This document shows, piece by piece, positions 1 to 64,000 of a stretch of 64,000 nt of DNA. A program made the position numbers and the translations under genes. Below the pieces are notes generated by a model. The model was not told where the DNA came from. It was given only the letters and a program-made list of their open reading frames with translations, and did not search any database. Position 1 is the first letter of the stretch; each line of letters starts with the position of its first letter. This stretch comes from Geomonas limicola (GTDB lineage Bacteria > Desulfobacterota > Desulfuromonadia > Geobacterales > Geobacteraceae). The stretch lies in assembly GCF_014193675.1 (NCBI RefSeq), contig NZ_BLXZ01000008.1, positions 62,001 to 126,000 on the forward strand, in the 5' to 3' direction.

Positions 1-306
1 CCGGGTAACCACGAGTGCATCATGGGGCTCGCACCGACCCGCGAGGTGGCCGGTGAGCTGCTCGACGCCATGGGGCCGGCGGCGCAGGCGCTTACCTGGG
101 CGATTTCCGGCTGCCCCAACTGCTGTGCCCAGCCTCAGCTCTCCAGGGCCGGGGTGGTGGCGAACCGGTTGGTGAAAGAGGAGGGGAGCGAGGAGCGCAC
201 CCCGCGCTACGACCTGTACCAGGCCGGCAGCGCCCCCTTCGCCGAGGCGGTCAAGCAGGGGCTCACCCGCGAGGAACTGGTCGAGGCGGTGCGCCAGCTG
301 GGGTAG
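1..306 (+). CDS. Sirohaem nitrite/sulfite reductase domain protein, C-terminal fragment
   Basis: The reading frame is open from the first base, so this is the 3' end of a gene that begins outside the window. The visible ~101 residues contain GCPNCC followed by a segment typical of the C-terminal half of sirohaem/[4Fe-4S] nitrite and sulfite reductases, where the Cys pair helps ligate the cluster. Family members catalyse six-electron reduction of sulfite or nitrite, or serve as small redox proteins of the same fold. The substrate cannot be decided from this fragment. A strong bidirectional terminator follows directly. Confidence 0.7.
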   Translation, partial: PGNHECIMGLAPTREVAGELLDAMGPAAQALTWAISGCPNCCAQPQLSRAGVVANRLVKEEGSEERTPRYDLYQAGSAPFAEAVKQGLTREELVEAVRQLG

Positions 307-325
307 GACGACCAAGCTACCACGC

Positions 326-362
326 AAAAAAGGGCAACCAGTCACTGGTTGCCCTTTTTTTA
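326..362. terminator. Bidirectional intrinsic terminator
   Basis: A perfect stem (AGGGCAACCAGT / ACTGGTTGCCCT) is flanked by A6 on the left and T7 on the right, so it can stop transcripts from both sides. It lies between the convergent reductase fragment and the rhodanese-YceI gene. Confidence 0.9.
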
Positions 363-388
363 TGTCTTCTGGAGTTGACGTTCCCTTA

Positions 389-1288
389 CTACACCGCCAG
401 CAGGAAGAAATCGAGCGTCACCATGTCGTTCACCAGGTGCATGCCGAGTTTCTCGAAGAGCTTTCCCGAGCCGTAGCGGATATTCCACTGGGTGCGGTCG
501 ATCTCCAGGGTTGCCTGGGCCTTGATCCCTTCGGCCTCCGGGGCGACCAGGGCGGGAAACTGCACCGGGTGGGTGATCTCCTTGATAGTGAGGTCGGCCT
601 CGATGAGGTAGTTGGCGCGCCCCGGGGTGGCCCCTGCGATCGGGCTCCAGCTTTTGAGCCGCGCCTCGGCCTGCGGGTAGTGCTCTACCTCGAAGAAGTC
701 GTCGGAGAGCAGGTGGTTGATCAGCATGTCGCGGAAGTCGGCCTGCTGCAGGTCCAAGTTGCTGAGGCTCTTCATGTCGATGACCAGCCGCCCGGTGAGC
801 TGGCCGTGGGCGATGCTGATCTCGCCGCTGGAGATGGCCAGCGTCCCGGTGTGCCTGCCGTTCAGGTTGCGCCCGGTCCAGGCTACCTGGCTCTTCCCAA
901 TGTCGATCCGGTAGCTGCGTTCGGCAATTTCAGGGCTCGGCTGCAGGGCGGCCCCCGCGGGCTCCAGCGGCCGCCCCGCGGCGAGCCAGGCTTCCAGGCC
1001 GCCGGTCAACTCGCAGACGTTTCGGTAACCGGCGCTGCTGAGCTTTTGCAGGGCGCACTCGGAGGCCTGCGAGCGGCTGCTGGTGTCGTAGACGACGATC
1101 GGGGTCTCCGGGTTCGGGATGAGCCGCCGTACGGTCTCCAGGAAGACCACTTCGTAGACACAGGCGTTCAGGGCGCCGGGGATATGGTGGGCTTGGTAGT
1201 GTTCGGGGAGCAGGACGTCGAGGAGGACTGTATCGGTGGAAGTTTCCAGCTTGCGTGCCAGCCCCGCCGGGTCGATGGTGCAGGTCAT
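389..1288 (-). CDS. Rhodanese-like domain fused to YceI-like domain
   Basis: The ~299-residue protein has an N-terminal single rhodanese domain (about residues 5-105) and a C-terminal YceI-like lipocalin domain (about 125-299), a fold that binds isoprenoid-type lipids in known members. The rhodanese active loop reads VVYDTSSRS where VVYCxxGxRS is expected, so the catalytic Cys is absent and sulfurtransferase activity is unlikely. The ATG at 1288 is preferred over the GTG at 1297, because GGAGG lies 8 nt upstream of the ATG and overlaps the GTG. No signal peptide is visible, which is unusual because YceI proteins are commonly periplasmic. Confidence 0.85.
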   Translation of the reverse strand: MTCTIDPAGLARKLETSTDTVLLDVLLPEHYQAHHIPGALNACVYEVVFLETVRRLIPNPETPIVVYDTSSRSQASECALQKLSSAGYRNVCELTGGLEAWLAAGRPLEPAGAALQPSPEIAERSYRIDIGKSQVAWTGRNLNGRHTGTLAISSGEISIAHGQLTGRLVIDMKSLSNLDLQQADFRDMLINHLLSDDFFEVEHYPQAEARLKSWSPIAGATPGRANYLIEADLTIKEITHPVQFPALVAPEAEGIKAQATLEIDRTQWNIRYGSGKLFEKLGMHLVNDMVTLDFFLLAV

Positions 1289-1524
1289 GTGAGACACCTC
1301 CGGTGATTAATTAAGATGCCAGATCACATTGTACCGCATTTGCAGGGAGGCTCGTCGCTGTTTTGCCGTGCTTTCTTCCGGTGTTGGTGTGGCGAGGTGT
1401 TTACGGGGGAGTGTGGCCGCTATCGGGCATGGCGATCAAATTGATTGAAAAAGCCGCTCGCGGCTGCTAGATTGACACGGCCCGAACTGTGTCTCGGTAC
1501 CTCAATTACCAAGGAGTTTTCCCC

Positions 1525-1959
1525 ATGAAGAAATTGCTGCTGGGTACCCTTTTGGCTTCCCTTCTCCTGGGGGGCGTCGCCTGCGCCTCCGGTTACACCT
1601 ACACCGCGACCAAGGAGTTCAAGGAGTCTCTGGAGAAGGCAAAGCCGATGATCATCGTCGACATCCAGGTGCCGGTGGAGTTCGCCAAGCATCACTTCAA
1701 GAACGCGCTGGAAACCGATGCCTTCCCCGCCAAGAGCGATGCCGAACGGGCCAAACTGGACAAGGTGCTGCCGGTGATCGCAGCAAGTCAGGACGAGGTG
1801 GTGATTGTCTGCCCGCGCGGCGGTGGCGGCGCCAAGAACACCTGGGACTACCTGAAGAGCAAGGGGGTCGCTGAGAAGCGGATGCGCATCCTGGAAGGTG
1901 GCATGCAGGGGTGGCCGCACCAGGAACTGACCGTCTCCGGGACGCCGGTACAGAAGTAG
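1525..1959 (+). CDS. Exported rhodanese-like protein
   Basis: The 144-residue protein begins with a Sec signal peptide (MKKLLLGTLLAS...) ending near ACAS, followed by one rhodanese domain. Unlike its divergent neighbour it keeps the catalytic Cys in VIVCPRGGGG, although the loop is glycine-rich and ends in Lys rather than Arg. A periplasmic sulfur-transfer or sulfur-carrier role is inferred. The start is set by AAGGAG 8 nt before the ATG. It is monocistronic, with its own terminator. Confidence 0.8.
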   Translation: MKKLLLGTLLASLLLGGVACASGYTYTATKEFKESLEKAKPMIIVDIQVPVEFAKHHFKNALETDAFPAKSDAERAKLDKVLPVIAASQDEVVIVCPRGGGGAKNTWDYLKSKGVAEKRMRILEGGMQGWPHQELTVSGTPVQK

Positions 1960-1970
1960 CCCACGACACC

Positions 1971-1998
1971 GGGGCGGCGGGTTCCCGCCGCCCTTTTT
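1971..1998 (+). terminator. Intrinsic terminator after exported rhodanese gene
   Basis: GGGCGGCGGG and CCCGCCGCCC form a G+C-rich stem followed by TTTTT, starting 12 nt after the stop codon. Confidence 0.85.
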
Positions 1999-2412
1999 GC
2001 ATCTCCTTCCCCGTTTCCCCTGCCTCCCCTCAGAGGTGCCCAGGCACCTGTATTTTGGTCGCCGTTTGGCACTCCTGGGGCTCTCCGCATTTGCGAAATT
2101 TTGTAGTCAATTCTTACGGCATTCGTGAAAATACGCCACTTGGCTGCTACGATGGCGTCAATTATCTGTCGGTTGCCTCCTGGTCCAGCTCAAAGTGGAC
2201 AACTTTCAGCAAGTTAGCGTGCTATACACGTAGATGGTTGCCAGTGGATGTTCCGCTATCCACCGCACCTGTGGAAAACCGTGTGGACAACCGGAGCGTC
2301 GCGTGTCTCATTTTGACGATTTTTGCGGATTTCCAGCAATTTGCCCAAGAAATGGGCAAATTTTGCGCTCCAGGAGCTTTCCTGTCACACCCTTGACGTA
2401 AGAGTAAGCTTA
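1999..2412. other. Intergenic region with DnaA-box-like nonamers
   Basis: No credible gene is seen in about 410 bases. The stretch is less G+C-rich than its surroundings. It holds several near-matches to the DnaA box TTATCCACA or its complement: AGTGGACAA near 2194, CTATCCACC near 2257, TGTGGAAAA at 2270 and TGTGGACAA at 2282. Each differs from consensus by one or two bases. Whether DnaA binds is unknown. Confidence 0.35.
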
Positions 2413-2446
2413 CAAAAAAGGGAGGGCCGCAGCCCTCCCTTTTTTG
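2413..2446. terminator. Bidirectional terminator downstream of pyc
   Basis: AAAAAAGGGAGGGC / GCCCTCCCTTTTTT forms a near-perfect stem with A and T tracts on either side. It sits about 40 bases beyond the pyc stop codon. Confidence 0.9.
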
Positions 2447-2484
2447 TGTATACGCCGTAACCCGTCTTGTGGTCGGGGAAACGT

Positions 2485-5400
2485 CTAAGCCACTACGATG
2501 ATCAGCTCCTCTTTTTCGACCTTGCCACCCTCCTTGCAACGCACCTCGACGATGATGCCGTCCTCCTTGGCCTTCACGTTGGTCTCCATCTTCATCGCCT
2601 CGGTGACCACCAGGATGTCGCCGGCCTTGATCACGTCGCCGGGCTTCACGTTCACCTTGAGCACCTTGCCCGGCATCGGGGCGCCGATCTGCTTCGGGTT
2701 GTGCTTGTCCGCCTTTTCGTGGGAGGCCTCCTCGGACTGCACCGAGTTGTCACGCACCGTGACGCTGCGGGCGTTGCCATTCAGCTCGAAGTAGATCTGG
2801 CGGGTGCCGTCTGGTTGGGTCTTCCCTATTGTGTTGAGCTTGATGATCAGCGTCTTGCCCGGCTGGATCTCGATGGAGGTCTCCTGTCCCGGCTCGAGCC
2901 CGTAGAAGAAGATCGGGGTCGGGATCACCGAGGTGTCCGAGTACTCCTGGCGCTGCCGGTCGAACTCCACGTAGACGTTGGGGTACATGAGGAAGGACAT
3001 CAGGTCCTTGTCGTTTACCGGGTGGCCGACCTTGGCGGCGGCCTTCTCGCGCTCGGCCTCGAAGTCGATCGGCTCCAGAAGGTCACCCGGCCGGCAGGTA
3101 ATAGGTTCCTGCCCTTTCAGGATGATCTTCTGCAGCTCCTTGGGGAAGCCCAGGTACGGTTGGCCGATCATCCCCTTGAAGAAGCCGACCACCGACTCGG
3201 GAAAGGCGTAGTCGGCACCCTCGACGTAGATGTCCTCGGGTTGCAGGTTGTTTTTCACCAGGAACATCGCCATGTCGCCGACGATCTTGGAGGAGGGGGT
3301 CACCTTCACCAGGTCGCCGAACAGGTGGTTCACCTTGTGGTACATCTCCTTGCACTCTTCCCAGCGGTCGATGAGCCCGAGACCCGCCACCTGCGGCTTG
3401 TAGTTGGAGTACTGGCCGCCGGGGATCTCGTGGTGGTAGACCTCGGCGGTGGAGCTTTTCAGTTCGCTCTCAAACGGCACGTAGTAGTCGCGCACCGTTT
3501 CCCAATAGTTGGCGAGCTGCTGCAGGCCGCGCTCGTTCACCTGCGGGTCGCGCTCGGTCCCCTTCATGGCCGCCACCAGGGCGTTCAGGTTGGGCTGCGA
3601 GGTGAGCCCGGAGATCGAGGAGAGCGCCGCGTCCACGATGTCCACCCCGGCCTGGGCAGCCATGATGAGCAGCGCGCCGCCGTTTCCGGAGGTGTCGTGG
3701 GTGTGCAGGTGGATCGGGATGCCGATCTCTTCTTTCAGCGCCTTCACCAGCTGGTAGCCGGCGTAGGGTTTCAAAAGCCCCGCCATGTCCTTGATGGCCA
3801 GGATATGGGCCCCCATCTTCTCCAGTTCCTTCGCCATGTTCACGTAGTAGGAGAGCGGGTACTTGGTGCGGTTGGGGTCCGAGATGTCGCCGGTGTAGCA
3901 GATGGCGGCCTCGCAGACCTTGCCGCTTTTGCGCACCGCTTCCATGGCGACTGACATCCCCGGGGTCCAGTTGAGCGAGTCGAAGACGCGGAAGACGTCG
4001 ATCCCCGCCTCGGCCGCCACCTCGATGAAGCGCTGCACCACGTTGTCCGGGTAGTTGGTGTAGCCGACGGCGTTGGCACCGCGCAGGAGCATCTGGAACA
4101 TCACGTTGGGGATCGCCTCGGAGAGCTCGTGCAGCCGCTGCCAGGGGCACTCCTTCAAAAAGCGCATGGTGACGTCGAAGGTGGCGCCGCCCCAGTTCTC
4201 CAGGGAGAAGAGGTTACTCCCCAGCCGCGCGGTGGCCGGAGCGATCTGCAACAGGTCGTGGGTGCGCACCCGGGTGGCCAAAAGCGACTGGTGGGCGTCG
4301 CGCATCGTGGTATCGGTGATGAGGAGTCCCTGCTGCTCAAGCACCCAGGCAGAGAGCCCCTCGGCGCCGCGCTCGCGCAGGATGTCGCGGGTCCCCTTCG
4401 GGGGCGGCACGAGCAGATCCACCTCGGGCACGAGCGGCTCGATCATCCCGGCCGAACGCTGCGGGGTGGCCACGCCGGGGGAGCCGTTCACGATCACGTC
4501 GCCCAAAAAGCGCAGCACCTTGTTGGCGCGGTCCTGCTTCTCCTTGAGCTGGAGCAGCTCGGGATGCTGGTCGATGAAGGAGGTGTTGCACTCGCCGGCC
4601 AGGAACACCGGGTGGTTGATCACGTTCTCCAGGAAGCCGATGTTGGTCTTCACGCCGCGGATGCGGAACTCCTGGAGGCTGCGGTTCATGACCCGGGCCG
4701 CGGCCTCGAAGGAGAGCCCCCAGGCGGAGACCTTGACCAGGAGCGAGTCGTAGTGCGGGGTGATCTGCGCGCCGGTGAAGGCGTTGCCGGCGTCGAGGCG
4801 CACGCCGCATCCGGCCGAGGAACGGTAGGTGGAGAGGGTGCCGAAGTCCGGGGCGAAGTTGTTGGCCGGGTCTTCAGTGGTGATGCGGCACTGGATGGCG
4901 TAGCCGCGCATCTCGACCGAGCCCTGGTTGGGGATGTTGATCGCGGGGTCGGAGAGGCGTTTCCCCTCGGCGATCAGGATCTGGGCCTGCACCAGGTTAC
5001 GGCCGGTGATCATCTCGGTCACCGTGTGCTCGACCTGGATGCGCGGGTTCATCTCGATGAAGTAGTAGCTCCCCTCCTCGTCGAGCAGGAACTCCACGGT
5101 GCCGGCGTTACGGTAGGCGACCTGCTTGGCGATCTTCAGCGCGTCGGCGCAGAGGGCGCGGCGGGTGTCGCCGTGCAGGGCGAGGGACGGCGCGAACTCG
5201 ACCACCTTCTGGTGCCGGCGCTGGATGGAGCAGTCGCGCTCGTAGAAGTGCACCAGGTTCCCGAAGGAGTCGCCCAGTACCTGCACCTCGATGTGCTTGG
5301 GGTTTTTCAGGTAGCGCTCGAGGAATACCGAGGGGTCGCCGAAGGCGGCCTTGGCCTCGCTCGACGCGGACTGCAGCCCCTCGAGGAGCTCCTTCTTGTC

Positions 5401-5931
5401 GTGGGCGACCCGCATGCCGCGCCCGCCGCCACCTGCAGCCGCCTTGATGATGATCGGGTAGCCGAAATTCTTGGCGAAGATGAGGGCCTCTTCCTCGTGC
5501 AGGATCGGCTCTTCGGTTCCCGGAACGGTCGGGACGCCGGCTGCCTTGGCCACCTTGCGGGCGGCCACCTTGTCCCCCAGGGCGCGCTGCATCTCGGCGG
5601 TAGGGCCGATGAAGGCGATGCCGTTTGCCTCGCACTTCTCGGCGAACTCCGCGTTTTCGGCGAGGAACCCGTAGCCCGGGTGGATGGCGTCCACCTCGCG
5701 CTTCTTGGCCAGCGCGATGATCTCGTCGATGCCGAGGTAGGCATCGATCGGCTTCTTCCCCTTGCCAACCTGGTAGGCTTCGTCAGCTTTGTAGCGGTGG
5801 AGCGAGAGTTTGTCCTCCTCCGAATAGATTGCTACGGTGCTGATGCCCAGTTCGGTACAGGCCCGGAAGATGCGGATGGCGATCTCCCCGCGGTTGGCAG
5901 CCATGACCTTCTTGAATTTCCGTGCTTCCAT
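2485..5931 (-). CDS. pyc: Pyruvate carboxylase
   Basis: This biotin enzyme carboxylates pyruvate to oxaloacetate using ATP and bicarbonate. The 1148 residues match the usual single-chain length. In order they hold a biotin carboxylase/ATP-grasp domain (about 1-450, with the glycine-rich AAAGGGGRGM loop and EMNPRIQVEHTVTE), a carboxyltransferase TIM barrel (about 530-800, beginning DTTMRDAHQS), a conserved C-terminal carboxylase region, and a biotinyl domain with EAMKMET whose Lys1114 carries biotin. The ATG at 5931 follows AAGGAGAG and opens the domain (MEARKFKKVMAANRGEIA). The open frame further upstream is excluded. An operator-like palindrome lies about 65 bases before the start. Confidence 0.98.
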   Translation of the reverse strand: MEARKFKKVMAANRGEIAIRIFRACTELGISTVAIYSEEDKLSLHRYKADEAYQVGKGKKPIDAYLGIDEIIALAKKREVDAIHPGYGFLAENAEFAEKCEANGIAFIGPTAEMQRALGDKVAARKVAKAAGVPTVPGTEEPILHEEEALIFAKNFGYPIIIKAAAGGGGRGMRVAHDKKELLEGLQSASSEAKAAFGDPSVFLERYLKNPKHIEVQVLGDSFGNLVHFYERDCSIQRRHQKVVEFAPSLALHGDTRRALCADALKIAKQVAYRNAGTVEFLLDEEGSYYFIEMNPRIQVEHTVTEMITGRNLVQAQILIAEGKRLSDPAINIPNQGSVEMRGYAIQCRITTEDPANNFAPDFGTLSTYRSSAGCGVRLDAGNAFTGAQITPHYDSLLVKVSAWGLSFEAAARVMNRSLQEFRIRGVKTNIGFLENVINHPVFLAGECNTSFIDQHPELLQLKEKQDRANKVLRFLGDVIVNGSPGVATPQRSAGMIEPLVPEVDLLVPPPKGTRDILRERGAEGLSAWVLEQQGLLITDTTMRDAHQSLLATRVRTHDLLQIAPATARLGSNLFSLENWGGATFDVTMRFLKECPWQRLHELSEAIPNVMFQMLLRGANAVGYTNYPDNVVQRFIEVAAEAGIDVFRVFDSLNWTPGMSVAMEAVRKSGKVCEAAICYTGDISDPNRTKYPLSYYVNMAKELEKMGAHILAIKDMAGLLKPYAGYQLVKALKEEIGIPIHLHTHDTSGNGGALLIMAAQAGVDIVDAALSSISGLTSQPNLNALVAAMKGTERDPQVNERGLQQLANYWETVRDYYVPFESELKSSTAEVYHHEIPGGQYSNYKPQVAGLGLIDRWEECKEMYHKVNHLFGDLVKVTPSSKIVGDMAMFLVKNNLQPEDIYVEGADYAFPESVVGFFKGMIGQPYLGFPKELQKIILKGQEPITCRPGDLLEPIDFEAEREKAAAKVGHPVNDKDLMSFLMYPNVYVEFDRQRQEYSDTSVIPTPIFFYGLEPGQETSIEIQPGKTLIIKLNTIGKTQPDGTRQIYFELNGNARSVTVRDNSVQSEEASHEKADKHNPKQIGAPMPGKVLKVNVKPGDVIKAGDILVVTEAMKMETNVKAKEDGIIVEVRCKEGGKVEKEELIIVVA

Positions 5932-5993
5932 TGACTCTCCTTTTGCTGTTCTGGTTGAATAGAGTAGAACAAAGTGTGGCCAAATAAAACAGC

Positions 5994-6004
5994 TGGTAAG
6001 ACCA
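5994..6004. promoter_or_regulatory. GntR/FadR-type operator-like palindrome upstream of pyc
   Basis: TGGTAAGACCA (with flanks, GCTGGTAAGACCAATTC) matches TGGT-N3-ACCA, the site recognised by FadR-subfamily GntR regulators such as PdhR, LldR and FadR. It lies 63-73 bases upstream of the pyc start. Regulation by a pyruvate-, lactate- or acyl-CoA-responsive repressor is inferred. No such regulator gene is in the window. Confidence 0.5.
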
Positions 6005-6185
6005 ATTCCTATCAACTATTGAATACTTAGGCGGCTTTTGGGGAGGATCGACATAGAATCATGTTCACATATGTTTGTCAATATGTAATGCTGTTATATC
6101 ACGTTAAAATCCCCCTACCCGCACCGGGTCCCTTTCGGGGCTGTTTTTGCTTGCCTTTCCCCGGTCAACTTACTATCTTTGCGGG

Positions 6186-6866
6186 ATGATTATGTTGGGA
6201 ACGACGGTAAATGCCTCTGCGATTGTGCTGGGAAGCTGCCTGGGCCTGAAGGCCGGGCATCTTTTGTCTGAGCGGGTGCGCGGCACCATCATGGCGGGGT
6301 TGGGGCTGGCGGTACTTTTGATCGGTGCGCAGCTGGCGCTTAAAAGCCAGGAGCCGATGATCGTGATCGGCAGCCTGATCGGCGGCGGCCTCTTGGGAGA
6401 GCTGATCGGCATCGAGGCGCGCCTGGAGGCCTTCGGTGCGCTCCTGCAGCGCCGCTTCAAGGGAACGGGCAAGATCGCCGAGGGGTTCGTGACGGCGAGT
6501 CTTTTGTACTGCGTGGGGGCCATGGCGATCATGGGGGCCCTGCAGGACGGCTTGGGGCAGCGCCCCGAGATCCTCTACGCCAAGGCGGCCCTGGACGGCA
6601 TCGCCTCGGTGGCGCTCGCCTCGACGCTGGGGGCTGGTGTGCTCTTCTCGGCGGGCCCGCTTTTGCTCTACCAGGGATCCATCACCCTCGGTGCCACGGC
6701 GGCACAACAGCTCTTGACCCCGGCGGTGGTGCGGGAGATGAACGCGGTGGGAGGGCTCCTGATCGTGGCGATCGGGCTCGACCTCCTGGGTCTCAAGCGC
6801 TTGCCGGTCGGGAACCTGCTCCCCGCAGTGTTCCTGGCTGTGCCGCTCGTCCAGCTGTTCTGTTAA
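6186..6866 (+). CDS. DUF554 family integral membrane protein
   Basis: The ~226-residue protein has about six to seven hydrophobic segments. It has the DUF554 (YdfK-like) pattern: GTTVNASAIVLGSCLG at the start, a GSLIGGGLLGELIGIE loop, and FVTASLLYCVGAMAIMG in the middle. Members are inner-membrane proteins of unknown transport function. Two in-frame ATGs (6186 and 6192) fit the domain start, and neither has a strong ribosome binding site. The gene is monocistronic. Confidence 0.8.
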   Translation: MIMLGTTVNASAIVLGSCLGLKAGHLLSERVRGTIMAGLGLAVLLIGAQLALKSQEPMIVIGSLIGGGLLGELIGIEARLEAFGALLQRRFKGTGKIAEGFVTASLLYCVGAMAIMGALQDGLGQRPEILYAKAALDGIASVALASTLGAGVLFSAGPLLLYQGSITLGATAAQQLLTPAVVREMNAVGGLLIVAIGLDLLGLKRLPVGNLLPAVFLAVPLVQLFC

Positions 6867-6875
6867 AAGCGAAAG

Positions 6876-7075
6876 GCTCACTACAGAGGACACTGAGGGA
6901 AAATCGAGGAACACAGGGGAAGGCAAAACGGGTAAAGACTTAAAGATTTGAGGTTTACCCTGTGTGACTCTCGCCGTTCCCCCTGTGCTACTCTGTGGTC
7001 AGTTTTTAAGTGTTTAAAGATTAAAGGTGTTCCTCTGAGTGCCTCTGTGTCCTCTGTGTCCTCTGTGGTTAACGC
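6876..7075. repeat. Imperfect inverted repeat built from CTCTGTGTCCTCTGTGG-type words
   Basis: The left arm (CTACAGAGGACACTGAGGG near 6881) and the right arm (CCTCTGTGTCCTCTGTGG near 7045-7068) are roughly inverse complements. The interior holds further CTGTG/CACAG words. Related short words recur near 24603-24650 and 46485-46500. It separates the DUF554 gene from murI. Confidence 0.5.
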
Positions 7076-7092
7076 TTTGTCTGGAGTGTTTC

Positions 7093-7932
7093 GTGGCGTG
7101 GAAAGCAATCGGCATATTTGATTCGGGTGTGGGCGGGCTTACGGTGCTCAAGGAAGTGGTGCGCTCGCTCCCCCAGGAAGACACCATCTACTTCGGGGAT
7201 ACCGCGCGCGTTCCCTACGGCACCAAGTCGCCTGAGACGGTCCTTCGCTACTCGCGCCAGATCGCCAACTACCTGCTGAGCCGCGACATCAAGCTCCTGG
7301 TGGTCGCCTGCAACACCGCCTCGGCGGTGGCGCTCTCCCAGCTCCAGAAGGAGCTCCCGATCCCCGTGGTCGGCGTCATCGAGCCGGGAGCCCGTGCCGC
7401 CTGCCAGGTGACCCGCAGCGGCAAGGTGGGTGTCATCGGCACCGCCGGGACCATCGGCTCCAGCGCCTACACCAAGGCGATCAAGCGGATCAACCCGGAC
7501 ATCGAGGTGGTCACCAAGGCCTGCCCGCTCTTCGTGCCGCTGGCAGAGGAGGGGTGGGTGGATAACGAGGTGGCGCGGCTCACCGCACGGATCTACCTCG
7601 AGGAACTCAAGGCCCAGAACGTGGACACCCTGGTGCTCGGCTGCACCCACTACCCGATCCTCAAGGAGGTCATCGCCGAAGTGATGGGCCCCGAGGTGAC
7701 CTTGGTCGATTCGGCGGAGCAGACCGCCATCACGGTGACCCGGATCCTCTCGGAGTCGCACCTGCTGCGTCCCGACGGCGAGCAGGGGAACCACCACTAC
7801 TACGTATCCGATATCCCGGCGGGCTTCATCCGGGTCGGCAACCGCTTCCTGGGGGGGCGGCTGGGCGATGTCTACCAGGTGAACCTGGAGCAGGAACAGC
7901 AAGACGGAGGGGGCGGTGAGGAAGAAGCCTAG
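7093..7932 (+). CDS. murI: Glutamate racemase
   Basis: This enzyme interconverts L- and D-glutamate, supplying D-Glu for peptidoglycan. The 279-residue protein shows GIFDSGVGG near the N-terminus and the two catalytic cysteines, Cys73 in VACNTAS and Cys184 in LGCTHYP. A GTG start at 7093 is chosen: GGAG lies about 7 nt upstream, and the longer open frame runs through the repeat element and lacks homology. The 3' end overlaps the next gene by 17 nt, so the two are probably translationally coupled. Confidence 0.96.
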   Translation: MAWKAIGIFDSGVGGLTVLKEVVRSLPQEDTIYFGDTARVPYGTKSPETVLRYSRQIANYLLSRDIKLLVVACNTASAVALSQLQKELPIPVVGVIEPGARAACQVTRSGKVGVIGTAGTIGSSAYTKAIKRINPDIEVVTKACPLFVPLAEEGWVDNEVARLTARIYLEELKAQNVDTLVLGCTHYPILKEVIAEVMGPEVTLVDSAEQTAITVTRILSESHLLRPDGEQGNHHYYVSDIPAGFIRVGNRFLGGRLGDVYQVNLEQEQQDGGGGEEEA

Positions 7933-8578
7933 CAGGGCAAAGGGGATAGTGATACTGGCCTTCGTGGTCTTCGCCTGCGTGGTGGGCGCGCTGGTGGTCA
8001 AGAAGTACCAGACCGCGCACCGCAAGGCGGAACAGCCCCAGCAGACCGCACCCGCACCGGCGGCGACCCGGGTGGTGAACCTCTTTTTCGCCTCGCCCGA
8101 TGGCGACCGGCTGGTGCGCGAGGGGCGCGAGGTCGAGATCGAGGAGGAGACGGAGGCCGACATCGAGAGCGTGGTCGACGAGCTGGTGCGCGGCCCGCTG
8201 GGTGAGCTGGGGCCGACGCTGCCGCCGAACACCCGGATCCTCGGTGTGCAGCTCAAGGGGGACCAGGCCTTTATCGACTTCGGGCCCGAGCTGCAGCAGG
8301 GGCTTCCCGAGGGGAGCTCCGCCGAGCTGGTGGCCGCCTATTCCCTCGTCGACACCGTGACCGCCAACTTCCCGCAGGTAAAGAAGGTGCAGATACTGGT
8401 GAACGGGGTAGCGGTCGAGACCTTGAAGGGGCACCTCGATATCAGGTATCCGTTGGTCCCCGACTACTCGCTGGAGCAGCCCGCCGAGGGGGATAAGGGG
8501 GCGGGCGCTGCAGAACCGAAGGGTGAGAAGGGTGGCAAGCCCGGGAAGGCTGGGAAGGGCGAGAAGGCGGGCAAGTAA
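7916..8578 (+). CDS. GerMN (sporulation/spore germination-like) domain protein, membrane anchored
   Basis: The 220-residue protein has one N-terminal membrane anchor (residues 10-28), a Pro/Ala-rich linker, then a GerMN domain (about 50-180: NLFFASPDGDRLV..., DELVRGP, TRILGV...GDQAFIDFG, AAYSLVDTVTANFPQVKKVQILVNG). The tail is a low-complexity Lys/Gly/Glu repeat. In Gram-negatives the domain is found in envelope proteins of uncertain role. The GTG start follows GGAGGGGGCG and overlaps murI, which suggests a cell-wall-related function. Confidence 0.85.
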   Translation: MRKKPSRAKGIVILAFVVFACVVGALVVKKYQTAHRKAEQPQQTAPAPAATRVVNLFFASPDGDRLVREGREVEIEEETEADIESVVDELVRGPLGELGPTLPPNTRILGVQLKGDQAFIDFGPELQQGLPEGSSAELVAAYSLVDTVTANFPQVKKVQILVNGVAVETLKGHLDIRYPLVPDYSLEQPAEGDKGAGAAEPKGEKGGKPGKAGKGEKAGK

Positions 8579-8602
8579 GCTCCACCGCTGACGGCCTCAC
8601 GT

Positions 8603-8630
8603 CTCCCCCTTTGCAAAAGGGGGGGCGCGG
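8603..8630. repeat. CCCCCTTT-AAAGGGGG palindromic element
   Basis: TCCCCCTTT, TGCA, AAAGGGGGGG form a short hairpin. Similar intergenic elements occur near 19596, 31261, 35174 and 36990. It lies just after the GerMN gene and may act as a weak terminator. Confidence 0.5.
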
Positions 8631-8819
8631 GTTGACCGGCTTGAGTGATGAGCTTCCTGGTTGGCAGGGCAACTTTTACCGAGACTCTTTGATCGGTCTT
8701 CAGGAAACACCACGCGAACCACCGGCGCCGTAATCGACGCCGTTTTCTTTTCAATGTCCTTCAACGTAGAACCTAGACCTAGAACTTAGAATTTAGCAGC
8801 AGTCCCGAGGGGGGTAACG

Positions 8820-11231
8820 ATGATGAAGCCGTTTATGCAGGCGATCGAAGAGCGGGTGCTGATCCTGGATGGTGCCATGGGGACCATGCTGCAGGAGCGC
8901 GGCCTGAAGCCGGGCCAGTCGCCGGAGGAACTCAACATCACCGCCCCCGAGATCGTCGCCGGGGTGCACCAGGCCTACCTTGACGCCGGCGCGGACATCA
9001 TCGTCACCAACACCTTCGGCGGCACCTCGGAGAAACTCTCCCACTACGGCCTTGCCGACCGCCTGGTGGAGATCAACCAGAAAGCGGTCGAGATCGCCAA
9101 AAAGGTGGCCGGCGACAAGGCCTACGTGGCGGGCTCCATGGGCCCCACGGGGCGCTTCGTCGAGCCGGTGGGGGATCTCTCCTTCGACGCGATGCGTGAC
9201 ATGTTCAAGGCGCAGGCCGCCGCCCTCATCGACGCCGGCTGTGACCTGCTCACCCTGGAGACCTTCCTGGATATCAAGGAGATCCGCGCCGCCGTGATCG
9301 CCATCCGCGAGATCTCGCAGGAGATCCCGGTCATCGCCATGCTCACCTTCGAGGAGAAGGGGAGAAGCGTCCTGGGCTCCCCGCCGGAGGCCGCTGCCAT
9401 CACGCTGGAGGCGGTGGGCGCCAGCATCGTCGGCTCCAACTGCGGCCTCGGGGTGGACGGCATCTACGAGATACTCTCCGCCATGCGCCGGGTGACCCGC
9501 CTGCCGCTCATCTGCCAGGCAAACGCGGGGCTCCCGGTCCTCAAGGACGGCAAGACCCTCTTCCCCGGCACCCCGGACGAGATGGCCTCCTACCACGACC
9601 GGCTCATCGAGCTCGGCGTGCGCATCATCGGCGGCTGCTGCGGCACCACACCCGCGCACATCCAGGTCATGCAACAGGCGCTCTCCGGCAAGCAGAAGCC
9701 CTTCAGCCGCCCCCCCGAGGCCGGCATCACCTGGCTTTCCAGCCGCGGCTCCTTTGCCGCCATCGGCGGGGGCCACAAGACCGCCCTCATCGGCGAGCGG
9801 ATCAACCCGACCGGCAAGAAGCTCTACTCGCAGGAGCTGAGGGACGGCAAGGTGAGCTACATCCGGCGCGAGGCCATGGAGCAGACCGAACTGGGGGCGA
9901 CGCTTCTCGACGTGAACGTCGGAACCCCGGGGATCGACGAACCCGCGGCCATGGAACGCGCCGTCTTCTGCGTTCAGGGGGCGGTGCAGACCCCGCTGGT
10001 GCTCGACTCCTCCTCGCCGGCCGCGCTCGAGGCGGGGCTTAAGGCAGCCGACGGCAAGGTGCTCATCAACTCGGTGAACGGCGAGGAGAAGAGCCTCGCC
10101 GCGGTGCTGCCGCTTGCCAAGAAGTACGGCGCGGCCCTGGTCTGCCTGACGCTCGATGAAGCGGGGATCCCGGCCGACGCCGCGGGGCGCGTCGCCATCG
10201 CCGAGAAGATCGCCCAGGCCGCCGGAAAGGCCGGCATCTCCCGCGACCAGCTGGTGGTCGACTGCCTCACCCTCACGGTGAGCGCCGAGCCGAAGGGGGC
10301 CGTGGTGGCGCTCCAGGCGATCCGCCAGGTAAGCGGCAAATTGCAGCTCAACACGGTGCTCGGCGTCAGCAACATCTCCTTCGGGCTCCCCTCGCGTCCG
10401 CTCATCTCCTCCACCTTCTTCGCCATGGCCATGGAAGCCGGGCTCACGGCCGCCATCGTCAACGTGAAGGAGGCCCCGATGCTGTCCGCCTGGCGCTCCG
10501 CGATGGTCCTTCTGGGGCGCGATCCCAACGCCGCCGGCTACATCGACGCCTACAAGAATGTCGTTGCCGATAGCGCACCGGCCGCAGCGACCGCCGAGCC
10601 GGAAGGGATCCGCGGGCGGCTTGCCAAGGCGGTCATCGACGGCGACCTGGAAAACGTGGTGGGTCTGGTGGAGATCGCCCTCGCCGAAGGGCTCACCCCG
10701 ATGGAGGTGAGCTCCGAGGCGCTTTTGAAAGGGCTCGAGGAGGTGGGGCGGCGCTTCGACAAGGGGGCCTTCTTCCTGCCGCAGGTCATGCTCTCCGCCG
10801 ACACCATGAAGGCCGCCTTCACCCGCCTCAAGCAGGAACTCTCCGGCGGCGGGCTCGCAAACCTCGGGCGCATCCTCATGGCCACGGTGGAAGGGGATAT
10901 CCACGACATCGGCAAGAACATCGTGGTGACGCTTCTGGAAAACCACGGCTTCGAGGTGATCGACCTCGGCAAGAACGTCCCGGCCGAGCGGATCCTCTAC
11001 GAGGCCCAGGCGCACCAGGTGGATGCCGTCGGCCTCTCGGCGCTCATGACCACCACCATGGCCCAGATGGAACAGGTGGTGGCCCTTTTGAAGCGCGAAG
11101 GGGTGAAGACCTTCACCATGGTGGGGGGCGCGGTGGTCACCCAGCAGTACGCCGACGAGATCGGTGCCGACCTTTACGCCAAGGACGCCATGGAGGCGGT
11201 CGAGCGTATCAAGAAACTGCTGGCAAAATAG
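8820..11231 (+). CDS. metH: Cobalamin-dependent methionine synthase lacking the reactivation domain
   Basis: It transfers a methyl group from methyl-tetrahydrofolate via cobalamin to homocysteine. The 803 residues contain the homocysteine/zinc domain (1-290, ligands Cys208, Cys273 and Cys274 in GSNCGLG and GGCCGTTP), the pterin-binding barrel (about 320-590), the cobalamin cap helices, and the B12-binding domain with D693-I-H695-D-I-G698, the DxHxxG motif. The ~350-residue C-terminal AdoMet-dependent reactivation domain of the E. coli enzyme is missing, so a separate reactivase is expected elsewhere. The start is ATG 8820, after GAGGGGGG. The 240 bases upstream hold no riboswitch I could recognise. 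Confidence 0.95.
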   Translation: MMKPFMQAIEERVLILDGAMGTMLQERGLKPGQSPEELNITAPEIVAGVHQAYLDAGADIIVTNTFGGTSEKLSHYGLADRLVEINQKAVEIAKKVAGDKAYVAGSMGPTGRFVEPVGDLSFDAMRDMFKAQAAALIDAGCDLLTLETFLDIKEIRAAVIAIREISQEIPVIAMLTFEEKGRSVLGSPPEAAAITLEAVGASIVGSNCGLGVDGIYEILSAMRRVTRLPLICQANAGLPVLKDGKTLFPGTPDEMASYHDRLIELGVRIIGGCCGTTPAHIQVMQQALSGKQKPFSRPPEAGITWLSSRGSFAAIGGGHKTALIGERINPTGKKLYSQELRDGKVSYIRREAMEQTELGATLLDVNVGTPGIDEPAAMERAVFCVQGAVQTPLVLDSSSPAALEAGLKAADGKVLINSVNGEEKSLAAVLPLAKKYGAALVCLTLDEAGIPADAAGRVAIAEKIAQAAGKAGISRDQLVVDCLTLTVSAEPKGAVVALQAIRQVSGKLQLNTVLGVSNISFGLPSRPLISSTFFAMAMEAGLTAAIVNVKEAPMLSAWRSAMVLLGRDPNAAGYIDAYKNVVADSAPAAATAEPEGIRGRLAKAVIDGDLENVVGLVEIALAEGLTPMEVSSEALLKGLEEVGRRFDKGAFFLPQVMLSADTMKAAFTRLKQELSGGGLANLGRILMATVEGDIHDIGKNIVVTLLENHGFEVIDLGKNVPAERILYEAQAHQVDAVGLSALMTTTMAQMEQVVALLKREGVKTFTMVGGAVVTQQYADEIGADLYAKDAMEAVERIKKLLAK

Positions 11232-11335
11232 CGGTTTCGGCCGGGTCGCTTCTCATGGGAGAGCTGCGTAATTAGCTTGCAACGCCGACGGCGCTGTGCT
11301 ACTTTGCGCAGGTACGCCATTTGGCGTAGAGGGTG

Positions 11336-11725
11336 ATGGACATGGTGCTCGGATTCAATCACAACATACGGTATAAAGGGGAGTTATTCCACGTGCAGAC
11401 CGAAGACAGCGGTCTGGCAAATCCCCACATCATCACCCTGCTCTACCTGGGCGGGACAATCCTCTGCTCCAAGAAGACCAGCTACGCCGACATCATAAAG
11501 ACGGAACAGCTGGAGCAGGTGGTTGAATCCATTATGAAAGAGCAGCACAAGGAGATGATGCGCCGCCTCAAGGGGGGCGAATTCGACGCCCGCATCTTCC
11601 CCAATGCCAATCCCCACGCAGCGCCGGCTGCGTCAAGTCCCCCCGCCGAACCGGCCCCTGCCCAACCCACACGCAGCCTGGATGAGGTGATCCTCGATTA
11701 CCTGATTACGGGCGAGGAAAAATAA
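11336..11725 (+). CDS. Conserved hypothetical protein (FNHNIRYKGELFHVQTEDSG family)
   Basis: The ~129-residue protein is soluble, with a conserved-looking N-terminal half (GFNHNIRYKGELFHVQTEDSG, then ITLLYLGGTILCSKKTSY), a helical middle and a Pro/Ala-rich linker before a short helix. Similar sequences are known from deltaproteobacteria without assigned function. The start is ambiguous among GTG 11333, ATG 11336 and ATG 11342. It lies 22 bases upstream of the transketolase genes and may be co-transcribed with them. Confidence 0.65.
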   Translation: MDMVLGFNHNIRYKGELFHVQTEDSGLANPHIITLLYLGGTILCSKKTSYADIIKTEQLEQVVESIMKEQHKEMMRRLKGGEFDARIFPNANPHAAPAASSPPAEPAPAQPTRSLDEVILDYLITGEEK

Positions 11726-11747
11726 CGCCACCCTGAAAGGAACCTCC

Positions 11748-12572
11748 GTGAAAGAAAAGATTGCAGAGCTCGAGGAAAAGGCGAGGCGGCTGCGCGTCGC
11801 CATCGTGAAGACGCTGCACAAGTCGCAGTCCGGGCATACCGGTGGCTCGCTGTCCGCCATCGACATGATCTGTGCGCTGTACTTCCACAAGATGCGCCAC
11901 AACCCGCAGGACCCCTCCTGGGACGGACGTGACCGTTTCGTTTTGTCCAAGGGGCACGCGGCACCCGCGCTCTACGTGGCGCTCGCCGAGGCCGGCTACT
12001 TCCCGGCCGAAGACCTCATGATGCTGCGCCGCCTGGGAAGCCACCTGCAGGGGCACCCGGATGCCAAGGTAACCCCGGGCGTTGACGTCTGCACCGGCAG
12101 CCTCGGCCAGGGACTTTCCATGGCCAACGGCATGGCATTGGGCCTCAAGCTGGAAGGGAAGCCGAACCGGGTCTACGCGGTCCTGGGCGACGGCGAGCTC
12201 CAGGAAGGGCAGATCTGGGAGGCCGCCATGGCCGCCGCCCACTACAAGAGCGACAACCTCTGCGCGCTCATCGATTCGAACCGCCTGCAGATCGACGGCT
12301 TCGTCGAGAAGGTCATGAACGTGGGCGACATCGCCGGCAAGTTCCGCGCCTTCGGCTGGAACGTGATCGAGATCGACGGCCACGACATGGGCGCCATCGT
12401 GGCGGCCCTGGATGCTGCCGAGGCCCACAAGGGTGCGCCGACCGCCATCGTGGCCGCCACCGTCAAGGGCAAGGGCGTTCACCTCTTCGAGAACAAGGCC
12501 GCCTACCACGGCGTCACCCCCAACGACCAGGAGCTTCCCGAGGCGCTCAAGTGCCTGGGCTGCTTTGACTAG
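11748..12572 (+). CDS. Transketolase, N-terminal (thiamine-diphosphate binding) subunit
   Basis: This is half of a split transketolase of the non-oxidative pentose phosphate pathway. The 274-residue protein carries the TPP-binding signature (GDGELQEGQIWEAAMAAAHYKSDNLCALIDSNRLQ), the conserved SGHTGGSLSAIDM start and the substrate loop SKGHAAPALY. The start is the GTG at 11748, after AAAGGAACCTCC. The partner subunit begins 18 bases downstream with its own ribosome binding site. Confidence 0.95.
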   Translation: MKEKIAELEEKARRLRVAIVKTLHKSQSGHTGGSLSAIDMICALYFHKMRHNPQDPSWDGRDRFVLSKGHAAPALYVALAEAGYFPAEDLMMLRRLGSHLQGHPDAKVTPGVDVCTGSLGQGLSMANGMALGLKLEGKPNRVYAVLGDGELQEGQIWEAAMAAAHYKSDNLCALIDSNRLQIDGFVEKVMNVGDIAGKFRAFGWNVIEIDGHDMGAIVAALDAAEAHKGAPTAIVAATVKGKGVHLFENKAAYHGVTPNDQELPEALKCLGCFD

Positions 12573-12590
12573 ACAGGAAAGGATCCGACT

Positions 12591-13523
12591 ATGATTGCAA
12601 CGAGAGACGCCTACGGCGAGACCCTGGCTGAGCTGGGCGCCGAAAACGATAAGATCGTGGCCCTGGACGCCGACCTGTCCGGTTCCACCAAGACCGGCGT
12701 GTTCGCCAAGAAATTCCCGGAGCGCTTCTTCAACTGCGGCATCGCCGAGGCCAACATGGTGGGTACCGCCGCCGGCCTCGCCGCCGTAGGGAAGATCCCC
12801 TTCGTCTCCACCTTCGCCATTTTCGCCGCCGGCCGCGGCTGGGAGCAGATCCGCCAGTCGGTCGCCTACCCCAAGGCCAACGTGAAGATCGTCGCCACCC
12901 ACGGCGGGGTCACCGTCGGCGAGGACGGCGGTTCGCACCAGTCCGTCGAGGACGTGGCGATCATGCGCGCCATCCCCAACATGACCGTGATCGTGCCGGC
13001 CGACGGCGAGGAGACCAAGGCCGCCATCCGCGCGGTTGCCGCCTACAAGGGGCCGGTCTACGTGCGCCTGGGGCGCAACAAGGTCCCCAGCATCTTCCCG
13101 GCCGGGCACACCTTCGAGATCGGCAAGGGTAACCAGGTGGTGGATGGCTCCGACCTCACCTTCATCACCACCGGCCTGATGACCGCCGCCGCGGTGACCG
13201 CCGCCGAGAAGCTCAAGGCGGAAGGGATCTCCGCACGCGTGGTGCACCTGGGGACCGTGAAGCCGCTCGACAAGGAGCTGGTTCTGAAGGCTGCCGAGGA
13301 GACCGGCGCCATCATCACCGCCGAGGAGCACTCCGTGGTGGGCGGCCTGGGCGGCGCAGTGGCCGAGTTCCTCGCCGAGAACTGCCCGACCCTCATGAAG
13401 CGGGTCGGCGTCTACGACCGTTTCGGCACCTCGGGCAAGGCCGACGAGCTCTTGAAGTACTTCGGCCTCAACGCCGAGACCCTCATCGAGGAAGCCAGGG
13501 AGATCCTTCCGAGGAAAAAATGA
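12591..13523 (+). CDS. Transketolase, C-terminal (pyrimidine binding plus C-terminal domain) subunit
   Basis: The 310-residue partner of the preceding gene has a transketolase pyrimidine-binding domain (about 1-165, with the catalytic Glu in NCGIAEANMVGTAAG and THGGVTVGEDGGSHQSVEDVA) and a transketolase C-terminal domain (about 180-310). The split arrangement is common in archaea and many anaerobes. Its last codon overlaps the next gene in an ATGA arrangement. Confidence 0.95.
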   Translation: MIATRDAYGETLAELGAENDKIVALDADLSGSTKTGVFAKKFPERFFNCGIAEANMVGTAAGLAAVGKIPFVSTFAIFAAGRGWEQIRQSVAYPKANVKIVATHGGVTVGEDGGSHQSVEDVAIMRAIPNMTVIVPADGEETKAAIRAVAAYKGPVYVRLGRNKVPSIFPAGHTFEIGKGNQVVDGSDLTFITTGLMTAAAVTAAEKLKAEGISARVVHLGTVKPLDKELVLKAAEETGAIITAEEHSVVGGLGGAVAEFLAENCPTLMKRVGVYDRFGTSGKADELLKYFGLNAETLIEEAREILPRKK

Positions 13524-14119
13524 CCCCTCATCCGCTCCGCTCGCAGGCCGGACTGACCTACATCGCCACGATCATCATGGTGGTGATCCTGGGGATCATG
13601 CTCTCCCAGGGGGCACAGTACTGGACTACCCGGATGCAGCGCGAGCGCGAGGTGGAGCTCCTTTTCCGCGGAACCCAGGTCCGGGACGCCCTGAGGATCT
13701 GGTACGGCTTCAAGCCCCCTTCCACCGACTCGAACGGGAGGCAGACACCGGCGAGCGACGGGTCGCTGACCGGTGCGGTAAAGCGGCCGCCGCTGTCGGA
13801 GTTGAAGATGCTCCTGAGTAACCCGGGTCAGGCGGGACGGGCCCGTTACCTGCGTCCCTCGAACCTGGTGGATCCCATCACCGGCAAGGAGTGGGCGGTG
13901 GTGAAGGACGCTTCGCAGCGCATCGTCGGGGTGGCCAGTACCAGCGAGAAGCAGCCTCTCAAACAGGCCAACTTCCCGCTGGACCTCGATCCGCAGGATT
14001 TCGAGGGGAAGAAGAAGTACAGCGAGTGGCAGTTCATCTACAACCACTACCCGAAGCCGGGTGGCGGCGGGTATCAGAAAAACCTGAACCCCGAGTCTCC
14101 CACTCCCCAGGGGAAATAG
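13520..14119 (+). CDS. Pseudopilin-like / type II secretion-like protein
   Basis: The 199-residue protein has a type IV pilin-like N-terminus (SQAGLTYIATIIMVVILGIML): a short polar leader, Gly before a hydrophobic helix, and Thr at +2. The Glu normally at +5 is Ala, as in minor pseudopilins of the GspK type. The rest resembles Geobacter GspG-like proteins (QREREVELLFRGTQVRDALRIWY, NLVDPITGKEWAVVKD). It overlaps the transketolase stop codon by ATGA, so the two are translationally coupled although the functional link is obscure. A terminator follows. Confidence 0.7.
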   Translation: MTPHPLRSQAGLTYIATIIMVVILGIMLSQGAQYWTTRMQREREVELLFRGTQVRDALRIWYGFKPPSTDSNGRQTPASDGSLTGAVKRPPLSELKMLLSNPGQAGRARYLRPSNLVDPITGKEWAVVKDASQRIVGVASTSEKQPLKQANFPLDLDPQDFEGKKKYSEWQFIYNHYPKPGGGGYQKNLNPESPTPQGK

Positions 14120-14173
14120 TTCGCCCCCCTGCTTCCAGGAACCTGGCAGCCGGGAAAACCGTTCAGCGATGTC

Positions 14174-14196
14174 GCCCGGCCTGGCCGGGCTTTTTC
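14174..14196 (+). terminator. Intrinsic terminator after the transketolase operon
   Basis: A perfect 7-bp stem GCCCGGC-CTG-GCCGGGC is followed by TTTTTC. It separates the transketolase/pseudopilin operon from the two-component operon. Confidence 0.85.
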
Positions 14197-14261
14197 GGCA
14201 GTAGGCCGATCGCCAGGAGCCCCGGGGCTCGCGACCCCTTTACGCCTTACGCGGAGGTACT

Positions 14262-15761
14262 CTGAAATTCAAGAGTCTGACAACGAGGGTCATCCTCCTT
14301 ACGATCGCCCTACTCATCTTCGGCATCGGGACCTTTGCGGGTCTGACCCTGCGCCGCGAGCAGCAGCAGCTCATCAACTCCGCCCGTGAGAGCAGCGACC
14401 TTCTGCTCAACACCATCGAGCGCAGCGTCTACAACTCGATGCGCATCGGCAACACCGAGGATGTCCAGGTCATCCTGGAGATGGTCGGCCAGAACGAGAA
14501 GCTGGTCGGCGTGCGCATCTTCCACCCGCACGGCGTGATCCTCAAGTCGTCCCAGCCCGGCGAGGTGGGGCGTCCGGTCGACGAGCGGGACTTCAAGCTT
14601 TTCCTGGACAACAAGCGCGAAGGTGTCTTCAACCTCCCCGGGCACGGTGAAGTGCTCGGCATGGTGAAGCCGATCTACAACGACCGGCAGTGCAACCTCT
14701 GCCACGGTTCCAAGAGCCGGATCATCGGCCTTTTGAACGTGAACTACTCGCTGGTGGAGACCAGGAGCAAGATCGTCGAGCTCACCAAGCTCTTCGCCGC
14801 CTCCACCTTCGCCATCATCTTCTTCCTCTCGGCGGCGATCTCCATCGTCATGGTCCGCTTCGTCAAGAAGCCGCTCTCCCGGATGGCCGAGAACATGGCC
14901 AAAGTCGAGGCGGGGGACCTTTCGGTGCGCATGACCTCGCACGGCCAGGACGAGATCGGCAGGCTGATCCTCTCCTTCGACTCCATGGTGGACCGGCTGG
15001 ACCGGGCCAAGAAGGAGCTCGAGGCCTACCACTTCCAGCAGATGGAGCGCGCCGACCGGCTCGCCTCGGTAGGGGAGATGGCCGCCGGCATCGCGCACGA
15101 GATCAAGAACCCGCTGACCGGCATCGCCGCCGCGATGACCGTCATCAAGGACGACTTCTCCGAGGGGGACTCCCGCATCGGCATCATCAACGAGGTGCTC
15201 GAGCAGATCTCCCGGCTGGACAAGACGGTGAACGACCTGCTCTTCTTCGGCAAGCCGACCATCTCGGAGCCGGCCTGTACCGACATGAACCAGGCGCTCA
15301 AGAAGATCCTGGTCTTCGCCTCGCAGCACCGCGGCGGCAAGGACATCCAGAAGCAGCTCGACCTCGAGGAGAACCTCCCGCCGGTCTACGTGGACCCCAA
15401 GCACATCCAGCAGGTGTTTTTGAACCTGTTTCTGAACGCGGTGCAGGCGATGGCCAACGGCGGCACCCTCACCGTGCAGAGCCGTCGGGTGCTCGTCGAC
15501 GGCGAGGACCTGGTGCAGGTGAAGGTCACCGACACCGGTCAGGGGATCCCGCCCAACATCCTGGAAAAGATTTTCACCCCGTTCTTCACCACCAAGGCCC
15601 AGGGGACCGGTCTGGGCCTGGCCATCAGCCACCGGCTGATCGAGCAGCACGGGGGACGTTTGACCGTCGTGAGCGAATGCGGCCAGGGGACCACCTTCAC
15701 GGTGGAACTCCCGGCCTTCGGCAGCGACGGGGAGTGCAAGTTGCCCGACGCGGAAGCCTGA
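14262..15761 (+). CDS. Sensor histidine kinase with periplasmic CxxCH haem motif (probable CTG start)
   Basis: The ~499-residue membrane kinase has TM1 (about 8-28), a periplasmic sensor (30-180), TM2 (about 183-205), HAMP, HisKA with phosphorylatable His in AAGIAHEIKNPLTG, and HATPase (DTGQGIPPN, GTGLGLAISHRL). The sensor holds QCNLCHG, a c-type haem-binding CxxCH, just before TM2. The frame is open to a stop at 14202 with no ATG, GTG or TTG before 14439. Starting at 14439 would delete TM1 and part of the sensor. CTG 14262, 4 nt after GGAGG, gives a normal signal anchor, so a CTG start is proposed. The sigma-54 activator downstream is the likely partner. Confidence 0.88.
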   Translation: MKFKSLTTRVILLTIALLIFGIGTFAGLTLRREQQQLINSARESSDLLLNTIERSVYNSMRIGNTEDVQVILEMVGQNEKLVGVRIFHPHGVILKSSQPGEVGRPVDERDFKLFLDNKREGVFNLPGHGEVLGMVKPIYNDRQCNLCHGSKSRIIGLLNVNYSLVETRSKIVELTKLFAASTFAIIFFLSAAISIVMVRFVKKPLSRMAENMAKVEAGDLSVRMTSHGQDEIGRLILSFDSMVDRLDRAKKELEAYHFQQMERADRLASVGEMAAGIAHEIKNPLTGIAAAMTVIKDDFSEGDSRIGIINEVLEQISRLDKTVNDLLFFGKPTISEPACTDMNQALKKILVFASQHRGGKDIQKQLDLEENLPPVYVDPKHIQQVFLNLFLNAVQAMANGGTLTVQSRRVLVDGEDLVQVKVTDTGQGIPPNILEKIFTPFFTTKAQGTGLGLAISHRLIEQHGGRLTVVSECGQGTTFTVELPAFGSDGECKLPDAEA

Positions 15762-15828
15762 GCTACAGGGCCGGCGCCGGCGCGGCAGAGTCTGCTGGTT
15801 AGGTACATCACAGCTTGAAGGAGCAGCC

Positions 15829-17202
<1,374 letters not shown>

Positions 17203-17298
17203 GGACAACAAGTCAACCCCCTGGAAGGCGGATGGTGCGGATGCAGCCGGATTTCCACGGATAAACCACAAACGTTAAAAGCATCCTTACGATAAAAA

Positions 17299-17345
17299 AG
17301 AAAAGGCCGACACCGGGATACTCACCCAGGTCGGCCTTTTCTTTT
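17299..17345. terminator. Bidirectional terminator between response regulator and DUF362 gene
   Basis: AAAAGGCCGAC / GTCGGCCTTTT stem with A-rich and T-rich flanks, lying between two convergent genes. Confidence 0.85.
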
Positions 17346-17430
17346 GCTTCAGGTAAATGACGTTGCAGGTAATCCGCGGAAATCGGCCCGATCACCCGAT
17401 CCGCTCAATCCGCGTCCAGAACTTTGGACG

Positions 17431-18537
17431 TTAAATCTTCACCAGCTGGTACTCCCTGGTCCCCAGCCCGATCTTCTCCGCGTGCTCCAGCTGCACCTCC
17501 CAGTCGATCTCCGGGTGCACCCCGCGGAACTTGTCGCCGCCCGGCTCATGTCCGCTCGAGAGGGCCGTGTTCTCGTTACCGCGCGCGTTGTTCACCAGGT
17601 CCGCGCAGGCCTGGTCCAGCGCAACGGGATCGGTCGAGGCGCAGATGCCGATGTCGTTCACGATCGGCGCGTCGGCGTGCCCGTAGCAGTCGCAGGCGGG
17701 CGACACCTGGGTGATGAAGTTGAGGTACAGGGTCTTCTCACGCTTGCCGGCAACCGACCCCAGGGCGTACTCGGCCATCTTGCGCATCACAAGCGAGGCG
17801 CTCTCGTTCCACTGGATGTTGATCGCCTTCTGCAGGCAGGCGGTGATGCAGCGGCTGCACCCGACGCAGGCCTCCGGATCGATGCGCGCCTTCCCCTCCA
17901 GGATGCTGATCGCCTCGTGGGCACAAGATTTCAGGCAGATTGAGCAGCCGTTGCAGAACTTCTCGGCCACCTTGGGTGCCACCGTGGAGTGCTGCTGCAT
18001 CTTGCCGGTACGGCTCGCGCACCCCATCCCCAGGTTCTTCAGGGTTCCGCCGAAGCCGGTCAGTTCGTGGCACTTGAAGTGTGAGACCGCGATGAGGGCG
18101 TGCGCCTCGACGATCTCCGTGCCGATGGAGACGCTCTTCAGGAGCTCCCCCTCAATGGGGACGTCCACGGCGGTATGCCCGCGCAGGCCGTCGCTCATGA
18201 TGAGCGGGGCTCCGACCACCGCGTAGGCGAAGCCGTTTTCGATGGCGCAGACCAGGGCGCTCGCCGCCTCCTTGCGCTCGCCGGGGTACAGGGTCGAGGA
18301 GTCGGTCAGAAAGGGGATTCCCCCTTTGGCCTTGATCTCGTCCACCACCCGGCGCACGAAGATCGGGCGTACGAAGGCGTGGTTCCCCTTCTCCCCGAAG
18401 TGCACCTTTACCGCGGTCAGGTCCCCCTTGGCGACAACACGCTCCAGACCCGCCTCCTGCATCAGCCGGCCGATCTTGGCAAACAGGTTCTCGCGCGAAC
18501 CGGCCCTCATGTCGGCGAAAAATACCTTGCTGGACAT
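17431..18537 (-). CDS. DUF362 domain protein with two [4Fe-4S] ferredoxin motifs
   Basis: The 368-residue soluble protein has a DUF362 fold (VKVHFGEKGNHAFVRP near residue 45, SHFKCHELTGFGGTLKNLGMG near 155). Inserted into it is a bacterial ferredoxin pair (CNGCSICLKSC and CVGCSRCITAC, about 190-235). Such proteins are proposed to act in anaerobic electron transfer, but substrates are unknown. The gene is monocistronic, with its start at ATG 18537. Confidence 0.88.
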   Translation of the reverse strand: MSSKVFFADMRAGSRENLFAKIGRLMQEAGLERVVAKGDLTAVKVHFGEKGNHAFVRPIFVRRVVDEIKAKGGIPFLTDSSTLYPGERKEAASALVCAIENGFAYAVVGAPLIMSDGLRGHTAVDVPIEGELLKSVSIGTEIVEAHALIAVSHFKCHELTGFGGTLKNLGMGCASRTGKMQQHSTVAPKVAEKFCNGCSICLKSCAHEAISILEGKARIDPEACVGCSRCITACLQKAINIQWNESASLVMRKMAEYALGSVAGKREKTLYLNFITQVSPACDCYGHADAPIVNDIGICASTDPVALDQACADLVNNARGNENTALSSGHEPGGDKFRGVHPEIDWEVQLEHAEKIGLGTREYQLVKI

Positions 18538-18682
18538 ATGAAACTCCCGTCGTATCAGTGTTAGAACAGCTCCTTGGTGGTACCACAGATCCGGAGTGAT
18601 TTCAATAAGCTCAAGGTTTCGCTTGCTCTGCCGGCAAAATCTGTTATTTATTAAAAAAATTGTTCGGCAACCGGGGGTGCCA

Positions 18683-19417
18683 ATGAAAGAATGCGAAGAT
18701 CGCGAGCTCTGGCTTTTGGGGCTTGGCGATAAAATAGAACGTGGTGCCGTGGTGTGCAGCTATCTAGCCGAAGGGGGCTACCGGGCCAAGGTGGCCGGCA
18801 TTGCCGACCTGGCCAAGTGCACCCCGCTCGCCATCCTCCTGGACATCTCTCCCTGGTCGGACGACGGCTGGGGAATACTGCAGACCCTGAACGGTGACCC
18901 GGCGACCCGCGACATCCCGGTGCTGCCGCTCTACCTGAGTGAAAACGGTCAGGTGGGCGAGGTCTTCCCGGTGGCCGGCTTCTTCACCCTGCCGCTCGAG
19001 AATGGCTACCTGACCCAAAAGCTGCAACGCTTCGGCCTGACCGACGAGTCGGATGACTACGACCTGCAGGCCATGGTGGTCACCCGCAAAGGGGAGGAAC
19101 GCCTCGAGCACGCCATCGTCAAGTTGGGGTTCGAGGTGGTCAACGCCTACACCGGCAAGGAGGCCATCGCACTGGGGACCATCGTGCACCCCTACATGAT
19201 CTTTTGTTCGCTGATGCTCCCCGACCAGACCGCCTTCGATCTCCTGGAGCGTTTCCGGCTCTACCCGCAGACCCGGAACATCCCCTTCTTCGTGCTGTTG
19301 AAGGAGGCGATGAAGGAAGGGGAGCGCGGTGCCATGAGCCACGCCATCGATCACCTGGTGCGCAAGAACTACCTGACCCGCGACGAGTTCCTCTCCTACT
19401 TCAAGAAGTCCGCCTAG
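18683..19417 (+). CDS. Degenerate tandem receiver-domain protein
   Basis: The 244-residue protein looks like two CheY-like halves. In the first (about 10-115) PLAILLDISPW keeps a candidate acceptor Asp. In the second (about 120-240) the equivalent strand is YMIFCSLMLPD, with no Asp at the acceptor position. The acidic pair after strand 1 is not evident in either half. A phosphorylation-independent signalling or scaffold role is inferred. ATG 18683, after a GGGGGTG ribosome binding site, is preferred to the earlier in-frame ATG. Confidence 0.6.
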   Translation: MKECEDRELWLLGLGDKIERGAVVCSYLAEGGYRAKVAGIADLAKCTPLAILLDISPWSDDGWGILQTLNGDPATRDIPVLPLYLSENGQVGEVFPVAGFFTLPLENGYLTQKLQRFGLTDESDDYDLQAMVVTRKGEERLEHAIVKLGFEVVNAYTGKEAIALGTIVHPYMIFCSLMLPDQTAFDLLERFRLYPQTRNIPFFVLLKEAMKEGERGAMSHAIDHLVRKNYLTRDEFLSYFKKSA

Positions 19418-19436
19418 CCCGGGAACGCGATACACG

Positions 19437-19505
19437 AAAAAAGGTGAAAGGACCAGCCGCACGACCAGATCGGTCGCCGCGGCTCGGCTCTTTCACCTTT
19501 TTTTA
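19437..19505 (+). terminator. Intrinsic terminator after tandem receiver gene
   Basis: A long hairpin with outer arms AAAAAAGGTGAAAG / CTTTCACCTTTTTTT and an internal G+C-rich stem (CCGCGG region) begins 20 bases after the stop. Confidence 0.85.
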
Positions 19506-19595
19506 TGACCGACGTGCGAGTCGCCTGCTATAGCTGCCCGGCAACCTGGGTACCTCTAAACCCCTTCCCACGAAGCGCCGCCTTTGAACCAGCGT

Positions 19596-19628
19596 TCCCC
19601 CCTTTGGAGAGGGGGGGGCAGGGGGGAT
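19596..19628. repeat. CCCCCCTTTGGAGAGGGGGG element
   Basis: C6TTT-GGAG-AG8 followed by CAGGGGGGATT. It belongs to the same family of short G/C-tract hairpins as those near 8603, 35174 and 36990. Confidence 0.55.
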
Positions 19629-19719
19629 TCGCCTTTCGTCGACCTTTAGCTTATAAAGAACCTTCGCGCTGGTGCTACCGACAGGTAGCACGGTGGCAAG
19701 CTTTGGCGTGTAACCCTTC

Positions 19720-19986
19720 CTAGTACGTTATCCCCGCATAGAAATCCTGCAGGAACTGGCGCTGGTTCTTGGTCATTACTCCGCGCACGTCGATTTCCGA
19801 CAGGATGCGCCAGATGATCCCCAATTCGCTGAAGACCCTGAGCACCGCGGAGAGCTTGTGACGCGCGCCGGTGTCCTCGCCTATGAGACAGCCCTTCACC
19901 AGTTCCTCGGTGAAAACCGAAAGCCGGGTGATTTCGTGATGGGTTGCCATGACGGCTATCGGAGTGATTTCTTCTTCTGTCGTCAT
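19720..19986 (-). CDS. Small conserved hypothetical protein
   Basis: The 88-residue soluble, probably helical protein begins MTTEEEITPIAVMATHHE and is preceded by GGAGAGGC at good spacing. The longer upstream frame is rejected because it lacks a ribosome binding site and is Pro/Arg-rich noise. No domain is recognised. It stands alone between a receiver protein and a large hybrid kinase. Confidence 0.6.
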   Translation of the reverse strand: MTTEEEITPIAVMATHHEITRLSVFTEELVKGCLIGEDTGARHKLSAVLRVFSELGIIWRILSEIDVRGVMTKNQRQFLQDFYAGITY

Positions 19987-20726
19987 ATGCCTCTCCAGTC
20001 CGCAAACGGGCTGAACCAGCCGGCCGGCATCCTTTGGGTACGCTCCCTGCCGGTTCAGGTGTGGATACTGCTGCGGTCGGGGTTGGGAACTCGGGTGGGC
20101 TCCGGGGCTGGAGCCGCGTCGCGTTTGGGGACGACGCTTTCCCAATCTGTTCGGCACCGGGAAGAGAAAGTTTAGGCGAAATAGTGAAAAAATTTTGTAT
20201 TCCGCGGCAGCCTGCCGTCAACCAAAAGCCGCCCGAGGGCTCGAGGGGCCTCGCTCTGCCACCGTTTCGAGCGCGCTGGCGGAGCTGCTCTCAGGGCTGG
20301 TGGACAGAGGGCTGTGACACTCGCCCGGCTCCTTGGGTTGCTGGCTGTCGCCGAGGCGGGGACCCGAGCCCAGCACTGATCTGGCGTCGAAGCTGCACTA
20401 GATCCGGTGGGAGTGGTTCGGCATAGGGGTAGGTAGTCTTCTAGCGCCAGCTCAGGTGCTGCTAATAACTGATTTATTAAAAATCTTGACATGTTTGTCC
20501 TAAAGATATTAATTCTTTCTGCCCACAGCCTCCGCCGCGCCTGCGGGACAACCTGGCATTTCCCCTTGCTGACTCGGTGTTTTAGGCCGTCCAGAGAGCG
20601 GAGCGCCCGGTTGCCGTGGCAGAACTGCGCCGCACTGCTGCCTGCACGACCCATAGAGATCCTCAATTCGCATCTTCTGCGCACTGCCAGGTAAAACCCT
20701 TGCTCAACGACGTCAGAGTCCGACAC
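19987..20726. other. Long intergenic region with a putative sigma-70 promoter
   Basis: About 740 bases without a gene I can support. At 20486-20491 there is TTGACA with AT-rich -10 candidates (TATTAA at 20507, TTAATT at 20509), pointing toward the hybrid kinase. The G+C-rich part, 20170-20450, has no convincing ORF, tRNA or riboswitch. The kinase may start anywhere from 20616 to 20727. Confidence 0.4.
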
Positions 20727-23714
20727 ATGCCCCACACCACAGCTGACATTCACGACATCGTCGTGCCTGCTACCGTGCTGGTTGTAGAAAAGAGCGCCGA
20801 CCCCCTGCTGCCCACCGGCCGGCTCCTCGAGGAGGCCGGCTACAGCGTGATCCTGGGTAACAGTGCTGCCCAGGCGCTTTCGCTCACCTCGCTGTACCGC
20901 CCGGACCTCCTGCTTCTGGACGATGAACTCGTCGACGGCTGCGCCGAGGAACTGGTCACGGCCATCAAAAGCGACCCGCAGCTCTCCGGAGTGTTCGTCG
21001 TGCTGCAGACGGCGCAGCGTCAGCGTTACGGTTCCTTGGCGGCGGGGCGGCGCAAGGGAGGCCCGGACGCCTTCCTGGTCTCCCCTTGCCAGGGGCTCGA
21101 ACTTCTGGACCGGGTGGCGGAGTACCTTTGCCTGCGGGGTGCCCGCGAGCAACTCAGGGAGAGCGAGCGGCGTTACCGTACCCTGTTCCTGGGAACCGAA
21201 AAGGGGATCGCACTCCTCGAGATCATCAGCAGCGAATCCGGCATCCCCTACGATTGCCGCTTTCTCGAGGTAAACCCCGCCTTCGAACAGTTGGTCGGGC
21301 TTCCGGCGGCGCAACTGGTCGGTCACTCCGTGCCGGAGGTGCTGCCGGGTTCGGCTGCTCTTTGGGCTCAGGCCTACGGGCGGGTGGCGCTCTCCGGCCA
21401 GGCCATGCTCCTCGACGAGTACCTCGGGGTAGGGGGACGCTCCTGCCAGATTGAGATCCACGCACCTCAGCCCGGGCGGCTCTCCTGCATCTTTATCGAC
21501 GCCACCCAGCGCAGGTCCCTCGAAAATCAGCTTGCTGCCACCGAAGAGCGCTGCCGGGCACTCATCGCAGCCTTCGATGGCTCGGTCTATACCTGCTCCC
21601 CGGACTACCGCATCACCTACATGAACGACGAGCTGATCCGGCGTCGCGGCAACGGGGTGGGACAACTATGCTACCAGGCGCTGCACGACCTCGAAGAGGT
21701 CTGCCCCTGGTGCGTCAACGACCGGGTCTTTCGGGGGGAACGGGTCGCCTGGGAGGTGAAGAGTCCCAAGGACGACCGCTGGTACCACTGCATCAACACC
21801 CCGGTGCACCACGATGACGGCAGTATCTCCAAGCTGGCCCTGATCCGCGACATCACCCACCTCAAAGAGGCCGAGGCCGAACTCAAGTTCAAGAACTTCA
21901 CCTTCGAGAACCTGGGCGCGGAGGTCTTCTGGCTCAGCTCGGATTGCCGGATCATGGATCTGAACCGGGTCGCCTGCGAGAACCTGGGCTATACGCGGGA
22001 GGAACTCGTGGGGCGTCCGGTAGGGGAGATCGACCCGAACTTCGACGCCGAGAGGGCCCGGCGGGCCTGGATCGAGCTCAAGGAGCGGGGGACCCGGCAG
22101 TTCGAGACCACCCACCAGGCCAAGGACGGGCGCTGCTATCCGGTCGAGGTGCTGGCCAACTACCTGAACCACGAAGGGCTTGAGTACAACTGCTGCATTG
22201 TGCGGGACATAAGCGAGCGCAAGCGCCTCGAGAGCGCCCTCCACGACGGCAGAGAACTCTTCCGTACCCTGTGCGATTCGGCTCCCATCGGCATCTTCCG
22301 CTGCGACGCGCAGTGGAACAACATCTACTGCAACGCGCGCTGGGAGGAGATCACCGGGTTGTTCGCCAGCCAGGGCGCCGGCAACGGCTGGCAGACCGCC
22401 ATCCACCCGGACGACCGCGAGGATCTCTTACGGGTGCGCAGCGAGGCGACCGCACGAGGCCAGGGGTACTGTCACGAGCACCGCAAGCTGACTGCCCAGG
22501 GGAAGGTGGTCTGGGTCCGGGTTCTGGTGAACCCGATCAAGGACCAGCAGGGGGCGATCGTAGGGTACGTCGGGACGGTTGAGGACATCACCGAACTGCG
22601 CCTGGCCCGCCAGGAGATCCTCAAGGCCCAGAAGCTCGAGTCGATCGGAGTCCTGGCCGGGGGGATCGCCCACGACTTCAACAACATCCTGACCGCGGTC
22701 TTGGGGAACATCTCGCTGGCCGGCTTCCAGCTCGATGACCCGAAAAAGGTGGCCGAGCGACTGGAGGAGGCGGAGAGCGCCGCAGCGCGCGCCCGCGACC
22801 TCACCCAGCAACTGCTCACCTTCGCCCGTGGCGGCGAGCCGGTAAAGAAGAGCCTCGAGCTTGCCGGCCTGCTCAGGGAGGCGGTCGCCTTCGGGCTGCA
22901 CGGCTCCCAGGTCGGCTGCGAGCTGAGGCTCGACGATGATCTCTGGCCGCTGGAGGCCGACGAGGGGCAGCTGGTGCAGGTAGTGCACAACCTGGTGCTC
23001 AACGCGGTCCAGGCGATGCCCGAGGGGGGGACGCTGGTGGTCGCCGCAGCCAACCACCGGGGTCCCCACGGGGATCCCTTCGTCGAGATCAGCGTTACGG
23101 ATACCGGCATCGGCATCTCCGAGCAGCACCTCGAGCGGATCTTCGATCCCTACTTCACCACCAAGAAACAGGGGAGCGGCCTCGGGCTCGCCTCCTGCTA
23201 CTCCATCGTGAAGAGGCACTTGGGGACCATCACGGCGCAGTCGATCCTGGGGCAGGGGAGCACCTTCCGGGTGCTGCTCCCGGCTTCCCGTGAGCGTTCC
23301 GTATCGGCTGCTCGCAGCGAGATGGGCGTCTCCGGTGGCGCGAGCCGTGTCCTGGTGATGGACGACGAGGAGATCGTGCGCACCCTTGCCAAGGCGATTC
23401 TGGAACAGTTGGGTTACCAGGCCGAATGCGTGGAGAACGGTGCGCAGGCCGCCGAGCTCTACCAGCACGAGAAAGAAGGGGGCGAGCCGTTTTCGGTGGT
23501 GATCCTCGACCTCACCGTTCCCGGCGGTGTCGGTGGAAAAGAGGCCATCAAGATGCTGCGCAGCTACGACCCGCAGGTCAGGGCGGTGGTCTGCAGCGGC
23601 TACTCCACCGATCCCGTGATGGCCAACTTCAGGGAGTACGGTTTCAACGCGGTGCTCGCCAAACCCTACCGCCCCCACGACCTAAGCCGCGTGCTGCGCG
23701 AGGTCCTCGCCTAG
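20727..23714 (+). CDS. Cytoplasmic multi-PAS hybrid histidine kinase with N- and C-terminal receiver domains
   Basis: The ~995-residue protein has no membrane segment. In order it has an N-terminal receiver (LLLLDDELVDG), about four PAS/PAC domains spanning roughly residues 140-630, HisKA with IAHDFNNILTAVLGN, HATPase (DTGIGIS, GSGLGLASCYSIV), and a C-terminal receiver (acceptor Asp in VVILDLTVPGG, Lys in LAKPYR). A receiver-PAS-kinase-receiver layout suggests integration of an upstream phosphorelay with small-molecule signals. The start is uncertain. ATG 20727 opens the conserved region but has a weak ribosome binding site; TTG 20700 and GTG 20616 are alternatives. Confidence 0.9.
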   Translation: MPHTTADIHDIVVPATVLVVEKSADPLLPTGRLLEEAGYSVILGNSAAQALSLTSLYRPDLLLLDDELVDGCAEELVTAIKSDPQLSGVFVVLQTAQRQRYGSLAAGRRKGGPDAFLVSPCQGLELLDRVAEYLCLRGAREQLRESERRYRTLFLGTEKGIALLEIISSESGIPYDCRFLEVNPAFEQLVGLPAAQLVGHSVPEVLPGSAALWAQAYGRVALSGQAMLLDEYLGVGGRSCQIEIHAPQPGRLSCIFIDATQRRSLENQLAATEERCRALIAAFDGSVYTCSPDYRITYMNDELIRRRGNGVGQLCYQALHDLEEVCPWCVNDRVFRGERVAWEVKSPKDDRWYHCINTPVHHDDGSISKLALIRDITHLKEAEAELKFKNFTFENLGAEVFWLSSDCRIMDLNRVACENLGYTREELVGRPVGEIDPNFDAERARRAWIELKERGTRQFETTHQAKDGRCYPVEVLANYLNHEGLEYNCCIVRDISERKRLESALHDGRELFRTLCDSAPIGIFRCDAQWNNIYCNARWEEITGLFASQGAGNGWQTAIHPDDREDLLRVRSEATARGQGYCHEHRKLTAQGKVVWVRVLVNPIKDQQGAIVGYVGTVEDITELRLARQEILKAQKLESIGVLAGGIAHDFNNILTAVLGNISLAGFQLDDPKKVAERLEEAESAAARARDLTQQLLTFARGGEPVKKSLELAGLLREAVAFGLHGSQVGCELRLDDDLWPLEADEGQLVQVVHNLVLNAVQAMPEGGTLVVAAANHRGPHGDPFVEISVTDTGIGISEQHLERIFDPYFTTKKQGSGLGLASCYSIVKRHLGTITAQSILGQGSTFRVLLPASRERSVSAARSEMGVSGGASRVLVMDDEEIVRTLAKAILEQLGYQAECVENGAQAAELYQHEKEGGEPFSVVILDLTVPGGVGGKEAIKMLRSYDPQVRAVVCSGYSTDPVMANFREYGFNAVLAKPYRPHDLSRVLREVLA

Positions 23715-23985
23715 GTCCGGCGCAGCGGTTCCGCCACGTGTCATTCATACCCGGTGCCCCCTCGCCGGCCCGTGTCCGTTGGCACCCCCGCGTCCCCCCT
23801 CCCAAAGGTCCTCCGATCGTTCCGCTCCGATCTATCGGTCTGATTCCCGGGCAAGTCCGCGTCCGATGCCCTACACCAACCCCTGCTCCAAGCCCCACCC
23901 CCGGTCACCCAGCAACCCCTTTCAGGACCACTTTGGTCGTGTTAAAATAGCACAGCAGTTACCGTATGCTTTCAGGGGGAACCCC

Positions 23986-24513
23986 ATGCCGATCATCCGC
24001 CAGATAGCCCAGTTAGGCCAGCCGGTACTCAGGAAGGTAACCCGGGACATCGACGATCCCGCCCATCCCGAGGTGCAGGCCCTCATCGACGACATGCTGG
24101 TCACCGTGGACGATGCCCACGGGGTCGGCCTCGCTGCGCCGCAGGTTTTCCAATCCCTCTCGCTCTTCGTGATCGCCTCGCAGCCCAACCCGCGCTATCC
24201 CAAGGCGCCCGACCTGCCCCCCTTCGCGCTCATCAATCCGGAGCTTGTCTGGGCCTCGGACGAGAAGGAGAAGGGATGGGAGGGGTGCCTGAGCATCCCG
24301 GGGTTGCGGGGCATCGTTCCCCGGCACCGCAGGATCGGGGTCCGCTACCTGACCCGGCATGGGGAGGTGCGCGAGGACGAGTTTGCCAACTTCGCGGCGC
24401 GCATCTTCCAGCACGAGTTCGACCACCTCAAGGGGGTCGTCTTCCTGGACCGGATGGAGAGCCCGCAGGAGCTGGTGACCGAGAAGGAGTACATCCGGAT
24501 TGTCTCCGGCTGA
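23986..24513 (+). CDS. def: Peptide deformylase
   Basis: It removes the formyl group from nascent N-terminal formyl-methionine. The 175-residue protein has all three signatures: GVGLAAPQ, EGCLSIPG (metal-ligand Cys) and QHEFDHLKG (two His ligands and catalytic Glu). ATG 23986 follows CAGGGGGAA. The usual fmt partner is not adjacent. Confidence 0.96.
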   Translation: MPIIRQIAQLGQPVLRKVTRDIDDPAHPEVQALIDDMLVTVDDAHGVGLAAPQVFQSLSLFVIASQPNPRYPKAPDLPPFALINPELVWASDEKEKGWEGCLSIPGLRGIVPRHRRIGVRYLTRHGEVREDEFANFAARIFQHEFDHLKGVVFLDRMESPQELVTEKEYIRIVSG

Positions 24514-24556
24514 AAACGGCAGGGCGCCACGGAGGCTTCAATCCCAAACTCACCTT

Positions 24557-24592
24557 GGTTCGGCCCTGGCGTTCACGTTTCAGGGCCGAACC
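24557..24592. repeat. Perfect 12-bp inverted repeat
   Basis: GGTTCGGCCCTG and CAGGGCCGAACC are separated by 12 bases. No T tract follows, so it is not a classical terminator. The CTCCGTGTCTCCGTGG words just after it (24603-24650) resemble the repeat at 6876-7075. Confidence 0.5.
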
Positions 24593-24804
24593 CGTCTCCG
24601 GTTCTTGGTGTGTCTTCTCCGTGTGCTCCGTGTCTCCGTGGCGAAAGCTCTAAAGGCTTTCCCGATTTTCCCCTAGCCCCCAGTCTCTGATCTTTTAATT
24701 TATCTCTCAAGCTACTGTCACCACTCTCCGATTACTCAGTCAGGATCGTTCGTTCCGGCAGGTCGGCGCATCCAGTTTGGTCATAACCGTAAGAGGAGAG
24801 CATC

Positions 24805-25167
24805 ATGCCCAAAAAAGTACTGGTAGTGGACGACAGCCTGGTAGTAGCGCGCCAGCTGGAACAGATCATCGGCGGTTCCGGTGACTTCTGCTGCATCGGC
24901 TCGGTAAGAAATGGCGCGGAGGCCATCAAGGCAAACATGCAGGACAATCCCGACATCATCTGCATGGACATGAACATGCCAGGGATGGACGGACTCACCG
25001 CCCTGCGCAGCATCGTGGCCCTGGACAAGGAGGTGAAGGTCGTCATGGTCACCTCGCTGGGCGGGGTCAGCGACAACTTCAACGAGGCGATGAAGCTGGG
25101 CGCCCGGTGCGTCGTCTCCAAGCCCTTCGTGGCGGAAGACATTCTGCGGGCCCTGCGTGCACTCTAG
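24805..25167 (+). CDS. CheY-like single-domain response regulator
   Basis: The 120-residue receiver has the acidic pair VVDDS, acceptor Asp in IICMDMNMPGMDG, Thr in MVTSLG and Lys in VSKPF. It sits 29 bases upstream of a CheX-like gene, so the two probably form a phospho-receiver/phosphatase pair in chemotaxis, motility or pilus control. ATG 24805 follows AAGAGGAG. Confidence 0.93.
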   Translation: MPKKVLVVDDSLVVARQLEQIIGGSGDFCCIGSVRNGAEAIKANMQDNPDIICMDMNMPGMDGLTALRSIVALDKEVKVVMVTSLGGVSDNFNEAMKLGARCVVSKPFVAEDILRALRAL

Positions 25168-25196
25168 CCGCGGCCTTTCTCAAAAGGGGAACTGAT

Positions 25197-26063
25197 ATGG
25201 CAGTGAAATTTTTCGGGCAGTACCTGGTGGAAAAGGGGGTGGTGTCGCGTGAAGCGATCGTCGAAGCCATCGCACTGCAGGACAAGCAGAACCTGAAGCT
25301 GGGCGAGATGGCCATCGCCATGGGGCTCGTTACCCCCGCCGACATCGAGCGCGCCCACCAGAACCAACTCTCCCGCGACATGAAACTGGGCGACCTCCTG
25401 GTAGGCACCGGCATCCTCAGCGAGGGGCAGCTTGCCGAAGTGGTGGCCCGACAGAAGGCGACACACCTCTACATCGGGGAGGCCCTGGTGCAGGTCGGGG
25501 CTCTCGATAACGAACAGCTGGCCCGCCAACTGGAGGCCTTCAAGATCGATCAGGCCCCCTACCTGGGTGAAAGCGTGCAGCTTCCGCCGGGGCTTGCCAA
25601 CTCGGCGCTCTGGGAGATGGCGGTCGATCTCACCTACAAGCTGGTGACCCGGGTGCTCGGGCTGCGTTTTCGCCCCGGCACCTGCCAGGTAGTGACCCAG
25701 CTGTCGGCTGCGCACCAGGTGGCAGCCCTGGACTTCGCCGGAGACGCCAAAGGGCGCTATCTCGTTGCCGTATCGGCGCCGGTGCAGAAGAAAGTGGCCC
25801 AGGCCCTTTTGCACACCGCTGTGGTCGATCACGAGCCCCTCGAGGTACTGGAGGACTGTCTCCTCGAGTTCATCAACGTGGTTTGCGGCAACGTGGCGGC
25901 CAAGGCCTCACAGCAGGGGAGCGCCCTCAGCATCAATCCGCCCGTCAACATCCATCCGCCAGCCACCGGCCTGCCGCTCGCGGCGCAGGAGCAGGGGTTG
26001 TGCTTCCCGATCCACCTCGAGGACGGCGACCTCATGGAGCTCTACCTGGTGCTCCCGAAATAG
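25197..26063 (+). CDS. MshEN-like domain plus CheX-like phosphatase domain protein
   Basis: The 288-residue soluble protein has an N-terminal half (about 1-125) of repeated GxYLVExGxxSxxxLxxAxxxQ units. These resemble the GspE/MshE N-terminal (c-di-GMP-binding) module. The C-terminal half (about 135-288) resembles CheX/CheC chemotaxis phosphatases, with an ExxN-type motif in LEFINVVCGNVAAKA. It probably dephosphorylates the preceding CheY-like protein, perhaps in response to a nucleotide. ATG 25197 is preferred. Confidence 0.7.
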   Translation: MAVKFFGQYLVEKGVVSREAIVEAIALQDKQNLKLGEMAIAMGLVTPADIERAHQNQLSRDMKLGDLLVGTGILSEGQLAEVVARQKATHLYIGEALVQVGALDNEQLARQLEAFKIDQAPYLGESVQLPPGLANSALWEMAVDLTYKLVTRVLGLRFRPGTCQVVTQLSAAHQVAALDFAGDAKGRYLVAVSAPVQKKVAQALLHTAVVDHEPLEVLEDCLLEFINVVCGNVAAKASQQGSALSINPPVNIHPPATGLPLAAQEQGLCFPIHLEDGDLMELYLVLPK

Positions 26064-26090
26064 AAACCGCCGAGGGCGCAGTGCGTCCAC

Positions 26091-26134
26091 GAAAAAAGAG
26101 AGGCCCGAGGGTTGTCACCTTCGGGCCTTTTTTG
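26091..26134. terminator. Bidirectional terminator between CheX-like gene and hybrid kinase
   Basis: AGGCCCGAGGG / CTTCGGGCCT stem flanked by AAAAAAG and TTTTTTG, lying between convergent genes. Confidence 0.85.
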
Positions 26135-26189
26135 TTGGACGCTGCCTGGTCTCAGGCGGCGCACTGCGCCTCGGGGTGGTGCGGCAGGT

Positions 26190-29189
26190 TCACCCCAGCG
26201 CCTCCTTGACCTTCTCGCTCAGGCTCGCCAGGTTGAAGGGCTTCGCGATGAAGTGGACCTCTTGGTTGCCCTGGTAGCGCTCGGAAAGCTCGCTTGCTGG
26301 GTAGCCCGACATGAAGACCACCTTGGTTCCCGGGCGCAGCACCTGGATCCGCTCCACCAGTTCGCGGCCGTTCAGCTCGGGCATCACGATATCGCTCAGC
26401 ACCAGGTCGATCGGGAGCGAGCCGCACAGGGCCAGTGCCTGCCCCGGTGTGGTCGCCGTGTGCACCGTGTAGCCCAGCACCTTCAGCATCGACTCCGCCA
26501 GCCGCAGCACCTCCGGGTCGTCCTCCACCACCAGGATGGTCTCCTTCCCCGGCAGCGGCAGCGCCGCCGGCTCCGGCGCCTGCGTCAGGGCCTCGGCCTC
26601 GCGCGGCAGGAAGATCAGGAAGCTCGTGCCCCGGTCCGGCTCGCTCTCCACCGTGATCAATCCGTGGTTCTGTACCACGATGCCATAGATGGTGGCGAGG
26701 CCGAGCCCGGTCCCCTTGCCGGTCTCCTTGGTGGTGAAGAAGGGCTCGAAGATGTGCCGGCGTACCTCCCCGGTCATCCCGGTGCCGGTGTCCGAGAAGA
26801 CCATCCGGACGTAGTCGCCCGGCGGGGCCTCGAAGGGCTCCAGCAGGTCGGGGTCCTCGACCCGGACGTTGTCGGTACTGATGCGGAGGCTCCCCCCCTG
26901 GGGCATGGCGTCGCGCGCGTTCACTGCCAGGTTCATGACGATCTGGTCCAGCTGGATCGGGTCGATGAGCACCCTCCAGAGCTGGTCGGAGAGCTGATAG
27001 CTGAGCGTGATATCCTCGCCGATCAGGCGCGGTAGCGTCTTTTGGGTGGCCTGCAACGCGGCGCTCAGGTTCATGGGCTGGGGCCTGATCAACTGCTTGC
27101 GCGAGAAGGTGAGCAACTGCGCGGTGATGTCGCGCGAGTGCTCTGCCGCCTGCTGGATGGCGTCCAGCTGCTCCTGGAGCTTCTGGGCCGCCGGGTACTG
27201 CAGCTTGATGAGCTCGGCATACCCCAGGATCACCGAGAGCTTGTTGTTGAAGTCGTGGGCAACCCCGCCGGCCAGCCGCCCCACCGATTCCATCTTCTGG
27301 GCCTGGCGCAGCTGCTCCTCCAGTTTGCGGTGCTCGGTGATGTCCAGGGCGATGCCGGTGGTCCCCAGCACCTTGCCGTTGCGGTCGATGACCGGCGTCT
27401 TGCAGGTGATGGCCCAGCGTGTCCCGCGCGGCGTGGCGATCTGCTCCTCCACCTGCACGCTGAGTCCACTGGCGCAGACCTCCCGGTCGTCGGCCATGTA
27501 CTTCTCGGCCAGGGTGTCCGGGAAAAGGTCCAGGTCGGTCTTGCCCAGGCACTCTTCGACGTTGCGACCGCAGGACTCGGCGTAGGCGGCGTTCACCATT
27601 TCCAGTCGCCCCTCGGTGTCCTTGAGCCAGGCCATCATGGGGAGGTTGTCCAGGATGGAGCGCTGGCGCAGTTGCAGGCGCTCGGTGGCCTCCGCGTGCC
27701 GCTTCTGTTCGGTAACGTCGGCGAGCATCACCATAAGGTGAGGGGACTCTCCCTGCTGCAGGATGTCCGCCGAGTAGAGCAGGTCGAGCACGTTGCCGTC
27801 CTTGCGGGTAAGGCGCAGGTCGCGGTTCACCACCTTGCCGGTTATCCGGATGGCGGTGACCATGCCGTCGCGCACCTCGGGGCTGGGGTAGAGGTTTAGT
27901 TCCGTGGTTGTCCGGCCCAGCACCTCCTGGCGCTGATACCCGAAGAGGCTGAGCCAGGAGTCGTTCACCTCGAGGAGCTTGCCGGAGGCCAGTTCCCCGA
28001 TGCCGATCGCCAGCGGCGAGTGGTCGAAGACCGCTCGGAAGCGGCGGGCGCTATCCTTCGCCTGGCGTTCGGCGTGGGCGATGCGCCTGTTCTGCAGGGC
28101 AAGGGCGGTGACCGACAGGCTGAGCATCACGATGACCGCCAGCAGCGCGCTCAGCTCGACCCGGTAGCGGTGCCACAGCGTCATCGGGCGGTTCAGTAAT
28201 ACCGTTTCCTGAGGCAGCGCCGAAGCCGAGGCGCCCCAACGGGTCAGCTGGTCCCAGTTGAACATGGGCTTGATGAAGGCGGAGTTGGGCTCCAATGCCA
28301 CCTGGCGCCCCGGCTCGAAGGCGACGATGGCGCGCCCCAGCACGGCGCCGGCGGCCTGGAAGTCGATCACCGATCCCCCCAGGATGCCGGTGTCCAGGTA
28401 GGCGGAGGTGACCCCGAAGGTGGGGACCGGCGCGGCGGCAACGATGCGCTGCAGGACGTCGCGGGGCACGAAGATCTTTCCGGTGCGGTCTGCAGTTACG
28501 ATGGAGTAGAGGATGATGGTGTCTTGGGAGAGCTTGGGGAGCTGTTGCACCAGTTCGTCGATGGAGCGCTCGCCCAGGTACTCGAAGTTGAGCTTGCCGG
28601 CGAACAGGCGGTCGAACTCGGCGCGGGCGCGCTGTTCCACCGCTTGGTTGGTGCGCGAGTTGCCCGCGACGAAGAGCACCCGCTTGGTTTTGGGGAAGAG
28701 CTTCAGGGCGAGCTTCAGGGTTCCGGCGCAGTCGTAGCTTATGGGGCTTGCGGTGATCTGCCGGTCACTGTGGGAGAAGTCGCGGTTGGGGAGGCAGAAC
28801 AGGGCGATGCAGGGGGTGCCGGGGGAGAGGTCCTTCCCCTCGTTGAGCAGGAAGTCCAGCGCCTGATCGTAGACCGTCACGACCAGGTCGAAGTGTTGCC
28901 CGGCGTACTTACTGAGCAGCAAGCGGCGCAGCTCCTGGTTCTGGGTGGCCGAGCGCGGGGGGGCCACGTCGAGGTATTCGTGCAGCACGTTCCCCAGCGG
29001 GATGTGCGAGCTCTTGCTCACCGTTTCCAGCCCCTCGGCAATGTCCTGTTGTGCCGGGAGGTTGTAGTTGTACGAGTAGAGCACCAGGATCCGCTTTTGC
29101 GGTGCGGACCCGGGGAGGGGAGCGGCATATGCCGCTGCAGCCCAGAGCAGGCTCAGCAGGGTTCCCAGCAGGAAAAGAGTAGGTTTCAT
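26190..29189 (-). CDS. Hybrid histidine kinase with periplasmic ABC-type substrate-binding-like sensor
   Basis: The 999-residue protein has a signal peptide (1-22), a periplasmic domain (about 30-345) beginning KRILVLYSYNYNLPAQQDIAEGL that resembles ABC substrate-binding proteins, and a membrane helix (about 350-375). Two PAS domains (about 390-620), HisKA (GGVAHDFNNKLSVILG), HATPase (DTGTGMTG, GTGLGLATIYGIV) and a receiver (LVLSDIVMPELNG, IAKPF) follow. It senses an extracytoplasmic solute, not identifiable here. The gene is monocistronic on the reverse strand with a weak ribosome binding site. Confidence 0.92.
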   Translation of the reverse strand: MKPTLFLLGTLLSLLWAAAAYAAPLPGSAPQKRILVLYSYNYNLPAQQDIAEGLETVSKSSHIPLGNVLHEYLDVAPPRSATQNQELRRLLLSKYAGQHFDLVVTVYDQALDFLLNEGKDLSPGTPCIALFCLPNRDFSHSDRQITASPISYDCAGTLKLALKLFPKTKRVLFVAGNSRTNQAVEQRARAEFDRLFAGKLNFEYLGERSIDELVQQLPKLSQDTIILYSIVTADRTGKIFVPRDVLQRIVAAAPVPTFGVTSAYLDTGILGGSVIDFQAAGAVLGRAIVAFEPGRQVALEPNSAFIKPMFNWDQLTRWGASASALPQETVLLNRPMTLWHRYRVELSALLAVIVMLSLSVTALALQNRRIAHAERQAKDSARRFRAVFDHSPLAIGIGELASGKLLEVNDSWLSLFGYQRQEVLGRTTTELNLYPSPEVRDGMVTAIRITGKVVNRDLRLTRKDGNVLDLLYSADILQQGESPHLMVMLADVTEQKRHAEATERLQLRQRSILDNLPMMAWLKDTEGRLEMVNAAYAESCGRNVEECLGKTDLDLFPDTLAEKYMADDREVCASGLSVQVEEQIATPRGTRWAITCKTPVIDRNGKVLGTTGIALDITEHRKLEEQLRQAQKMESVGRLAGGVAHDFNNKLSVILGYAELIKLQYPAAQKLQEQLDAIQQAAEHSRDITAQLLTFSRKQLIRPQPMNLSAALQATQKTLPRLIGEDITLSYQLSDQLWRVLIDPIQLDQIVMNLAVNARDAMPQGGSLRISTDNVRVEDPDLLEPFEAPPGDYVRMVFSDTGTGMTGEVRRHIFEPFFTTKETGKGTGLGLATIYGIVVQNHGLITVESEPDRGTSFLIFLPREAEALTQAPEPAALPLPGKETILVVEDDPEVLRLAESMLKVLGYTVHTATTPGQALALCGSLPIDLVLSDIVMPELNGRELVERIQVLRPGTKVVFMSGYPASELSERYQGNQEVHFIAKPFNLASLSEKVKEALG

Positions 29190-29316
29190 GCCGACGGTTA
29201 TAGTCCGAGAACTCCGGTAAAGTCAACAAGAGTAGAGCGCAAGTATACATTAATACCTGAGCAACTCTGATCACTTCCACGCCGGTGCCTCTGGGCGAGG
29301 GAGGTGGTGGTCAGTC

Positions 29317-29613
29317 TTACCCCAAAAGATGTCGGAGAAAACCCGCCGTCACCACCCCGATTACCACCGTGTTGAACATGGAAAGTCTCATAGCCGCGAG
29401 CACCGTAATCACCAGCGCGATCAGATCCGCCGGGCGCGGGGAGACGAACGCCGGTGCAATCACCGAGATGAGCACGCATCCCGGCACCGCCTCCAGCACC
29501 GCCATGGCGCGCGGGCTCAGCTTTCGGTTACGCAGCGCCACGAACCCGATGATCCGGGTGAGGTAGGTGGCCGTTGCCATCCCGAAAATGGTAAGGACGT
29601 TATCAAGCTGCAT
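29317..29613 (-). CDS. azlD: AzlD-family branched-chain amino acid transport protein
   Basis: The 98-residue protein has four hydrophobic helices and the AzlD pattern (YLTRIIGF near residue 18, AVLEAVPGCVLISVIAPAF). It pairs with AzlC as the small subunit of an amino acid exporter. The ATG overlaps the azlC stop in a TGATG arrangement, so the two are translationally coupled. Confidence 0.9.
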   Translation of the reverse strand: MQLDNVLTIFGMATATYLTRIIGFVALRNRKLSPRAMAVLEAVPGCVLISVIAPAFVSPRPADLIALVITVLAAMRLSMFNTVVIGVVTAGFLRHLLG

Positions 29614-30380
29614 CAATAGTCCTCCCTGGCCCACAGGGAAGCCGCCACTATCCCCGATACCGCTCCCGCCGGCACGTACCAGGCGCCGGGAACGAGCAGC
29701 GAGGTGAGCCCCGCCACCACCAGGCTGATGATCCAGGGGCGTCCCTTGCGGAACCCGGTCCACATCCCCTTCAGCAACACCAGGAACACCGCGGGGAACG
29801 CCATGTCGAAGCCGTAGGTCTCCGCGTTCCCCATGATCGGACCGAGCAGCGATCCCAGCGTGGTAAAGCTCACCCACATGAGGTACATGCCGACGCAGGT
29901 CCCTACGTAGTAGGGGAGGCTGAAGCACCGCACGATGCCGTCCGCGGCGCGTTTGCGTGCGTCCGCGAGCGCCAGCGCCCAGCTCTCGTCCGTCATGAAG
30001 AACAGTGCGGGAAACGCCTTACGTTTGGGAAGGTGCTTTAGATAAGGAGCGAGTGCCGCGCCCATGAGGAGGTGGCGGCTGTTCACCAGGAACGTCATGG
30101 CGGTGATCAGTGCAAGGTGCGGTGGTGAGGTCCAGAGCTTCACCGCGGCGAACTCCGATCCACCGGCGAAGTTGCACCCCGTCATGAGCGGGACCTCCGC
30201 GACCGTAAGCCCCTTCTGTGCCGCCTGCGCCCCCAGAACGAGTGCCATCGGGATGACCCCCAAGAGTACCGGAGCCGTATCCGAGAGCCCGCGCCGGAAC
30301 TCAGATTTGGTCGAAACCACAGCCGTCTCCAGCTCAGCAGCAACCGCCCCGCTTACTTCCGTCCCCGCATCCTCACTCAT
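29613..30380 (-). CDS. azlC: AzlC-family branched-chain amino acid exporter subunit
   Basis: The 255-residue protein has a variable hydrophilic N-terminus (1-30) and about seven membrane helices carrying the AzlC pattern: FRRGLSDTAPVLLGVIPMALVLGAQA, SLPYYVGTCVGMYLMW, and an FMTDESWAL segment. It is the large subunit of the AzlCD exporter (branched-chain amino acids or azaleucine in B. subtilis). Confidence 0.92.
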   Translation of the reverse strand: MSEDAGTEVSGAVAAELETAVVSTKSEFRRGLSDTAPVLLGVIPMALVLGAQAAQKGLTVAEVPLMTGCNFAGGSEFAAVKLWTSPPHLALITAMTFLVNSRHLLMGAALAPYLKHLPKRKAFPALFFMTDESWALALADARKRAADGIVRCFSLPYYVGTCVGMYLMWVSFTTLGSLLGPIMGNAETYGFDMAFPAVFLVLLKGMWTGFRKGRPWIISLVVAGLTSLLVPGAWYVPAGAVSGIVAASLWAREDY

Positions 30381-30734
30381 AAATCCCTCCAGACTCGATA
30401 CTGTAAACCAAATTTGCCGTCAGGTACAGGTGCAGACAGATCGTTTTCGAACAGTAACAGTTGATGGATTGAATACATGCCGGAAGCTGTCACATCGTTG
30501 AGGAGCCGGCATTGTCAATTGTTCATGGTCCATTGTCAATTGTTCCTCGCCGTTACGCCGATTGTTCCCAACGAACACAACTGTGCCCTGTAGGGACACT
30601 TCCAGTTCCTTCCCAGCTCCGTAAGTGGCTGAATTGGCTCATAAGCTCGCTCTGGCACTTTGCCTGCTCATTATAGGGGACGCTGCAAGGCAGCTGTTCC
30701 CTGAGGGGACACATTTCATCAAGGAGGAACGTGA
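30381..30734. other. Intergenic region with direct repeat and sigma-54-type promoter
   Basis: No gene is seen. The 14-mer ATTGTCAATTGTTC occurs twice in tandem (30511 and 30532). The right part carries a sigma-54-type promoter for the following receiver gene. Confidence 0.5.
30653..30668 (+). promoter_or_regulatory. Putative sigma-54 (-24/-12) promoter
   Basis: TGGCACTTTGCCTGCT fits TGGCAC-N5-TTGCT with one mismatch (C for T) and the required 10-base spacing between GG and GC. It lies about 67 bases before the orphan receiver gene, which would give a leader of roughly 55 nt. Confidence 0.55.
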
Positions 30735-31154
30735 ATGAGAGGGGTATCGGTGATTGCGGGGAAAAGCGACGATGTGCATTCCGACCTTGTCCTTGTCCTG
30801 GATGACGACGAATTCATTCGGGACTTGGTCAAAAACATGCTGCAACATCTGGGCTACAGCGTTATCACCTGCGCCACTGGCGAGGACGCCATCGAGCGCT
30901 ACAAAAGAGCCATGGAGGCAGGCTGGCCCTTTTATGCAGCAATTTTGGACCTGCTGGTAGTTGATGGAATGGGAGGGGCGGAATCGGCCAAGGAAATTCT
31001 CAGGATCGATCCCGCGGCTAAGTTGATTGTTTCCAGTGGCTACTCGGATGAGCCAGTGTTAGCCAAATGGAAAGCTTACGGGTTCACCGCAAGTCTGGCG
31101 AAGCCTTATACCCTCAAGGCCTTGTCGGACGTGCTGGAATCCCTGCGCTCTTGA
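30735..31154 (+). CDS. Orphan receiver-domain protein
   Basis: The 139-residue single receiver has the acidic pair VLDDDE, acceptor Asp in AAILDLLVVDGMGG, and Lys in SLAKPYT. The sequence around its C-terminal half resembles the terminal receiver of the hybrid kinase ending at 23714 (GYSxxPVxAxxxxYGF). It has no output domain, so it may relay phosphate or compete for it. The ATG follows AAGGAGG. A sigma-54-type promoter precedes it. Confidence 0.88.
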   Translation: MRGVSVIAGKSDDVHSDLVLVLDDDEFIRDLVKNMLQHLGYSVITCATGEDAIERYKRAMEAGWPFYAAILDLLVVDGMGGAESAKEILRIDPAAKLIVSSGYSDEPVLAKWKAYGFTASLAKPYTLKALSDVLESLRS

Positions 31155-31260
31155 CGGTGGGCACGAGTGCAGGACCGGAACCTGGAGGTGAGCTCAAAGT
31201 ACCTGGGTAGGGCTGGCACAATGGTTTGCACTTGCGGGTGAGCTTGATGTCATGGCGCTA

Positions 31261-31290
31261 GTCCCCTCACCCCTTTCGGGAGAGGGGACC
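31261..31290. repeat. GTCCCCTC...GAGGGGAC hairpin element
   Basis: GTCCCCTCACCCCTTTC and GGGAGAGGGGACC form a G/C-tract hairpin of the CCCCTTT family. It lies just beyond the 3' end of the T6SS cargo module and may act as its transcription end. Confidence 0.45.
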
Positions 31291-31299
31291 GCTTGGTTT

Positions 31300-32331
31300 T
31301 CAACGCCTGCTGTACGTCTTTACCTCCGTCTTACCCAGCAGGATGACGTACTTCCCGTCGTTGAGAGAAGTATGGATGACCTCCGGATTGTCGCTGATCT
31401 CGAGCTTAAGTTGCATAGGGTAATCCGTCTTTTCACCCGAGAGCTTCTTATAAGCAGCGGTGACCTCAGCCTCGTCGAAACGAACAACAGCTTGGAACTT
31501 CCGCCCGGTTTTATCATCCCAATACACTTCCAGGCTTTGCGGCAGCCCACGAGAAGTCCGTGCATTCGAGGTTTTGACAAAATCAAAGTATTCCTCTTCA
31601 CCATTCAGCGTCTTCAGCCACAGCATTCGATTTTTCTGCCCGATAACCTCGAGGTTCCATCGGTACTGCTTGCTGAAATGATCAGATATCCCCGGAGGCA
31701 CCCCGTGCTCGTTAAGATCTCTCAGTTCTTGCGGCTTAAGCGACTCGTGGAGAATTTGATCAATAAAATCAGCCCTGGACACTTCCTCATTATCTAGAAC
31801 AGTCTTCCAGTCCATAGCCACTTCTGCGGCTCTAAAGTTGCCAACTTCTACCGAGATGCCTTCTGCTGAAACCCAAACTGAGACTGCGCCCTCCGGACCA
31901 AAACCGAACCTGATGTAGTAGGAATTGGGGGTTTTACCCGTCTTGGGACTGATCATCGTTTGGCACAATTCCAGGATGGTGTCGTACGGTAATACAAAAT
32001 CACCAGCAAAAAATTTGTTCTCCGTAAAAGAGAACCATGTTGCAGAAAGCTTAGCGGGAAGGGATTTCATTGTTTTCCCTACAACGTGCGTGGAACCGAT
32101 TTCTCCCCATCTATTATCGATCAGAAACTTAGCGGGTACGTATAGATACGAGCCATCTTTAAGGGTGAGGTCTCCACGTATTAGCGTCATAGGGTAGCGC
32201 CTGTGAGCACTTTCTGTTGGTAACCAATCAAATTTCTCTGTATGCATAATGGAAAATATTCCTTTTGCCTCAGAATTAAACGGAACTAGAATAAATAAGG
32301 TTATTAACAAAATGCGTAGATGTCTAACCAT
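31300..32331 (-). CDS. Exported DUF2931-like protein, probable immunity to the adjacent Tle1 effector
   Basis: The ~343-residue protein has a signal peptide (MVRHLRILLITLFILVPFNSEAKG) with no lipobox Cys. The mature domain resembles DUF2931 (FDWLPTESAHRRYPMTLIRGDL, YYIRFGFGPEGAVSVWVS). Related exported proteins lie next to DUF2235 lipase effectors and are thought to protect the producer from periplasmic self-attack. That role is inferred from position. ATG 32331 follows GGGAGGTATTC and overlaps the effector stop by 8 nt. Its base composition is more AT-rich than the adaptor genes upstream. Confidence 0.6.
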   Translation of the reverse strand: MVRHLRILLITLFILVPFNSEAKGIFSIMHTEKFDWLPTESAHRRYPMTLIRGDLTLKDGSYLYVPAKFLIDNRWGEIGSTHVVGKTMKSLPAKLSATWFSFTENKFFAGDFVLPYDTILELCQTMISPKTGKTPNSYYIRFGFGPEGAVSVWVSAEGISVEVGNFRAAEVAMDWKTVLDNEEVSRADFIDQILHESLKPQELRDLNEHGVPPGISDHFSKQYRWNLEVIGQKNRMLWLKTLNGEEEYFDFVKTSNARTSRGLPQSLEVYWDDKTGRKFQAVVRFDEAEVTAAYKKLSGEKTDYPMQLKLEISDNPEVIHTSLNDGKYVILLGKTEVKTYSRR

Positions 32332-33625
32332 CGAATACCTCCCGTTTCCGGTGCCCAAACACAAGATCCTCATGTGTAAACTGAGGATCATTGCATCCCA
32401 AAATACAGCCAAAACGTGCAGAGAAGTGAAGATAGTCATGCCTTACTGTTTTGATGGTGTCAGAATTTAAATTAAGCCAGTCTTCAGGTGAAGACAGAGG
32501 AGAATTATTAATTAATGCATCAATTTCAAGGAGGGGTGTAGGTATGAAATATTTTGTTATTAGTTTGGAACTAAAGTTAAGACCTTTATTTGCTGCGAAT
32601 TTTGCCATCATTTTCAAAGGGATGCGATGGTATTTGTTACTGATTGCTTTTCGCGTCGCTTTTACGGAGTTCCAAAGTTCATCTTCCTGAATCTCATCCT
32701 TGTAATACCATCCCGTCGCTAGCAGCCAATCTCTTTCTCTGATAAGTGCAACCTTATCAGAGACGCTGAGGGCGTTTTTCCTTAGAATAAACATTATCAG
32801 GTATTCATTCTCATCCTCATTGTCGACATACCCGCCCCCAATGTCTGAATGAGCTCCTGGCAGGTATAACTCTTTACCGTGAGGGCTACTGCTAATATTG
32901 GTAAGTGGGTAGTGTTTCCTGTGCTCCTCTGCGGCCGCCAATTGGACTACGTCCTCAGCATATTTTATTGCGTCTAGATTAAGCTCACGTGTATCATTGC
33001 TTGGATTAAAACCATAAGAAGCCACCGTATCAAACAATCCAATGAATTTTACTTTGATTTCATGTACTACATGGCCGCAGGACTTTAGTTTGAGCTTCAG
33101 GTTGCTCTGCTTTCCGAGCAGCGCAGAGTGTATAAAGCTTCTGGCTGCAGCTGCGCCTCGGCTGAAACCAAAACAATCAAGGTGCAGGCAATTGATATCT
33201 CTGTCATTTTTTAACAATTGATTGATTTCTTTCATGACTCTAGTAATCGCTTTTTCTACTTTGCCCAGTATCCCCCTTGAACCCAGCCCGGTTCCTGCCG
33301 TTATTGACGAATCAGCTTCGTCATCTTCTGTTCCAATGCCTTCAATATAAATAGATAGACTATGGTCATACTCAGGATCTTTCCGGTAATACAGCTCAAG
33401 TATCGCAACGTTGGTAAGCGCATTTTCATAGCTTGCTCCCCGGTTTATTCCTTTCTCCCCCAGCCCTGTGTTCGTCCTGTTATTAAGAGTCCCGTCGAAG
33501 AAGAGTGCGACTCGTATCTTAACTCGCGCTGTTGCCGCGCCAATTTGTTTCTGACAGTAGTAACAGGGCGATCCGGCCTCGTTGGAATTGCCGGAATATT
33601 CCACTTTCGATGCCGTTCCCGTCAT
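32324..33625 (-). CDS. Type VI secretion lipase effector, Tle1/DUF2235 family
   Basis: The 433-residue alpha/beta-hydrolase has the DUF2235 pattern: VALFFDGTLNN at the start, nucleophile Ser in GFSRGAAAARSF, LFDTVASYG, and a catalytic-His region PGAHSDIGGGY. Known Tle1 proteins are phospholipases delivered into target cells by T6SS spikes. It starts with an ATG overlapping the preceding stop (ATGA at 33625). A longer GTG start at 33631 is possible. It has no PAAR or VgrG domain of its own, so it needs the adjacent PAAR/DUF4123 pair for loading. It is AT-rich compared with flanking genes. Confidence 0.85.
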   Translation of the reverse strand: MTGTASKVEYSGNSNEAGSPCYYCQKQIGAATARVKIRVALFFDGTLNNRTNTGLGEKGINRGASYENALTNVAILELYYRKDPEYDHSLSIYIEGIGTEDDEADSSITAGTGLGSRGILGKVEKAITRVMKEINQLLKNDRDINCLHLDCFGFSRGAAAARSFIHSALLGKQSNLKLKLKSCGHVVHEIKVKFIGLFDTVASYGFNPSNDTRELNLDAIKYAEDVVQLAAAEEHRKHYPLTNISSSPHGKELYLPGAHSDIGGGYVDNEDENEYLIMFILRKNALSVSDKVALIRERDWLLATGWYYKDEIQEDELWNSVKATRKAISNKYHRIPLKMMAKFAANKGLNFSSKLITKYFIPTPLLEIDALINNSPLSSPEDWLNLNSDTIKTVRHDYLHFSARFGCILGCNDPQFTHEDLVFGHRKREVFDG

Positions 33626-34005
33626 GGCCACTTGTCCAGGACATCTTCCAAGGTCAGCTTGATCAGCGGCGACAGGTCCTCAAACTGGCGCAGGAAGTAC
33701 TCCAACTTGCTCTCTTCTGTCATGTCGGCCTTCGTCAAAATGGAAGCCAGCTGGGGCGACAGCGGAATGTCGTAGTGGAACAAGATCTTGTACGCGATCA
33801 GCTTCTGAATGCCGATCTCTTGGCGGATCCCGTGTTCCTGGGAGAAGGTGATCATGGTCCTCACAAAGACGGTGAGGACATCGTCGGTCTGGTTGCGGCT
33901 CCACTCGGGGAAGTTCATCTTGATGAAGTCGAGCGTTATAGTGACAAAACGCTCCATCATCGCCTTTCCCATTGCCTCCATTTGCCTCTCTCCAATGACA
34001 AACAT
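33622..34005 (-). CDS. Small helical protein of the T6SS cargo module, function unknown
   Basis: The 127-residue predicted all-helical soluble protein has no recognised domain. It has an excellent ribosome binding site (GGAGGAGAAAGGCG) at ATG 34005. It sits between the DUF4123 adaptor and the lipase effector, overlapping the effector start. A chaperone or co-adaptor role is plausible from position only. Confidence 0.6.
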   Translation of the reverse strand: MFVIGERQMEAMGKAMMERFVTITLDFIKMNFPEWSRNQTDDVLTVFVRTMITFSQEHGIRQEIGIQKLIAYKILFHYDIPLSPQLASILTKADMTEESKLEYFLRQFEDLSPLIKLTLEDVLDKWP

Positions 34006-34070
34006 CGCCTTTCTCCTCCGGTCCCCATCGTCGAACCTTAGTCGCAAAGGGTGGAAAACAGCGCTGCTCG

Positions 34071-34652
34071 CTACGTGAGTTTAACCCGGTACTCACTCAG
34101 GCATTCGGTAGGTGGTTGCTCGTCCGTCCCGCCGGCTCTGTCCAACGAAAAGCAAACTACCTCCCGACCAGTATGCGATTCCAGATACGCCGCCGTCAGA
34201 GGCCCAAAGAACTGGAGGAGTTCCTCCTTGGTGCAATTCGGCAAAAGATCCCGTAAAACCCGCGGGTCATAGAACCTGAAGAGCGCTCGCTCTCCCCCTT
34301 GGAGTTGTACGAAGAGCATTCTCCGCAGATGGCGACGAACCGCGGCGAAGTTGTCCGGTCCTGCAAGGTAGATTCCCCAGCTGTTCCCCCAGCCGGCTGT
34401 TGTGAGTCGGTCGAGAAAGCTCGAGTTCGGGCGCAGCGCTACCAGGTGTGGGCCTCGGTGGTCCATTGCCAGGGAAAAACCCGGAGGGTAGAGAGGTTGG
34501 ACGTCGCAGTCGGCGTCTTCGAGTAACGAAAAGATCCTACGATCCCGTGCCGTGTCGATGACGGCATAGAGCGGTGTTGTGAGACGATTGAAGAACCGGT
34601 AGAGAACCATGGAGATTTCTGGGGAGTTGTGCCGAGGAAGGTCGCCCTGCAT
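34071..34652 (-). CDS. DUF4123 domain T6SS effector adaptor/chaperone
   Basis: The 193-residue protein has the DUF4123 pattern: LYAVIDTARDRRIFSLLEDADCDVQPLYP at about residues 30-60, then a WGIYLAGPDNFAAVRRHLRRMLFVQL segment and an FRFYDPRVLRDLLP motif. DUF4123 proteins load effectors onto VgrG or PAAR tips. The start is ATG 34652, 4 bases after the PAAR gene stop, with a weak ribosome binding site that suggests coupling. A second ATG at residue 15 is possible. Confidence 0.85.
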   Translation of the reverse strand: MQGDLPRHNSPEISMVLYRFFNRLTTPLYAVIDTARDRRIFSLLEDADCDVQPLYPPGFSLAMDHRGPHLVALRPNSSFLDRLTTAGWGNSWGIYLAGPDNFAAVRRHLRRMLFVQLQGGERALFRFYDPRVLRDLLPNCTKEELLQFFGPLTAAYLESHTGREVVCFSLDRAGGTDEQPPTECLSEYRVKLT

Positions 34653-34655
34653 TTC

Positions 34656-35012
34656 TTATTTCTCGGCAACGATGAAAGGGCTTCCTGCGGCAGCAGCTTG
34701 TTCGGCGCAGCGCCCAAGCGAACTCGTCCCGATGAAGACGTTCGCGCAGCCACCGACGATGACTCCACCATGGGCGGTCTTATCCCCCAGTCGTGCGGTT
34801 GGCCGGCCGTTGATGAAGACGGACGGCTCACCTTCGACGATCACGTCGACAGGTCCAATACACTTGACCTTGTCACCAACACGCGCCGCCGGCATCCCTC
34901 CGACAAAGACGTCGGGAGATCCCTCCAATATCGGCCCGCCCTCATGCGGACGGGTGATTTCCTTCGCAGGGCATGTGTGGGCGTCACCAACTCTTGCGGC
35001 CGGCATTCCCAT
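34656..35012 (-). CDS. PAAR domain T6SS spike-tip protein
   Basis: The 118-residue protein is made of PAAR repeats: MPAARVGDAHTCP, GMPAARVGDKVKC, GRPTARLGDKTAHGG. PAAR proteins cap the VgrG spike and connect effectors. The start ATG 35012 follows GGAGGAAAACC, and this is the first gene of a five-gene leftward operon. The C-terminus is short with no fused toxin. Confidence 0.93.
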   Translation of the reverse strand: MGMPAARVGDAHTCPAKEITRPHEGGPILEGSPDVFVGGMPAARVGDKVKCIGPVDVIVEGEPSVFINGRPTARLGDKTAHGGVIVGGCANVFIGTSSLGRCAEQAAAAGSPFIVAEK

Positions 35013-35581
35013 GGTTTTCCTCCTTCAGGGAAGGTGCCAGTTTTGTCCCCGGATCAGCTCGGGTTAATATAATCTAACCAGTTGATTCGTCAAGTTGGTC
35101 AATTCGGCATTTGAGCCACCTCCGGGTGGACAGCCGAAAAATTTCCTTATTAGCTCTGATCTTCCTCTAGTGAGTCCCTCTCCCTTCAAGGGGGAGGACA
35201 GGAGGGGGGTGGGGGTCAGCTTCGTACCAGTTTGCCCATCGGTGCGAAGTGGCGGTTTGGTAGCTAGTCAGTGGCTGAAGCACTTTCGGATATCTCTAGT
35301 CCATTTTCATTGTCAAATCATAGCTTTTGAACCATCAAAATACCCTGAACACCAGTTGCTGGAGCCAGCCTGTACCAGTGTTGTCTTTTCTGATACCCAA
35401 TCATACAGTGTCCTTAGCATCTTCATGACCCTCAAAACTTTGAGAATTTCTGAGTAAGACCAAAACTTACACTGAGCAAGATTTAATTGTAGTTGACTCA
35501 ATCTCTGAAACGGTGTAAGTCAGAGTGCATGTGAATTGTAGTCATGTACTGGGGATGGAGGGCATGGTAGAACTGAAAGAT

Positions 35582-35621
35582 AGCCGCCTAAGTCAGCAAA
35601 GCTGAGTAGGCGGCTTTTTTT
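35582..35621 (+). terminator. Orphan intrinsic terminator
   Basis: AGCCGCCTA / TAGGCGGCT forms a perfect 9-bp stem enclosing a second CAGC-AAA-GCTG stem, followed by TTTTTTT. No coding gene precedes it on this strand for over 500 bases, so it may end an unannotated small RNA or be a remnant. Confidence 0.8.
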
Positions 35622-35715
35622 ATGACAGAAGCCTGGAAACTTAACGCCTAGCATGAAATGCACGCGAAGGGATCTTGGACGATAAGTCCCCACTCCCCAA
35701 AACATCGGCTAGGTG

Positions 35716-35818
35716 TTATCCCATTAATCCGTTCATCCCTGTTAGCTTTAAGGTTTTATCCCATTAATCCCGTTCATCCCTGTTGGTTTTAGGGTTTTAT
35801 CCCTTTCATCCCTATTAG
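35716..35818. repeat. Direct repeat, about 2.5 copies of a TTATCCCATTAATCC-GTTCATCCCTGTT unit
   Basis: Copies begin at 35716, 35756 and (shortened) 35797, with near-identical TTATCCCATTAATCC and GTTCATCCCTGTT words and about 40-base spacing. They end 16 bases before the epimerase start codon, placing them in its leader. Confidence 0.7.
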
Positions 35819-35833
35819 TAATTGGAGGGTTTC

Positions 35834-36934
35834 ATGTCGCAGTTCGTAGTAGCCGATGCCATCGTATCCATCATCAGTTCCCCGCTTGTTACCCCCTTCA
35901 GGATAGCCACCGGACAGCACGACGAGTTGGAGAACGTCTTCCTCTGCCTGCGCACCACTGACGGCGTCTGTGGTTACGGCGAAGCCGCCGTGGCCACCCA
36001 CATCACCGGGGAAACCATCCCCGGCACCCTGGCGAACCTCGAGCGCATCGCGGCAGCCCTGAAAGGGTGCACCGTTGAAGACCCCGAAGCTCTCTGTCGC
36101 GAACTCGCCCCGAGTCTCAAGGGAAACCACGCCGCCCTGGCCGCCCTCGAGATGGCCATCCTCGACATCACCTGCCGAATCCAGGGGATTCCCCTCTACC
36201 AGTACTTCCCGCCCGCTACCGACAAAGGGAACAAGTTCACCTTCAACACCGACATCACCATCGTCATCGGCAGCGTCGAAGAAGCGCGTACTGCCACAGC
36301 TCAGTACAGCGCGCAGGGTTTCACCACCTTCAAGATCAAAGTCGGCAAAGACGAGGCAATCGACCTCGAGCGCGTGTTGGCCGTGCGCGAGATAGCGCCC
36401 CAAAGCGAGCTCATCCTCGACGCCAATATGGGCTTCAACGCCGCCCGGATGCTCGCCTTCCTGGACCAGCTCGACCAGCACGGCGCCCGCCCCGTCCTCC
36501 TTGAGCAGCCCGTCCCCAAGTACGACTGGGAGGGGCTCTCCACCATAACCAAAGCCCTGGAGGGGAGCGAGACCCTGGTCTGCGCCGACGAGAGCGTGGG
36601 GAGTTTGAGCGATGCCAAGCGCGCCATCGACACCGGAGCCGTCAGCGCCATCAACATCAAGACCATGAAGAGTGGCCTGTTCGAGGGAGCCGAGATAGCC
36701 AGGTTGGCCGCCCGGAACAACATCCCCCTCATGTTGGGTGCCATGATGGAAAGCGCCCTCTCGATAACTGCCTCCGCCCACATGGCCGCGGGCCTCGGCT
36801 GTATCGACTACGCCGACCTCGACACCACCTTCTTCATCAAAGGCGAGCTGTCGCACTCGCCGTACCTGGATAACACCGGAAAGTTCGAGTTGGTAGGAGC
36901 CGCACCTGGAATTGGAGTTGAGCCTAAGTTCTAG
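35834..36934 (+). CDS. Dipeptide epimerase (L-Ala-D/L-Glu epimerase-like, enolase superfamily)
   Basis: The 366-residue protein has the muconate-lactonizing-enzyme subgroup layout: an N-terminal capping domain, then a barrel with the KxK motif (FKIKVGK), metal ligands in LILDANMGF, LLEQPV and VCADESVG, and the second catalytic Lys in NIKTMKSG. The late DxD in YADLDTTFF is the dipeptide-ammonium-binding signature of dipeptide epimerases. The role is probably recycling of murein peptides or other dipeptides. ATG 35834 follows GGAGGG. Confidence 0.88.
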   Translation: MSQFVVADAIVSIISSPLVTPFRIATGQHDELENVFLCLRTTDGVCGYGEAAVATHITGETIPGTLANLERIAAALKGCTVEDPEALCRELAPSLKGNHAALAALEMAILDITCRIQGIPLYQYFPPATDKGNKFTFNTDITIVIGSVEEARTATAQYSAQGFTTFKIKVGKDEAIDLERVLAVREIAPQSELILDANMGFNAARMLAFLDQLDQHGARPVLLEQPVPKYDWEGLSTITKALEGSETLVCADESVGSLSDAKRAIDTGAVSAINIKTMKSGLFEGAEIARLAARNNIPLMLGAMMESALSITASAHMAAGLGCIDYADLDTTFFIKGELSHSPYLDNTGKFELVGAAPGIGVEPKF

Positions 36935-36984
36935 GTCATCTGTAAATTTCAGACGAGCACGACCTTTAATCGGCAAAAGATTCG

Positions 36985-37025
36985 CTCACGTTTCCTCCTT
37001 TGGAGAAAGGGGATCAGGGGAGAGT
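36985..37025. repeat. CCTCCTTTGGAGAAAGGGGATCAGGGGAGAG-type element
   Basis: A copy of the CCCCTTTGGAGAGGGG family, found between the epimerase and the lipoprotein gene. The rest of the 220-base gap holds nothing recognisable. Confidence 0.5.
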
Positions 37026-37158
37026 CACTTTTGAGTTCTTGACAGATAAGGCCTGAAGGTAACGCAACACCGTAAGTTTGGCACCAGGTTGTCGTGGGGA
37101 TAACGAGAAGACAGCACAATAAACTGAGCGTTACTAAACGGGTATACAGGGGGGAGTT

Positions 37159-37851
37159 ATGCCGAAAAAAGCGTGGTACGCAGCGGTGCTTCTCATTGTT
37201 GTGGTGCTTGGACTGTTTGGCTGTGGCGGTGGTGGGGGCGGGGGCGGTACTCTCACCCCGACCGGGACACCCGTTAATCTCGCGGCCTTCAAAGCCGTGT
37301 ACATCGGTGCTACAACCGGCACGCAGTACTCGTTTCCCGCTCTCGTCGGCTCAGATTCGCTGGGGCGTCCCTGGTCCGGTTCCTTAGCTGTGATTGCCGA
37401 TGGCCCGACGACCTTCGAGGGACAGAGCGTAACCAAGCGGCGGATCCAGGCTACGGCACGGCTTGGTAGTGGAACTCCCGTCACAGAAACGACAACGGCC
37501 TACTTCCTGGCATCGACAGGGCTTCCTTACAAGTCCGTCACAAGTACCGGCATCACCTATATCCCCACCACAGCCGCGAACATCCCGTCGACCGCCAATG
37601 TCGGAGACTTCGGTGAACTCGGCACGTATTCAGGCAGTGATGGAACCACCGAAAGCGCGACGTGGTCACTTGCTCCCGGCATAAATGGGGCTTCGAAGTT
37701 GTCCTTCTCCTCAGCAATCAAATCAGGTTCAACGATTGTTTCTGCAGAGGTAGATACCTTCACCCTTGACCCAAATGGGGGCGTACTCGGGTTAGAGGTG
37801 AGTGTTACGATCAGTGGCGTCACCGTAAACATGGCGGGAAGCAAAAACTAG
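37159..37851 (+). CDS. Hypothetical lipoprotein
   Basis: The 230-residue protein has a lipoprotein signal peptide ending LFGC and a run of glycines directly after the Cys, as is frequent in Geobacter surface lipoproteins. The mature part is Ser/Thr/Gly-rich and probably beta-structured, with no recognised domain. ATG 37159 follows GGGGGGAGTT. Confidence 0.75.
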   Translation: MPKKAWYAAVLLIVVVLGLFGCGGGGGGGGTLTPTGTPVNLAAFKAVYIGATTGTQYSFPALVGSDSLGRPWSGSLAVIADGPTTFEGQSVTKRRIQATARLGSGTPVTETTTAYFLASTGLPYKSVTSTGITYIPTTAANIPSTANVGDFGELGTYSGSDGTTESATWSLAPGINGASKLSFSSAIKSGSTIVSAEVDTFTLDPNGGVLGLEVSVTISGVTVNMAGSKN

Positions 37852-37901
37852 CTGTGCCAATTGCTTAGCTTTGTCTGGCTGTGCAACCTTGGGAGGGATG
37901 C

Positions 37902-38120
37902 ATGAGAAAGCTGATCTCGATAATCCTGCTTCTGTTTGTACTGGTTCCGGTTGCCCTTGGGGCTGAGTTCTGGGGATCACGGCAATCGAACAAGTACCAC
38001 TTCCCGTCCTGCAAATGGGCACAGAAAATCAGCCCCCAGAACCTGATCAAGTTCAGTAGTCCCAGCGATGCGCAAAAGATCGGGTATGTGGCGTGTAAGG
38101 TCTGCCGCCCCCCTAAATGA
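37902..38120 (+). CDS. Small exported protein with Ada-like zinc-binding motif
   Basis: The 72-residue protein has a Sec signal peptide (about 1-20, ending ALGA). The mature peptide carries a pattern like the Ada metal-binding module: YHFPSCKWAQKISPQNLIKF...GYVACKVCRPP, i.e. one Cys, then a C-x2-C pair. It probably binds a metal in the periplasm, with unknown function. ATG 37902 follows GGGAGGGATGC. Confidence 0.7.
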   Translation: MRKLISIILLLFVLVPVALGAEFWGSRQSNKYHFPSCKWAQKISPQNLIKFSSPSDAQKIGYVACKVCRPPK

Positions 38121-38188
38121 GGGGCGGTCGAGGGAAAGATGCAGGCTTGTGCGGTGAATACGGGTAGGAAAATAGGGAGGGGATAGAT

Positions 38189-38416
38189 ATGGCAGTAAAT
38201 TACATGGTTAAGGCCTTTGTTCCAAAAGTAGCAGGCTGTGGCGCTCAAGACAAGGGTTGGGATGATGAAAGATGTCGCCAGTTTCAGGAGTTCCTGAACA
38301 CGCATGCGGTAAATGGGTGGCGCTTTCATTCAAGTGACTTCCGGGAAGTTGCTGTTGCAGGTTGCGGCGGTGGGAAGGGGGCGTGGCTGGTTTGCACGTT
38401 TGAACGCTCAGAATGA
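38189..38416 (+). CDS. Small DUF4177-like protein
   Basis: The 75-residue protein has a short beta-alpha-beta-like pattern (YMVKAFVP, FQEFLNTHAVNGWRFHS, WLVCTFER) reminiscent of DUF4177. The assignment is tentative. ATG 38189 follows AGGGAGGGG. Its stop overlaps the yidD start by ATGA. Confidence 0.6.
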   Translation: MAVNYMVKAFVPKVAGCGAQDKGWDDERCRQFQEFLNTHAVNGWRFHSSDFREVAVAGCGGGKGAWLVCTFERSE

Positions 38417-38622
38417 GGAGACTCGCGATTTTCTTGATCAGGACATATCAAGCGAGATTAAGGCATTTGCACAACAGGTCCTGCATCTACACGCCATCCT
38501 GCTCAGATTACGGGATACAGGCAATAGAAAAGTACGGTGTGTGGCAAGGAACCCGATTCACCTACTTAAGGATCAAGCGCTGCAATGGAGCGCTCTATCA
38601 AGGTGGCGTTGATTATCCGTAA
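38413..38622 (+). CDS. yidD: YidD-like membrane protein insertion efficiency factor
   Basis: The 69-residue protein has the YidD/haemolysin-like pattern: an amphipathic N-terminus (AIFLIRTYQARL), CIYTPSCSDYGIQAIEKYGVWQG, and RIKRCNGALYQGGVDY at the end. YidD assists YidC-dependent membrane insertion. Here it is away from the usual rpmH-rnpA-yidD-yidC cluster and coupled to an unrelated small gene, so it may be an extra copy. Confidence 0.85.
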   Translation: MRRLAIFLIRTYQARLRHLHNRSCIYTPSCSDYGIQAIEKYGVWQGTRFTYLRIKRCNGALYQGGVDYP

Positions 38623-38644
38623 CGCGGAAGAAATCCTGGGAGGC

Positions 38645-38710
38645 AGGCCTGAAAGACTGAAAGTCCAGTCGCATGTTTCAGTCTTTTAGGCCTGATCCCA
38701 GGTACGCCCT
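38645..38710. repeat. Palindromic element, copy 1
   Basis: AGGCCTGAAAGACTGAAA (38645-38662) and TTTCAGTCTTTTAGGCCT (38676-38693) are inverse complements at 17 of 18 positions. CCCAGGTAC follows. A second, partly degraded copy in the same orientation lies at 47005-47051. Confidence 0.75.
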
Positions 38711-38749
38711 GATGGTTAGTTTCAACCTGTGAAGGTTTTGGGAGCTGTC

Positions 38750-39472
38750 ATGTTTAAGGCGGTTGTGAAGGGGAAGGCCGGCCGTATCCAACTCGAGAAT
38801 GGGTCGAGCTTGAGTTGGCGCGATCTGTTCCGCAAGCGCGAGGACTTGTTGACTGCTACGTTCTTCGGTAGGCTCCGCTACCTCTCCCAAGCGGGCGAGC
38901 AAAAGGTCTTGGCCCTTCTACTGGATCAGGATGCGGCCACTCGTGCTGGTGCGATCAAGCACATTGAGTTCTGGCCAAAATTCAGCAAAGAAGATCAGGG
39001 GTATGTTGAGCCTGATGTGCTGATGATATGTGAAAATGCCTGTGTTCTGGTTGAGGTGAAACCTCCTTTTGGAGGTGACCAGCATATAGGCCAGTGGAAA
39101 CACGAGATTACTCAAGCAACCAAGGAATGGGCAGCAGATGGGCTGTTTACGGGCGATGACCAATGGCAGCTCCATTTTCTGGCGTTGGGTAGGAACGTGC
39201 CCGAATGGAAGGTGAATGCACGAAGCCTGGAGGAGAAGTTCTCGCAGTGGAAGTTGCGCGTGCATACCCAGGAATGGCTCCCGCTGAGAGACTGCATCGC
39301 TAAAATCTGCGAACAGGAAGCAGGGCGTGACAGGTTTATCTACCAGGACTGGCTGGAGGCTCTCCAGCTTTTCGGCGTCAGTAAAAGACTCCTACCATTC
39401 AGCGAGATGGAGATGATGGACAAGGTAACCATGGATGTAAAACATCTATTTATGGGATGGGAGCCTTTATGA
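38750..39472 (+). CDS. PD-(D/E)xK nuclease-like protein
   Basis: The 240-residue protein has EPDVLMICENACVLVEVKPPFGG near residue 90, matching the PD...(E)xK core of restriction-endonuclease-fold enzymes (Asp, then Glu-Val-Lys on the next strand). No other domain is recognised. The ATG at 38750 follows GGGAGCT. The next gene overlaps its stop codon, so the pair is coupled. A DNA-processing or defence role is inferred. Confidence 0.6.
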   Translation: MFKAVVKGKAGRIQLENGSSLSWRDLFRKREDLLTATFFGRLRYLSQAGEQKVLALLLDQDAATRAGAIKHIEFWPKFSKEDQGYVEPDVLMICENACVLVEVKPPFGGDQHIGQWKHEITQATKEWAADGLFTGDDQWQLHFLALGRNVPEWKVNARSLEEKFSQWKLRVHTQEWLPLRDCIAKICEQEAGRDRFIYQDWLEALQLFGVSKRLLPFSEMEMMDKVTMDVKHLFMGWEPL

Positions 39473-40089
39473 CCTGCAGCGTGAAGTCAAAAGAACTTGT
39501 TGAGCAGATACAAAACTCGCACCGTATAGCAGTGGCCTTTTATCGAAGGATATTGCCCCTGTTCGACGCAATCGCGGATGCATTCAATTGCGAGTTTGCC
39601 TACTGGGAACCTATCGAAACGCAGAGGCCTTGTCGCAGTGGCTCCCAGCCGAGTAAGTACTGGGCATGGGACTACGTGCCTCTGTTCGCCTCGAACCATT
39701 GCTATTTTAGGCAGGCGGGAAGTAAGGCCTCACCTGAGGATCTTGCGTTCGAATTTAATCTTTACATAGATGAGAATTTCAAAGAGGAAAAGCGTAAAGA
39801 GCTCAAGCTTTCAAATGGCCGGCAACCAGGAGCGATTACGTTGGAGAAGGGGCGGGCGATTGTTGATGTCTACATTTTCAAACCAAGGGAGGCTGCAAAA
39901 AGATCTTTTGATCACCTTTGGAGTAAATGCGATCCCGCTCCTATCGGTACAGAAAAATTTAAAGACGTTGGACACGGTATCGACGCCGTTGCATTTGAAG
40001 TACTGCTTGAAGAGCTAGTTACCGATCACCATGTGGTGATAGAGAAGATCTCGAGGCTTCTAAAAGAGTCAGTGGAAGAGAAAGGCTGA
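39469..40089 (+). CDS. Unknown protein coupled to PD-(D/E)xK-like gene
   Basis: The 206-residue soluble protein is not recognised. It is helical at both ends, with a middle (EFAYWEPIETQRPCR..., WDYVPLFASNHCYFR) rich in aromatics. It starts at an ATGA overlap with the nuclease-like gene and is followed 57 bases later by a DUF2235 hydrolase. It may be a partner or regulator of the nuclease. Confidence 0.55.
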   Translation: MTCSVKSKELVEQIQNSHRIAVAFYRRILPLFDAIADAFNCEFAYWEPIETQRPCRSGSQPSKYWAWDYVPLFASNHCYFRQAGSKASPEDLAFEFNLYIDENFKEEKRKELKLSNGRQPGAITLEKGRAIVDVYIFKPREAAKRSFDHLWSKCDPAPIGTEKFKDVGHGIDAVAFEVLLEELVTDHHVVIEKISRLLKESVEEKG

Positions 40090-40146
40090 ACGTAGTTTTG
40101 TGGGTACGCCCCTGCAATCACCAGGAAGAGGGGCGGGGAGGATTTG

Positions 40147-41361
40147 GTGAACAAACGCAGCTTGCTGAGCGAGCAGGAAGAGCTACATCAAGGGCTGCGT
40201 CCTGCAGGGAGAATGAACATGGCACGGAATATCATTATCTGCTGTGATGGGACGGGTAATCAGTTCGACTCCACCAACACCAGTGTGGTCCGGATAGTTC
40301 AATCTCTTGATAGGGATCCAACCAAGCAACGTCTTTATTACGACCCCGGGGTTGGCACTATGCCCGAACCTGGTGTGTGGGGTAAGGTGCAGCAGAAGGT
40401 ATCATTGCTCGTAGGTCTGGCGGTAGGCCACGGGCTCATGTGGAAGGTTCAACAAGCGTATACCTATCTGATGAATATTTGGGAACCGGGTGATCGTATT
40501 TTTCTGTTTGGGTTTAGCCGCGGCGCCTACACTGTCCGCGTGCTGGCGGGGATGCTCCACACCATGGGGCTTTTGCCCAAAGGAAATGACAACCTCGTCC
40601 CATATGTCGCCAAAAACTACCAAGCTCTCAAAAGGAAGGATTTTAGACAGTGGAAAACGCTGTGCGATAGCTTCCGGTGGACCTTTGCGCGGCCCATGCC
40701 TGGAAGAAATGATCGACGCTGCCCCGTCCATTTTATGGGAGTTTGGGACACTGTCTCTTCTGTAGGGCTTTTCTGGACGCCCCCAGCCTTCCCCTTTACA
40801 ACGCGCAATCCGAGTATCGGTATTATCCGCCACGCTGTTTCAATTGATGAACGACGCTGTTTTTTTCGTCAGAACCAGATGGAGCCCGAATCCGAGCAGA
40901 ATTTAAAAGAGTACTGGTTCCCCGGAGTCCATTCCGATGTCGGAGGTGGCTATCCTGAGGTAGAGTCGAGCCTCTGGCGCGAGCCTTTTGAGTGGATATT
41001 GGAGGAAGCCCGCAAAAGTGACCTCGTACTGCTTGGAGACCGGGTGCAGGCGGTAAGGCAAAAGAGTTCACACCTAGCGCAGAGCAGTTGGGATGGACCA
41101 CAGCATGAATCGCTTAAGGGGCCATGGTGGCTACTGGAATTTATGCCTAAACCGGTCTGGAATTCCAGATTTAGAGCTAGGTTTCCCCAGTGCGGTTTTG
41201 GTAGGCACCGTATTATCCCAGAGAAGGCACTAATCCACAGTTCAACCATTCACCGCCTAAATAATTGTGGTGATTACCATCCGCCCAATATTTCAGATTC
41301 GTTCAGGCAGCAAGTCGCAACTCTTCGACAGATTCCGGAGGCAATTGAATATGTGCCGTAA
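40147..41361 (+). CDS. Stand-alone DUF2235 (Tle1-like) alpha/beta-hydrolase
   Basis: The ~404-residue protein begins its domain with RNIIICCDGTGNQFDSTNTSVV, has nucleophile Ser in FGFSRGAYTVRVLAG, MGVWDTVSSVG, and PGVHSDVGGGYPEVE. No T6SS adaptor lies nearby, so it may be a housekeeping or defence-related lipase rather than a secreted effector. GTG 40147 follows GGGGAG; ATG 40219 (MARNIII), with GGGAG upstream, is an equally plausible start matching the family N-terminus. Confidence 0.85.
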   Translation: MNKRSLLSEQEELHQGLRPAGRMNMARNIIICCDGTGNQFDSTNTSVVRIVQSLDRDPTKQRLYYDPGVGTMPEPGVWGKVQQKVSLLVGLAVGHGLMWKVQQAYTYLMNIWEPGDRIFLFGFSRGAYTVRVLAGMLHTMGLLPKGNDNLVPYVAKNYQALKRKDFRQWKTLCDSFRWTFARPMPGRNDRRCPVHFMGVWDTVSSVGLFWTPPAFPFTTRNPSIGIIRHAVSIDERRCFFRQNQMEPESEQNLKEYWFPGVHSDVGGGYPEVESSLWREPFEWILEEARKSDLVLLGDRVQAVRQKSSHLAQSSWDGPQHESLKGPWWLLEFMPKPVWNSRFRARFPQCGFGRHRIIPEKALIHSSTIHRLNNCGDYHPPNISDSFRQQVATLRQIPEAIEYVP

Positions 41362-41568
41362 CATTTAACCTCGGCGACTCAAAATTTCAAAGACGTACAT
41401 GTGGACTTCTAAGCTTATAACTGAGTATAAGCTGTCGTAAGGGGTGCCATGGGGGCGTTATGAAAACGATGGTAAAAGCCAGCAAATGATCCGGTGGTGA
41501 AAATCAACAACCTTTGCGGTGTCCAGTTTTGAAATCTGCACAATAAAAATTTAATTGCGAGGAACCCA

Positions 41569-42861
41569 GTGCCAAAGAATGAGTTTGATGCAACACCCAG
41601 CTGGTCCGGATACACTTATCAGGGTAAACTGGCAATTTTAGAATCTATTAAAATCATCGGTGACCTTGCCAAAAATAAAAATCTCACAGAACATAAATAC
41701 CTTTCAGTTGAGATAGAATGGGAAGAAGACTTTGCTATTAAGAAAGGTGACAGTTACCAGTCTTTGCATCAAGTAAAAGCTCATAAAACATCAGTACCAA
41801 GCAAATATAAAACTGCATTACAAAACTTACTGTTCAAGGTAAACAAACACAAAAACGCAATTGGGTATTTACATGTATGGAAAGATATAATCTACACAGA
41901 CGAATTTAAAACCTTTGACAGTTTGGTTGGTGGTTCCAATGACAAAGGATACGCTGCAGCAGTAACTTCAAAAGTTAAATTGTACAATTACCAGAAGGGC
42001 CAGTCCTGTGACTTAGATCAGGCGAGTCAATACATTAAAGCTGAGATAGAAAAATATTATGCATCATGCAATGGAGTCCCGGCCACCTCACGTCAAATTG
42101 ATTGTGCCCTAATGGCACTAAATGACATTATTGACAACCATGTCATGTACCGTCATAAGAACAAGGGCTCCAAAAAACAAAGCAAAGAGATAGGCTTTCA
42201 TGAAATAATAAAGGTTCTAGAAACAAATTTTGAAGAGTCGAGTCAAGATTATATCTTTCAAAAAACGAAGCAATTTGCATTGCACATGGCATCTAAGTAT
42301 TGCGACAGCAAAGTCCTATGCGGCAAAGATAATTGTGAGGAAGAATGCGGCGTAAATAAAATATCTATTGACATTGAAAGTATGTCGCCACGTGAGTTGT
42401 TTGTTTTTCTATCAGAACGAAGCCCAGATAAAATTGTGAACTTGAATCAAGTAACTATTGATGACTACAGCGCAATCTGCGATGAGGTGGGTATAAGAAA
42501 TTCTTTATTCAGAGCATTGTACGAACTCCCGCTCAATCGTTATACCGACGGTGGCCAGTACAAGGGTAAAAATAACCTCTTGTATTTGCCTACAACTTTG
42601 CACGAAAATGACAATTCTGCAGAAATCGCAAAGAATATTTTACAAAATCCGTCGTTAAAGGCAATTATGCCACTGTACAATTACGACAAATTTATATCAA
42701 AAGATGTGATAATTGAAGATCTTGAAACTACTGCTGGTGGACTTAGATCATGGGATCCCCAAGTAATCAGCACTTTTATAGATTATGATGGTGATAAGAT
42801 CAACAAAATTAAAAAAATTAAGGTGTTACCAATAGACATTGCAAAAGGTGAGGTTCAATAA
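41569..42861 (+). CDS. ABC-3C system effector: PD-(D/E)xK-like nuclease domain plus C-terminal domain
   Basis: The 430-residue protein begins SWSGYTYQGK, then E48-I-E50-W-E-E-D54-F and Q68-V-K70. This spacing matches the QxK variant of the restriction-endonuclease core found in DUF4297/Cap4-like nucleases. Cys245, Cys251, Cys256 and Cys260 could form a zinc knuckle. The region from about 265 to the end (PRELFVFLSERSPDKIV..., ALYELPLNRY, IMPLYNYDKFISKDVI) resembles ABC-3C C-terminal domains, which tether effectors to the ABC ATPase. The GTG start follows GAGGAACCCA. The operon is strongly AT-rich against its surroundings, which suggests horizontal acquisition. Confidence 0.75.
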   Translation: MPKNEFDATPSWSGYTYQGKLAILESIKIIGDLAKNKNLTEHKYLSVEIEWEEDFAIKKGDSYQSLHQVKAHKTSVPSKYKTALQNLLFKVNKHKNAIGYLHVWKDIIYTDEFKTFDSLVGGSNDKGYAAAVTSKVKLYNYQKGQSCDLDQASQYIKAEIEKYYASCNGVPATSRQIDCALMALNDIIDNHVMYRHKNKGSKKQSKEIGFHEIIKVLETNFEESSQDYIFQKTKQFALHMASKYCDSKVLCGKDNCEEECGVNKISIDIESMSPRELFVFLSERSPDKIVNLNQVTIDDYSAICDEVGIRNSLFRALYELPLNRYTDGGQYKGKNNLLYLPTTLHENDNSAEIAKNILQNPSLKAIMPLYNYDKFISKDVIIEDLETTAGGLRSWDPQVISTFIDYDGDKINKIKKIKVLPIDIAKGEVQ

Positions 42862-43547
42862 TGATAGCACTAGACCTTCTATTAAAAATTTTCAGTCAGA
42901 ACAAATGTAAGGTAGTTGAATTCACATTAAATAACTTCAGAGGTTTTTTTGCCTCGACCGAAGGTGAATCCGAATATTATATGGTATTAGATAAGGAATA
43001 TCTCGAAAGTGAAGAGATTAAATATCTAATAAGTGAGGGCGTCGGAGCGCTTGCGAAAAAGATAAAAACATTTGAAACATATACCCCTTGTGCTGACAAG
43101 AATACTGTTTTGATTATATGCATGGATGCAAGTGTGTCGCTATTAGCCGAGGGGGCACGAATTGAAGAAGATGCTTTCACATTCAAAAAAAATGTTCTGC
43201 GGTACTCTAAAGCTTCAGTATTTCAATTAAACGAGGCTTTAGCGGGTGACTATACCAAAAGCAATCTATCTAGCCATTTATTTAATCCTGACAGATTTGA
43301 TGATATGAAATCAAAAGTTGAGCCTGATGAATACAAGTTGTTACTAGATGTGTTTATTAAGGTCCCCATGCTAACGCTTGATGGCAATAAAATCAAAAAA
43401 ATTAAGAACCTGTCTGAAAAGGTTAGAAATCGGCTCTCCAAGTTGAATTTAGGGATCTTGCTAGACGAAACTTTAAACACACACTGGGATTCTGTAGAAG
43501 GGTTTGATGATATAAGCAAACTGTGTCTACTCATAGATGAGGTATGA
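42861..43547 (+). CDS. ABC-3C system middle component
   Basis: The 228-residue soluble protein starts one base inside the previous stop codon (TAATG). The sequence (YYMVLDKEYLESEEIKYLISEGVGALAKKI, a cluster of hydrophobic strands, then a helical C-terminus) has no named domain I can match. Its position and size fit the middle-component protein that links effector and ATPase in ABC three-component systems. Confidence 0.6.
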   Translation: MIALDLLLKIFSQNKCKVVEFTLNNFRGFFASTEGESEYYMVLDKEYLESEEIKYLISEGVGALAKKIKTFETYTPCADKNTVLIICMDASVSLLAEGARIEEDAFTFKKNVLRYSKASVFQLNEALAGDYTKSNLSSHLFNPDRFDDMKSKVEPDEYKLLLDVFIKVPMLTLDGNKIKKIKNLSEKVRNRLSKLNLGILLDETLNTHWDSVEGFDDISKLCLLIDEV

Positions 43548-43548
43548 T

Positions 43549-45888
43549 ATGCCAAATTTTTCGATAGATTCGATAACGGTTAATAACTTCAAAGTTTTTT
43601 CTCAATACTCCGTTGGTTTTTCAGGTAACGAGATGGTCGTCTTATCCGGACCCAATGGGTTTGGCAAAACAACCATATTCGATGCGTTGGAGTTGGCGTT
43701 TACTGGTAACATTGATAGATTCAAGAACATCGAATCTTCAACTGGATGCGAAGATGTTTTAGTTTCTCGAGAACAGGGAAAACCAGTTACAGTCGAAGTT
43801 GTTTTGTCTTCTAGCAAACAAAAGATCAAAATAGTTAGGAGCTTAAAAAAACAATACATAGAATCTGCAGGGAATAAGATAGACAAAAAGGCTGGTAATT
43901 TTCAAAATTTATGGCACTTGTACGTTAGCAATGGGGGTGACGGGAAGTTGTCATCGTCGACCCAGTTTGAATTGGAAAAGTTGATAGGTCAGAATGAACT
44001 ATCTCGATACTACAATCTGTTCTACTATGTGCGCCAAGAGGACACAACTCACTTTTTAAAGCGTTCAGAGAAAGAGCGTCTTTCGGAAATTTCCAGACTT
44101 TTCGACACAGTTGAGGAAGAAAATGCGCTAAAGACGATAGACACTGCTAGAAAGAGAGTTAGCCTCATAAAAAAGAATCTTGAAACTTCAATGACGGAAT
44201 TAAAACGTGAGCTTTCAATTAATATAAGTTTGCATGAGCCTGCACCATACATAAGGTTATTCCCCAACATGGATGTTTCTTGGGATGAAGCAGAAGTACT
44301 GATCGAAAACCAAAAGGCTAAAGACAATATCATATTCGAGTTGCAACGCATCGACGCTATTGTTAAGCACAGGCATGAATTCATAAGGTACAGGAAGTTT
44401 CTTCACGTGGCGGCCCAAACTGACACCCTCCTCTCAACTTTATATATCTGTCGGTGGTTGAATAGTCTTGATGAAATTGTAAAAAACTATCAATTTAAAG
44501 TCAGCCTTATACAACTTCTTGCGGATTTAGAAATAGATTCCTTGTTAGAAAAAAAGTCCATTCAATCCGATTCACTATCGATACTGTTGCCAGATTTCGA
44601 TTTTGAAAGTTTCCAGACTCGGGTTTCCGAAGTAAGAGAAGCGAAAAAACAGATAAATTCAACCGCGTCTATTTGTCAGCAATTGCTTGATATACGTGCT
44701 AAGCTTGTCAACGTTTTTGCGCCAGGTTCTGGTGTAGCCGACAATGAATGTCCTCTTTGTGGATATGATTGGGGTGCGCATTCCAAAGTGTTAGAAGAAA
44801 TCTCTTCCAAAAAAGAGTCTCTTTCTGCCTTTCTTACAAAAGAACAATCCAGCTATAACAAAACTCGAGATGATCTTGACAACTACCTTCTTGCCCCCAT
44901 TCGCAAAAAAATTAAAGACTATTTATCTAATGAAAGATTTAATATTTCTAAAAGTATGTTTGATTCCATTGTCAGTCACCGTCCTCACGCAGATGTCGTC
45001 AAGCGATTGATTGGGTGGTTGGATGATAACAGAGTCAATATTGATGATCTGGTGTGCAATTCTCTCAGCCAAGAGACAAGTCCCGACATGGTTGCACTTA
45101 ATCTTGAGAGATTTAAGTCCAGAATTAAAGAAAATATGCCGCCACTCTCAGAATATTTTCAAACTCATAGCCAAGAATTTGCTTTTGAAAGCGCTTTTAG
45201 ATCTTACTTCAACAGTTATGACAAGTTGCTTGCAATATCTTCCACAGACATAACAGATAAGATTAAATACATAAACTACAAATATGTTTCCAGTTTGGAC
45301 CAAAAGAAAAATGTAATGGCTGATTATGAAAAACGTATGTCTATGATCAATAAACTAGAAAATAAACTCAAGAATATCGGTGAAGTATATAAATCGGAAA
45401 TCGGCCTGCATCGTAGGGATATTATAAAAGATATCGAGATACCTTTTTATGTTTATAGCGGGAAAATTCTTCAGTCTCTTCGTGAAGGCTGCACTGGAGG
45501 CGTTTTCGTAAAAGACCCATCACCAGGTGATGAACTCAAAAATATTCGATTTGTATCTGACTGGAAAAGCGATCATGACGTCATTAATACAACAAGCTCA
45601 GGACAACTCTCTGGAATAATTATAGCCTTGACTCTTGCCATGAATAAGGTTTACAGCAGAGGCTTGTCCTCCATCTTTATAGATGATCCGGTTCAGACCA
45701 TGGACGACATTAATATAGTGTCACTTGTAGATTTGTTGCGGCACGAATTTAGAGATAAGCAAGTTTTCATATCCACACATGAAGACGATTTTGAAAGATA
45801 TGTTTTGTACAAGTATTTAGTGCAGAATCGGAGTGTGAAAAAAATTAATGTCATGACAAGGCGGGAGTACAGTAATCAGGCGAACTGA
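43549..45888 (+). CDS. ABC-3C system ATPase, Rad50/RecF-like
   Basis: The 779-residue SMC/Rad50-type ATPase has Walker A GPNGFGKTT (residues 34-42), a long coiled-coil region, CPLC near residue 401 (a zinc-hook-like CxxC), signature SSGQLSG near 683, Walker B SIFIDDP near 709, and STHEDD as the H-loop near 742. The ATPase probably senses nucleic acid or nucleoprotein and gates the effector. ATG 43549 is preferred over 43537, because GAGG lies 6 nt upstream of it and it opens the conserved N-terminus. The end of this gene marks the return to high G+C. Confidence 0.85.
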   Translation: MPNFSIDSITVNNFKVFSQYSVGFSGNEMVVLSGPNGFGKTTIFDALELAFTGNIDRFKNIESSTGCEDVLVSREQGKPVTVEVVLSSSKQKIKIVRSLKKQYIESAGNKIDKKAGNFQNLWHLYVSNGGDGKLSSSTQFELEKLIGQNELSRYYNLFYYVRQEDTTHFLKRSEKERLSEISRLFDTVEEENALKTIDTARKRVSLIKKNLETSMTELKRELSINISLHEPAPYIRLFPNMDVSWDEAEVLIENQKAKDNIIFELQRIDAIVKHRHEFIRYRKFLHVAAQTDTLLSTLYICRWLNSLDEIVKNYQFKVSLIQLLADLEIDSLLEKKSIQSDSLSILLPDFDFESFQTRVSEVREAKKQINSTASICQQLLDIRAKLVNVFAPGSGVADNECPLCGYDWGAHSKVLEEISSKKESLSAFLTKEQSSYNKTRDDLDNYLLAPIRKKIKDYLSNERFNISKSMFDSIVSHRPHADVVKRLIGWLDDNRVNIDDLVCNSLSQETSPDMVALNLERFKSRIKENMPPLSEYFQTHSQEFAFESAFRSYFNSYDKLLAISSTDITDKIKYINYKYVSSLDQKKNVMADYEKRMSMINKLENKLKNIGEVYKSEIGLHRRDIIKDIEIPFYVYSGKILQSLREGCTGGVFVKDPSPGDELKNIRFVSDWKSDHDVINTTSSGQLSGIIIALTLAMNKVYSRGLSSIFIDDPVQTMDDINIVSLVDLLRHEFRDKQVFISTHEDDFERYVLYKYLVQNRSVKKINVMTRREYSNQAN

Positions 45889-45990
45889 AATCTGTCCGCT
45901 TCTGGTTTGGGGCAGTCGCTGGTGCCGGGCTTGCACGTTTGCAACTTTCTATTTACACGAGCGCTGATGGTTACCGCAAAGGAAATGGTT

Positions 45991-46473
45991 ATGGATGATA
46001 TCAAGGAGTTGCTGACGGGGCTCGGGCTGACACCGAAGCTCCTTACTGCGTTGGTGCAGGGGATCCCGGCGGAGAGGCTTGATCTGCGCCGCGGGGAGGG
46101 CTCTTGGACCATCGCGGAACATGTCAGCCATCTGGCCGAGGTGCAGCCCATGCTCCTGGGACGGTTGCATCGGCTCGCGACTGAAGACCATCCTGTGTTT
46201 GTGCCCTTTCTCCCCACGGATGAGCCTTCCACTCCGTTCCGGCAAGATATGACCGTGGCGCTGGAGCAATTCGCCACCTACCGGACCCGGCAGCTCGAGC
46301 TTCTTGAACAGCTGGATCAGGCCGTCTTCGCCAAGGCCGGCAGCCACCCCGAGTACGACAGCTACACGCTCTACATCCTGACCCGCCACATCCTGATGCA
46401 CGATCACTGGCACATGTACCGCATCGAGGAACTCTGGCTCACCAAGGACCAGTACCTCACCGCGCTCAGCTGA
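45991..46473 (+). CDS. DinB-like (DUF664-type) four-helix protein
   Basis: The 160-residue protein has the DinB-fold pattern: GEGSWTIAEHVSHLAEVQ (first His), a helical middle, and HILMHDHWHMYRIEELW with a His-rich metal site. Members are metal-dependent enzymes, some using mycothiol or bacillithiol, others of unknown function. ATG 45991 has AAGGA upstream; two earlier in-frame ATGs are less likely. Confidence 0.75.
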   Translation: MDDIKELLTGLGLTPKLLTALVQGIPAERLDLRRGEGSWTIAEHVSHLAEVQPMLLGRLHRLATEDHPVFVPFLPTDEPSTPFRQDMTVALEQFATYRTRQLELLEQLDQAVFAKAGSHPEYDSYTLYILTRHILMHDHWHMYRIEELWLTKDQYLTALS

Positions 46474-46556
46474 CCACCAAAATTGCCACGGAGCACAGGG
46501 AGAATGAAACTTGGTGCAGAGCCCGGGGCAGGCTTAAAAGAGAGGAGGAGTGAACT

Positions 46557-46964
46557 GTGTCTCTTGTTTTAGATGAGAATCTGCGTCTGGGCCACCCGGG
46601 AATCGACAGGCAGCACCAGGAGGTGCTGGAGCAGATCAACAAGTTGTCGGATAAATTGACGGAGGGGGCCGACGATGTCGAGGTCCGGGACGTGCTGGAC
46701 TTCCTGCACACGTACGCCGACAAGCACTTTTTCGAGGAAGAACGGCTGATGAAGAGCTGTAATTACTACGGCTTGTACAAGCAGCAGAAGGAGCATGCGC
46801 AGTTCAAGCGGGAGATCGAGGGTCTGCAACTGATGCTGCGTAAGAAGAGACCGTCGATTGATTTGGCCCACCAGGTGGAGACCAGCCTTTTCAGGTACTT
46901 TGTCGAGCACATCAACGGTATGGACCGGGAATTCGCCGACTACATAAAACGAAATGATCTCTAG
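46557..46964 (+). CDS. Bacteriohemerythrin
   Basis: The 135-residue four-helix oxygen-binding protein has a di-iron ligand set visible as His20, His57 with Glu61 (HxxxE), His80, and His118 with Asp123 (HxxxxD). It may carry oxygen or protect against it in a largely anaerobic cell. The GTG start follows GGAGGAG. The C-terminal ligands are complete, so it is full length. Confidence 0.92.
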   Translation: MSLVLDENLRLGHPGIDRQHQEVLEQINKLSDKLTEGADDVEVRDVLDFLHTYADKHFFEEERLMKSCNYYGLYKQQKEHAQFKREIEGLQLMLRKKRPSIDLAHQVETSLFRYFVEHINGMDREFADYIKRNDL

Positions 46965-47004
46965 AAGGTGCCGGCCAGGAAAGGGAAAAGCCTGGGGTCA
47001 GCCT

Positions 47005-47051
47005 TTAAAGAATGAAAGTCTAGGAGCATGTTTCAGTCTTTCCCAGGTACT
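47005..47051. repeat. Palindromic element, copy 2 (degraded)
   Basis: TTTAAAGAATGAAAGTC...GCATGTTTCAGTCTTT followed by CCCAGGTAC aligns to the element at 38645. It has three substitutions in the core and a 12-base deletion before CCCAGGTAC. It lies in the leader of the DUF4197 gene. Confidence 0.7.
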
Positions 47052-47081
47052 GTTGATTGCACGGGCAACTTTGGAGGTACC

Positions 47082-47822
47082 ATGAAGCGTCGCCACATTC
47101 TGGTAGTCAGTCTAGTGCAGATCCTTGTTATGCTCTCCTTTACCGTAGCCCAGGCCGGCTTTCTGGGTGATCTGGGCAAAAAACTGGGACTTTCCGACAC
47201 TCAAAGCAGCAATCTGGATGATTCCACCATCATCAAGGGGCTCAAGGAAGCTCTTGCTACGGGGACCTCGCGAGCCGTCAAGTCGGTTGCAAAAACAGAC
47301 GGTTACTTCGGTAACGACCTGATCAAAATCCCGATACCAGAAAAAATTAGCAGTGTTACCAATCTCTTGGGTAGATTCGGCTTCCAGCCCCAAGTGGACG
47401 AATTTGTCCTGAGCATGAACCGCGCTGCGGAAAAGGCGGCACCCAAGGCCGCGGAATACTTCGTTTCCGCGCTTCGTGAGATGACGTTCGACGATGCCAG
47501 GAAAATCCTCCAAGGTGGCAACACTGCTGCAACCGAATACTTCAAAGAAAAGACCGGGGAGAAGATCTTCTCGGCATTCAAGCCTGTGGTAGCCTCCAGC
47601 ATGCAGGATGTCGGCGTGACCCGTCATTACAATCGGATGACCGACAAGCTCAAGTCCATTCCCTTTGCCGGAGCCACCGCGGGTTCCCTAGACCTGGACA
47701 ACTACGTGACGACAAAGGCAGTCGACGGGCTGTTCGTAATGCTTGGAGAGGAAGAAAAGAAGATCCGCACCGATCCTGCAGCTAGGGGAACCGAGTTGTT
47801 ACGGAAGGTGTTCGGTAAGTAA
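47082..47822 (+). CDS. DUF4197 exported protein
   Basis: The 246-residue protein has a signal peptide (about 1-26, ending AQAG) and a DUF4197 domain covering the rest (LGLSDTQ..., IKGLKEALATGTSRAVKSVAKTDGYFGN, IPIPEKI, GLFVMLGEEEKKIRTDPAARGTELLRKVFG). It is periplasmic or lipidated in relatives; function unknown. ATG 47082 follows GGAGGTACC. Confidence 0.88.
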   Translation: MKRRHILVVSLVQILVMLSFTVAQAGFLGDLGKKLGLSDTQSSNLDDSTIIKGLKEALATGTSRAVKSVAKTDGYFGNDLIKIPIPEKISSVTNLLGRFGFQPQVDEFVLSMNRAAEKAAPKAAEYFVSALREMTFDDARKILQGGNTAATEYFKEKTGEKIFSAFKPVVASSMQDVGVTRHYNRMTDKLKSIPFAGATAGSLDLDNYVTTKAVDGLFVMLGEEEKKIRTDPAARGTELLRKVFGK

Positions 47823-47875
47823 GGCAGGGACTGAGGGCCGGGGAGTAGTCCCTCGTCCCTGCTTTCCGCTCCTCT

Positions 47876-48700
47876 TCAAGCCGCCTGGGGCTGACTGACC
47901 AAGACCATCTGTGCCGGCATAGGTGCGGGGAAACCGGCAGCCGCGAGACTTTCGCGAACGGTGCGGTTTCCGTCGAAATACACCTGCCAGTAATGATCGT
48001 TGTGGCAGAAGGGGCGGACCACCAATACGGGACCGACCAGATTGAACTCCAGAATCTCCACCTCCACCCCCGGTTGGGCAAGCACGTTGGGAACCTTCCC
48101 AAGTTGGTCCCTCAACAGCTGCATCGCCGCGACGTGATCGGCACTTCCGGCCAGCTGGCATTTCAGCTCGACTCTGCGGAACGGATTGGCGGTGTAGTTC
48201 TGGATGTTGTCGCTGAAAATCTTGGAGTTGCCTATCAAGGTGAGGACGTTGTCGGGGGTGTTGACCGAGGTGACGAATAATCCGATCTCCTTAACCGTAC
48301 CGGTCACTCCACCGACTGTGACAAAATCACCGACCTTGAAGGGATGCAAAACAACGAGAAAAATCCCTGCTGCAAGGTTAGAGAGCAGTCCCCCCCACGC
48401 AGCACCTATCGCGATACCGATACCGGCTACCAATGCTGCAAACGTGGTGGTCTGGATCCCGCAGTATCCCAGGATGGCTACAACGAGGATGATGTTCAAG
48501 GTAACCGCGACAAAGTTACCGACATAGCGCATCAGGGTGGGGTCCAGTTTCTGCCGCTCAAACACACTTTGCAGCATCCGCCCCACAAGCCCGATCAGCC
48601 AACGACCAACTAACCAGAAAATGATTATCGCTATGACTTTGGTCCCAAACTCCGTGGCGTAGGTGACTGCGAGTTGCTGGTACCGATCAATGTCTGTCAT
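47876..48700 (-). CDS. Small-conductance mechanosensitive channel (MscS family)
   Basis: The 274-residue protein has three N-terminal membrane helices (about 18-40, 62-82, 85-125) and the MscS pore helix pattern (AALVAGIGIAIGAAWGGLLSNLAAGIFLVV). A beta domain (VGDFVTVGGVTGTVKEIGLFVTSVNTPDN) and a C-terminal alpha-beta domain follow. It releases solutes under hypo-osmotic stress. The gene is monocistronic. Confidence 0.95.
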   Translation of the reverse strand: MTDIDRYQQLAVTYATEFGTKVIAIIIFWLVGRWLIGLVGRMLQSVFERQKLDPTLMRYVGNFVAVTLNIILVVAILGYCGIQTTTFAALVAGIGIAIGAAWGGLLSNLAAGIFLVVLHPFKVGDFVTVGGVTGTVKEIGLFVTSVNTPDNVLTLIGNSKIFSDNIQNYTANPFRRVELKCQLAGSADHVAAMQLLRDQLGKVPNVLAQPGVEVEILEFNLVGPVLVVRPFCHNDHYWQVYFDGNRTVRESLAAAGFPAPMPAQMVLVSQPQAA

Positions 48701-49580
48701 GTGCGCCTCCTCTCAGGTTGATGAGTCTTGGATGTCATAGCGTCTTACCTCATTGGATCCTGATCTACGCCCCCTCTGTTTCTTGATAAATTTTACAACA
48801 AAAGATCAAACATACTATGCTGGAACGTTCAGTGTACCCTTGTATTTCTCAGATGCCGCGACCGTAGATGTCAGATGCTCAATGCAGACACATTAATATA
48901 TAGGCGTGACAAGACAGTTTGATATTGATTTTGACGCTACATGGCCAAGAGTTCGCAAGTAAAGGGGCGGGCTGGGTGAGGAAAATGCAGCGACCATAGG
49001 GTGATCTCTCGGCCCCAGGCGTAAGACCGGTGCTGGTTCGCTTCTCTGAGGGAGGGTGAAGCATGCGTGTCGAGCAGGTACCTGATCGTGGGTGTGCGAG
49101 ATGTGGTGCTTTTGCCGGTAAGTCGCCGGAAAAGCCGCACCGATTTTGGCAAGCCCGGCTACGGCGGAGCCTGTCACCGTTACCGCTTCACCATCTACGC
49201 CCTGAAAACCGAGCGGCTCCCGCTGGACCGCGAGGCATCGGCAGCGATGGTTGGGTTCTACCTCAACGCGAACAAACTCGACTCCTGTTGAGGCAGGGCT
49301 TGCTGAAGGAGAACCAGAAACGGCATGACCTGAAACGGCCATCCCTTTCTTTTTGAACGGTTACCTCCCCTGTCACTTATTCTTGCCGGTAGGGCGTGCC
49401 CCTGGCTCTGGTTTTCTTAGTGCATTAATAATAGTATTTAACATTAAATAAGTTGCGAATCTGATGCGAAGAGGCTTATTTAAGAAAATGTAGGCTCTCG
49501 TTTATCCTCATGAAATTATTGCGGATATTCTATGTGTAGCTGGCGTAAACTCTTGCCCCGTGGTTGGTTAGGAGGTGTCT
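48701..49580. other. Intergenic region with a decayed PEBP gene
   Basis: About 880 bases. The only coding trace is the YbhB/YbcL-like remnant at 49067-49294. The last 150 bases before the CsgG-like gene are AT-rich and probably hold its promoter, but no clear -35/-10 pair stands out. Confidence 0.6.
49067..49294 (+). pseudogene. YbhB/YbcL (phosphatidylethanolamine-binding protein-like) remnant
   Basis: The frame ends DFGKPGYGGACHRYRFTIYALKTERLPLD, then AAMVGFYLNANKL and a stop, matching the C-terminal half of bacterial PEBP proteins. The normally conserved GPCPPxGxxPHRY segment is shortened to GACHRY, and nothing upstream matches the N-terminal half. A truncated pseudogene with an internal deletion is the best reading. 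Confidence 0.7.
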
Positions 49581-50537
49581 ATGAAGAGAAACGTTTTAAC
49601 TTTGCTGGTGCTCGGCTGCCTCACGAGCGGATGCGTTGCAGCTACGGTGGTGAACGAGCCGGGCGGTGACCTGAGGACCGGCTCTCCGGCTGTAGCCCCC
49701 GCACTCAAACAGCAGCTGGAGTCCCGCACCCTGAAACGCAAGGTCGCCATCGCCAGGTTCTCCAACGAAACCAAGTATGGCAACAACTTCCTCACCGACA
49801 ACTACGGGGACCGGATCGGCAAGCAGGCGTCCGACATTCTTGCTGCCCGACTCACCGAAACCAACAAGTTCATCATGCTTGAGCGTGCCGACTTCAACCG
49901 AATCCAGGACGAAGTGGAACACGGCAGGATCGCGGCCATAAATGTCCCCGCAGACTACCTCATCATCGGATCGGTGTCCGAGTTCGGCAGGAAGGACACC
50001 AGCGAGGTCGGGATGTTCAGCCGCACCAAAAAGCAGACTGCCTACGCGAAGGTCAATATCAGGCTGGTCGATACCAAAACAGGCCAGGTCGTCTTCGGTA
50101 CCGAAGGCTCCGGTGAGGCGGCCAGCGAAGTGGGATCCACCCTGGGTATGGGCAGTAAAGCGGGGTACGATGCCACACTGGACGATAAGGCGATCTCTGG
50201 GGCGATAACCAAGATGATCGGAAACATCATCGACAAGTTGCTCGACAAGCCCTGGAGGAGCTACGTGCTCTCCTACGCCAACGGCCAGTACATCATTGCC
50301 GGCGGCAAAGCACAGGGGATCAAGGCCGATGATGAGTTCGCCATGTTCCAGAAGGGGCAAGTCATCACGAACCCCCAGACGGGGTTACCGATCGAGTTGC
50401 CGGGGGTGAGCCTTGGAAAGATCAAGGTGGTCGCGACTCTCGGGTCTACCGTGGACGACGAGGTGAGCATCTGTGTTCCGGTGGGCGGGGCGCACATGCC
50501 GGATCGGGATTTCGACAAGCTGTATATCGCGCAGTGA
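49581..50537 (+). CDS. CsgG/HfaB-family lipoprotein
   Basis: The 318-residue protein has lipobox LTSGC and a CsgG-like domain (KVAIARFSNET, ...DYLIIGSVSEFG..., KVNIRLVDTKTGQVVFGTEGSGEA). C-terminally it has an OB-like extension (ADDEFAMFQKG...GKIKVVATLGSTVDDE). CsgG forms the outer-membrane curli pore; stand-alone relatives sit with DUF4810/DUF799 lipoproteins, as here. ATG 49581 follows GGAGGTGTCT. Confidence 0.9.
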   Translation: MKRNVLTLLVLGCLTSGCVAATVVNEPGGDLRTGSPAVAPALKQQLESRTLKRKVAIARFSNETKYGNNFLTDNYGDRIGKQASDILAARLTETNKFIMLERADFNRIQDEVEHGRIAAINVPADYLIIGSVSEFGRKDTSEVGMFSRTKKQTAYAKVNIRLVDTKTGQVVFGTEGSGEAASEVGSTLGMGSKAGYDATLDDKAISGAITKMIGNIIDKLLDKPWRSYVLSYANGQYIIAGGKAQGIKADDEFAMFQKGQVITNPQTGLPIELPGVSLGKIKVVATLGSTVDDEVSICVPVGGAHMPDRDFDKLYIAQ

Positions 50538-50548
50538 GGGGAGGGCAC

Positions 50549-50842
50549 ATGAAAACCACCAAGATTCTGCTGGCGCTGCTGCTGGTTGCCGGGCTCTGCT
50601 CGTGCCGAAACACCAACATTGTCACCGGGACCAGCTACGGCATCATCTCGTTCACCGGCGACTACAACAAAGCCCTGCTGTACCTGGATGACCGCGCTCC
50701 CATCACGATTACCGGCGACAACAACATGTCGAAGATTGGTGAGGGGATGCACCGGATTAAAATCGAGAAAAACGGTGTCACCGTGGTGCACAAGACGGTG
50801 TACATCGTAAACGACGTGACGACGGAGGTACATGTACCGTGA
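50549..50842 (+). CDS. Small lipoprotein of the CsgG operon, unknown family
   Basis: The 97-residue protein has lipobox GLCSC. The short mature part (LLYLDDRAPITITGDN..., GMHRIKIEKNGVTVVHKTVYIVNDVTTEV) looks like a PEGA-type beta-sandwich. ATG 50549 follows GGGAGGGCAC. Its stop overlaps the next gene (GTGA). It sits between the CsgG-like and DUF4810 genes. Confidence 0.7.
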   Translation: MKTTKILLALLLVAGLCSCRNTNIVTGTSYGIISFTGDYNKALLYLDDRAPITITGDNNMSKIGEGMHRIKIEKNGVTVVHKTVYIVNDVTTEVHVP

Positions 50843-51198
50843 GAAAATTCCTTGCCCTTGCCCTGGCGGCGCTCAGCCTTGCTGGATGCGCGACAAAACC
50901 GGTGTACTACTACGGCAACTACACCAGGTCGCAGCTCGATTATGTCCGCGAGCCCAACGAGGAGACGCTTAAACAACGCTTCGAAGTGCTCGACGACATC
51001 ATTGCAAACTCCAAGGACAAGAGCACGAGTGGCAGGGTGCCACCGGGCATCTTTGCCGACTACGGCTACCTCCTTGCCCTCAACGGTAAAAATGCTGAGG
51101 CTGTGGCCAAGTTCAAACAGGAACGGGAGCTGTATCCCGAATCGTCGGTGTTTGTCGAATACATGATCAACAAGGCCAACAGCAAGGCTGGCAAATAA
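50839..51198 (+). CDS. DUF4810 lipoprotein
   Basis: The 119-residue protein has lipobox LAGC, then the DUF4810 pattern (YYYGNYTRSQLDYVREPNEETLKQRFEVLDDIIANS, VPPGIFADYGYLLALNGK, FKQERELYPESSVF). It is commonly encoded with CsgG-like and DUF799 partners as an outer-membrane lipoprotein set. Confidence 0.9.
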   Translation: MRKFLALALAALSLAGCATKPVYYYGNYTRSQLDYVREPNEETLKQRFEVLDDIIANSKDKSTSGRVPPGIFADYGYLLALNGKNAEAVAKFKQERELYPESSVFVEYMINKANSKAGK

Positions 51199-51210
51199 GC
51201 GGAGGAGAGC

Positions 51211-51912
51211 GTGAGAAAACTGATCGTGTTGGTGCTTCTTGCAGGTGTTGTGGCAGGGTGCGTACCCAAGCAGATAACCAAGATGGAAGCTTTCCCCAAC
51301 ATGTACCAGAACATGCCGGTAACGGTGCTGGTGCTTCCCCCTATCAACAATACCACTGCGGCGGACGCTTCCGACTGCCTCACCACGACGCTTACTTCGG
51401 CTCTTGGTAGGGTCGGGTTTTATACGTATCCCGCCATGGCGATCTCGGACATCCTGAAGTCGGAGGGGATCAGCTCCACCGAGATGCTGCTCAACGTGCC
51501 TCCGGCCAAGTTCAGGCAGTATTTTGGCGCCGACGCCGTGATGTACGTCACTGTCGACCAGTGGGATACCAGCTACTATGTCATCGGCGGTCATGTGACG
51601 GTGGGCATCACCTATGCGCTCAAATCGACCGCGACCGGCGAGACGCTCTGGAAATACCGGAACGTCCTGCAAGTCGATACCAGTGGCCAGAATTCAGGTG
51701 GCGGGCTCGCTGGATTGATTGTTCAGGCCGTCGCGACGGCGGTTAAGACCGCTACCCAGGACTACGTGCCGGTAGCGAACCAGCTCAATGTCATCTCGCT
51801 CAATACGGTTCCCTTCGGGAAATACCACCCTGAACATGGCAAGGATCAGAATGTCATGACCGTGTTCGAGAAAAACGCACGTTTCGACGAGTCTGCTCCC
51901 GCAAAAAAGTAG
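51211..51912 (+). CDS. DUF799 (GNA1162-type) lipoprotein
   Basis: The 233-residue protein has lipobox VAGC, then the DUF799 pattern (VTVLVLPPINNTTAADASD, PPAKFRQYFGADAVMYVTVDQWDTSY, GETLWKYRN). It belongs to the same family as the Neisseria lipoprotein GNA1162. It is the last gene of the operon, with a terminator 28 bases downstream. Confidence 0.9.
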   Translation: MRKLIVLVLLAGVVAGCVPKQITKMEAFPNMYQNMPVTVLVLPPINNTTAADASDCLTTTLTSALGRVGFYTYPAMAISDILKSEGISSTEMLLNVPPAKFRQYFGADAVMYVTVDQWDTSYYVIGGHVTVGITYALKSTATGETLWKYRNVLQVDTSGQNSGGGLAGLIVQAVATAVKTATQDYVPVANQLNVISLNTVPFGKYHPEHGKDQNVMTVFEKNARFDESAPAKK

Positions 51913-51940
51913 TCAGTGCAACGCGATGAGGTTACGGAGA

Positions 51941-51964
51941 AAGCCCCGGATTCGGGGCTTTTTT
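51941..51964 (+). terminator. Intrinsic terminator of the CsgG/DUF4810/DUF799 operon
   Basis: AAGCCCCG-GATT-CGGGGCTT, then TTTT: a perfect 8-bp stem. Confidence 0.9.
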
Positions 51965-52107
51965 CATGTGCCGAGACAACTTGAGTCATCGCTTGCCGTT
52001 ATCCCGTTCCCTCCTCCCCAAGCGGAACCCCTCGCTTCAACACCCCGACCACTCTCCAGCCCAGCTGCCAAATCCTCAGCTGCCAGAAGTAACTTCTCAG
52101 GAGCAGA

Positions 52108-52353
52108 CGAAAGGCTATCAGTCGCAGGATATAGGGTATCAGTTGCACCTTATAGGCTATTGGCCGCCGGTGATAGGCTATCGGTTTCGACTTATAGCCT
52201 ATGTCTCGCATATTATGGGCTAAAAGTCCAAGGTGATAGCCTATCGGCTGCAGGTGATAGGCTATAAGTTGCAGGTGATAGGCTATAAGGTGCGGGTGAT
52301 AGGCTATCAGGTGCGGGTGATAGGCTATCAGGTGCGGGTGATAGGCTATTGGT
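52108..52353. repeat. 21-bp tandem repeat array with palindromic core
   Basis: About 11 units of GGTGATAGGCTATMRGKTGC type. The last six copies are nearly identical and the left ones diverged. The core ATAGGCTAT is palindromic except at the centre, and some units carry ATAGCCTAT, i.e. the inverted form. The period is a multiple of three, so frames stay open, but no ribosome binding site or start supports translation. Confidence 0.85.
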
Positions 52354-52491
52354 CAAAGAAAAACAATTCTCTGAGGTGGGGAGTCGGTCTAGTGGGCGGG
52401 ATTTGAGAGAAAGGTAGAGGGGTTGCCTGATCTGGTAACCCCTCTTCTGTTGGCGGTGGGCGTATGTCGACCTGGATAAAAGGTGACAGGT

Positions 52492-52926
52492 TCAAATACC
52501 GGCGCCAAGGTCAAGGCTCTCGGTTATGTGGTGGGCAGGCTCGGAAGCTGGGACCTTGGTGCTGGTGCGCCCTTTGAGCTCTTTTGCCAGTGTGAAGCCT
52601 GAGGCAATGAGAATCTCCGGATTGCGCACCGCTGCCGCCTCCAGGTAGGCCGCGATCTCGTCGAGAAGGAGCGTTACCTGGGCCTGGAGCAGGTCGCGCT
52701 CTGCGATCGACAGCGTACTGCGGAGCAGGGCTTCGTGGTAGAGAACGTCGTACTTTGCCGACGCTGCGAGATATCTTGGAAGTAGCGTCGTGTTCATCGC
52801 CCAGACCCACTCCGGAATCCTCTCGGTGTCGACCAGCGCGCTGGCAACTCGCTGGTTGAAGTCGTGGAATCTGCCCGGCATCATGCTCCTGTAGTTCCGG
52901 AGCAGCCGGGGAGCCTGCCTTGCCAC
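52492..52926 (-). CDS. Hypothetical protein, paralog A
   Basis: The 144-residue predicted helical protein is a paralog of the gene at 53815-54246. Shared words include LLRNYRSMMPGRFHDFNQR, RYLAASAKYDVLYHEALL, QAQVTLLLDEIAAYLE, and NPEILIASGFTLAKE. No known domain. The GTG start 52926 follows GGAGGTGCACC, almost the same ribosome binding site as in paralog B, which supports both starts. Confidence 0.75.
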   Translation of the reverse strand: MARQAPRLLRNYRSMMPGRFHDFNQRVASALVDTERIPEWVWAMNTTLLPRYLAASAKYDVLYHEALLRSTLSIAERDLLQAQVTLLLDEIAAYLEAAAVRNPEILIASGFTLAKELKGRTSTKVPASEPAHHITESLDLGAGI

Positions 52927-53069
52927 GGTGCACCTCCTGCCGTGCTGCATGCTGCTTGAAAAGATTGGCGCGTGCCAATGTTTCATCCGAGCATATCGGG
53001 TCACCGCAGTAAAGCAAGTGACCAGGCGAGCTGGGTGCAGGGCAGCTGAATGTGGCCCGGCCCGACAAC

Positions 53070-53378
53070 TCACTCCGGCGCGTTTATCCGTTTTACCCAT
53101 TGTTTTGGACTGCGCCTTGCGTGAAGGATGGCCAGTACGATTATACGGGTATCATCGGCAGCAAAGAAAATCTGGTAGGGGAATCGGCGAACTAGTGCTC
53201 TGCGGAGGGTCTTGTAAATGACGGGGAACTGCTGGTGGTTTTCCTGCACTGCCATAAATGCGGCATCGACTGCCGCTAGAAACAGGGTGCCATATCCATG
53301 GCATTGAAGCTCATACCAATCGAAAGCTTCGGCGAGATCCGATTCAGCCTCGATCCAGATCACGAGCTCGCGCGTCAT
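53070..53378 (-). CDS. RelE/ParE-family toxin
   Basis: The 102-residue protein has the ParE pattern (AESDLAEAFDWYELQCHGYGTLFLAAVDAAF, FPVIYKTLRRALVRRFPYQIFF, IIVLAILHARRSPKQW). ParE toxins inhibit DNA gyrase and RelE toxins cleave mRNA; the target here is not determined. It overlaps the antitoxin stop by 4 nt. Confidence 0.9.
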   Translation of the reverse strand: MTRELVIWIEAESDLAEAFDWYELQCHGYGTLFLAAVDAAFMAVQENHQQFPVIYKTLRRALVRRFPYQIFFAADDTRIIVLAILHARRSPKQWVKRINAPE

Positions 53379-53593
53379 TTCCGATTAAGGATGGTGTCGC
53401 GCACGTCCTTCCAACTGCGGCCGCTGGAAGGATCCAGTTGGAGGGAGTCGAGCCGTCTGTCCAGCTCCTGCTTTTGCGCATCGGAAAGCTGGAGAGTGCC
53501 CGGCTCGTCGGCCATGCTTTCCCAGATGACTTCCAAAAGGTGCAATCGGTCCTCGATGCTCAGGTTTAAAATGTCTTCCTTGGCGATTCCCAT
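53375..53593 (-). CDS. Antitoxin, addiction-module component family
   Basis: The 72-residue protein begins MGIAKEDILNLSIEDRLHLLEVIWESMA, typical of the short antitoxins paired with ParE (the 'putative addiction module component' family). ATG 53593, with GGGAGG 7 nt upstream, is chosen. It precedes and overlaps the toxin gene, the usual order. Confidence 0.9.
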   Translation of the reverse strand: MGIAKEDILNLSIEDRLHLLEVIWESMADEPGTLQLSDAQKQELDRRLDSLQLDPSSGRSWKDVRDTILNRK

Positions 53594-53737
53594 AACATTG
53601 CCTCCCGACTCCAAGATATGGTAGCAAAAGCCGGCCCGCTTTCCAACCTCGATCAGGAATCAGGTCAGGATGAGAATAAATGTTGCGCTGAGATCTGCAG
53701 CGGTGGTCAAGTGCAGCGGTCTAGGGGGAGGAGATGG

Positions 53738-53765
53738 GGAGGCTCCCGAAGGAGCCTCCTTTCTT
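53738..53765 (+). terminator. Hairpin, possible terminator
   Basis: GGAGGCTCC-CGAA-GGAGCCTCC is a perfect 9-bp stem followed by TTTCTT on the forward strand. Paralog B ends on the opposite strand, where the hairpin lacks a T tract, so its role is uncertain. Confidence 0.55.
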
Positions 53766-53814
53766 GCCGGTGGGGAGAGACTGGCGTCCGGTGCGAACCG
53801 GGACGGGGAGGAAG

Positions 53815-54246
53815 TCAGCTGCCGCTTTGGCCTTCGCCGTCTGCTGCGTGAGCCGCGTGCGCGGCGGCTGCGGCGGATTTGATCCGGGGATGGCCCCTGC
53901 GCTCCTTGGCGAGGTCGAAGCCGGAGACGATGAGGATGTTGGGGTCGTACACTGCGGCAAGTTCCAGGATGGCCGCAATCTCGTCGAGGAAAATGACGAG
54001 CTGCGCCTGGAGGGCGTCGCGCTGCGCTATGTCGACTTTACTCCCCAACTGCGCCTGGTGGTAGAAGGTGTCGTGCCTTGCCGAGGTGGCGAGGTAGTTC
54101 GTGATCAGGCCCGGGTTGCTGGCCCAGACCCTTTCGGCGATCTTGCTCTTGTCCCCAAGGTTGGCAGCAATCCGCTGGTTGGAGCGATGGAAGTTGGACG
54201 GCGCCATGATTCGGTAGTTCCGTAGTACCCTCTGGCCATACGACAC
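53815..54246 (-). CDS. Hypothetical protein, paralog B
   Basis: The 143-residue protein is a paralog of the gene at 52492-52926 (VLRNYRIMAPSNFHRSNQR, NYLATSARHDTFYHQAQL, QAQLVIFLDEIAAILE, NILIVSGFDLAKE). Its C-terminal tail is Ala/His-rich and unrelated. GTG 54246 follows GGAGGTGCAGC. The toxin-antitoxin pair lies between the two copies. Confidence 0.75.
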   Translation of the reverse strand: MSYGQRVLRNYRIMAPSNFHRSNQRIAANLGDKSKIAERVWASNPGLITNYLATSARHDTFYHQAQLGSKVDIAQRDALQAQLVIFLDEIAAILELAAVYDPNILIVSGFDLAKERRGHPRIKSAAAAAHAAHAADGEGQSGS

Positions 54247-54581
54247 GCTGCACCTCCTTTCCTTCCGAGCTCGAAAGGGTGAACCTGGGTTCACTGGTAA
54301 AATTAAGGCAAGTTAATTCTTGCGTTTCCTTGAGAATACCGGGGAACGCGGGCAATGCAAGTACCTGGCGCGGTTTTTCCCGTTAGTAGTACCGGTGGGC
54401 TCTAGGTCCCGAATCGGGTGACCAAGGTGCTCGGAACGAGCGGGCGAAGTCGCGAGCTCGCATCTCCGTTCTACTACAGGCCTCTTCTTTCATTGCCTAT
54501 CACGGCACTTGCCAATGCTGATATAATGAGTTGTGGAGCACCTCTGGTATCGCTATGTTACCTAGAACAGGAGGGAAAATC
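54247..54581. other. Intergenic region
   Basis: About 335 bases between divergent genes. No ORF, hairpin or clear promoter is recognised. Confidence 0.5.
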
Positions 54582-55025
54582 ATGTCCACGAATACCGTGA
54601 AATTGCACCGGGTGTTGCGGGCCAAGCCCGAGAAGGTGTACCGGGCCTTTCTGGATGCCGATGCCATGGCCAAATGGCTTCCGCCGCACGGGTTCACCGG
54701 GAAGGTGCATCACCTGGACGCCCGGGTCGGTGGCAGCTATCGTATGTCGTTCACCAACTTCAGCAGCGGACAGGGCCACACCTTCGGCGGCAGCTACCTT
54801 GAACTGGTCCCCAACGAACTTATTCGACACACCGACCGCTTCGACGACCCCAACCTTCCGGGGGAGATGGTGGTGACCATTACCTTCCGCAAGGTCTCCT
54901 GCGGCACCGAGCTGAACATCGTCCAGGAGGGGATACCCGAGGCGATCCCGCTGGAAGGGTGCTACCTCGGCTGGCAGGAGTCGCTCACGCTCCTGGCACA
55001 ACTGGTCGAGGCGGACATCCCCTAG
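54582..55025 (+). CDS. SRPBCC/AHSA1-family protein
   Basis: The 147-residue protein has the Bet v1-like AHSA1 pattern (LHRVLRAKPEKVYRAFLDADAMAKWLPPHGFTGKV, YRMSFTNF, GGSYLELVPNELI, GWQESLTLLAQLVE). It forms a hydrophobic ligand-binding cavity; ligand unknown. ATG 54582 follows GGAGGGAAAATC. Confidence 0.88.
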   Translation: MSTNTVKLHRVLRAKPEKVYRAFLDADAMAKWLPPHGFTGKVHHLDARVGGSYRMSFTNFSSGQGHTFGGSYLELVPNELIRHTDRFDDPNLPGEMVVTITFRKVSCGTELNIVQEGIPEAIPLEGCYLGWQESLTLLAQLVEADIP

Positions 55026-55256
55026 CAGGCACGAGGAGGAGAAGCCTAAGGGGCTGGCCTACAAGTGTGAGAGGCCTTCTCCCTGAAGAAAGCCTGCCAC
55101 TACCCCGGCAGCTTTTTTGTACCCGAGTTCGCCCGAGCCGGGCCTGGCCCTCGGTTTCCCTTGACTTCTTTAGTTGTAAATACCTCATAAATCCAGTAAG
55201 CTCCCGCCAATTCAGTAACATTCCGCAACGTAGATTGTAGGTGATCCGGAGGTTGG

Positions 55257-58235
55257 ATGTCGTCCACTAACAGGAATCTGTACTTCTCCCTTTTTGTCCT
55301 CTCTGGGTTCTCCGGTTTAATCTACGAGTCGATCTGGACGCATTACCTGAAACTATTTCTTGGCCACGCCGCCTATGCGCAGACACTCGTCCTGGCTATT
55401 TTCATGGGAGGGATGACCATAGGTTCCTGGCTTTGCAGCAAGTACTCGGTACGCTGGAAGAACCTCTTGGCCGCCTATGCAGTTGCCGAATGCCTCATCG
55501 GTGTGTGCGCCCTGATCTTTCATGTTGCCTTCACCAGGACCATCGAGTTCTCCTATACCAATATCCTCCCGACTCTCGGCAACCCTCTGACGATCAGCAT
55601 GTACAAGTGGGGCATCTCGGCCCTGATGATTTTGCCCCAATCAATACTGCTCGGGATGACCTTCCCGCTGATGAGTTCAGGATTGCTTCGGCTCTACCCA
55701 ACCAGCCCGGGGAAGTCTTTGGGGATGCTGTACTTCTCTAACAGCATCGGGGCTGCGTTCGGTGTCCTGGCCAGTGGTTTCCTCCTGATCCGTCTCACGG
55801 GGCTCCCCGGGACTGTCGGTATCGCGGGGGTTTTCAACCTCGCCATCGGCTTGAGCGTGTGGAGCCTCAACAGAAACGCGAGTCTGCCCCAGCCTGAGGT
55901 GCTCGACCAGGAGATCGACAGCCACCCCTCGGCACCCCCTCTTCGGTACCGGGTCTTTCTGGCCGTTTCCCTGTTGACCGGTACCGCCTCTTTCATTTAC
56001 GAGATCGGCTGGATCCGGATGCTTTCCCTGGTTCTGGGAACGTCGACCCACGCCTTCGAACTGATGTTGAGCGCCTTCATCGTAGGGCTCGCCTTGGGGG
56101 GGCTGTGGATCCAGCGCCGGATCGACCGCATTGCGAACCCGGTGCGTTACCTCGCCCTGGTGCAGCTCGTCATGGGGATGCTCGCCCTGTCGACCCTTTG
56201 GTTCTACGGCGGTACCTTCAAAATTGTGCAGTGGGTGGTGCAAACCCTGCCCAAAACCGACACCGGCTACATGCTCTACAATCTTTCCAACATCGGCATC
56301 GCCATGGCTATCATGCTGCCTACCACCTTCTGCGCCGGCATGACCCTGCCTCTGATCACCTATGCCTGCCTTACGGAAAAGGCGGGAGAAAAGAGCATCG
56401 GCGCGGTCTACGCCGCCAATACCCTGGGGGCTATCGTGGGGGTATTCGCGGCTGTTCACCTGGGAATGCCGCTTCTGGGCCTGAAAGGGCTCATGGTCTC
56501 CGGTGCCAGCATCGATCTCTTCCTGGGCGTGGCGCTGGTGCTGTTTGTGACTCGAGAAACCAGGAGTTTCAAGCCGCTTTATGCCGCAGCGGCGCTGGGG
56601 GCAACCGGCATCCTGGCGACCCTCCTTTTCGTAAAGATGGATCTCTACAAGATGGGGTCAGGGGTGTACCGGCTTGGTAACCTGGATACGCCGGACAGGT
56701 ACCGGGTGCTCTTCCACAAGGATGGCAAGACCGCCACTGTAAGCAGTTTCATGAGTGCCGACGGCATGCTCTCCATTCGCACGAACGGAAAGCCGGATGC
56801 CGCCGTGAGGATGATTCCCGGGCAGGCGCCGGTCAGCGACGAATACACCATGGTCCTGCTCGGTGCCCTGCCGATGACCTTTCACCCGAACGCCAAAACC
56901 GCGGCAGCCATCGGTCTCGGCTCGGGGATGACCTCACATACGTTGCTTTGCAACCCGGCCCTGGAGCATGTCGATACCATCGAAATTGAAAGGGCGATGA
57001 TAGAGGGAGCCAGTTACTTCAGGCCGAGGGTTGAACTGGTTTTTTCCGACCCGCGCAGCCAGATCCACAATGACGACGCGAAGACCTTCTTCTCCAAATT
57101 CAACAAGAGTTACGACCTGGTGGTATCCGAGCCCTCCAACCCTTGGGTGAGCGGAGTGGCCGGACTGTTTTCCGAGGAGTTTTACCGCCTGGTCTCCCAG
57201 CACCTCAATGAGCAGGGTGTATTCGTGCAGTGGGTCCAGTTGTACGAGATCAATACCGACCTGGTCGCCTCCATTCTCAAAGCGGCTTCTGCAGTTTTCT
57301 CCGATTATGCCGTGTATGCAGCCAATGACATCGACATGATGATCATCGCGAGAAAGAGTGGCTCCCTGCCCGAACCGGACTATTCTGTCCTGCAGACGCC
57401 GCGTCTGGCGGCCGACTTGCAACGGCTCAACGTGCGCAGCATGCAGGATCTGGAAATAAGAAAAGTCGGTACCAAGAAGTTTCTCGACAAGTTCCTTAGG
57501 TCCTACCCCATTCGGGCCAATTCCGACTACTATCCGGTGCTCGACCAGAGTGCGGCGCGCACCCGGTTCCTGGGGGCCAGTGCGGAGGCTATCACCAGTT
57601 TCTCGAACTTCCCGGTGCCGGCGCTGGAGATGCTCCACGGACAAAGGGCGGCGAGGAGCCGTACCGAAATTGCTCCCGTACCGAACTTCGAGAAATCGCG
57701 GCAGGCGTTCATAGCCACCGCGTTACGGGACTACCTCGTCTCCGGCAATTTGGTCGCGTCACTACCTGAGGATCTGCGCGGCAAGGTGCAGGCTTTGAAG
57801 GCAGGCTGTACAGGCAATGCGATTCTGGCTGAGGATGAACGGCTCGGCATAACCTTCAATCTTGGTATAGCCATGAGCCCCTACTTGACCCCTGCAGAGC
57901 TGGAGCCCCTCTGGCTGGCAACGATGTCGGGAAAGTGTGCCTCCCAGACGACACCAATGGCGAATCAGTGGCTCGGGGTGTTGCAGGCAGTCGGCAACCG
58001 CAATGCGGGCGAGATGCTTGCCGGCGCCCGTGCGCTGCTCGCGGGCAGCGGAGGTCTCACACCTGCCGCCCGGCATTTTCTCCTCGTCACCGCCATGCTC
58101 GGGGCAGAGGCGCGCGGGGAGCACGTCGAAGCCAACCGGCTCTGGCTTCAGTACGGACAGCAGGTTGGTGCTAATCTGGAAGATGACCTGCTGCTGAGGC
58201 TTCTCGTGGCGGAGAGTTCGGCAAGGCAACCCTGA
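55257..58235 (+). CDS. Fused membrane/spermidine-synthase-like protein
   Basis: The 992-residue protein has about 12-14 membrane helices in the first ~475 residues, as in MFS-like 'fused MFS/spermidine synthase' proteins. A Rossmann methyltransferase-like spermidine synthase domain follows (about 500-700: AAAIGLGSGMTSHTLL, VDTIEIERAMIEGASYF, DAKTFFSKFNKSYDLVVSEPSNPWVSG). A helical C-terminal tail ends it. Substrate unknown; in-membrane polyamine-like transfer is inferred from the family. ATG 55257 follows GGAGGTTGG. Confidence 0.85.
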   Translation: MSSTNRNLYFSLFVLSGFSGLIYESIWTHYLKLFLGHAAYAQTLVLAIFMGGMTIGSWLCSKYSVRWKNLLAAYAVAECLIGVCALIFHVAFTRTIEFSYTNILPTLGNPLTISMYKWGISALMILPQSILLGMTFPLMSSGLLRLYPTSPGKSLGMLYFSNSIGAAFGVLASGFLLIRLTGLPGTVGIAGVFNLAIGLSVWSLNRNASLPQPEVLDQEIDSHPSAPPLRYRVFLAVSLLTGTASFIYEIGWIRMLSLVLGTSTHAFELMLSAFIVGLALGGLWIQRRIDRIANPVRYLALVQLVMGMLALSTLWFYGGTFKIVQWVVQTLPKTDTGYMLYNLSNIGIAMAIMLPTTFCAGMTLPLITYACLTEKAGEKSIGAVYAANTLGAIVGVFAAVHLGMPLLGLKGLMVSGASIDLFLGVALVLFVTRETRSFKPLYAAAALGATGILATLLFVKMDLYKMGSGVYRLGNLDTPDRYRVLFHKDGKTATVSSFMSADGMLSIRTNGKPDAAVRMIPGQAPVSDEYTMVLLGALPMTFHPNAKTAAAIGLGSGMTSHTLLCNPALEHVDTIEIERAMIEGASYFRPRVELVFSDPRSQIHNDDAKTFFSKFNKSYDLVVSEPSNPWVSGVAGLFSEEFYRLVSQHLNEQGVFVQWVQLYEINTDLVASILKAASAVFSDYAVYAANDIDMMIIARKSGSLPEPDYSVLQTPRLAADLQRLNVRSMQDLEIRKVGTKKFLDKFLRSYPIRANSDYYPVLDQSAARTRFLGASAEAITSFSNFPVPALEMLHGQRAARSRTEIAPVPNFEKSRQAFIATALRDYLVSGNLVASLPEDLRGKVQALKAGCTGNAILAEDERLGITFNLGIAMSPYLTPAELEPLWLATMSGKCASQTTPMANQWLGVLQAVGNRNAGEMLAGARALLAGSGGLTPAARHFLLVTAMLGAEARGEHVEANRLWLQYGQQVGANLEDDLLLRLLVAESSARQP

Positions 58236-58317
58236 CAGGGATAGAGGGGCTGCTGGGGAAGAGCTGGACGATTTCGCCCTTGACGGAAGGGGCGTAAAGC
58301 GTGACGCTGGTAACATC

Positions 58318-59511
58318 ATGGACACACCTACCCTGAAGCGTATCCCCCGGGGCATCTGGGCCCTTGGCCTGGTCAGCATGTTCATGGACATCTCCTCGGA
58401 GATGATCCACAGCCTGCTCCCCCTGTTCCTGGTCGGCCCCTTGGGCGCCAGCACGTTCCTGGTCGGCGTGCTCGAAGGTCTGGCCGAATCCACCGCCCTC
58501 GTGGTCAAGGTTTTCTCCGGCACCCTCAGCGATTACCTTGAGAAGCGCAAGATCCTGGCCGTCTTCGGCTATGCGCTGAGCGCGCTGACCAAGCCGCTCT
58601 TTGCCGTCGCCCCGAGCGTGGGCCTGGTTTTCACCGCCCGCATGCTGGACCGGGTGGGAAAAGGGGTGCGGGGCGCTCCTCGCGATGCACTGGTGGCCGA
58701 TCTCGCTCCACCCGAGATTCGCGGTGCCGCCTTTGGGCTGCGCCAGGCCCTCGACACGGTCGGAGCACTCCTGGGGCCGCTCTTGGCGGTCGGCCTGATG
58801 CTCCTTTGGGCAGACAACTTCCGCGCCGTGTTCTGGGTCGCGCTCATTCCGGGGTTGCTCGCCGTTTTGCTGCTGCTCTTCGGCGTGGAAGAATCGCCGC
58901 AGAAGGAAGGCGCCCGCCGCACGAACCCCATTCGAAGAGAAAACCTGGCCCGCCTGACCGGTGCCTACTGGTGGGTGGTCGGCATCGGTGCCGTCTTCAC
59001 CCTGGCGCGTTTCAGCGAGGCATTCCTGGTGCTGCGCGCCAAAGAGGGAGGGGTTCCGATTGCCTTCGTCCCTTTGGTCATGGTCGGCATGAACCTGGTC
59101 TACTCGGGGGCCGCCTATCCCTTCGGCAAACTCTCCGACCGCATCAGCCACCTGACGCTGCTGTCGCTCGGCTTGCTGGTCCTGATCGCAGCCGATCTCG
59201 TCTTGGCGGCAGGCGGCCACTGGAGTTCTATCGCGGTGGGGGTCTCGTTGTGGGGGCTTCACATGGGGATGACCCAGGGGTTGCTGGCTGCCATGGTTGC
59301 CCACGCCGCCCCTGAAGACCTGCGCGGCACGGCCTTCGGCTTTTTCAACCTGGTGAGCGGAATCGCCATGTTGATTGCCAGTGCCGTCGCTGGAATGCTC
59401 TGGGACCGCTTCGGTGCACCTTTCACCTTCTACGCCGGGGCGGGCTTCGCTGCGCTGACCCTTACTGCTCTGCTCCTCAAGAAGTCACTGGGAACACGAG
59501 TGGGGGGATAA
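58318..59511 (+). CDS. Major facilitator superfamily transporter
   Basis: The 397-residue protein has 12 predicted membrane helices with an MFS loop signature (RMLDRVGKGVRGAPRDALVADL) between helices 4 and 5. Substrate cannot be inferred. The gene begins 82 bases after the preceding one, so co-transcription is possible. A terminator follows. Confidence 0.9.
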   Translation: MDTPTLKRIPRGIWALGLVSMFMDISSEMIHSLLPLFLVGPLGASTFLVGVLEGLAESTALVVKVFSGTLSDYLEKRKILAVFGYALSALTKPLFAVAPSVGLVFTARMLDRVGKGVRGAPRDALVADLAPPEIRGAAFGLRQALDTVGALLGPLLAVGLMLLWADNFRAVFWVALIPGLLAVLLLLFGVEESPQKEGARRTNPIRRENLARLTGAYWWVVGIGAVFTLARFSEAFLVLRAKEGGVPIAFVPLVMVGMNLVYSGAAYPFGKLSDRISHLTLLSLGLLVLIAADLVLAAGGHWSSIAVGVSLWGLHMGMTQGLLAAMVAHAAPEDLRGTAFGFFNLVSGIAMLIASAVAGMLWDRFGAPFTFYAGAGFAALTLTALLLKKSLGTRVGG

Positions 59512-59825
59512 CACCCAGCTACAGTTCGAAAGAAACCAGGGGAGCGCCCTTTCGGTTAATAACGATGAAGAGGGCCAGTCATGATGACTGGCCCTCTTCA
59601 TTTTGCGGGAGGTTCCTTGGCCGCCAACCTTCCTGTCGATGACAGGTGCCCCTCGGGGGATTAGCGATAGACAAAGAAGAAACACTGTGTCAGATTAAAC
59701 CGCACCTGCGCTGTGGCCGCACTCCCACTGGGGTCTGCCGCCAGCGGACTACACTTTCGCTTCAGGCGTGCCGATAGGTATCGGTAACGGTTCAAAACCT
59801 ACGGTCTGCGGCAAGAGGAACGCCA
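59512..59825. other. Intergenic region
   Basis: It contains the terminator of the MFS gene at 59567-59604. The remaining bases hold no gene, only a short GATAGGTATC palindrome-like word near 59772. Confidence 0.5.
59567..59604 (+). terminator. Intrinsic terminator after MFS gene
   Basis: GAAGAGGGCCAGTC / GACTGGCCCTCTTC is a perfect 14-bp stem with a 5-base loop, followed by ATTTT. Confidence 0.85.
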
Positions 59826-62405
59826 ATGGGTGGCTTTTCCCTGACAACGGCAATGGTGATCGCCTGCCTGATGTCCCTGATGATCTTCGGGTTTCTGGTC
59901 GCGCTTTCGCGCGGTCAGCGTTCGGGACAGTTCTCGACCTCGTACCGCCTTTTGGGGATCGCCTACCTCTTTAACGGGCTCAGACTGATCTGCCAACTCC
60001 TCTCAGTGGCGTCCCTGCCCGGGCTTACCATCGCGGGGGATTTCTGCTACCTGGCATTTATCACCACGTTCTGGTTCGGGATGCGCTTATACGTGCGCCC
60101 CGAGCCCGCTAACCGGCGCCTCGTCCTGGTCCCGGCCCTCCTCTTCGCCTGGATCCTCTTCTCGCGTCTCACCGGCGTCCCCATCCCCTGGCTGTTCGTC
60201 CCGCAACACGCGGTGGGAACGGGCATCTTCCTGCTCTCCGGCTACCATGTCTGGCGCCTGCACCGGGAGAGGACCAACTACGATCTGCTGGTGCTCGCCC
60301 TCATGATGTGGACCCAGGGGATCAGCACGGCAACCTACCCCTTCACCCGGCACACCTGGTACGCCCCCTACGGCTTCGCGCTCTTCGCGCTGTTGGCCTC
60401 TGCCATCGGCATGGGGCTCATGGTCGCGGCGCTGCGCGAGGAACAGCGGGAGCTCGAGACGGAGATAGCCGCGCGCAGGGAGGCCGAGAAGACCCGCGAG
60501 GAGTCCCTGGCCTTCATCGAAACCCTGCTCGCCGAGTCACCGACCGGCATCGTCGTCTTCGAAGGCACCACCGGGGAGTGCGTGCACGCCAACTCAAGAA
60601 TTGCCGAAATGATCGGAGGCCCGGTCGAATCGGTCCGCGGACAGAACTTCAGGTCGATCGAGTCGTGGCAGCGAGGGGCGGTAACGGCCGTCGCGGAACA
60701 GACCCTCAGGGACGGAATCACCCGGTCCGCGGAGCTCAACCAGGAAACCAGCTTCGGGAAAAGCGTCTTCCTGGAGTGCTACCTCTCCCGCTTCACGGTC
60801 GACGGGATTTCCTACCTCCTGGTGGTGGCCTCCGACATATCGGAGCGTAAGCGTTCGGAGGCGCTGCTGCGCGAGAGCGAGGACCGGCTCCGCAGCATCC
60901 TGAAGACCGCCATCGACGGCTTCTGGATACTGGACCCGCAGGGGAGGGTCCTCGAAGTGAACGACTCTTACTGCCGCATGAGCGGCTACGCCAAGGAGGA
61001 ACTGCTGGGAGAGCAGATCGGCCTGGTGGAGGATGTCGAACTCGCCGAGGAGACGACGGCACATATCCGGCGCCTGAAGGACCTGGGGAAGGAACGCTTC
61101 GAGACGCGGCACCGTCGCAAGGACGGGAGCAGCTTCGAGGTCGAGGTCAGCGTCCAGTACCTCCCCTCCGGGATGTTCGTGGCTTTCATCCGGGACCTTT
61201 CCCAGCGCAAGACCGACGAGGCGGAACGCCGCCGCCTGGAGGAGCAACTGCAACAGTCCCTCAAGATGGAGTCGGTGGGGCGCCTGGCGGGGGGAGTGGC
61301 GCACGACTTCAACAACATGCTCTCGGTGATCATCGGGCACGCCAACCTGGCGCTGATGCGGCTCGAGAAGGGGGACGGCCAAAAACTTCGCTCGGACCTC
61401 GATCAGATCGGCAAGGCAGCGGAACGCTCGGCAGGGCTCACCCGTCAGCTTCTCGCCTTTGCCCGCAAGCAGACCATCGCACCAAAATCGCTCGACATGA
61501 ACCTGGCGGTCAAGGGGATGCTCGGGATGCTGCGGCGTATCATCGGCGAAAATATCGAGCTTAGCTGGAACCCCGCTGCGGGGCTCTGGCCGGTGAAGAT
61601 GGATCCCAGCCAGCTGGACCAGGTGCTCGCCAACCTCTGTGTGAACGCGCGGGATGCCATACGTGACGTCGGCAGGATCGTGATAGAAGTGGCGAACCGC
61701 AGCTTCGACGGCAACTACCGGGCGACGCACCTCGAGGTACTGGGGACCGACTACGTCCTCCTGACCGTGCGCGACGACGGTTGCGGCATGGACCCGGAGA
61801 CGCTCCCGCACATCTTCGAACCGTTCTTCACCACCAAGGCCCTGGGGGAGGGGACCGGGCTCGGCCTGGCCACCGTGTACGGGATCGTGAAGCAAAACGA
61901 CGGCTTTATCGACGTGGCGAGCGAGCCGGGAGTGGGGACCACCTTCAGTATCTACCTCCCGCGGCACCTGGAGGCCGGAGAGTCCCTGGCGCTTCCGGAG
62001 CGGGAGCGGGTTGCCGAGGGGGGAGACGAGACCATCCTCCTCGTGGAGGACGAGCCGGCCATCCTGGACATGGCTACCCAGATCCTGGCCGGTCAGGGGT
62101 ACCGTGTCCTGACGGCGCAGGCACCGGGCGAGGCGATCGCACTCATGCTGGAGCACCGGGGGGTGGTCGACCTGCTGGTGACCGACGTGGTGATGCCGGA
62201 GATGAACGGGCGCGACCTTGCCCAGAGCCTGAAGAAATTGAACCCCGAGCTGCGCTGTCTCTTCATTTCCGGGTACACGGCCGACATCATCGCGCCGCAC
62301 GGGCTGCTGGAGCCCGGTGTCTGCTTCCTGGAAAAGCCGTTCAACCTGGGCGACCTGGCCGCGAAGGTCCGCGAGGTCCTCGACGGCGTCGTTATCTCAA
62401 GTTGA
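59826..62405 (+). CDS. Membrane-bound hybrid histidine kinase (7-TM sensor)
   Basis: The 859-residue protein has about seven membrane helices in residues 1-205, then two PAS domains (about 240-345 and 350-470; first ends DISERKRSE). HisKA (AGGVAHDFNNMLSVIIGHA), HATPase (DDGCGMDPE, GTGLGLATVYGIV) and a C-terminal receiver (LLVTDVVMPEMNG, LEKPFN) follow. The 7-TM sensor points to a membrane or redox signal. The start is ATG 59826, after AGAGGAACGCC. Confidence 0.93.
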   Translation: MGGFSLTTAMVIACLMSLMIFGFLVALSRGQRSGQFSTSYRLLGIAYLFNGLRLICQLLSVASLPGLTIAGDFCYLAFITTFWFGMRLYVRPEPANRRLVLVPALLFAWILFSRLTGVPIPWLFVPQHAVGTGIFLLSGYHVWRLHRERTNYDLLVLALMMWTQGISTATYPFTRHTWYAPYGFALFALLASAIGMGLMVAALREEQRELETEIAARREAEKTREESLAFIETLLAESPTGIVVFEGTTGECVHANSRIAEMIGGPVESVRGQNFRSIESWQRGAVTAVAEQTLRDGITRSAELNQETSFGKSVFLECYLSRFTVDGISYLLVVASDISERKRSEALLRESEDRLRSILKTAIDGFWILDPQGRVLEVNDSYCRMSGYAKEELLGEQIGLVEDVELAEETTAHIRRLKDLGKERFETRHRRKDGSSFEVEVSVQYLPSGMFVAFIRDLSQRKTDEAERRRLEEQLQQSLKMESVGRLAGGVAHDFNNMLSVIIGHANLALMRLEKGDGQKLRSDLDQIGKAAERSAGLTRQLLAFARKQTIAPKSLDMNLAVKGMLGMLRRIIGENIELSWNPAAGLWPVKMDPSQLDQVLANLCVNARDAIRDVGRIVIEVANRSFDGNYRATHLEVLGTDYVLLTVRDDGCGMDPETLPHIFEPFFTTKALGEGTGLGLATVYGIVKQNDGFIDVASEPGVGTTFSIYLPRHLEAGESLALPERERVAEGGDETILLVEDEPAILDMATQILAGQGYRVLTAQAPGEAIALMLEHRGVVDLLVTDVVMPEMNGRDLAQSLKKLNPELRCLFISGYTADIIAPHGLLEPGVCFLEKPFNLGDLAAKVREVLDGVVISS

Positions 62406-62562
62406 TGTGGTGTTCGAAGGGGGCACAGCTCAACCATCGACTCTAGACTGGCAGCTTGGTTTCCGCTTCCCGATCACGGCTTCCTTTTCTCGTCGTAGGA
62501 GTTGTATTACGATAAGGGGAGACGCAGCTACCGTAACCGGAGCAGTCGTGGAGGAGAAGCAG

Positions 62563-63201
62563 ATGAAGGTAACGAGAATCGGCATCGTCGGATCTGGTCA
62601 TATCGGAGGCAATCTCGGCATCTTGCTCGGCAAGGCGGGGTACGAGATCTTCTTCAGCTCGAGACACCCGGAGGCGCTGCAGGGCCTGGTCCAGGAGGCC
62701 GGACCTGCCGCTCGTGTGGGGACGGCGGAGGAGGCCATCGCCTTTGGCGACGTGGTGATCCTCTCCATTCCGCTCAAGAGCTACCGGGAATTGGACAGGG
62801 AGGTAAAACAGGCCCTGAAAGGGAAGGTCGTCATCGACACCTCGAACCCTTACCCGGAGCGGGACGGGGTGATGGCAGTCGAAGCGCGGCAGGATGCCGG
62901 CGGCATGGGGACCGTGGTCTCGCGCCTACTGCCGGAAGCGCGGATCGTGAGGGCGTTCAACTCGGTCTACTTCGAGGATCTTAAAAAGGGGATCAACCAG
63001 AAGGGCGAGCGTATCGGCATACCGATCGCGGGGGACGACGGGGAAGCCGTGGACGTCGCCGTGGAACTGGCCCGGAGAGCGGGGCTCGATCCTGTCGTGG
63101 TGGGAGGGCTCAGGCAGTCGAAACTCTTCGACGTCGGCACCTCCGTCTACGCCACCAGTGCCTCGGCGCGTGAGATAAAAGAGCGCCTCGGGATCGAGTG
63201 A
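62563..63201 (+). CDS. NADPH-dependent F420-reductase-like oxidoreductase
   Basis: The 212-residue protein has a Rossmann dinucleotide-binding start (RIGIVGSGHIGGNLGILLGKAGYE), SSRHPEAL as a cofactor-selective loop, and VVILSIPLKSY. NADPH-dependent F420-reductase or related ketoreductase families have this layout; the substrate is not known. ATG 62563 follows GAGGAGAAGC. Confidence 0.85.
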   Translation: MKVTRIGIVGSGHIGGNLGILLGKAGYEIFFSSRHPEALQGLVQEAGPAARVGTAEEAIAFGDVVILSIPLKSYRELDREVKQALKGKVVIDTSNPYPERDGVMAVEARQDAGGMGTVVSRLLPEARIVRAFNSVYFEDLKKGINQKGERIGIPIAGDDGEAVDVAVELARRAGLDPVVVGGLRQSKLFDVGTSVYATSASAREIKERLGIE

Positions 63202-63230
63202 GAACGGAAACAGCCAGCGAGAGAAACAAA

Positions 63231-63268
63231 GCGAGGGCCGGTCAGCAATGACCGGCCCTCGCGCATTT
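63231..63268. terminator. Terminator between convergent genes
   Basis: GCGAGGGCCGGTC / GACCGGCCCTCGC, a perfect 13-bp stem. A short GCATTT tract follows on the forward strand, so termination is plausible but not ideal. Confidence 0.75.
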
Positions 63269-63310
63269 CAGGTGCCTGCTTTCGTTGTCAATAGTCCATC
63301 GACAAGTGCC

Positions 63311-63787
63311 TCAGTGCGTGTGTCTCTCCCTCACCTGGGCGAGTTCCTCCCCGGTGGCGTCCCGGACGGCGACGACGGTGCACTCGAAGACCAGCGCCAT
63401 TCCCGCCAGGGGATGATTGGCGTCGAGGACCGCCTTGCCGTCGGCGATGTCCGTTACCGTCGCATAGGCGGGCGGTGCGTCGCTGTCGTCGGGCACCGTT
63501 CCTTCCAGCTGCATGCCGACCTCCAGGGGCTGCGGGAGCTGCTCAACGGGAACCATGTCGACCAGTTCAGGGTCGTATTCGCCGAAGGCATCCGCGGGCT
63601 GCAGCTTTACCGTCACCGAGCAACCGACGCTCTGCCCCTCGAGGGCCGCCTCCACCGGAGCGAAGATGCCGCCGTAGCCGCCATGCAGGTACTGAAGTTG
63701 CTCGTCGTCCGCCTTGAGCAGGTTGCCGTCGCTGTCGGCGACGGTGTAGCTGAGAGTGACGACTTTATCGTTGGTGATTGTGCTCAT
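63311..63787 (-). CDS. slyD: FKBP-type peptidyl-prolyl isomerase, SlyD-like
   Basis: The 158-residue protein has an FKBP domain with an inserted IF domain (HGGYGGIFAPVEAALEGQ, then ADAFGEYDPELV, and ANHPLAGMALVFECTVVAVRDA). The C-terminus is short (RERHTH) compared with the His/Cys-rich tail of E. coli SlyD. It accelerates proline isomerisation and may act as a chaperone. ATG 63787 follows AAGGACGG. Confidence 0.9.
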   Translation of the reverse strand: MSTITNDKVVTLSYTVADSDGNLLKADDEQLQYLHGGYGGIFAPVEAALEGQSVGCSVTVKLQPADAFGEYDPELVDMVPVEQLPQPLEVGMQLEGTVPDDSDAPPAYATVTDIADGKAVLDANHPLAGMALVFECTVVAVRDATGEELAQVRERHTH

Positions 63788-64000
63788 GGTCCGTCCTTGA
63801 AAGAGTGATAGGCGGCCGGTCGTTACTTCTCTCCGGCGCGCAAGAAGGGACATCATAGCATAAAAAGGCGCAAACACTAGGAGTCAGGTTTTTACCTGCC
63901 ACCGGCGTCTCCCGGAGATACCGTAGGGGTGCGCCCTCTCTGCAGATCTGTGAGTACTGCTTCTCGTAGTCTGACGTATCGGTCAGGCATTTTTAATTTA
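63788..64000. other. Intergenic end of window
   Basis: No gene seen in the last 213 bases. Confidence 0.4.

Follow-up and report, generated by a model that had tools for sequence, protein, structure and literature searches.

The sensor histidine kinase gene studied here, located in a 64-kb stretch of DNA (hereafter the window, meaning the whole stretch analysed), very probably starts at a CTG codon, encodes a putative c-haem Cache sensor domain and acquired its start through a single change from TTG to CTG, with a low dose of the sensor as the likely consequence. The unusual part is the presence of CTG in one branch of the family. The sensor itself can be assigned to a known kind (PF21563, c-haem Cache), and the haem kinase is thus not new in itself. 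As far as sequence comparison reaches, the position of the start, its conservation, its single origin, the domain family and the invariance of Met60 and of CxxCH are established; haem attachment, ligand and signal are predicted. The features on which this reading is built are collected in Table 1.

Table 1. Features of the kinase locus, in window coordinates, and two loci of genome G000
Feature	Position	Strand	Basis or remark
Terminator-like hairpin and T run	14174..14190	+	between upstream prepilin-like gene and kinase
In-frame stop TAG	14202..14204	+	5' of kinase
Shine-Dalgarno GGAGG	14253..14257	+	4 nt before CTG
Sensor histidine kinase, 499 aa	14262..15761	+	Pfam HAMP, HisKA, HATPase_c
CTG start codon	14262..14264	+	orthologue comparison
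TM1, residues about 10-28	14289..14345	+	read from sequence; predicted helix 6-62
Predicted periplasmic sensor domain of the haem-Cache (PAS-like) kind, residues about 29-172	14346..14777	+	PF21563, fold search
Met60 codon, first in-frame ATG, not a start	14439..14441	+	predicted distal haem ligand
CNLCH, predicted c-type haem attachment motif, residues 144-148	14691..14705	+	conservation
TM2, residues about 174-197	14781..14852	+	read from sequence
HAMP	14850..15002	+	Pfam
HisKA dimerisation/phosphoacceptor, H279-E280	15072..15254	+	Pfam
HATPase_c catalytic domain	15393..15716	+	Pfam
NtrC-type response regulator (receiver, sigma-54 AAA+, Fis HTH)	15829..17202	+
Two initiator tRNA genes	G000:C3:8908-8927 and 291496-291515		L177, L178

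The start codon in the window and among orthologues

The initial annotation, made from the letters of the window, had proposed that no canonical start codon lies in the kinase frame between the stop at 14202 and position 14439, and re-reading of the frame gave the same result, the first in-frame ATG, GTG or TTG after the TAG being the ATG at 14439. The GGAGG that it had noticed 4 nt upstream of the CTG is indeed present, and its view that this CTG precedes an intact TM1 agrees with the orthologues, in which both the start position and the hydrophobic first helix are kept.

Matches to the kinase were retrieved from all 19 genomes of the genus and, at a threshold of 1e-130, from 36 of the 48 genomes of the family (these 19 included), as well as from 26 named loci; removal of 21 identical coding sequences from the 62 rows left 41 distinct orthologues. 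The 12 family genomes that gave no match at this threshold include G033 and all eight members of genus g13. The aligned start codon is CTG in 21 orthologues and TTG in 18, and the two remaining genes begin one codon further on, with TTG (L063) or ATG (L064), so that the downstream ATG starts lacking TM1 which could have spoken against the early reading were found in none of the 41. The set of 21 is made up of the 19 genus members together with Geomesophilobacter (L065) and a further genus (L066). To judge from these alignments, the CxxCH motif, the GGAG core and the placement of the start are all conserved more than chance would allow.

In a protein tree built without the first residue, the genes starting with CTG formed one clade with a support of 100/100, recovered in all 200 bootstrap trees, and two changes in all were enough to account for the start-codon states; the tree gave a long-branch warning, with no long branch inside the CTG clade. 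In the order as a whole, a match at 1e-30 was obtained in 80 of 117 genomes, and 44 further loci were examined, four of which repeat earlier rows, leaving 40 new and a total of 81 distinct orthologues. Within one codon of the aligned place, these 40 present ATG (19), GTG (9) or TTG (8), and CTG occurs at that place in none of them, which brings its share to 21 of the 81. The last four (L135, L140, L141 and L144) have no canonical codon near the aligned place and offer TTG or GTG candidates at least 11 codons upstream. These four genes come from a single other family within the order, and their products seem to be extended at the N-terminus from those candidates.

Upstream of the start, between positions -30 and -10, the majority base is found in only 0.28-0.64 of 39 loci. 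A conserved upstream start was considered and rejected, as the alignment of the 41 orthologues contains none in common. The terminator-like hairpin that precedes the kinase belongs to a 4.1-kb region in which three such sites were found vs 3.8 expected by shuffling, and its perfect-stem version is present only in the window and in its sister L082 (2 of 41 loci). For 14196-14320, the predicted RNA structure is somewhat more stable than those of shuffled sequences (z -2.0), of which 9 in 200 were as low. Fold energies of the -30 to +30 segment had medians of -13.0 kcal/mol for CTG and -10.8 kcal/mol for TTG orthologues, with overlapping ranges.

The predicted haem-binding sensor and its partner regulator

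Two hydrophobic stretches, read from the alignment, flank the sensor domain, and the HAMP domain comes after the second. The periplasmic domain had been described as ending with QCNLCHG; the motif is there (residues 143-149), but some 20-25 residues follow it before TM2, so that its terminal position was not retained. Conservation of CxxCH had been put forward as a check on the haem-sensor reading, and the motif proved to be present in 41 of 41 and then in 40 of 40 further orthologues, that is in all 81. The same holds for Met60, with identical counts.

The haem-sensor reading is supported by family profile and by fold, both pointing to a putative c-haem domain, and less strongly by single-sequence search. 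The window protein reaches 22.7 bits against PF21563, vs a cut-off of 27; the cut-off is passed by 14 of the 19 genus orthologues, two of them only when neighbouring matches are counted, and all 27 sensors scanned match the profile at E-values up to 0.1. PF11845 was matched weakly by 11 of these 27 sensors, and the window member was not among the matches listed. By phmmer, residue 60 of the kinase is aligned with position 26 of 3b42 and CxxCH with CxxCH, a weak alignment (E 0.95); the sequence E-values to 3b42 were 0.95 and 0.24, and unrelated chains ranked higher in both searches. When H110 of the 3b42 chain is taken as His144, position 26 corresponds to Met60 of GSU0935. Since His144 and Met60 ligate the haem in one subunit of GSU0935, according to the accessible part of PMC8396549, Met60 of the kinase is the predicted sixth ligand.

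The predicted structure (pLDDT 80, pTM 0.59) gives the sensor a Cache/PAS-like fold. Foldseek returned haem-free WalK domains as best matches and, further down, 3b42 (E 5.7e-5 and 2.5e-4), CitA, DcuS and 3b47 (E 3.5e-3); the VIA-align rows were WalK, CitA and DcuS. Superposition of the model on 3b42 and 3b47 yielded low TM-scores (0.27-0.47, with rmsd of 13-15), which swapped dimers could explain, though short of proof. Among loci of the MCP type and others, a simple Met motif was absent from 12 CxxCH loci, and in L100 it occurred only after CxxCH; L127, which belongs to these 12, is an orthologue of the kinase and has Met60 by alignment, so this simple motif overlooks real cases. Neither the Met motif nor CxxCH was found in L004, L032, L033 and L034, and a joint variation of Met60 and CxxCH in paralogues is anecdotal.

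The phosphoacceptor H279 is invariant in the 41 orthologues, and an NtrC-type regulator comes directly after the kinase at each of the 40 other orthologous loci, in line with the earlier claim that the downstream regulator is of the sigma-54 type. Kinase and regulator can be assigned as a two-component pair of the NtrC type. Conserved sigma-54 target promoters near either gene were rejected, a strict -24/-12 scan of the loci giving no conserved site there.

As far as the available stretches reach, gene order is kept in the loci of the family: metH is followed by a small ORF, two transketolase halves, the prepilin-like gene and lastly the kinase with its regulator. L063 and L064 gave no match to either the transketolase or the prepilin gene. 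The prepilin-like gene (13520-14119) overlaps the transketolase C half, at the 3' end of the latter, by 4 nt and shows an N-terminal hydrophobic stretch, a weak NCBIfam prepilin match (E 0.003) and no Pfam match; at 38 of 40 other loci, a match to it lies upstream of the kinase. Downstream of the regulator, on the minus strand, 17431-18537 encodes a DUF362 protein with 4Fe-4S motifs, whose distance varies between loci, so that a regulatory link is not supported. The 64-kb window also encodes three hybrid PAS histidine kinases with receiver domains, at 20616-23714, 26190-29222 (minus strand) and 59778-62405.

Rarity and retention of the CTG codon

CTG represents 0.024% of bacterial start codons, and CUG was found in earlier E. 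coli work to be 0.86% as efficient as AUG, both figures as quoted in passages of PMC11497404. A single UUG-to-CUG switch was counted among 2,468 ancestral UUG starts (PMC5622118, in part), and conserved non-AUG starts in chloroplasts are the subject of PMC9845219, judging from its accessible portion. Within the open-access literature, as far as its available excerpts go, no clade-conserved CTG start in a sensor kinase was found.

CTG was not observed at the aligned start of the neighbouring genes, which begin with ATG, GTG or TTG in 40 of 40 loci for the regulator (ATG 31, GTG 5, TTG 4), in 36 of 38 for the transketolase C half and in 19 of 20 for the DUF362 gene. Among 26 ORFs of the window picked by codon composition, a CTG preceded by a Shine-Dalgarno sequence and combined with a late canonical codon (the first one lying more than 70 codons into the open frame) occurs in two, the kinase and the DUF362 gene; the CTG of the latter is probably due to chance, since 19 of 20 orthologues begin at the codon aligned with its ATG. 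A survey of CTG starts covered 179 genes common to a 300-kb part of G004 and a 308-kb part of G012, of which 105 had a conserved ATG, GTG or TTG start supported by a Shine-Dalgarno sequence and 74 remained without a call, so that rare CTG starts could be missed. CTG won in four genes, inside the range of eight decoy codons (0 to 6 each), and these four were highly identical upstream (0.73-0.93) and scored no more than 0.4; the kinase scored 1.8 to 5.0 in the same scheme (four comparisons). No second convincing CTG start in the clade thus emerged from these 179 genes, 74 of them without a call. A general habit of the clade to start genes with CTG was not seen, CTG wins being no commoner than those of decoys.

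Within the CTG clade, 45 alignment columns are leucine in all 21 orthologues, and a single codon is kept only at codons 1 and 434. Judged by rank, the evidence that selection acts on the CTG is modest (about 1 in 20), and conservation is general over the first 20 codons. The GGAGG is complete in 21 of 21 CTG vs 10 of 18 TTG orthologues (Fisher p 0.0007, with related genomes treated as independent), and in the CTG set its spacer measures 4 nt in 17 genes and 5 nt in four. The single origin of the CTG is one evolutionary event. The natural reading of the retained codon would be a low sensor dose, which may be of benefit.

The CTG may also be a start without special meaning, produced by one TTG-to-CTG mutation that drifted to fixation while the strong GGAGG ensures enough kinase, a possibility that we do not consider small, though somewhat less likely than not. 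The protein tree implies a single origin only, and among the 44 other all-leucine columns one is likewise fixed as CTG and six more have CTG in 18 to 20 of the 21 genes, making the persistence of the codon only moderately unusual. Yet any change of its first base, to A, G or T, would create a stronger start, and none has occurred in the 21 genomes, while 97 of 103 fourfold sites changed meanwhile (6 of 103 are invariant); known start-codon switches, as described in the available part of PMC5622118, also favour stronger starts. It is hardly credible, on the other hand, that the CTG is unused and that translation begins instead at ATG 14439 or at codon 12, a GTG within TM1. Gene callers avoiding CTG would pick one of these two codons, and the GTG exists in 16 of the 21 CTG orthologues, where it may serve as a second start, but it is missing in the window and in L082; the window has no canonical codon before 14439, which encodes the invariant Met60, aligned with the distal ligand of GSU0935, so that a start there would remove TM1 and the first part of the sensor. 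Moreover, residues 3-11 are conserved as protein, with silent changes, and the TTG relatives begin at the aligned codon. In L082, the closest relative (95% identical), an in-frame stop lies five codons 5' of the CTG and none of the four codons in between is a start codon, leaving as usable start the CTG or the adjacent ATA, which follows the CTG in L082 and is replaced by AAA in the window.

Nor is the haem reading without a competitor, as CxxCH might form a disulphide, a zinc site or another thiol switch in a haem-free Cache domain, in keeping with the haem-free Cache and WalK domains that head the structural matches. We regard this as very unlikely: CxxCH occurs together with Met60 in the same 81 orthologues, PF21563 and the crystallised c-haem domains 3b42 and 3b47 are recognised by profile and by fold, and the Tll0287-like family has CxxCH in about 99% of its members, with bound haem, according to the accessible text of a preprint (PMC12889525).

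A coincidence with the initiator tRNA deserves mention. A pattern search detected the initiator tRNA core twice in each of 20 drawn genomes of the CTG clade; in 27 other genomes of the family it was detected once in 25 and not at all in two. G007, G028 and G045 gave an additional single hit with different following bases, and ARAGORN reports in G047 a further tRNA-Met gene that the pattern does not match, so that the pattern may undercount the copies in certain genomes. The 18 copies that were read (those of Table 1 and L179-L194) are ordinary, with the three G-C pairs of the anticodon stem intact, and an altered initiator tRNA as cause of CTG use is thus not supported. The occurrence of the CTG start and of a second initiator tRNA gene on one branch is a single coincidence and no evidence of cause. 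From that shared branch one might read the CTG as a maintained translational throttle, with an output set by the levels of initiator tRNA and initiation factors and a sensor dose tied, in this clade, to the translational state, a reading that seems improbable to us.

Proposed mechanism and known systems

We propose that translation from CTG 14262 would yield a membrane sensor kinase in which TM1 and TM2 flank a periplasmic Cache/PAS-like domain carrying one covalent c-type haem, attached to C144-x-x-C147-H148, its sixth ligand being probably Met60. When this haem is oxidised and loses Met60, or when it binds NO, the sensor dimer would be altered; by way of HAMP this would affect how H279 is autophosphorylated and, in turn, phosphotransfer to the adjacent sigma-54 regulator. 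Kinase activity would thus be controlled by the haem state, with redox or NO as presumed input. The start codon would have changed from TTG to CTG once, in the ancestor of the Geomonas/Citrifermentans/Geomesophilobacter branch, and been kept thereafter with a full GGAGG, the likely effect being a low sensor dose relative to the regulator. A weak start kept over a whole clade offers a natural test of the idea that selection uses such starts to hold sensor kinases at low numbers. Gene models are concerned too, as a tool avoiding CTG would begin the window protein at Met60, so that TM1 would be lost and the predicted haem ligand would be taken for the initiator methionine.

The closest known sensors are those of GSU0935 and GSU0582, chemoreceptors of Geobacter sulfurreducens (3b42 and 3b47) after whose sensor type PF21563 is named. 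They share with the kinase an aligned CxxCH and, as predicted for the kinase, the TM-sensor-TM layout, and Met60 of the kinase is aligned, at a weak E-value, with the Met60 ligand of GSU0935. In contrast, their output is that of a chemoreceptor instead of a histidine kinase, and the identity of the window sensor to their domains is low (18-19% in the fold alignment). In GSU0935 and GSU0582, Met60 is released on oxidation, CO is bound by the reduced haem only and NO by the haem in either form, as stated in PMC8396549. The same paper lists GSU2916 of G. sulfurreducens as a two-component protein with one c-haem motif. Judging by its gene neighbourhood, GSU2916 is presumably the orthologue of the window kinase. 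The sCache_heme domains (DUF3365/Tll0287, PF11845) resemble the window kinase in their Cache-like fold, in a CxxCH segment placed between strands and in their fused signalling modules; the haem-Cache proteins tested for NO are, unlike the window kinase, from Pseudomonas, and NO dissociates slowly from one of them (preprint PMC12889525, in part). As for the start codon, CTG accounts for 0.7% of mapped starts in Caulobacter, as stated in excerpts of PMC4117421, and initiation at CTG is a likeness to the kinase. Unlike this example, the CTG of the kinase goes back to a TTG and is shared throughout a clade of 21 genomes.
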